From IMG/VR virus record IMGVR_UViG_3300032282_005183, positions 1 to 25,927 of that record: a stretch of 25,927 nucleotides of DNA; one strand, 5' to 3'. The position numbers and the translations under genes were made by a program. This document shows positions 1 to 25,927 of this stretch, piece by piece. Within the stretch, counting starts at the first letter, position 1, and every line of letters starts with the position of its first letter. The notes under the pieces were generated by a model. It did no database searches. It was not told where the DNA came from and saw only the letters and a list, made by a program, of their open reading frames with translations. Source of the stretch: a virus.

Positions 1-515
1 AGAAGATTATTGACCCGATACAAAGTCGTTGTCAATCATTCGCCATAACTCCACCAACTAAAAAGGATGTGGCAGTTCAGGTGACTCGTATATTGGAAGC
101 AGAGAAGATTAAGTTTGATATTAAGAATGTAGCAGACATTATCAATTCATATTACCCAGATATTCGTAGAGTATTAAACACTTGCCAACTACAATCGGCA
201 AAGGGTGAGTTGAAAGTAGACCATAAGATAATGGTTGAATCGGACTTCAAATCAAAGTTAGTAGAACTTCTTAAATCGCAAGATGATAAGAGAAACCTAT
301 TCCTTAAAATCAGACAAGCAGTAGCAGATAATAAATTAAACGATTATTCCGAAATGTACACAATGTTATATGATAAAGTTGATGAATATGCATCCGGAAA
401 TGTGGCAAATACAATTCTAATTATTGCAGATGGACTTTCAAAAGATGCTCTTATTGTTGATAAAGAGATACAATTTATGAGCACAGTTATTCAAATTCTA
501 AACATTATAAAATAA
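1..515 (+). CDS. 44: Sliding clamp loader large subunit, T4 gp44-like (5' end outside window)
   Basis: The C-terminal part of an RFC/gp44-type AAA+ clamp-loader ATPase, the subunit family that opens the sliding clamp on primer-template DNA for the phage polymerase. The open frame runs in from the left edge (first full codon at 3), so the in-frame GTG at 69 is not the start. Bases 24-32 encode Ser-Arg-Cys, the SRC motif of RFC-type subunits that carries the arginine finger, inside the typical IDPIQSRC context. The rest is the helical lid and collar region; the Walker motifs would lie upstream. The gp62-like partner two genes downstream supports the assignment. Family inference comes from motif and context, and I am fairly sure of it. 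It ends 6 bases before the next gene. Confidence 0.85.
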   Translation, partial: KIIDPIQSRCQSFAITPPTKKDVAVQVTRILEAEKIKFDIKNVADIINSYYPDIRRVLNTCQLQSAKGELKVDHKIMVESDFKSKLVELLKSQDDKRNLFLKIRQAVADNKLNDYSEMYTMLYDKVDEYASGNVANTILIIADGLSKDALIVDKEIQFMSTVIQILNIIK

Positions 516-521
516 AACAAA

Positions 522-764
522 ATGGACGGACAACAACCAGGCGGAATGCCACTTAACGTAAAACTATCAGATGCAAGAGATATAAATTGCGAATGTGGTA
601 ATGCAGTATTTATGGAGGGATTCAGATTTAAAAAAGTATCCAGATTAGTAACAGGTGGAGCAAAAGATGCGGTATTACCAATTCAATTATACCTTTGTAC
701 TCAATGTGGAAAAGCATTACAAGAGTTATTACCGGAGGAAATGAAAGATAAACCAACTGAATAA
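522..764 (+). CDS. Small zinc-ribbon protein between the clamp-loader genes
   Basis: An 80-residue protein with two cysteine pairs, C23-x-C25 and C59-x2-C62, spaced as in a single zinc ribbon. The middle (about residues 31-58) is basic and then hydrophobic. I do not recognise a named family, although small zinc-ribbon proteins of this kind occur in T4-like phages of marine and Bacteroidota hosts. It sits exactly between the two clamp-loader subunit genes and leaves one base before the next ATG, so it is presumably co-translated with them. A role in replication or in DNA or clamp binding is inference from position only. The start is the ATG after a short A-rich leader (AAAACAAA). Confidence 0.75.
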   Translation: MDGQQPGGMPLNVKLSDARDINCECGNAVFMEGFRFKKVSRLVTGGAKDAVLPIQLYLCTQCGKALQELLPEEMKDKPTE

Positions 765-765
765 A

Positions 766-1218
766 ATGACTGGTAAAAAACTTTTTGATCATCTAAATAT
801 GATCACATCTGAGCAAGACCCAAACTACTTTGATAAACTTTCGGAAGAAGACCTTAAGAGTTGGTCAAACTTTATGATCAATCGGTTTCTCTCAATGAAG
901 CCAGAGTGGGTTGAGTTAGTAGCAACACTTTTACCACTAACGCAAACGCTTGAACCAAAGCAAATGTACGATCTTTATATAAATGTAATTCCAAAGGGAA
1001 AGTATTATCTGAAATATATTAAGGGTAAAGGTGAAGAAAAATATGAACAATTCCTAATAGAACTCATTAAGAAGAATTATGAATGTTCGGAAAGACAAGC
1101 AAACGATTACGCAGAGGTATTATATGCAAGTAGAGAAGGTAGAGAAAATATACAATACATATGTGAGAGATATGGGCTTACAAAAAAAGAAATAAGTAAA
1201 TTAAAATTGAAAATATAG
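766..1218 (+). CDS. 62: Sliding clamp loader small subunit, T4 gp62-like
   Basis: A 150-residue protein resembling T4 gp62, the non-ATPase subunit that joins four gp44 subunits to make the phage clamp loader. The recognisable block is at about residues 44-88: a PEW helix, a run of leucines, then VIPKGKYYLKY, which matches the VPRGKRYGKWAK region I recall from T4 gp62. After it comes a helical segment (about residues 90-125) aligned with the gp62 middle region. It is shorter than T4 gp62 (about 187 residues), lacking part of both ends. The order gp44, zinc ribbon, gp62 mirrors the T4 order 44-62 with one insertion. The stop codon TAG lies inside the terminator hairpin described separately. Confidence 0.8.
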   Translation: MTGKKLFDHLNMITSEQDPNYFDKLSEEDLKSWSNFMINRFLSMKPEWVELVATLLPLTQTLEPKQMYDLYINVIPKGKYYLKYIKGKGEEKYEQFLIELIKKNYECSERQANDYAEVLYASREGRENIQYICERYGLTKKEISKLKLKI

Positions 1219-1239
1219 TTGGTAAATCCAACTATTTTT
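1216..1239 (+). terminator. Intrinsic terminator after the clamp-loader operon
   Basis: A perfect 7-bp stem: TAGTTGG at 1216-1222 pairs with CCAACTA at 1228-1234 around the 5-base loop TAAAT, and TTTTT (1235-1239) follows at once. The stem begins with the stop codon of the gp62-like gene. This is the textbook layout of a factor-independent terminator. The same bases also form the inverted repeat and -33 box of the next promoter. Confidence 0.75.
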
Positions 1240-1249
1240 GTTATATTTA
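1218..1249 (+). promoter_or_regulatory. Bacteroidota-type promoter P1 with inverted-repeat -33 region
   Basis: The inverted repeat GTTGG-TAAAT-CCAAC (1218-1232) contains the -33 element TTGG. After nine bases comes TATATTTA (1242-1249), a match to the Bacteroidota -7 box TAnnTTT. The gap from the end of TTGG to TATATT is 19 bases, identical in the three other promoters of this type here. Transcription would start around 1253-1256, leaving an A-rich leader of about 10-13 bases before the ATG at 1266. Confidence 0.65.
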
Positions 1250-1265
1250 ATTAAATAAAAAAGTT

Positions 1266-2138
1266 ATGGCTAGAGTATCATTTTCACAATATAGTATGTG
1301 GAGCGGTTGTCCCCAACAATATAAGTTGGCATATATAGACAATCTAAAAACAGGAGGTGGAAGTATTCATACTCTATTCGGATCTGCAATGCATGAAACC
1401 TTACAAGAATACCTTGATAAGTGTTTAAGAATTTCAAAATCACAAGCTGATAAACTAATGGATTTAAGAGAAACGCTTAAATACAAAATGAGGGATATGT
1501 ACCTAAAAGAAGTGGGTGGAGAAATAGGCAATACTGATATATGTACAAAAGAAGAGTTAGTAGAATTCTTACAAGATGGGAATACAATATTGGAGTATTT
1601 TCAGAAATCAAAAAACTTCAATAAGTTCTTTTCATTAAAATATGATGAACTGATAGCAATTGAACTTCCTTTGAATATAAAACTTTCAGATAATGTAAAC
1701 TTCATAGGCTTTATTGATTTGGTAGTTAGAGATAAATCAAATGGAAAATATAGAGTTATTGATTTCAAAACTTCTACAAAGGGTTGGAGTAAATATCAAA
1801 AATCGGATCCAACAAAAAATGCACAAATTCTATTATATAAAAAGTTTTATTCGGAATTTCTAAATGTATCACCTGATATTATTGATGTAGAATTTATTAT
1901 TCTAAAACGGAAGGTTGCAGATAATCCGGATTTTGTTATTCCACGAATATCAAAGCACGTTCCTGCCAATGGAAAGCCATCAATGAATAAGGCCTGGAAT
2001 AGTTTTAAGGAGTTTGTAGACACGGTATTTGATTCTGAGGGAAACTATCGGACTGATATAGCATATCCTAAAAAACCCTCTAAATTATGCCAATGGTGTG
2101 AATTTTTTGAAAAAGGATTATGCGATGGTAAAAAATAA
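1266..2138 (+). CDS. PD-(D/E)XK nuclease, RecB/Cas4-like with probable 4Fe-4S cluster
   Basis: A 290-residue nuclease of the PD-(D/E)XK superfamily (PDDEXK_1, RecB C-terminal/Cas4 type). Visible motifs in order are: GSAMHE (residues 39-44, catalytic His 43), GFID (D151), IDFK (D166-x-K168) and the QxxxY motif Q187-Y191. One N-terminal cysteine (C15) plus three near the C-terminus (C275-x2-C278, C286) is the pattern that binds a 4Fe-4S cluster in AddB and Cas4. Members act as DNA exonucleases or flap nucleases in recombination and replication-linked repair. Placement right after the clamp-loader genes fits such a role, but the exact activity is inferred. It has its own promoter (P1), and the start is preceded by AAAAAGTT, a context seen at several genes here. 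Confidence 0.85.
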   Translation: MARVSFSQYSMWSGCPQQYKLAYIDNLKTGGGSIHTLFGSAMHETLQEYLDKCLRISKSQADKLMDLRETLKYKMRDMYLKEVGGEIGNTDICTKEELVEFLQDGNTILEYFQKSKNFNKFFSLKYDELIAIELPLNIKLSDNVNFIGFIDLVVRDKSNGKYRVIDFKTSTKGWSKYQKSDPTKNAQILLYKKFYSEFLNVSPDIIDVEFIILKRKVADNPDFVIPRISKHVPANGKPSMNKAWNSFKEFVDTVFDSEGNYRTDIAYPKKPSKLCQWCEFFEKGLCDGKK

Positions 2139-2165
2139 AAATAAACAATAATTATATTAAAAGTT

Positions 2166-3545
2166 ATGGCAAAAAAGAAAATTCTGCTACTTTCAGATGA
2201 CCTCAGAATGGCGAGCGGTATCGCTAATGTTTCAAAACAATTTGTATTAGGAACGGTTGATAAATATGATTGGGTACAATTAGGTGCAGCAATCCAACAT
2301 CCAGACCAAGGAAAAATATTTGACCTTTCAGATGAGGTTAAGAAAACAACAGGAGTGCAAGATGCAAATGTAAAACTATATCCTTACAACGGTTATGGTG
2401 ATGCCGATGTTATTCGTCAACTTCTAATGATTGAAAGACCCGATGCAATTCTACACTTTACTGATCCACGTTATTGGATTTGGTTATATGATATGGAGCA
2501 TGAGATTCGTCAATCAGTTCCTCTATTATTCTATCACATTTGGGATGACCTTCCGGATCCAAAATACAATCGTGATTATTATGAAAGTTGTGATTGGATT
2601 GGTTGTATATCAAAACAAACATACGGAATTACTCGTCGTGTTTGGGGATGGGATAAAGAAAAGCATTGGAATAAATCAAAAGATTGGCAAGTAAGTTATG
2701 TACCACATGGTATCAATTCAAAACTTTACAAACCATTGGATTCAGTTCCTGAAGATTTTAAGAAATCAATATTTGAAAATAAAGAATATGAATTCGTTTT
2801 ATATTGGAATAACCGAAATATCAGACGTAAACAACCAGTAGACCTTCTTCTTGCATTTGAAGAATTTGTAAAAGGACTTCCTGAAGAAAAACGTGATAAA
2901 GTATGTTTACTAATGCATACTTCACCAATAGATGAAAACGGAACGGATTTACCAACAACTATTGAACATTGTTGCCCTAATTCAAAAGTTATATTCACAC
3001 CAGCAAAGTATGGTGAAGAAGGGCTTAACTTCCTTTATAATATGGCAGATGTAACAATTAACATAGCATCTAATGAAGGATTCGGATTAGCAACCGCAGA
3101 AAGTATTATGGCAGGTACACCAATTATTGTAAATGTTACCGGTGGATTGCAAGACCAATGTGGATTTGAAATGAATGGTAAATATCTTACAGCAGAAGAT
3201 TATGTAAAGATTGGATCACTACATGATAAAAGAAAGTATGAAGGAACTAAATATGGTGAATGGGCAAAGGTTCTATGGCCAGTTCGTTCAACTGCTGGAT
3301 CGGTTCCAACTCCATATATCTTTGATGATAAAGTAGATTATGCGGATGTAGCACCACTCATTCGTGAATGGTATGATGCCGGTAAAGAAAAACGTGAAGC
3401 AGCCGGATTGAAAGGACGTGAATGGATGATAGGAGAAGGCGGATTATCACTTGAAAATATGTGTAAAACAATGAGTGATGGAATTGAAGGCGCCTTAGAA
3501 AATTGGAAACCACGTACAAAGTATCAATTATTTGAAGTTAAATAA
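2166..3545 (+). CDS. GT-B glycosyltransferase, family 4-like
   Basis: A 459-residue GT-B fold glycosyltransferase related to family 4 (group 1). The N-terminal Rossmann domain opens with KKILLLSDD and a glycine-containing loop. The C-terminal nucleotide-sugar domain carries NEGFGLATAESIMAGTP at about residues 303-319, the E-x7-E region that contacts the sugar nucleotide in GT4 enzymes. Donor and acceptor cannot be read from the sequence. It is the first gene of the glycan island and is followed 17 bases later by a second GT-B gene, so the two may act in sequence. The start has the AAAAGTT leader. It has no signal peptide or membrane segment, so it should be a cytoplasmic enzyme. Confidence 0.85.
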   Translation: MAKKKILLLSDDLRMASGIANVSKQFVLGTVDKYDWVQLGAAIQHPDQGKIFDLSDEVKKTTGVQDANVKLYPYNGYGDADVIRQLLMIERPDAILHFTDPRYWIWLYDMEHEIRQSVPLLFYHIWDDLPDPKYNRDYYESCDWIGCISKQTYGITRRVWGWDKEKHWNKSKDWQVSYVPHGINSKLYKPLDSVPEDFKKSIFENKEYEFVLYWNNRNIRRKQPVDLLLAFEEFVKGLPEEKRDKVCLLMHTSPIDENGTDLPTTIEHCCPNSKVIFTPAKYGEEGLNFLYNMADVTINIASNEGFGLATAESIMAGTPIIVNVTGGLQDQCGFEMNGKYLTAEDYVKIGSLHDKRKYEGTKYGEWAKVLWPVRSTAGSVPTPYIFDDKVDYADVAPLIREWYDAGKEKREAAGLKGREWMIGEGGLSLENMCKTMSDGIEGALENWKPRTKYQLFEVK

Positions 3546-3562
3546 AATTATAAAAAGTTATT

Positions 3563-4864
3563 ATGAATAGCAATAAACCAACATTAGTATTCCAAGCACC
3601 AGTAGCAACACGTAGTGGATATGGTGATCATGCGAGAGACCTATTATACTCTCTATATAAATTGGACAAGTTCAATATCAAAATTATCAGTACAAGATGG
3701 GGAGTAACACCAATGGATGCATTGGACTATAATAATTCATTTCATAAATGGATTGTAGATAATATAGTAAATCAATTAACAGAACAGCCTGATATATTTG
3801 TACAGGTAACAGTTCCAAATGAGTTTCAACCAATCGGATATTACAATATAGGAATCACAGCAGGTATAGAAACTACCGTATGTGCAATTGATTGGATTCA
3901 TGGTTGTAACAAAATGGATTTGATAATTACTCCATCTGAATTTTCTAAAAACACTTTAGTTGGAACTCAATATAATGAGGCAGATAAGAGAACCAATCAA
4001 ATCGTTGCACAGCATAGAATAACCAAACCAGTAGAAGTTCTTTTTGAAGGATTTGATGAAGATGTATTTGGAACCGATGCAGTAAAAACTATTGATTGTT
4101 TGGATGGCGTAAAGGAAGAGTTTGCTTTCCTATTTGTAGGACACTGGCTACGTGGTGATATAGGAGAAGACCGTAAGAATGTTGGAATGATGATTAAGAC
4201 ATTTGCTATGGCTTTTAAAAATGAAAAAGTAAAACCAGCACTTGTTCTAAAAACATCATCGGCAGCATTTAGCGTTAGAGATAGGGAATATATTTTTAAA
4301 AAAATTAAGCAAGCATTGGGTGAAGATTATGGTAAGGTTCCTGTTTATTTATTACATGGAGATTTATCCATGTATGAAATGAATGGACTTTATGAACATC
4401 CTAAAGTAAAAGCAATGTTGAATTTTACAAAGGGTGAAGGATTTGGTAGACCTCTTCTTGAATTTAGTTTGACAGGAAAGCCGATTATAGTAAGTGGCTG
4501 GAGTGGGCATTTAGATTTCTTAAAAGAGGGCGCTATTCTACTTGAAGGAGAATTAAAAGCCGTACACGATTCGGCAGCAGACCAGTTTCTATTAAAAGAA
4601 GGACAATGGTTTAATGTTAGTGTTACAAAAGCATTACAGATAATTAAAGATGTTTATGCAAATTATGATAAGTATAAACCCAATGCACAAAAATTGGCAG
4701 CATATAATAAACAAAATTTCAGTCTTTCAAAAATGACTGAATCTTTTGATAAATTAATGCAGAACTATTCTATTTATAATAAAGTTCAACCAAAATTTAA
4801 AAAAATAGAACTTCCAAAACTTAAAAAAATAGAACTTCCAAAATTAAATAAAGTAAATGAGTAA
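3563..4864 (+). CDS. GT-B glycosyltransferase with repeated basic C-terminal tail
   Basis: A 433-residue GT-B type glycosyltransferase. The N-terminal domain has the phage-GT pattern PVATRSGYGDHARDLL (about residues 13-28), and the C-terminal domain has KGEGFGRPLLEFSLTGKP (about residues 290-307), the family-4-like sugar-nucleotide region with its glutamate. The C-terminus is unusual: KKIELPKL occurs twice in tandem, then LNKVNE, giving a basic tail outside the fold that is encoded by a 24-bp DNA duplication. Its last 8 bases overlap the next gene. Substrate is unknown. The leader reads AAAAAGTTATT before ATG, a variant of the AAGTT start context. Confidence 0.8.
   Translation: MNSNKPTLVFQAPVATRSGYGDHARDLLYSLYKLDKFNIKIISTRWGVTPMDALDYNNSFHKWIVDNIVNQLTEQPDIFVQVTVPNEFQPIGYYNIGITAGIETTVCAIDWIHGCNKMDLIITPSEFSKNTLVGTQYNEADKRTNQIVAQHRITKPVEVLFEGFDEDVFGTDAVKTIDCLDGVKEEFAFLFVGHWLRGDIGEDRKNVGMMIKTFAMAFKNEKVKPALVLKTSSAAFSVRDREYIFKKIKQALGEDYGKVPVYLLHGDLSMYEMNGLYEHPKVKAMLNFTKGEGFGRPLLEFSLTGKPIIVSGWSGHLDFLKEGAILLEGELKAVHDSAADQFLLKEGQWFNVSVTKALQIIKDVYANYDKYKPNAQKLAAYNKQNFSLSKMTESFDKLMQNYSIYNKVQPKFKKIELPKLKKIELPKLNKVNE
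4796..4843 (+). repeat. Two tandem 24-bp units in the glycosyltransferase tail
   Basis: Units 4796-4819 and 4820-4843 differ only in the first base (T or C). Each encodes eight residues, FKKIELPK and LKKIELPK. The repeat is in frame, so copy number can change without breaking the gene. Confidence 0.85.
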
Positions 4865-5327
4865 TTTTAATCCTATATATTCAAAATATATTGATGATAA
4901 AAATCTAGTACAACCAGAAAAAATGGTTCGTGGTAAATTTTATTTAATAAAAGAATATGCTAGAGCCGATGGGAGTACGGATAAATACTCAGAAACTACA
5001 GCTCCAATTATATTTGTGTTGTATACTTCTAAAGCAAAGGATATAATTCATGCTGTTAAAATTTCAAACATAAACCCAAATAATGTGAGAAAATTTTTTG
5101 GTAAATTTGTAAATGAAAAAACCGAAAAAATACAAATGAGAGGTAATGCAAAAGATATTTACAAAAAAGTTATTAGTAAAGTACCAACGGTTTCAGATGA
5201 ATCCTATAGAACTTACAATATAAGTGGTATTAAAAAAGTTGTTGAATTGACTATGGATGTAAACGAATTAACACCTAAATCAGTAACTGTACATGGAATA
5301 GATACAAAATCGCAAAAAAGAAATTAA
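4857..5327 (+). CDS. Hypothetical phage protein, 156 residues
   Basis: I do not recognise a family. The protein is 156 residues, basic, and predicted mainly beta in its first half (KMVRGKFYLIKEYA, then APIIFVLYTS), followed by a lysine-rich helical middle and a C-terminal segment rich in Ser/Thr and Val. There is no signal peptide or membrane helix. It overlaps the 3' end of the glycosyltransferase gene by 8 bases (ATG inside AATGAGTAA), so translation is probably coupled. With the following 44-codon gene it forms a short stretch of ordinary phage genes inside the glycan island. A structural or DNA-associated role is possible but not shown. Confidence 0.75.
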   Translation: MSNFNPIYSKYIDDKNLVQPEKMVRGKFYLIKEYARADGSTDKYSETTAPIIFVLYTSKAKDIIHAVKISNINPNNVRKFFGKFVNEKTEKIQMRGNAKDIYKKVISKVPTVSDESYRTYNISGIKKVVELTMDVNELTPKSVTVHGIDTKSQKRN

Positions 5328-5333
5328 TAAGGT

Positions 5334-5468
5334 ATGACACCAGCTGAATTTGTTATATGGTTACGTGGATTTGTACAAGGAGTCCATCACTACAATATCA
5401 CACCCGCACAATGGGATTATTTAAAAGAAATACTTGAGCAAGTAAAACCAGAAAAATATATAAAATAA
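5334..5468 (+). CDS. Small conserved phage protein, 44 residues
   Basis: A complete 44-codon frame from ATG 5334 to TAA 5466-5468. It begins MTPAEFVIWLRGFVQG and continues with TPAQWDYLKEILEQV. The pattern F-x2-WL-x-G, then T-x2-QW, then an amphipathic helix recurs as a tiny uncharacterised protein in many phages, often annotated only as hypothetical. It starts six bases after the previous stop and ends three bases before the next start, so it fills what would otherwise look like a gap. Function is unknown; the helix suggests a protein-binding peptide. Confidence 0.75.
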   Translation: MTPAEFVIWLRGFVQGVHHYNITPAQWDYLKEILEQVKPEKYIK

Positions 5469-5471
5469 GTT

Positions 5472-6098
5472 ATGAAATTAAGTTACGCAGTTACTGTCTG
5501 TAATGAGTTTGAAGAAACCATACGATTACTTACACACCTATTAAATTACAAAGAAGAAAATTCAGAAATAGTTGTTCTATTAGATACACCAAAGGCACAA
5601 CCCGAATTGGTAGAATACCTTGAATTGCAAGCTAACGCAGATAAAATTACGTTAATAGAATCAGAGTTTAATAATGATTTTGCTCAATGGAAAAACTTTT
5701 TAAATTCACAATGTAAAGGTGAATGGATATTTCAAATAGATGCGGATGAAATGTTAGATTCAAACCTTATAGTATCAATAGAAACAATAGTTACTGATAA
5801 TGATGATAAGGATTTAATTTTGATTCCCAGAATAAATGTAGTAAATGGATTAACAGAAGAACACAAACAAAAGTGGAATTGGAATGTTAATGAACAAGGT
5901 TGGATAAATTTTCCTGATTATCAAACTCGATTATACAAAAACTCTCCTGAAAAAATAGGTTGGAGTGGTAAAGTTCATGAAAGAATCACAGGGTTCGAAG
6001 CATATACAACATTTCCAGTAGATGAAATATATTGCTTAAAGCACGTTAAAGATATAAAAAGGCAAGAAAACCAAAATAATTATTATAACACAATTTAA
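5472..6098 (+). CDS. GT2-type glycosyltransferase
   Basis: A 208-residue GT-A glycosyltransferase of family 2, close to the short SunS-like or lipooligosaccharide type. The N-terminus AVTVCNEFEE is the usual first strand and loop. The metal-binding DxD motif is D90-A-D92 in QIDADEML, and the C-terminal half contains WSGKVHERI and a late His (KHVKD), typical of this group. The protein is short compared with most GT2 enzymes (250-350 residues) but appears complete. The sugar is unknown. It starts with AAGTTATG three bases after the small gene before it and is followed 8 bases later by the epimerase gene. Confidence 0.85.
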   Translation: MKLSYAVTVCNEFEETIRLLTHLLNYKEENSEIVVLLDTPKAQPELVEYLELQANADKITLIESEFNNDFAQWKNFLNSQCKGEWIFQIDADEMLDSNLIVSIETIVTDNDDKDLILIPRINVVNGLTEEHKQKWNWNVNEQGWINFPDYQTRLYKNSPEKIGWSGKVHERITGFEAYTTFPVDEIYCLKHVKDIKRQENQNNYYNTI

Positions 6099-6106
6099 TT
6101 TATATA

Positions 6107-7141
6107 ATGAAAACAGCACTAGTATTAGGAGCAGGCGGATTCATAGGTTCGCACCTCGTTAAAAGATTAAAAGAAGAAGGTTATTGGGTTCGTGGAGTTG
6201 ATTTGAAATTACCGGAATATTTGGCATCAAAAGCCGATGAATTTGTTATCGGAGATTTAAGAGACCCTAAAGTTGTTAGTAGAACGATGTTCGCACCACA
6301 ACAAAGTAATATGAATGGTGATGATAACTCCTTTGATGAAGTATATCAATTAGCAGCAGATATGGGTGGTGCAGGATATATTTTTACAGGAAATAATGAT
6401 GCAAATGTAATGCACAATTCGGCACTGATTAATCTCAATGTAGCACATGAAGCAGTTCAAAAAGGAATTAAAAGAATATTCTATTCATCATCAGCATGTA
6501 TGTACCCAGAACATAATCAGTTAGACCCAAATAATCCAAACTGCGAAGAGAGTTCAGCATATCCTGCAAACCCTGATAGTGAGTATGGTTGGGAAAAACT
6601 ATTTAGTGAAAGATTGTATTTGGCATTTCAAAGAAACTACAACTTAAAAGTTCGTATAGCCCGCTTCCATAACATATTTGGACCTTATGGTACATGGCAA
6701 GGTGGTAAAGAAAAAGCACCGGCGGCAATGTGTAGAAAAGCTGCAGAAACGCCCAATGGTGGTGAGATTGAAGTATGGGGAGATGGACAACAAACTCGTT
6801 CATTTCTTTACATAGATGAATGCGTTGAAGCTATGCTACGTTTTATGAGGCAAGAAGAATTTGCAGGCCCGGTTAATATAGGCAGTGAGGAAATGGTTAC
6901 AATCAACCAACTTGCAGAGATGGCAATTAATTCCTCGGAAAAATCAATATCAATCAAAAATATAGATGGACAAGAGTTTATTGATAAGTACTTCTTTAAG
7001 TGTCCTGTTGGTGTTAGAGGAAGAAACTCTGATAATCGGCTTTACAAAGAAAAAATGAATTGGGAACCATCGCAACCACTTAAAGAAGGTGTTTCTAAAA
7101 CTTTTGAATGGATTGAAAAGCAAGTTAGACAAAATGCGTAG
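6107..7141 (+). CDS. GDP-mannose 3,5-epimerase-like SDR
   Basis: A 344-residue extended short-chain dehydrogenase strikingly similar to plant GDP-mannose 3,5-epimerase (GME), which makes GDP-L-galactose and GDP-L-gulose. The NAD-binding GAGGFIG is at residues 8-14. The GME signature ADMGGAG is at 84-90, SSACMYPE carries the catalytic Cys (C131), EYGWEK gives the Y160/K164 pair, and GGKEKAPAAMCRK contains the second acid/base Lys (K203). RFHNIFGPYGTW and PVGVRGRNSDN are also GME-type. All catalytic residues known for the Arabidopsis enzyme are therefore present. Bacterial relatives may act on other GDP-sugars, including GDP-heptoses, so the exact substrate is open. It overlaps the next gene by 8 bases. 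Confidence 0.85.
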   Translation: MKTALVLGAGGFIGSHLVKRLKEEGYWVRGVDLKLPEYLASKADEFVIGDLRDPKVVSRTMFAPQQSNMNGDDNSFDEVYQLAADMGGAGYIFTGNNDANVMHNSALINLNVAHEAVQKGIKRIFYSSSACMYPEHNQLDPNNPNCEESSAYPANPDSEYGWEKLFSERLYLAFQRNYNLKVRIARFHNIFGPYGTWQGGKEKAPAAMCRKAAETPNGGEIEVWGDGQQTRSFLYIDECVEAMLRFMRQEEFAGPVNIGSEEMVTINQLAEMAINSSEKSISIKNIDGQEFIDKYFFKCPVGVRGRNSDNRLYKEKMNWEPSQPLKEGVSKTFEWIEKQVRQNA

Positions 7142-7529
7142 AGTTTGGGTTAATGGCACATTTGATGTGTTGCATATTGGACATATTAAGCTATTAGAAT
7201 ACGCAGCATCATTAGGGCAATTAAGAGTTGGCATTGATACAGATGAACGTGTTAAGGAGCTTAAAGGGCAGGATAGACCATTTAATAATACCGAAGATAG
7301 AGTGGTAATGTTAATGGCACTGAAATCAGTTAATGATGTAAAAACATTCAGTAGTAGACAAGAAATGTTTGAATTAATAAAAGATTGGAGTCCAGATTAT
7401 ATGATAGTGGGTAGCGATTATAAAGATAAAGAGATTATAGGATCAGAGTATGTAAAGCAAGTAATTTATTTTGAAAGATTAAAAGATAAATCAACAACTA
7501 ATATATTAAATTATGGAAAAAGAAAATAA
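7134..7529 (+). CDS. hldC: Heptose-1-phosphate adenylyltransferase (HldE C-terminal domain type)
   Basis: A 131-residue nucleotidyltransferase equal to the C-terminal half of HldE/RfaE, which joins D-glycero-beta-D-manno-heptose 1-phosphate to ATP. The active-site HxGH is H14-I-G-H17 in NGTFDVLHIGH, followed by DRPFNNTEDRVVMLMAL (residues 47-63) and the C-terminal STTNI (120-124), the counterpart of the STT motif in HldE. An upstream in-frame ATG at 7089 lies deep in the epimerase gene and would add 15 unrelated residues. The ATG at 7134 fits the family and overlaps the epimerase stop. Glycerol-3-phosphate or other cytidylyltransferases are alternatives, but the kinase gene two positions on favours heptose. 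Confidence 0.8.
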   Translation: MRRVWVNGTFDVLHIGHIKLLEYAASLGQLRVGIDTDERVKELKGQDRPFNNTEDRVVMLMALKSVNDVKTFSSRQEMFELIKDWSPDYMIVGSDYKDKEIIGSEYVKQVIYFERLKDKSTTNILNYGKRK

Positions 7530-8265
7530 TAAAATATGTTTAATATATCAGCCAGCTGGCATTGGTGATGTATTTTTTTCAATAGGAATTGCCAGATATT
7601 ATCAGAAATTAGGATATAGAATAATTTGGCCAGTAGTAGCAGATATTATTGAAATGCTAAATCAAATTACTGATATAGAATTTTATGATTGGAAAGGAGA
7701 TTTTCCTAAAAAAGAATATTATAATGATGCTAATGTAGACGTAATACATACAGAGGAATTTGTATTTTTACCAATACATAAAAGTACAAATATAATTGGT
7801 GGATTGGTTATGCCAAGTAAATATCAAATAACAAACGCCTCAAATGAGGTATCTAACTGGTCTGAATATTTTAATTGGAATAGAAATGTTGAAAAAGAAA
7901 ATGAATTATACTATGATGTTTTAAATCTAAAAGATGATGAACAATACATTTTCATTAATCAAAATTTTGTAACGCCACCTAGAACCATTAAATTTCCAAT
8001 AGATGTAGATACATCCGATATGAAAGTTGTAAATATGGATTATATAGATGGGTATAATGTTTTTGATTGGGCCAAAGTTATAGAAAAGGCTAGTGGTATA
8101 GTTACAATTGATACGTGTATTCAATATATGATTGAAAAATTGGATATGCAATCGGAGTTTTACTATTGCTATCTGAGAAACGGCATATATACATACCAAC
8201 AAATTAAAGATTTGTTTAAAACAAATTGGAAATATTTTGACCATAATAACAATGAAATAGTATGA
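7513..8265 (+). CDS. Glycosyltransferase, GT9 (heptosyltransferase)-like
   Basis: A 250-residue protein resembling GT9 enzymes, the ADP-heptose:LPS heptosyltransferases. The N-terminal loop PAGIGDVFFSIGIARYYQK (about residues 14-32) matches the GDxxxxxPxxxxLK region of the family. Near residues 196-209 the segment IVTIDTCIQYMIEKL matches the C-terminal DT-x-x-x-H-x-A motif region, although the usual His is not conserved. It is short for GT9 (about 320-350 residues) and the middle is divergent, so the call is moderate. Its position is the best argument: it overlaps the hldC-like gene by 17 bases and the hldA-like gene by 4 bases, so activation and transfer of heptose look coupled. Confidence 0.65.
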   Translation: MEKENNKICLIYQPAGIGDVFFSIGIARYYQKLGYRIIWPVVADIIEMLNQITDIEFYDWKGDFPKKEYYNDANVDVIHTEEFVFLPIHKSTNIIGGLVMPSKYQITNASNEVSNWSEYFNWNRNVEKENELYYDVLNLKDDEQYIFINQNFVTPPRTIKFPIDVDTSDMKVVNMDYIDGYNVFDWAKVIEKASGIVTIDTCIQYMIEKLDMQSEFYYCYLRNGIYTYQQIKDLFKTNWKYFDHNNNEIV

Positions 8266-8999
8266 TAAAAGTGTTGATTATTGGAGAGGTTTGTATGGAT
8301 AGGTTTGTGTACTGCCACATAGATAGATTATCTCCGGAGGCACCGGTTCCTGTATTAAAGCCAATAGAAATTGTTGAGAATTTGGGAATGGCTGGCAATG
8401 TTGCAGAAAATGTAAAATATATCAACCAAAACGTACATATAACAAATTGGAATCAATCAAATATAATTACAAAAACAAGATATGTTGAAAAGAAAAGTAA
8501 TCATATGTTTATACGAGTTGATGATGGTGAACTATCTGTTTGTGAGCAAATAGCAAACATAGATGATACTAAAATAAAAGAATCCGATATAGTGATTGTT
8601 AGCGATTATAATAAAGGATTTTTATCATTGGAAGATATAAAGTACATAGGAGAATTATCAAAAATTTCAATACTTGATTCTAAAAAAATATTATCAGATG
8701 ATGTTATTTCTAAATATACATTTGTTAAATTGAATAAAAATGAGTATATTAGTAATTCACATTTAAAATCTAAAAAAAATATAATAGTTACATTGGGTAG
8801 CGATGGGGCAATGATTAATGATACGATTTATAAAAGCCCATCACCTGCAGAGACTATAGATGTTAGTGGTGCAGGAGATACATTTGTAGCATCCTTTATT
8901 TTAAAATATTTTGAAACGGGAAATATGGAAACATCAATAAAATTCGCAAATAAATTATCAGCAATAGTTGTAAACAAAAGAGGAGTAGCTACGCCATAA
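8262..8999 (+). CDS. hldA: Heptose-7-phosphate kinase (HldE N-terminal domain type, PfkB family)
   Basis: A 245-residue PfkB/ribokinase-fold sugar kinase equal to the N-terminal half of HldE/RfaE, which phosphorylates D-glycero-D-manno-heptose 7-phosphate at O1. Diagnostic segments are MDR (12-14), RLSPEAPVPV (22-31), the GGAANVA counterpart GMAGNVAENV (42-51), SDYNKG (114-119), and the ATP/anion-hole motif DVSGAGDTF (200-208) with catalytic D206. The end, VVNKRGVATP, matches the usual GKLGTATV. Compared with free-standing HldA (about 310-330 residues) it lacks about 70 residues after the substrate loop, so the lid region is reduced. ATG overlaps the preceding stop (ATGA). Confidence 0.8.
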   Translation: MIKVLIIGEVCMDRFVYCHIDRLSPEAPVPVLKPIEIVENLGMAGNVAENVKYINQNVHITNWNQSNIITKTRYVEKKSNHMFIRVDDGELSVCEQIANIDDTKIKESDIVIVSDYNKGFLSLEDIKYIGELSKISILDSKKILSDDVISKYTFVKLNKNEYISNSHLKSKKNIIVTLGSDGAMINDTIYKSPSPAETIDVSGAGDTFVASFILKYFETGNMETSIKFANKLSAIVVNKRGVATP

Positions 9000-9009
9000 A
9001 ATAAAAAAT

Positions 9010-9501
9010 ATGATAGAAACAATATTATACAAAGACAAAACTTATCCGAAATTCCAATCAGAAGGAAACGCAGCACAATTCGCTATACCATATGCAAAGC
9101 ATTTTTGTAAAGGCGAAGGTGTAGATGTTGGTTGTATGAAACCTGAATGGGCATTTCCTGGAGCACATTTAGTAGACCCTGCTTTAAATGATTACGATGC
9201 ATTAAACTTTCCATATGAAAATTTAGATTATATATTTAGTTCGCATTGCTTGGAGCATTTATATGATTGGGTTGATGTATTGGATTACTGGTCATCAAAA
9301 TTAAAACAAGGTGGAGTATTATTTTTATACTTACCGGATTATTCACAAGAATATTGGAAACCCTGGAATAATAGAAAACATAAAAATATCTTTACACCAA
9401 ATATTATATCCGATTATATGAAGGAGAATGGATATAAAAATGTATTCCAATCAGCAGTAGATTTAAATAACGCATTTATGGTGACAGCTGAAAAAATTTA
9501 A
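9010..9501 (+). CDS. SAM-dependent methyltransferase, type 11-like
   Basis: A 163-residue class I methyltransferase of the Methyltransf_11 kind. Motif I is GEGVDVGCM (about residues 35-43). YIFSSHCLEHLYDW is the usual S-x-x-x-L-E-H segment after strand 4, and GGVLFLYLPDY is strand 5. It is at the small end of the family and probably consists of the core domain alone. Close relatives lie in bacterial surface-polysaccharide gene clusters, so O-methylation of a sugar is the likely job, though the substrate is not visible. It starts 10 bases after the kinase stop with an A-rich leader (ATAAAAAAT) and leads a run of three methyltransferase-type genes. Confidence 0.7.
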   Translation: MIETILYKDKTYPKFQSEGNAAQFAIPYAKHFCKGEGVDVGCMKPEWAFPGAHLVDPALNDYDALNFPYENLDYIFSSHCLEHLYDWVDVLDYWSSKLKQGGVLFLYLPDYSQEYWKPWNNRKHKNIFTPNIISDYMKENGYKNVFQSAVDLNNAFMVTAEKI

Positions 9502-9503
9502 TT

Positions 9504-10136
9504 ATGATAAAATACAAATCAAACTCTAGAGAAAATCAAGACCTATTTGTTTTATGTGTTTTGGATAAAAAAGTGGATGGAATATACGTTGAAGTGGGAA
9601 GTGCATGGCCAATAAAAGATAATAATACATATCTTTTAGAATCGGAATTTAATTGGCAAGGTGTTTCGTTTGATAATGATTACTCATTTGCAAATGAATT
9701 TAATAATGTTAGAAAAAATCAATGTGTATTAGCAGATGCAACTGAATTGGATTATAATTACATTTTTGAAGAATGTGGATTACCAACTCATATAGATTAT
9801 TTACAATTAGATATAGACCCGCCTCACAATACATTTAAGGTTTTAAATAAAATTGACTTTAATAAATATTCATTTTCGGTCATAACTTATGAACACGATT
9901 TTTCATCAGGAGGAAAAGAAGAAAGAATAAAGTCTAGACAAATTTTAGAATCATATGGTTATACTAGAGTTATTAGCGATGTTATGCATGGGGATATTAT
10001 TTTTGAAGATTGGTATGTAAATGAAAAATATATGCCAAATGATAATTGGAAAGAATTTATTGGAGAAAATATTCCAATGGACATAGAATCAATAAATGAG
10101 AAATATAATAATATATTTATAAAACTTTTAAAATAA
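9504..10136 (+). CDS. FkbM-like methyltransferase
   Basis: A 210-residue protein with the FkbM (Methyltransf_21) layout. It begins NSRENQDLFVLCVLDKK, the S-x-x-x-Q-D-x-F-V opening typical of the family, then IYVEVGSAWPIKDNNTYLLE (about residues 27-46) as motif I, and QLDIDPP (about residues 97-103) where FkbM proteins have their acidic motif. Members usually O-methylate sugars in polysaccharide or antibiotic pathways. Residues after 150 are specific to this protein. It begins two bases after the previous stop and ends three bases before the next start. Confidence 0.65.
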   Translation: MIKYKSNSRENQDLFVLCVLDKKVDGIYVEVGSAWPIKDNNTYLLESEFNWQGVSFDNDYSFANEFNNVRKNQCVLADATELDYNYIFEECGLPTHIDYLQLDIDPPHNTFKVLNKIDFNKYSFSVITYEHDFSSGGKEERIKSRQILESYGYTRVISDVMHGDIIFEDWYVNEKYMPNDNWKEFIGENIPMDIESINEKYNNIFIKLLK

Positions 10137-10139
10137 AAA

Positions 10140-10733
10140 ATGGGAAGACTATTTACATTTGATTTGGATTACTACATTAGTAATTACAATATTAAACACT
10201 TTGTTGAGACAGGAACAGGGGAAGGAGATACACTTGCAGCATTGATTACATATCAGTTAGAATCGTATAACTCTGTAGAGATACATGATGTTATCTATAA
10301 TAGATGTGTGGAGCGATTTAAAGAAAACTCACATAGAGTTCATTTATATAATGATAATTCAATCGAAGGACTTAAAAAAATGATTCAAAATATATCAAAA
10401 GATGAAAACATTTTGTTTTGGTTGGATGCACATTTTCCAGGCGCAGACTCAAATTTAAGTGGGTATGGTACTGAAAAGCGTGATGATATTCGGATTCCCT
10501 TAGAACACGAGATTAAGTTAATAGAGGAAATGAGAAGTGGGTGTCGTGATTTAATTTTCATAGATGATTTAAGAATATACGAAGACGGACCATTTAGTAA
10601 TGGTAATTGGGCCGAAAGAAATGTTTTAGGTGGAAATGGTATTGACTTTATATATGATAGTTTTTCAGAATCACATCGGATTAATAAGGTTTATAATGAT
10701 GAAGGATATATAATATTAACACCTAAATCTTAA
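10140..10733 (+). CDS. Methyltransferase-like Rossmann protein
   Basis: A 197-residue protein with class I methyltransferase features: HFVETGTGEGDTLAAL (about residues 20-35) as the glycine-rich motif I, SVEI at the end of strand 2, and ILFWLDAHFPG (about residues 90-101) as the acidic motif after strand 4. DLIFIDDLRIYE (about residues 136-147) may be strand 5. It resembles the third of three consecutive methyltransferase-type genes (9010-10733) and presumably acts on the same glycan. The family is less certain than for its two neighbours; a non-methylating Rossmann enzyme is possible. Confidence 0.55.
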   Translation: MGRLFTFDLDYYISNYNIKHFVETGTGEGDTLAALITYQLESYNSVEIHDVIYNRCVERFKENSHRVHLYNDNSIEGLKKMIQNISKDENILFWLDAHFPGADSNLSGYGTEKRDDIRIPLEHEIKLIEEMRSGCRDLIFIDDLRIYEDGPFSNGNWAERNVLGGNGIDFIYDSFSESHRINKVYNDEGYIILTPKS

Positions 10734-10736
10734 TAT

Positions 10737-11405
10737 ATGGAATTGAAAAATGTTACATTAATTTGTTTAGAGGGAGTTGATAATGTTAATAGTATTAATA
10801 AAGCAGTAAAGGCACTACAAATTAGCTCTAGAAATATTAACTTTGGAGAAATTATTTTAATAGCTCCTGAAAAGCCAAATTGTTATTATGAAGGTATAAC
10901 ATATCATAAAATAGATAAACTAACTTGGATTGAGTATAATCAATTTATATTAAAAAGACTTAACGAATATGTTAATACGGATTATTGTGTATTAATACAA
11001 ACAGACGGATTTATTTTAAATTCGTATCTATGGAGTAACCAATTTTTAAAATACGATTATATAGGACATGCTTTTGACTTTATAAATTGCCCTTGGCAAA
11101 TAGGTGGAATCAATCCTGAAGTTGTAGATAGAAAGGGCGTGCATGGATTAAATAGAGTTGGCAATGGTGGATTTAGTTTTAGATCCAAAAAGTTTTTAAT
11201 AGAAACCGCTAATTGTCCGTATGAGTGTAACGGCCCCGAAGATGTTTTTGTATCAAATGATTATTTTGATTATTTTATTGATAAGGGAATTAAATATGCT
11301 CCGGTAGAAACCGCCGACTTATTTTCAAAAGATGCAGCAGATGATATAACTTCTACTTTTGGGTTTCATGGTGATAAAAATCTTATAAATGTTTTAATGA
11401 ATTAA
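10737..11405 (+). CDS. DUF5672-like glycosyltransferase
   Basis: A 222-residue protein matching the DUF5672 pattern seen in bacterial glycan clusters. VLIQTDGFIL (about residues 82-91) supplies an acidic motif in the place of a GT-A DxD. YDYIGHAFDF follows, and then VGNGGFSFRSKKF (about residues 141-153), the glycine-rich segment most typical of the family. PEDVFVSNDYF (about residues 165-175) looks like the late acidic motif of GT-A enzymes. The family is thought to be glycosyltransferases, but the sugar is not known. It begins three bases after the previous stop and is followed two bases later by the GT17-like gene. Confidence 0.7.
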   Translation: MELKNVTLICLEGVDNVNSINKAVKALQISSRNINFGEIILIAPEKPNCYYEGITYHKIDKLTWIEYNQFILKRLNEYVNTDYCVLIQTDGFILNSYLWSNQFLKYDYIGHAFDFINCPWQIGGINPEVVDRKGVHGLNRVGNGGFSFRSKKFLIETANCPYECNGPEDVFVSNDYFDYFIDKGIKYAPVETADLFSKDAADDITSTFGFHGDKNLINVLMN

Positions 11406-11407
11406 TT

Positions 11408-12199
11408 ATGAAAATTTACGATTGCTTTACATTTTTTAATGAATTGGATTTATTAGAAATCCGATTAAATGAACTTGATGATGTTGTTGATTATTTTGTA
11501 TTAGTTGAATCAACCCGCTCCTTTCAGAATAATCAAAAACCTTGCAATTACTTAAATAACTTGGATAGATTTAAAAAATTTAATGATAAGATTATTAGAT
11601 TGGAAGTACCAGAAAATATGTTTAATGATAATATAAGAGCCAACGAAGAAAATTGCTGGAATTATATTATCAACGGATTGAGTGATGTTGACAATGATGA
11701 TATTATTATGGTTGGCGCTTTAGATGAAATACCAGAAAAACATATCCTAAAGAACATTATAAATGATAATCAGCAATATCCAATATGTATTTTTATGAAG
11801 CTTTATTATTATTATTTAAATACTAGATTTATTAATGATTATGATAAAGAATACTGGCCTGGAACTTACATTACTAAATATTCTTTTCTTAACAAAAATA
11901 ATATATACAACGGATGTGTGGGTAATGGGTTGCATGCCAGAAAGGAAGCAACTGCAGTAACCGGCGGTTGGCATTTTAGTTCATTGGGTGATGGGAAAAA
12001 TCAAAAAATAAAAATTAATAATTTTGGACATGATTATTTTAATCATATGACGGAAGAGGATTTCAATATAAGAATAGAAAAATTAGAAGACCCCTTTGGT
12101 AGATCTTCGGAATTTTTACACTCCATAGAAACTATTGAACATTTACCTATATATGTTCAGCAAAATATTGAAAAATTTAATAAGTACATACGCAAATAA
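11408..12199 (+). CDS. GT17-like N-acetylglucosaminyltransferase-type protein
   Basis: A 263-residue protein with the hallmarks of family GT17, whose eukaryotic member MGAT3 adds bisecting beta-1,4-GlcNAc to N-glycans. The N-terminus KIYDCFTFFNELDLLEIRL and the following DYFVLVEST are nearly diagnostic of the family. The acidic motif is GALDEIP (about residues 103-109), in place of the S-D-x-D-E-I-P form, and TGGWHFSSLG (about residues 185-194) is also typical. Bacterial and viral GT17 proteins are largely uncharacterised, so donor and acceptor are unknown. Its TAA overlaps the ATG of the next gene by one base. Confidence 0.8.
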   Translation: MKIYDCFTFFNELDLLEIRLNELDDVVDYFVLVESTRSFQNNQKPCNYLNNLDRFKKFNDKIIRLEVPENMFNDNIRANEENCWNYIINGLSDVDNDDIIMVGALDEIPEKHILKNIINDNQQYPICIFMKLYYYYLNTRFINDYDKEYWPGTYITKYSFLNKNNIYNGCVGNGLHARKEATAVTGGWHFSSLGDGKNQKIKINNFGHDYFNHMTEEDFNIRIEKLEDPFGRSSEFLHSIETIEHLPIYVQQNIEKFNKYIRK

Positions 12200-13158
12200 T
12201 GAAAAAAATACTATTAATTGGCGGCGCTGGATATGTAGGAAGTAGATTATCCAACCATTTATCTCAAAATGGCAATGATGTCTATGTATTAGATAAATTT
12301 TGGTTTGGTGATTTTCTTTATCCTAACATTTCAAAAATAAAACAAGATTTATGGAAATTAACATCTAATGATTTGGTTGGGTTTGATGTTATTGTTTTTC
12401 TTGCCGGATTAGCAAATGACCCGATGGCCATGTTTAGGTCCGATCTTAATTTTATAGAAAATGCAGCCGCTCCGGCATATATTGCATACATATCCAAACA
12501 AGCGGGAGTCAAAAGATTTGTCCATGCTAGCTCTTGTAGTGTGTATGGATATACTAAAAATGAAATATTAGATGAAGCCAGTAAAATACATCCAAATTAT
12601 CCATATGGCATATCTAAATTACAATCAGAATGTGGAGTAATGGCATTAGAAGATGAAAACTTCCGGCCAATAATCTTAAGAAAAGGAACTATATGTGGTT
12701 GGTCGCCTAAAATGCGATATGATTTAGTGGTTAATACTATGCTAAAAGATGCAATTGTTTCTAAAAAAATAGTAGTAAATAATCCCGATTTATGGAGACC
12801 ACTTATTGATATACGTGATGTGGTTCAGGGATATGAAAAAGCAATATCCGCAGATTTGGACATATCTGGAATATATAATTTAGCTGGTATTAATTTAACT
12901 ATTGGTGAATTAGGAAAAAAAATACACAACCATTTAACTCTTTTGGGATTTGATAATGAATTAATAATTAACAATATAGAAGATATTAGAAATTACAAAG
13001 TATCAACTACTAAAATAGAAAAAGAATTAAACTATAAACCCACATACACAATCACAGATTCATTAAATGATATATTGCATAATATTGATATTGAGGGTTA
13101 TAATTTTAATAACCCAATATTTTATAATATAGAAACATTTAAAAAAGTTACAAAATAG
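12199..13158 (+). CDS. NAD-dependent sugar epimerase/dehydratase (extended SDR)
   Basis: A 319-residue extended SDR. The NAD-binding loop GGAGYVG is at residues 8-14. The catalytic Ser lies in HASSCSVYG, and the YxxxK pair is Y136/K140 in YPYGISK. LRKGTICGWSP (about residues 154-164) and WRPLIDIRDV (about residues 200-209) are the usual substrate-domain segments of nucleotide-sugar enzymes. It lies directly before a full C-methyltransferase and another SDR, an arrangement used for branched deoxysugars in bacterial O-antigen clusters. Whether it is an epimerase, dehydratase or reductase cannot be decided from the motifs. It ends three bases before the next start. Confidence 0.75.
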   Translation: MKKILLIGGAGYVGSRLSNHLSQNGNDVYVLDKFWFGDFLYPNISKIKQDLWKLTSNDLVGFDVIVFLAGLANDPMAMFRSDLNFIENAAAPAYIAYISKQAGVKRFVHASSCSVYGYTKNEILDEASKIHPNYPYGISKLQSECGVMALEDENFRPIILRKGTICGWSPKMRYDLVVNTMLKDAIVSKKIVVNNPDLWRPLIDIRDVVQGYEKAISADLDISGIYNLAGINLTIGELGKKIHNHLTLLGFDNELIINNIEDIRNYKVSTTKIEKELNYKPTYTITDSLNDILHNIDIEGYNFNNPIFYNIETFKKVTK

Positions 13159-13161
13159 AAT

Positions 13162-14391
13162 ATGTTTAACGAATTTTCAAAAAAATTTATAGCCAACAAT
13201 GAATGTTTGGCATGCGGTGAATCAAAGAATTTAAGAACTATTATTGATTTAGGAGAGCAACCATTGGCAAATGATTACCACAGCGGAATTACGCTAGATG
13301 AATATCCATTAAAACTTAATTTATGTACTAATTGCTATCATCTACAATTAAGCCATACAGTGAATCCTGATTTAATGTTTAAAAATTATTTGTATGTGAG
13401 TGGTACTGCAAAAACTTTAAAAGATTATTTTGATTTCTTTGCAAAAACAACATTTGAGCAAGTTCCAAATGCAAAAAAAGTTCTTGATATTGCTTGTAAC
13501 GATGCAACTCAATTGGATTCATATAAGCAATTGGGATTGAAAACCTATGGAATAGATCCTGCTGAAAATTTATATACTGATGCTGCAGCAAAGGGCCACA
13601 ATATAATTTGCGATTACTTTAATACGGCAACAATAAAAAAGTTTGAAGATACTAAATTTGATATTATTACAGCACAAAATGTTTTCGCTCATACTAGATT
13701 TACATATGATTTTCTAAAAGCATGTTCGGAGATATTAGCTACCGATGGTAAGTTGTTTATACAAACTTCTCAAGCAAATATGGTAATGAATAATGAATTT
13801 GATACGATATATCACGAACACTTATCTTTTTTTAATATCAATTCAATGATGACTTTAGTTAAAAGAGCCGGATTGAATTTGGTTGATGTAAAAAAGACAG
13901 ATATTCATGGTACTAGTTATGTATTCGTTATTTCACATAAAAAAGAAATATCTGATAATTTCAATGTTGAATATGAAAATGAAAAAGCAAAAGGCCTTTA
14001 TAATATTCTTACATATCCTGAATATTCAATGAAATGCTATAACGCAGCTTTCTTACTAAAGCAAAGATTATTAGAGTTTAAAAATGATGGATATACATTA
14101 ATAGGATATGGAGCAGCTGCAAAGGGAAATACATTGATAAACTTTGCTAAAATTGAATTGGATTTAATAATAGATGATAATCCTCTAAAACAGGGTTTAT
14201 ATACACCAGGTATGAACATACCAATATATTCTTCCGATAAATTAAAAGAATTTGATTCAAATACAAAAATAGTATTCATACCGCTTGCCTGGAATTTTTA
14301 TAAAGAAATAAAAGAAAGAATAAAAAATAAAAGGAATAATGAAAATGATTTTTTCATTAAATATTTTCCAAATCTTATAATTACAAATTAA
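13162..14391 (+). CDS. Sugar C-methyltransferase, three-domain type
   Basis: A 409-residue protein with all three domains of the NDP-sugar C-methyltransferase family (TylC3/TcaB9 type). The N-terminal zinc domain has C15-x2-C18 and C55-x2-C58. The SAM domain has VLDIACNDATQ (about residues 107-117) as motif I. The active-site segment Y217-H-E-H220 (IYHEHLSFF) matches the catalytic Tyr/His/Glu/His cluster of TcaB9. The C-terminal domain carries GYGAAAKGNTL (about residues 315-325) and a DDNPLKQG/TPGMNIPI stretch. It should add a methyl group to carbon 3 of a 4-keto-deoxysugar nucleotide. Flanking SDR genes could supply and reduce that keto sugar. It is complete and normal in length. Confidence 0.85.
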   Translation: MFNEFSKKFIANNECLACGESKNLRTIIDLGEQPLANDYHSGITLDEYPLKLNLCTNCYHLQLSHTVNPDLMFKNYLYVSGTAKTLKDYFDFFAKTTFEQVPNAKKVLDIACNDATQLDSYKQLGLKTYGIDPAENLYTDAAAKGHNIICDYFNTATIKKFEDTKFDIITAQNVFAHTRFTYDFLKACSEILATDGKLFIQTSQANMVMNNEFDTIYHEHLSFFNINSMMTLVKRAGLNLVDVKKTDIHGTSYVFVISHKKEISDNFNVEYENEKAKGLYNILTYPEYSMKCYNAAFLLKQRLLEFKNDGYTLIGYGAAAKGNTLINFAKIELDLIIDDNPLKQGLYTPGMNIPIYSSDKLKEFDSNTKIVFIPLAWNFYKEIKERIKNKRNNENDFFIKYFPNLIITN

Positions 14392-14394
14392 AAA

Positions 14395-15396
14395 ATGAAA
14401 AAGAAAAAAGTATTAATAACCGGCGTAGCTGGGTTAATTGGCAGTAGACTTTCTGATTGGATTATTGAAAACCAACCAGAATACGATGTAATAGGAATAG
14501 ATGATTTAAGTGGCGGATATGATGCAAATATAAATCCAAAAGTTAAATTTTATATGTTGGATGTAAAGAGTTCCACACTAAAAGATATTTTTGAAATTGA
14601 AAAACCAGATTATGTATTTCATTTCGCAGCTTATGCGGCCGAAGGGCTTTCACCATTCATACGTCAATATAACTATCAAAATAACCTTGTAGCTACATCT
14701 AATATTGTCAATGAATGCATTCGTCATAATGTTCATAGATTGGTATTCGCATCAACACTTGCTGTTTATGGGCATGGTGAGAGTGGATTATTTGATGAAA
14801 AGCAAACTCCGAATCCAATAGACCCATATGGTGTCGCAAAATATGCATGTGAAATGGATATTCAAATCGCTGGAGAGCAGCATGGGCTTGATTGGTGTAT
14901 AATCCGACCTCATAATGTATATGGTATTAAGCAAAATATTTGGGACAAGTATCGCAATGTATTGGGTATATGGATGTTTCAGCATATGAATGGCGAACCA
15001 ATGGCCATTTTTGGCGATGGAACTCAATCACGCGCATTTAGCTATATTGATGATAATTTAGAACCACTTTGGAAATCAGCCATATTACCGGAAGCTTCCA
15101 AACAAATCATTAATGTAGGAGGTATTGAGGAAATAAGCATAAATGAAGCATGCGATACACTTATAGAGGTAATTGGAGGCGGTACAAAAATATATTTTGA
15201 AGGTAGACATGAAGTTAAGCATTCAATACCAACTTGGCAAAAATCTATTGATATACTGGGATATTCATACAATACAAAACTAAAAGAAGGTTTAACTGAA
15301 ATGTGGGCATGGGCTCAACAACAACCAAAGCGTGAAAGATTTATTTGGCCAGAATACGAATTAGATAATGGAATTTATTCTTTTTGGAAAAAATAA
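14395..15396 (+). CDS. NAD-dependent sugar epimerase, UDP-glucose 4-epimerase-like SDR
   Basis: A 333-residue extended SDR. GVAGLIG at residues 10-16 is the NAD loop. FASTLAVYG holds the catalytic Ser/Thr region, and PYGVAK gives Y145/K149. RPHNVYG and GDGTQSRAFSYIDD (about residues 204-217) are standard for UDP-sugar 4-epimerases and related enzymes. The C-terminus ends in a tryptophan/aromatic-rich stretch (WAWAQQQ, FIWPEYE, YSFWKK) that is not usual for GalE. The specific sugar is not known. It ends the first part of the island; promoter P4 starts one base after its stop codon. Confidence 0.75.
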   Translation: MKKKKVLITGVAGLIGSRLSDWIIENQPEYDVIGIDDLSGGYDANINPKVKFYMLDVKSSTLKDIFEIEKPDYVFHFAAYAAEGLSPFIRQYNYQNNLVATSNIVNECIRHNVHRLVFASTLAVYGHGESGLFDEKQTPNPIDPYGVAKYACEMDIQIAGEQHGLDWCIIRPHNVYGIKQNIWDKYRNVLGIWMFQHMNGEPMAIFGDGTQSRAFSYIDDNLEPLWKSAILPEASKQIINVGGIEEISINEACDTLIEVIGGGTKIYFEGRHEVKHSIPTWQKSIDILGYSYNTKLKEGLTEMWAWAQQQPKRERFIWPEYELDNGIYSFWKK

Positions 15397-15428
15397 TTTG
15401 ATAGTTTCAAATAAATTATGTATATTAC
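15397..15428 (+). promoter_or_regulatory. Bacteroidota-type promoter P4, internal to the glycan island
   Basis: The inverted repeat TTTGA-TAGTT-TCAAA (15397-15411) includes the -33 TTTG. Nine bases later comes TATATTAC (15421-15428). Spacing between TTTGA and TATATT is 19 bases, as in the other three promoters of this type. It would drive the methyltransferase-like gene at 15451 and the two glycosyltransferase genes after it. It also argues that the ATG at 15418 cannot be the start, because that codon lies upstream of and touching the -7 box. Confidence 0.6.
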
Positions 15429-15450
15429 ATCTATATTAAACAAAAATAAA

Positions 15451-16002
15451 ATGAAAAATTTAAAAGAAATTTACGAAGAAATGTGCAATAAGCAATCAGA
15501 TATTAATGAACATTTACCAGTACTAAAAAGATATTCAGAAGAATGTGAATATATTACAGAAATGGGAGTTAGAACTGTAGTATCAACATATGCATTTTTA
15601 ATGGGTAAACCAACTAAATTAATATCAATTGATATAGTTCCTATTGAACAATACGGAATTGATAGAAATGATTTGAAAAATTTAGCCAAAGAAAATAATA
15701 TTGATTTTGAATTTGTAGTAGGAGATACTACTTTAATTGAAATAAAAGAAACTGATTTACTTTTTATTGATACACTACACAGATACAATCAATTAAAGAC
15801 CGAATTAGCAATGCATGCGGATAAAGCAAAAAAATATATTATATTACACGATACAACTTCATACGCATATGTAGGCGAAGATATTCAAAACGATAGAGGT
15901 CTGTGGCCAGCTGTTGAGGAATTTTTGAACCAAAACGCAAATTGGATAATACATGAAAAATTTGAAAATAATAATGGTTTGACAATATTAAAAAGAATAT
16001 AA
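15451..16002 (+). CDS. Class I methyltransferase-like protein (Methyltransf_24/CmcI type)
   Basis: A 183-residue protein of the CmcI/Methyltransf_24 type. EYITEMGVRTVVSTYAFL (about residues 32-49) is the motif I region, ISIDIV the end of strand 2, DLLFIDTLHRYNQLKTEL (about residues 103-120) the metal-binding or acidic region with a typical D-x-x-H-x-Y pattern, and YIILHDT the next strand with its His-Asp. The frame is open from 15418, but that ATG touches the -7 box of promoter P4. The ATG at 15451, after AACAAAAATAAA, gives a normal A-rich leader and is preferred. Family members methylate or hydroxylate small molecules and sugars; the substrate here is unknown. One base overlaps the next ATG. 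Confidence 0.65.
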   Translation: MKNLKEIYEEMCNKQSDINEHLPVLKRYSEECEYITEMGVRTVVSTYAFLMGKPTKLISIDIVPIEQYGIDRNDLKNLAKENNIDFEFVVGDTTLIEIKETDLLFIDTLHRYNQLKTELAMHADKAKKYIILHDTTSYAYVGEDIQNDRGLWPAVEEFLNQNANWIIHEKFENNNGLTILKRI

Positions 16003-16823
16003 TGTATATATTTTCTAACTTTGTAGAAAAAGAAAGATGGGAAGACTCTCTAAAAGATATAACCCATATAGACTTTAGTCTTTTTTATGATTACCAACCA
16101 AACCAAACTGAACTGCAATTATCGCCTATTAATATTTTCATAGCAAATGAGCCAAATGAATATTTTGGAAATCATACATTCGCCGTAAAAAATTATGAAG
16201 CATTTAGTTTTATATTAACTTGGAGTAATCTTATATTAAATAATACACCAAATTCCATACTTTCTTTATATGGTGAAAGCTGGTGGAGAGATGAATCATA
16301 CGATTATATTCCAATTGATAAAGAATTTAAAGTATCATTCCTAAGAGGCAATCTACTTAAATTACAGGGACATGTGTATAGATTTGAATTATTTGATAGA
16401 CAAAATGAAATAAAAACACCAATTCAATTTTGGGATAGTATCGGCCAGCGTGGAGGAGACTTTAAAGAATGGAGAGCAGATAAGGTAAATAGTTTTAGAC
16501 CATATCAATACGCAATGTGTATAGAAAATACTTCCAGAGAAAATTATTTTAGTGAAAAGATTACAGATTGTATTCTTAATAAAACAATACCAATATATTA
16601 TGGTTGCTCTAATATAGGCGATTTTTATAATAAAGAAGGAATACTGCAAGTAAAAAATGCAGATGAAATGGTAAAAGTTATAAATGAACTTACACCTGAA
16701 TACTACGATTCTTTATCGGATATAATTGAAGAAAATTACCAAAGAGCTCTTAAATATAAAGACTACGTTGGAAATGTAAAAAATCAAATAGTTGATATTT
16801 TTAAATACAATGGCATAATATGA
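16002..16823 (+). CDS. GT10 (alpha-1,3-fucosyltransferase)-like glycosyltransferase
   Basis: A 273-residue protein whose C-terminal half carries the donor-binding signature of family GT10 fucosyltransferases: YQYAMCIENTSRENYFSEK (about residues 168-186), followed by ITDCILNKTIPIYYG. GT10 members use GDP-fucose (GDP-beta-L-fucose) or related GDP-sugars. The N-terminal half is divergent, which is normal for the acceptor domain in this family. There is no GDP-fucose synthesis gene in the window, but the GME-like epimerase at 6107 also works on GDP-sugars, so a GDP-L-galactose-type donor is conceivable; that link is inference. The ATG overlaps the previous TAA, and the stop overlaps the next ATG by four bases. 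Confidence 0.75.
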   Translation: MYIFSNFVEKERWEDSLKDITHIDFSLFYDYQPNQTELQLSPINIFIANEPNEYFGNHTFAVKNYEAFSFILTWSNLILNNTPNSILSLYGESWWRDESYDYIPIDKEFKVSFLRGNLLKLQGHVYRFELFDRQNEIKTPIQFWDSIGQRGGDFKEWRADKVNSFRPYQYAMCIENTSRENYFSEKITDCILNKTIPIYYGCSNIGDFYNKEGILQVKNADEMVKVINELTPEYYDSLSDIIEENYQRALKYKDYVGNVKNQIVDIFKYNGII

Positions 16824-17695
16824 AATCTACATTAGTTTGCATACACGTTCTTCCGAAGGAAATAGAAATGTTTGAAAGGTTTATGAGGCAATACCGCAAA
16901 TCATTAGCATATTTGCATAAAACGGATAATGTTACAATAAAAGCATCATTAAACCTAAACCCGCTAATTACGGATTGGGAAACCAGTGAATTAGAGCCGG
17001 AATACTTTGTTAATATATTTAATGGACTTTTTGATGGTATAACTAATATAAATGAAATAGTTTACGATACATCATTGATGGGCACTACTCAACAAAAAAG
17101 AGAAAGTATTGAATTGGATTACGACCAATTTATTTTTGTAGATACCGATATAGCTTTTCCAGAAATGCTATTAAAATATCAATTAGAGGGTTCGTATCAG
17201 CTGAATGGTAAGTACATATTGATACCACAATTAGTTAGACTCTGGGATAATACTTGGGATATATTGGTACATAGCGATTATATACAAAAAGAATTTGGTT
17301 ACTATAATATGCACACAATAGAGCAAACTTATAATCAACCTATAAATGAAGTAGAGGTAATGGAAATTCCATCTTTTAAATTTGGATGCGGTATGCATAC
17401 ATTGTATTCAAAAGAATTTTGGAAATTTATTGGTATACCTGAATCATTTGGCGGGTATGGTTCGGAAGATACATTTGCTATGTTTGCAAGCCAAGCTGCA
17501 AAGCAAGGTGGACATAATATAGAGCAATATGCTTTAAATGGAATATACATAACAGAAGATATGATTAATAGAATACCAAGTTTTGAAGGTAAAATTAATC
17601 ATATTTTTAAAAAAGATGAATCTAGAGATAAATCTTGGGAGCTAATGAATACTGAGATAAATAAATTTATAAATAAAAATCTTATCAATAGATAA
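16820..17695 (+). CDS. GT-A glycosyltransferase-like protein
   Basis: A 291-residue protein with a GT-A pattern. FIFVDTDIAFP contains the metal-binding D108-T-D110, and a late GGYGSEDTFAMFASQA (about residues 211-226) resembles the acidic acceptor-binding motif (GG-x-x-x-E-D) of GT2 and galactosyltransferase-type enzymes. The N-terminus (LVCIHVLPKEIEMFERF) is atypical, so I cannot name the CAZy family. It closes the glycan island; its ATG overlaps the stop of the GT10-like gene. It ends 37 bases before the next gene. The interval holds an AT-rich ATATTTATAA stretch. Confidence 0.7.
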   Translation: MKSTLVCIHVLPKEIEMFERFMRQYRKSLAYLHKTDNVTIKASLNLNPLITDWETSELEPEYFVNIFNGLFDGITNINEIVYDTSLMGTTQQKRESIELDYDQFIFVDTDIAFPEMLLKYQLEGSYQLNGKYILIPQLVRLWDNTWDILVHSDYIQKEFGYYNMHTIEQTYNQPINEVEVMEIPSFKFGCGMHTLYSKEFWKFIGIPESFGGYGSEDTFAMFASQAAKQGGHNIEQYALNGIYITEDMINRIPSFEGKINHIFKKDESRDKSWELMNTEINKFINKNLINR

Positions 17696-17732
17696 ATTTC
17701 TAATATTTATAAAGGTATAACACTTTAAAAAT

Positions 17733-18128
17733 ATGAAATTAGAACTTACAAACCCTAAAGCTTGGCAAAAAATCTCGGAAAGAGATATTCCGATGGAATC
17801 TAAAATAAAAGTATACGAAAAAGTAGGAGGAGCTTATAGACTTGGAAAGGATGAAGGTGAGCAAGTATATAACAAATTAAGTGAACTACTTAAAAGTATT
17901 TTAGAAAAAAGACAACCAATTTCAGAAGAAACCGGCGACCACGAAGTAGGTATGGCCATGGGTCAATTAGATGACATCATAAAAAATGCGACCGAACTTA
18001 AAGGTAAAATTGGAACAGAAGAAATGAATTTACCAGGTTGGATTCAAGACCACATATCACAGTCACAAAATTTTATAAATCAAGCTAATACAGGTTATCA
18101 TACTCTAAACAATAAAGAAAAAAAGTAA
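17733..18128 (+). CDS. Phage protein with a conserved C-terminal helical module
   Basis: A 131-residue, soluble, mostly helical protein. The first half (LTNPKAWQKISERDIPMESK) is unrecognised. From about residue 70 it shows MAMGQLDDIIKNA, then LPGWIQDHISQSQNFI. This pattern (an L-x-x-I helix, then a W-[VI]-Q-x-x-I helix) recurs at the ends of uncharacterised proteins in many tailed phages, several near virion genes. I therefore read it as a phage-specific protein, possibly virion-associated, but no function is shown. The leader is A-rich (TTTAAAAAT before ATG). An ATATTTATAAA stretch 20-30 bases upstream could be a promoter, but it has no TTTG box at the right distance. Confidence 0.65.
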   Translation: MKLELTNPKAWQKISERDIPMESKIKVYEKVGGAYRLGKDEGEQVYNKLSELLKSILEKRQPISEETGDHEVGMAMGQLDDIIKNATELKGKIGTEEMNLPGWIQDHISQSQNFINQANTGYHTLNNKEKK

Positions 18129-18132
18129 CCTA

Positions 18133-18441
18133 ATGGAGAACATCTACACCGTAGTAATTACAGCCCTAACTGTATTTGGTGGTACTTCCGCATGGAGATA
18201 CTATGAAAAACGTGCACTAAAAAAAGAAAAAGATGAAGAGTTTATCAGACATGATTGTCGTGATAGAATCTCCAAATTAGAAGCACTGTTAGAAGAAAGC
18301 GCCAGAGAAAAGGATGACCTTCGTAAACTCATATTAGAACTCACTAAAGAGGTTGCAGAACTTCGTACAAGAGTTGAGTTTCTTACCGAAGAAAATCATA
18401 AATTAGAGATACAATACAGCAAAAAGAAAACAAATCCATGA
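18133..18441 (+). CDS. Membrane-anchored coiled-coil protein
   Basis: A 102-residue protein with one N-terminal hydrophobic segment (about residues 4-21, ending in aromatic WRYY) followed at once by basic residues (KRALKKEK), then a long heptad-like charged helix from about residue 30 to 95 (LEALLEE, LRKLILELTKEVAELRTRV). The topology of one membrane anchor plus a coiled coil is that of an inner-membrane spanin, but it is also common in phage scaffold or holin-associated proteins. No lysis gene is visible next to it, so spanin is only a suggestion. Its TGA overlaps the next ATG (ATGA). Confidence 0.7.
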   Translation: MENIYTVVITALTVFGGTSAWRYYEKRALKKEKDEEFIRHDCRDRISKLEALLEESAREKDDLRKLILELTKEVAELRTRVEFLTEENHKLEIQYSKKKTNP

Positions 18442-19265
18442 GTAATCTCTTAAAGGAATGTATAATTGTTTCTAAGAAATTTGGTAATGACCTAGTTCTT
18501 GCCAAAAATAGGGACAGAGCATACAAGCCGGAAATAGAAGTAGTACACACACTTATTAATGGTATTGAGGTAGTTTATCTACATGATATAACAACCGACT
18601 GGAGTGAGGGTATGAATGAGTTGGGAATTGGAATAGTAAACACATCTCTACTTGTTGGGTATGATGAAAAGGAAAAAAGTATAGTAAGTAAGACGGGTAA
18701 GAAATCAAAAGATGGTATTCGTATAAGAACTGCATTGGGCCAAAGAAGTATAAAGGATGCACTTAAAGCAGCAATCCTAACAAATGGTGGAGTTAAAGGG
18801 CATACATTTATAGCAGACCCAAACCATCTGATAACGATTGAAATGACATCAAAGCATACCCCTGTTATTAAACTACAAGACCCGAATAAAACATATGTAA
18901 GAACGAATCACGGACTTGCTCACCCGGATGCCGGATATACCGAAGGACCTGATTACAAAAGTTCAGTAGTTCGTAGAGCAAGTGCCCGTTCAGCAGTGTC
19001 CGGAATTAAAAAATGGGAAGATGAATTATTGTCATTAAGAACAAATCGTTATAATCATGATAATCTAAATAATATGAGTAGAGATACTGATAAGATGAAG
19101 ACCACATCTCAAATGCAACTTAATCTCACTCAAAAAATATTCACACTACATTATTTTGGTGATAGGGTTGAAGGGTTTAGAGGTATTAGAAGTGAATTAC
19201 CATCGGATTACATGCCGAAGATACAAATAAGAATTAAAGATATAGCCGAAAAAGAAAACAACTAA
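18438..19265 (+). CDS. Ntn-hydrolase-like protein (C45 / acyltransferase type)
   Basis: A 275-residue protein resembling cysteine Ntn-hydrolases of the C45 (acyl-CoA:6-aminopenicillanate acyltransferase) type. The likely nucleophile is C8 in KECIIVSKK, followed by LVLAKNRDRAY (about residues 20-30), the N-x-D segment that lines the active site in this fold. Later segments GIGIVNTSLL and VRTNHGL (the N-H pair) also fit. In the family the nucleophile must become N-terminal, which here would need removal of only seven residues. Substrates in the family are amides or small peptides; none can be named here. It overlaps both neighbours by a few bases. Confidence 0.65.
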   Translation: MSNLLKECIIVSKKFGNDLVLAKNRDRAYKPEIEVVHTLINGIEVVYLHDITTDWSEGMNELGIGIVNTSLLVGYDEKEKSIVSKTGKKSKDGIRIRTALGQRSIKDALKAAILTNGGVKGHTFIADPNHLITIEMTSKHTPVIKLQDPNKTYVRTNHGLAHPDAGYTEGPDYKSSVVRRASARSAVSGIKKWEDELLSLRTNRYNHDNLNNMSRDTDKMKTTSQMQLNLTQKIFTLHYFGDRVEGFRGIRSELPSDYMPKIQIRIKDIAEKENN

Positions 19266-20005
19266 TGAAGTTATTAAACGAATTTACAAAAGCAACTGAA
19301 GCGCTTTGGAATGGATTTAAGGTAGAGTTCGGAAAGGTTTATGGAAACCCCGCTCTATCCGCTTTCAAACCAATGCATGAAGCAGAATTACCTGCAGGTA
19401 AAAAACTCCGTGTGTTTGATTTTGATGATACGATTGTAAAAACAACATCATTTATATATATAAAGCATAAAGATGGTAAGGAATCGAAATTAACCCCTGG
19501 TGAATATGCTGTATATGAGGCAAAGCCAGGCGATCAATTCGATTTCTCCGATTTCCAAAAAGTAAACCAACCACAACAAATTAAAGGTGTAACTAAACTT
19601 CTTAAAACCATAGTTCGTTCAGAGGGGGAAAGGAAGGTTGTTATACTTACAGCAAGAGCAGCATATCAACCTATAAAAGATTATCTAAGTGATATAGGAT
19701 TGAATGGGATATACGTTGTAGCATTGGCAGATGCCGACCCACAAAAGAAAGCAGATTGGATTGAAGACAAAATAAAAAAGGGATATGATGATGTATTCTT
19801 TATTGATGATTCACACAAGAATGTAGCAGCAGTTGGTGGACTAAAGAAAAAATATCCTAATATTAAAATAAAAGTTCAGCAAGTAAAACACGATGTACCA
19901 AAACCACCAAAGGAAAAATACGACCATACAAAAAAGGCAATTAAAGAAGATATAAATTCACTCAAATCAATAATACCATTTGGTAAAATCAAAAAAAATG
20001 ATTAA
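19265..20005 (+). CDS. HAD-superfamily phosphatase-like protein
   Basis: A 246-residue HAD hydrolase. Motif I is V-F-D52-F-D54-D-T, with nucleophile D52 and acid/base D54. Motif II is ILTAR (about residues 125-129), the lysine (motif III) lies in KKADWIEDK, and motif IV is FFIDDSHKN (about residues 178-186). The insert after motif I (YIKHKDGKESKLTPGEYAVY) is typical of phage HAD proteins related to the T4 polynucleotide kinase 3'-phosphatase domain. Nucleic-acid 3'-phosphatase or nucleotide phosphatase activity is the likely role, but there is no kinase domain in this chain. About 45 residues precede motif I and a basic tail follows. The final bases overlap the next gene. Confidence 0.75.
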   Translation: MKLLNEFTKATEALWNGFKVEFGKVYGNPALSAFKPMHEAELPAGKKLRVFDFDDTIVKTTSFIYIKHKDGKESKLTPGEYAVYEAKPGDQFDFSDFQKVNQPQQIKGVTKLLKTIVRSEGERKVVILTARAAYQPIKDYLSDIGLNGIYVVALADADPQKKADWIEDKIKKGYDDVFFIDDSHKNVAAVGGLKKKYPNIKIKVQQVKHDVPKPPKEKYDHTKKAIKEDINSLKSIIPFGKIKKND

Positions 20006-20354
20006 ATTAAAAGAGTTAATAGGAATATTTGAGCAAAAGATTAAGGATAGTGGGTTTTTAGATTTTGCTGGTAAAAGAATGGAAGGAGCCAAAAAAATAT
20101 CAAATGACGCAAAAGAGAAAGGTGGATTGGCAATACTTACACATCATCATTTTGTAGTTAAACTACCATACTACCAAAAAGCAAAAGAGGGTAATCTTGA
20201 ATTTGAGCAAGCAAAAGCTGAATACAAAGAATTACTTGAAAAATTATATACACAAACTAATGAGGGAATGAACATTGAACAAATAGAATTTCAGGAGTTA
20301 GTTGGTAAAATTGAGGTTTTAGGAGAACTTCTAATAAAAGAACAAAATAGATAG
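19998..20354 (+). CDS. DUF5661-like phage protein
   Basis: A 118-residue protein with the core pattern of DUF5661: GAKKISNDAKEKGGLAILT, then HHHFVVKLPYYQKA (about residues 29-61). The function of the family is unknown; it is common in phages and in some bacteria. The frame is also open from an ATG at 19980, but the ATG at 19998 is preferred because it follows an unbroken A tract and overlaps the HAD stop by only 8 bases. The C-terminal half is a charged helix. The three histidines in a row (THHHF) could bind metal, although in DUF5661 only one position is usually His. Confidence 0.65.
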   Translation: MIKLKELIGIFEQKIKDSGFLDFAGKRMEGAKKISNDAKEKGGLAILTHHHFVVKLPYYQKAKEGNLEFEQAKAEYKELLEKLYTQTNEGMNIEQIEFQELVGKIEVLGELLIKEQNR

Positions 20355-20368
20355 TTATATAAAAAGTT

Positions 20369-20815
20369 ATGAAAGAATATTATATCTACTGGTTCATAGG
20401 ACAGCCAGGTAGTGGAAAAACAACATTAGCAAAGAAACTTCAATTCTGGTTACAAACTGATAAAGCAAATTGGAGAAAATCAGTATTTCATATAGACGAA
20501 GAACAAATTAGAGATATATACGATATTGATATAGATACTACCGATGAGCATAATCAAATTCAAAATATTTGCGCAACAATCGGTTCATTTGCAAATTCAA
20601 CTGAACATGATGTAATAATATCAACCACTTCTCCATTCAGAGAAATCCGTGAGAAATACAAAAAAAAATACAAAATAAAAGAAATATATTGTCATAATAG
20701 AAAATTGAAAGATAAACTTGAATATTATCAACAACCTGAACAATTCTTTATTGAATTGGACACGACTAATAACGTAGATGAAACATTTAAGAAGCTCATT
20801 AAAATTCTTATCTAA
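20369..20815 (+). CDS. APS-kinase-like P-loop protein
   Basis: A 148-residue P-loop kinase-like protein. Walker A is G11-QPGSGKT18. VFHIDEEQIRDIY (about residues 39-51) matches the substrate-binding D-G-D-x-x-R region of adenylylsulfate kinase (CysC), and IISTTSPFREIREKY (about residues 88-102) matches the S-P-x-x-x-x-R lid segment. It is shorter than CysC (about 200 residues), missing much of the C-terminal part, so sulfate activation is uncertain. A nucleotide or polynucleotide 5'-kinase is an alternative, and the HAD phosphatase two genes upstream would be a natural partner. The start carries the AAAAAGTT leader. Confidence 0.65.
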   Translation: MKEYYIYWFIGQPGSGKTTLAKKLQFWLQTDKANWRKSVFHIDEEQIRDIYDIDIDTTDEHNQIQNICATIGSFANSTEHDVIISTTSPFREIREKYKKKYKIKEIYCHNRKLKDKLEYYQQPEQFFIELDTTNNVDETFKKLIKILI

Positions 20816-20847
20816 TTTGGAATATTCGGATTTTATTCGTATATTGT
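20816..20847 (+). promoter_or_regulatory. Bacteroidota-type promoter P3 before the Mom-like gene
   Basis: TTTGG-AATAT-TCGGA (20816-20830) is an imperfect inverted repeat (with G-T pairs) that carries the -33 TTTG. TATATTGT follows nine bases later at 20840-20847. TTTGG to TATATT spacing is 19 bases. The -7 box ends only five bases before the ATG at 20853, so the transcript would be leaderless or nearly so. Confidence 0.5.
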
Positions 20848-20852
20848 AGGAT

Positions 20853-21449
20853 ATGGCATTACAAGGTTATTGGGTACAAGAAACTACTTTTAATCATTCG
20901 GTTAGAAAGTTTCTAAAGAGATGGCATTACTCTGATTATGTCAACATCCAATCAAAACATACATTCTGTCTTTTTAGAGAAGGCAACTTTGGAATACCGG
21001 AAATGGTAGGTGTTTGTATTTACACACGACCAGCAGGACCTTCGGCGGGGCAGAGTTATTACCCTGAGGCGCCTGATAAAGTTTTAGAATTGCGTAGATT
21101 GTGTTTAATAGATGAAACGCCTAAAAACGCAGAATCGTTCTTTGTATCACGGACAATCAAATGGTTGAAAGGTAATACCGATTGGGAATTTATCTTATCC
21201 TATGCAGATATGGAGCAAGGGCATAGTGGGGTTATATATAGAGCATCCAACTTTGAATATCTCGGAGTGACCGGAGCAGGTAAGACTTTGGAAGTTGACG
21301 GTAAGAGGTTTCACATCAGGACACTATCTATGTTAGACCGACCTTATGGTGTTGAAATCAATCGTAGATATAAGGAGAAGGACCCGAATGTTAAAGTATT
21401 AGAAACGCTTCCGAAAAACATTTATATCTATAAATTGAAGAAAAAATAA
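20853..21449 (+). CDS. Mom-like DNA adenine modification protein
   Basis: A 198-residue protein of the phage Mu Mom type, GNAT-fold proteins that add a carbamoylmethyl (acetamido) group to adenine in DNA and so protect it from restriction enzymes. Typical segments are FLKRWHYSDYV (residues 20-30), MVGVCIYTRP, VLELRRLCLID (about residues 77-87) and NAESFFVSRTIKWLK. The most diagnostic block, SYADMEQGHSGVIYRASNF (about residues 116-134), is followed by EYLG. The length is close to that of Mu Mom (about 230). No Com-like translational activator is visible next to it. Its promoter P3 lies unusually close to the ATG. The next gene starts 42 bases later. Confidence 0.75.
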   Translation: MALQGYWVQETTFNHSVRKFLKRWHYSDYVNIQSKHTFCLFREGNFGIPEMVGVCIYTRPAGPSAGQSYYPEAPDKVLELRRLCLIDETPKNAESFFVSRTIKWLKGNTDWEFILSYADMEQGHSGVIYRASNFEYLGVTGAGKTLEVDGKRFHIRTLSMLDRPYGVEINRRYKEKDPNVKVLETLPKNIYIYKLKKK

Positions 21450-21491
21450 GATTTGATATACTTATATCTAATAAGATAAACAGTTATTAGT

Positions 21492-22100
21492 ATGGAAGAA
21501 CAAACCGAAGGATTTTTTCCAAATCTGGAAAACCGAATTACCAAGCGTGGATTGGGAGCAAGACCAATATTAGAATCGCAAATCAGAGCAGCACAAGAGA
21601 AATCAAAATCAGCATTGTCAGCTGCTAGAACTTTGGGTATATCTTATAACACTTACAAAAAGTATGCAAAGCTTTATGGGATATTTGAGGACTTAAAAAA
21701 CCCATCAGGTATTGGTATTGAAAGGAAGGTTGGAATAAGAAATACAAAGTATCATATAGAAGATTTAATAGATGGTAAGCATTTAAAATACCCGTTACAT
21801 AAATTCAAAAACAAATTATTTGATAGTGGATATGTACCGAAGGTATGTGGTAGTTGTGGATTTGGTGAGGAAAGAATAACCGATGGAAAGATGCCTTTGC
21901 TAATAGATTTTTTAGATGGTAATTTAAATAATAGAAAATTAGATAACATAAGACCTTTGTGTTACAATTGCTTCTTCCTTATAGTTGGAGACCGAAATGT
22001 GAAGCATTGGTATGAAGAGCATGGTATCGCTGATGAACCAACTGACGAAAATGAAAATGAGTACACAAACCCAGAAGCCGGAGAAGCCAACCAAATTTGA
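21492..22100 (+). CDS. HTH plus degenerate HNH-type zinc protein
   Basis: A 202-residue protein in two parts. Residues about 37-60 (SALSAARTLGISYNTYKKYA) look like a helix-turn-helix. From residue 113 the layout is that of phage HNH endonucleases: VPKVCGSCGFGEE with the first Cys pair, LIDFLDGNLNNRKLDNIRPLCYNC with the second pair. The catalytic His that normally precedes the DG-N turn (LDHINGD) is replaced by Phe, and the final Cys-x2-Cys-His is CYNCF. The zinc site looks intact and the nuclease centre lost. It may be a DNA-binding protein derived from an HNH enzyme. The 3' end overlaps the next gene. Confidence 0.7.
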   Translation: MEEQTEGFFPNLENRITKRGLGARPILESQIRAAQEKSKSALSAARTLGISYNTYKKYAKLYGIFEDLKNPSGIGIERKVGIRNTKYHIEDLIDGKHLKYPLHKFKNKLFDSGYVPKVCGSCGFGEERITDGKMPLLIDFLDGNLNNRKLDNIRPLCYNCFFLIVGDRNVKHWYEEHGIADEPTDENENEYTNPEAGEANQI

Positions 22101-22242
22101 AAGGATATTTGAAGATGAGGAATCCAAATCTATATGGAAATACGACCTAAAGAAATTTCCAAACGGACCGGTTTCAGTTGAATATTCGTACAAAGCACAC
22201 ATCCTAAAAGAATGGGAATTATATCAAAAACGTGGTAGATAA
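22051..22242 (+). CDS. Small phage protein overlapping the HNH-like gene
   Basis: A 63-residue protein, or 61 if the second in-frame ATG at 22057 is used; the frame is open from 22012 but the upstream part is low-complexity. The core is KFERIFEDEESKSIWKYDLK, then NGPVSVEYSY. The pattern W-x-Y-D followed by N-G-P-x-x-V-E is seen in small uncharacterised proteins of T4-like phages. It overlaps the end of the HNH-like gene by about 50 bases in another frame, an arrangement that implies coupled translation. The function is unknown. A short hairpin covers its stop codon. Confidence 0.65.
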   Translation: MKMSTQTQKPEKPTKFERIFEDEESKSIWKYDLKKFPNGPVSVEYSYKAHILKEWELYQKRGR

Positions 22243-22252
22243 CCACATATTT
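22232..22252 (+). terminator. Weak hairpin at a stop codon
   Basis: GTGGT-AGATA-ACCAC (22232-22246) is a perfect 5-bp stem with a 5-base loop over the stop codon TAA at 22240-22242, followed by ATATTT. The stem is short and the T tract is broken by an A, so it may be an attenuator or chance rather than a true terminator. Confidence 0.3.
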
Positions 22253-22274
22253 AATAACAAAACAAAACAAAAAA

Positions 22275-22454
22275 ATGGAAAGTAGAAAAGAAGAGTTATT
22301 CTCAAAGATGAAAGAACTATGGAGTTATTTTGAAACTGAACATGGCAAAACAACAAAGGTTTCTCAAAAGAATGCAAGAACTCTAATCAATGACCTTAAA
22401 AAATTGATTGGTGATTATCGAAAAGCATCTGTTGAAGAAGGCAAAGCAAAATAG
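22275..22454 (+). CDS. Small histone H1-like (Hc1-type) protein
   Basis: A 59-codon frame from ATG 22275 to TAG 22452-22454. The product is lysine-rich and helical. EHGKTTKVSQKNARTLIND, then LKKLIGDYRKASVEEGK, resembles the short Hc1 histone-like proteins of Bacteroidota (K-x3-K, an A-R pair, then LKKL and a YR-K-x-S tail). Those bind DNA non-specifically. Residues 1-20 form a separate amphipathic helix. The leader is AACAAAACAAAAAA before ATG. A strong terminator starts right after the stop. The Hc1 link is from pattern only and should be taken as tentative; the gene itself looks real. Confidence 0.6.
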   Translation: MESRKEELFSKMKELWSYFETEHGKTTKVSQKNARTLINDLKKLIGDYRKASVEEGKAK

Positions 22455-22455
22455 T

Positions 22456-22485
22456 GAAAATGGGAGATTAAATTCTCCCTATTTC
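22456..22485 (+). terminator. Intrinsic terminator before groEL
   Basis: GGGAGA (22462-22467) pairs with TCTCCC (22474-22479) around a 6-base loop. Outside a 2x2 internal loop, GAAA (22456-22459) pairs with TTTC (22482-22485). The 3' side continues into TATTTCATTT. It separates the small H1-like gene from the groEL promoter, which starts two bases later. Confidence 0.65.
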
Positions 22486-22486
22486 A

Positions 22487-22518
22487 TTTGGTAAATTCAA
22501 AAATTATTCTTATATTTA
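22487..22518 (+). promoter_or_regulatory. Bacteroidota-type promoter P2 for groEL
   Basis: The inverted repeat TTTGG-TAAAT-TCAAA (22487-22501) contains the -33 TTTG. TATATTTA lies at 22511-22518 after nine bases, with a 19-base spacing from TTTGG to TATATT. It shares even the loop sequence TAAAT and the TATATTTAATT stretch with promoter P1. The leader to the ATG at 22551 would be about 28 A-rich bases. Confidence 0.65.
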
Positions 22519-22535
22519 ATTTAAACAAAAAATAA

Positions 22536-24191
<1,656 letters not shown>

Positions 24192-24221
24192 TTAATTAAA
24201 ATTAAAATAAAAACAAAAGTT

Positions 24222-24428
24222 ATGGCAAAGTATTACGCAGTTACGGTAGCAGTCGAAGTAGAAGACGCAAAAGGTAAAATCAAAAAACAAAAGGAACAAT
24301 ATTTAGTAGATGCACTATCTTGTACCGAAGCAGAAGCAAAATTAGTAAATAAATTTGTTAAGGATGCAGTCCAGCTGGAGTACGAAGTAATTAAAGTTTC
24401 TGAAACAAAAATCATAGAAGTATTCTAA
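24222..24428 (+). CDS. DUF4494-like small protein
   Basis: A 68-residue protein with the DUF4494 pattern: YYAVTVAVEVEDAKGKIKKQ, then EQYLVDALSCTEAEAKL, then EYEVIKVSETKIIEVF. The central Y-L-V-D-A-[LV]-S-x-T-E-A-E-A is the hallmark. The family is found in Bacteroidota and their phages and has no known function. Despite its place after groEL it is not GroES: it is too short and lacks the mobile-loop and dome regions. The start has the AACAAAAGTT leader. It ends one base before the next ATG. Confidence 0.75.
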   Translation: MAKYYAVTVAVEVEDAKGKIKKQKEQYLVDALSCTEAEAKLVNKFVKDAVQLEYEVIKVSETKIIEVF

Positions 24429-24429
24429 T

Positions 24430-24681
24430 ATGGAAACTCAAATGAGAGAAGAAAAGATGGTGGTACTAATGCGTGTACCACCAGGAGATAGATGGCGATT
24501 TGTCGACCAGAAATATGGTGGACAAATCTTCAACTCTCTAACGGACGCACTTGAGGGTTGGTACCAGCAAGCAGGTGAAACACAATTCTATTTAGATGCC
24601 CGTAAGGGTACTGTAGAAACTGTACATGAAGCCCAAGTGGAAATACCGACACGTAGATTTTCTTTGTACGGAGAAGATTAA
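24430..24681 (+). CDS. Hypothetical protein, 83 residues
   Basis: I do not recognise a family. The product has a short charged start, then VVLMRVPPGDRWRFVDQKYGG (split by an aromatic pair), SLTDALEGWYQQAGETQFYLDA and a Val/Glu-rich end. The mixed alpha/beta composition and two WY/WR aromatic clusters suggest a small folded domain. It starts one base after the DUF4494-like gene, so the two are probably co-translated. The ATG at 24430 is the only sensible start; a second Met four codons on would also fit. Confidence 0.6.
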   Translation: METQMREEKMVVLMRVPPGDRWRFVDQKYGGQIFNSLTDALEGWYQQAGETQFYLDARKGTVETVHEAQVEIPTRRFSLYGED

Positions 24682-24737
24682 TTAAAAAATTTTATATATT
24701 TATAATCAAAAACAAATAGTTAATTAAAAAAAACAAA

Positions 24738-24953
24738 ATGGGACTGTTTACATTCATTAAAAACCTTTTTTCTTCAAAAGAAGGTGTAGTTACAAACGAA
24801 ATATCAGTAAAAAGATTTCCTCTTACTATTGAGGAAGTTCCGACATTGGTAGCTCAAGAAACCCCTGTTAAAAAGCAAAAGGCAAAGCCTGTAAAAAAGA
24901 CATCAGCCAAAGCAAAAAAACCAAAAGCAACAAAGAAAAAATCAGAAGGTTAA
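24738..24953 (+). CDS. Small protein with a lysine/alanine-rich tail
   Basis: A 71-residue protein. The first 12 residues (MGLFTFIKNLFS) form a possible amphipathic membrane-binding helix. Residues 13-42 are unremarkable, and from about residue 43 the chain is almost only Lys, Ala, Pro, Ser and Thr (VKKTSAKAKKPKATKKK), like a histone H1 or nucleoid-protein tail. DNA or RNA binding is a reasonable guess but the rest is not recognisable. It follows a 56-base AT-only-like gap that has TTAATTAAAAAA twice (24678-24689 and 24720-24731) and an ATATTTATAA stretch. The stop codon begins a TAAAG repeat. Confidence 0.6.
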   Translation: MGLFTFIKNLFSSKEGVVTNEISVKRFPLTIEEVPTLVAQETPVKKQKAKPVKKTSAKAKKPKATKKKSEG

Positions 24954-24970
24954 AGTAAAGTAAAGTAAAT
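24951..24970 (+). repeat. TAAAG tandem repeat at a stop codon
   Basis: Three copies of TAAAG followed by TAAAT. Because the unit is five bases long, its TAA triplets fall in all three reading frames, the first being the stop of the preceding gene. It works as a three-frame translational stop, whether or not that is selected. Confidence 0.8.
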
Positions 24971-24982
24971 CGAGAATAAAAA

Positions 24983-25111
24983 ATGGCAAAAGCAAAGGGT
25001 TCATCTGTAGCAACAAAAGTTAATTTCGGTAAAAGAAAAAGTGGTAAGGCTAAAAAGTCTTTCAATCGTCACGATCGTAGAGAAAGAAACTATAACGGAC
25101 AAGGGAGATGA
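24983..25111 (+). CDS. Small basic phage protein, 42 residues
   Basis: A 42-codon frame from ATG 24983 to TGA 25109-25111, product MAKAKGSSVATKVNFGKRKS followed by GKAKKSFNRHDRRERNYNGQ and a final Gly-Arg. Tiny proteins ending in a [RK]KSGKAKKSxNKHDRxERNYxGQGR-type motif are widespread in marine and Bacteroidota phages, always without known function. It is very basic, so nucleic-acid binding is likely. It follows an A-rich leader and its stop overlaps the next ATG by four bases (ATGA). Confidence 0.75.
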   Translation: MAKAKGSSVATKVNFGKRKSGKAKKSFNRHDRRERNYNGQGR

Positions 25112-25927
25112 ATAACATTGAAAGAAAACTATACGAATTAGTAAACCTCTTATCAGAAGAAGGAGAAATTGTTAAAAACAAAAAGACAGGCAATGTCTAT
25201 ATGGTTAAATCATTTGACCCTGCTAAACATGATAAACCTTCTCCTGCAGAAGTAGAAAAAACTAAAGCAGCTAATGGTGGTAAAATACCAACAGGAGAAA
25301 CTCCATCGCCAAAAGAAAAACCTGAACCAAAATCAACAACTCCACAACAACCAAAGGCACAACCTACAAAAATAGCAGCAGCAGATTTCAGAACTGATGC
25401 TGAAAAAAATACAGAAAAGGGAACGAAACCAGGAGTTGACTTGGGAAAATCTTTTGATAAAATGAAAGATACCCAAACATCAGCACCAAAAGGAGCTGTA
25501 ACGGGTGATAAACTAAAAGACCTAATGCCGAATATGGACACTACTAAAAAGAGTGTAAATGATGTTCCAACTGAAGCAAGAAAGGAAGCAGTAACGGCAA
25601 TTGATAAAATTGCAGCAGACCTTATAAAAGCAAAAGAAACGGGAGGAAAAGCAGAAAACACCAATCTATGCAAGGTAAGTGTTCCGGGTACAAACCTATA
25701 TTGTGATGGCAACAAAAACATACCTCGTGACCAGATGCCGCAATTCCGTGGTAAACCTGAACCGGGTTCCGAAGCAGATAAGATGCCGCGTGACAAAAAT
25801 GGTGAAGTAGAAACATCACAAGTATTTGATAAGATGTTAGCAGACCAGGGTATCAAAGTATCGGAGGCAACACCAGTTCCACCTGATAGCCTAAAAGCAA
25901 CTCAATCCGAATTAGTTGGACCAAAGG
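25108..25927 (+). CDS. Large Pro/Lys-rich phage protein, 3' end outside window
   Basis: An open frame of 273 codons that continues past the right edge. The start overlaps the preceding stop (ATGA). Residues 1-40 look folded (IERKLYELVNLLSEEGEI, then TGNVYMVKSFDP). About residues 45-95 are Pro/Lys/Thr/Gln-rich and probably disordered. From about residue 185 a conserved block appears: NLCKVSVPGTNLYC, IPRDQMPQFRGKPEPGS, VFDKMLADQGIKV and LKATQSELVGPK. That block resembles phage proteins in which it leads into a ParB-like domain further downstream, but this cannot be confirmed here. It is missing from simple complete-ORF lists because it has no stop in the window. A 219-codon frame on the opposite strand (25197-25856) is its shadow. 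Confidence 0.7.
   Translation, partial: MNNIERKLYELVNLLSEEGEIVKNKKTGNVYMVKSFDPAKHDKPSPAEVEKTKAANGGKIPTGETPSPKEKPEPKSTTPQQPKAQPTKIAAADFRTDAEKNTEKGTKPGVDLGKSFDKMKDTQTSAPKGAVTGDKLKDLMPNMDTTKKSVNDVPTEARKEAVTAIDKIAADLIKAKETGGKAENTNLCKVSVPGTNLYCDGNKNIPRDQMPQFRGKPEPGSEADKMPRDKNGEVETSQVFDKMLADQGIKVSEATPVPPDSLKATQSELVGPK

Follow-up and report, generated by a model that had tools for sequence, protein, structure and literature searches.

The window analysed here is the whole of virus record IMGVR_UViG_3300032282_005183, a 26-kb fragment (25,927 nt) whose gene content comprises clamp-loader genes, an exonuclease, a long sugar/glycosyltransferase block, a small kinase, mom, an HNH endonuclease and groEL. 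The mom-family gene (20853..21449, + strand) starts with ATG and encodes a 198 aa protein with Pfam and PHROG matches and a predicted GNAT fold. A gap of 37 bp separates it from an upstream small P-loop kinase gene (APS-kinase-like; 20369..20815, +), and an HNH endonuclease gene follows it (21492..22100, +); this kinase-mom-HNH trio is common to the window and to loci L001 and L037. The HNH product may be a homing enzyme, or a nuclease to which DNA modified by Mom is resistant. A comparison with 50,697 phage records gave no near match to the window. The Mom protein has close relatives encoded at 51 viral-contig loci, the best being that of L037 (92% identity). Similar proteins, many of them annotated 'Mom-like DNA modification protein', are found in sequenced phages (276 records), but every one of these shares less than 60% identity with the window protein. 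The phages carrying this mom look like lytic T4-like phages of Bacteroidota, the lytic character being judged from the T4-like gene set.

The Mom protein and the modification it may confer

The identification of a Mom-type gene in an earlier note on this DNA is borne out by profile searches and by structural modeling. ORF 20853-21449 matches Pfam PF25680 (Mom) with 117.5 bits against a curated cut-off of 27.1 (E 8e-34) and phrog_1384 ('Mom-like DNA modification protein') at 3.7e-45, and a 27-sequence profile retrieves one solved structure, that of Mu Mom (PDB 8bv8; 1.3e-23), which is the inactive S124A mutant. The same entry is the best structural match of the AlphaFold model (pLDDT 85.7), with a Foldseek E of 4.1e-12 and a TM of 0.72; the comparison gives Z 18.1 and 3.3 A over 186 residues, the next entry reaching Z 14.4. 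The protein is only about 25% identical to Mu Mom (NC_000929) and about 43 residues shorter; family and GNAT-type fold are the same, and Ser124/Asp149 of Mu plus 18 further positions are invariant across 11 aligned sequences. Ser95 of the window protein corresponds to Mu Ser124 and is invariant in 27 aligned sequences and Mu; Asp119 corresponds to Mu Asp149, and both residues are invariant in 11/11 aligned sequences including Mu. Mu residues His58-Tyr59, Arg111, Asn121 and His183 are also found in the window protein. The two blocks on which the original identification had rested are genuine family signatures: in HYS (His25-Tyr26-Ser27), His25 and Tyr26 are invariant when the window protein is aligned with Mu Mom and nine relatives, as are Ser116, Asp119 and Gly126 in SYADMEQGHSG (residues 116-126).

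Comparison of the window and L037 mom genes (dN 0.045, dS 0.96, with synonymous sites near saturation; dN/dS 0.047) points to strong purifying selection. The ATG at 20853 is supported as the start codon because proteins of other lineages begin at about the same residue, straight after a stop codon upstream. Additional, longer Mom paralogues are encoded at L002:8057-8824, L009:8938-9702, L015:8944-9747 and L036:4334-6379, with up to three Mom genes per record. The first Mom gene in L002 and L009 follows a small HTH-like ORF of 66-67 aa; in L002, this ORF is itself preceded by a near-leaderless promoter.

The idea, also raised in the earlier note, that the sugar genes might serve an even larger DNA modification finds no support in the gene content. 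The sugar block contains glycosyltransferases, nucleotide-sugar epimerases, a PfkB-type kinase, methyltransferases (among them a C-methyltransferase) and a weak GT10 match, with nothing pointing to bases, and no enzyme for a larger modification of bases was detected. The thymidylate-synthase/hydroxymethylase family (PF00303) is absent from the window and present in one of 17 records (G005, where the gene is incomplete at the record's end).

GATC is scarce in the window (18 observed vs 66 expected). Its observed/expected ratio is 0.03-0.43 in all ten records scanned (the window and nine related ones), and it is the lowest-z tetramer in 5/5 records ranked; CATG, CTAG and TCGA are likewise avoided in most of the ten. 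Judged from composition, such avoidance is probably a sign of host restriction, and restriction at GATC is probably still felt. Strong GATC avoidance argues against a blanket protection of all adenines by mom. We considered whether it could prove or disprove that Mom is active and set this use aside; it merely restricts what can be claimed. Mom of Mu prefers an A followed by G or C.

A phage promoter class at the mom start codon

Directly upstream of mom lies the sequence TTGG-N19-TATATT (20817-20845), with the ATG 13 nt past the first T (T-12) of the -7 box. This is the apparently leaderless promoter previously perceived, and the spacing then given holds: the 8-base box TATATTGT stops five bases before the ATG. 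The -33 element TTTGG (20816..20820, +; TTTG at 20816-20819) is placed by a peak at the 19-nt spacing, and in the -7 element TATATTGT (20840..20847, +) the bases T-12, A-11, T-8 and T-7 conform to the sigma-A box of flavobacteria. With respect to the Bacteroidota sigma-A consensus (TAHHTTTG with a -33 TTTG), the -33 element and these four bases agree, while the consensus T-6 and G-5 differ; G-6 and T-5 of the window box match TAnnTTGY, the SM5 box reported from F. psychrophilum. The mom gene of L037 has the sigma-A consensus form TATATTTG, including positions -6 and -5. In F. johnsoniae, the -7 box is reported to span -12 to -5 and transcription to start 4-5 nt later (PMC6847099); the mom transcript is therefore predicted to begin at 20852 or 20853 (20852..20853, +), with a leader of 0-1 nt. 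At 3 of 67 comparable promoter sites the ATG is 11 nt from T-12, inside the start rule of 12-13 nt, so that either the rule is loose or some of these starts are wrong. The spacer of the mom promoter (window 20821-20840) contains TATTCG twice, 11 bp apart, in both the window and L037, a possible operator. Spacer conservation is not peculiar to mom, as the spacer of the exonuclease promoter is, by eye, also almost unchanged between the window and G004.

The 30-bp promoter block starting at TTTG is identical in the window and L037 (30/30), whereas the adjoining bases differ and the last 60 nt of the kinase gene upstream are 72% identical. Under a simple Jukes-Cantor model, the chance of 30 identical bases at the synonymous divergence of mom is ~7e-11. 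The same layout is found, with other genes on both sides, in a second lineage of 20 loci (L016-L032, L039, L047, L051; 5 sequence types), where TTGG-N19-TATATT precedes an ATG located 13-14 nt after T-12; 19 copies are exact and L022 has one changed base in the box. Altogether the promoter-at-ATG layout is present in 22/52 mom copies (51 loci and the window) and absent from 30. Of these 30, some have mom behind or overlapping another gene (L001, the L002-L015 loci, L033-L036 and others), and in the rest (L038, L040 and kin) a tRNA-like RNA precedes it.

This tRNA-like RNA is ~120 nt long, has a T-arm and an anticodon arm that is enlarged, and is found at L040:4871-4990 and in 18 further viral-contig stretches (L098-L115); the gene immediately after it is mom in L038 and the L040 group, and other genes elsewhere. 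Among nine sequences, 10 of the 24 predicted pairs show compensatory changes. ARAGORN calls no tRNA gene in it, and an Rfam search with the L040 sequence alone returned one weak tmRNA match below the gathering score. Its position beside mom was considered as a hint of a glycyl-tRNA donor, an idea that was discarded, since ARAGORN calls no tRNA and no amino-acid identity can be assigned.

The promoter class extends well beyond mom. When the window and eight related records were scanned piece by piece, spacer 19 yielded 67 coding-strand matches vs 5 on the opposite strand, and other spacers from 8 to 31 yielded 2-10 and 1-9, respectively; the records are mutually related, so the 67 sites are not independent. 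An ORF of at least 40 codons starts 11-15 nt after T-12 at 20 of the 67 sites, vs 0.9% of random positions. Five of these 20 near-leaderless ORFs are mom and 15 are other ORFs, two or three of the latter being doubtful by eye (a better downstream start, or an ORF over another sequence). An ORF starts 18-109 nt away at 33 of the 67 sites, and no ORF starts within 120 nt at the other 14, in some of which a tRNA-Leu-like sequence begins, by eye, at the predicted +1. Given the 15 non-mom ORFs, the suggestion that mom has leaderless translation as a control of its own is not supported: the arrangement is usual in this group of phages rather than reserved for mom.

In the window, the + strand has three copies of TTGG-N19-TATATT, all intergenic and just upstream of the exonuclease, mom and groEL genes. 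According to the scan, the sister promoters at 1219..1247 (+; exonuclease gene at 1266) and 22488..22516 (+; groEL at 22551) both have leaders. Between records the leaderless form comes and goes: the exonuclease gene starts at 24 nt in G004 and the window, but at 15 nt in G011. The class is nearly absent from the phages of the L033-L044 loci (forward/reverse matches: G006 0/4, G007 2/3, G008 0/3, G013 1/1, G014 0/1). Leaderless host genes of Bacteroidota are similarly built, with a TANNTTTG/TTTG-type promoter and little or no leader. They are reported to be rare in the hosts, with a leaderless share of 5.5% in F. psychrophilum, leaders below 10 nt for about 3.7% in B. thetaiotaomicron and leaders of at most 10 nt for 13% in F. 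johnsoniae (from 87% above 10 nt; PMC6847099); this range of 3.7-13% contrasts with 20 of 67 promoter sites here, a count of ORF starts and not of transcripts. In the literature on Mom, Mom-like genes with tRNA, bS21, leaderless mRNAs and promoters of Bacteroidetes phages, we found no report of a leaderless mom or of the promoter classes of these phages.

Expression timing and a second promoter class

The promoter class of mom also serves sliding clamp, exonuclease and groEL genes. In G001, there are 16 coding-strand promoters with spacer 19 and none between 35.2 and 100.9 kb, a gap that was noticed post hoc; this region encodes tail sheath, tail fibre, major head protein, portal and terminase (structural or packaging matches in 5 of the 10 proteins scanned). 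Early or middle expression of mom is probable, because its promoter class is common to replication and chaperone genes and was not found in the structural block of G001. In G004, the nearest relative with a long sequence, the stretch without strict promoters (1-36 kb) shows no recognisable structural genes in its ORF listing.

In G001, many structural genes are preceded by a TATTTATA box, with AGGAG in their leaders. A strand bias of TATTTATA is observed in G001 (29/14), G003 (29/6), G002 (23/4) and G012 (14/6), and was not seen in G004 (8/13) or G005 (6/6). AGGA or GGAG is found upstream of 1/34 genes of the TTGG class, 21/63 TATTTATA genes and 78/573 others; when only ATGs at least 30 nt from the start of the box are counted, the figures are 1/15 for the TTGG class vs 12/33 for TATTTATA (Fisher p 0.04). 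The TATTTATA boxes before structural genes in G001 (L059-L067), G002 (L087-L091), G003 (L068-L073) and G012 (L083-L086) resemble a late promoter class; the late box of T4 is TATAAATA.

Three of 17 records (G001-G003) carry a gene for bS21, which was not found in the window record. In G001 it adjoins the major head protein gene, as in the bS21-encoding freshwater Bacteroidetes phages described in PMC9723584, the main text of which does not contain the words promoter, leaderless, early or Mom. One may speculate, with little confidence, on a two-stage translation in which early and middle genes, including mom, would be read from TTGG-N19-TATATT with leaderless or A-rich leaders lacking a Shine-Dalgarno sequence, suiting host ribosomes with a hidden anti-Shine-Dalgarno, and in which late structural genes, with TATTTATA boxes and AGGAG leaders, would be read once the phage bS21 has altered the ribosome. 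The box, leader and bS21 patterns agree with the phages of PMC9723584 but amount to modest evidence, and the nearest relative, G004, does not show them. If one promoter class yields messages that are leaderless or poor in leader, and another more often yields Shine-Dalgarno leaders, this offers a testable idea of how a phage could exploit ribosomes that ignore Shine-Dalgarno sequences.

Interpretation and comparison with phage Mu

We propose that mom of the window encodes a Mom-family enzyme of GNAT fold that most likely adds an acyl-type group to adenines of the phage's own DNA, both the group and the target base being deduced from the Mom family; this modification would shield the DNA from host nucleases. 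The gene would be transcribed from its own promoter of the general sigma-A-like class of the phage (TTGG-N19-TATATT), starting at the ATG or one base before, and the resulting leaderless mRNA would be translated without Com or a Shine-Dalgarno leader, probably early or in mid-infection. We regard this scheme, taken as a whole, as reasonably probable.

The promoter may be real and mom nevertheless translated mainly from a longer read-through transcript coming from the kinase gene, the near-leaderless message adding little. This would agree with L001, where the promoter is missing from the kinase-mom-HNH trio and its genes lie only a few bases apart, and with the L002-L011 group, where mom is directly behind a helicase-like gene. 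The perfect conservation of the promoter between the window and L037 despite a dS of 0.96, and its recurrence in a lineage with other neighbours, speak against this arrangement, which we hold to be unlikely but worth keeping in mind. A switch of mom by an alternative sigma factor has a poorer standing still. It would account for the SM5-type (TAnnTTGY; PMC9723704) rather than sigma-A-type box TATATTGT in the window and 19/20 loci of the L016 group; however, L037 carries the sigma-A form TATATTTG, and 14 of the 67 sites end in GT, also before leadered genes and mixed with TA (24) and TG (16). As the tail of the box varies among all sites, we did not keep an SM5 sigma factor as the main reading and consider it improbable.

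As for the enzyme, the protein may be related to Mom but act on a different substrate (another base, RNA or protein) or transfer a different group, which would leave virion adenine unmodified. The low identity to Mu Mom, the up to three divergent copies in relatives, suggesting different tasks, and the general use of GNAT folds on proteins and small molecules all lean in this direction. The residues common to Mu and the window (among them Ser124, Asp149, His58-Tyr59, Arg111, Asn121 and His183 in Mu numbering) and the wide lead of Mu Mom among the structural matches lean the other way, and we think this alternative rather unlikely.

The preferred scheme, an adenine-acylating Mom expressed from a leaderless phage promoter, differs from the system of phage Mu. 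There, in a temperate phage, mom is the textbook example of DNA modification kept under very tight control, and its promoter carries GATC (Dam) sites. Here, the 200 bp upstream of mom (20653-20852) contain no GATC. The absence of a Com-like gene, as claimed in the earlier note, was confirmed with the Com family (PF10122), which exceeds the cut-off in none of 17 records (the window and 16 related ones, all fragments), with one sub-threshold match in G007 (E 0.016). Compared with the Mu operon, there is thus no Com, no overlapping regulator gene, no upstream GATC and no long leader. Mu mom is described as a C-activated late gene whose premature or excess expression is toxic (PMC4461284), whereas mom of the window has a general phage promoter at its ATG and would, unlike the late mom of Mu, be expressed sooner. 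Since a lytic phage kills its host soon, there may be less need for tight control of mom here. That a gene of the Mom family can stand behind an ordinary promoter, one that is apparently leaderless, suggests that the elaborate control seen in Mu is not required by the enzyme.
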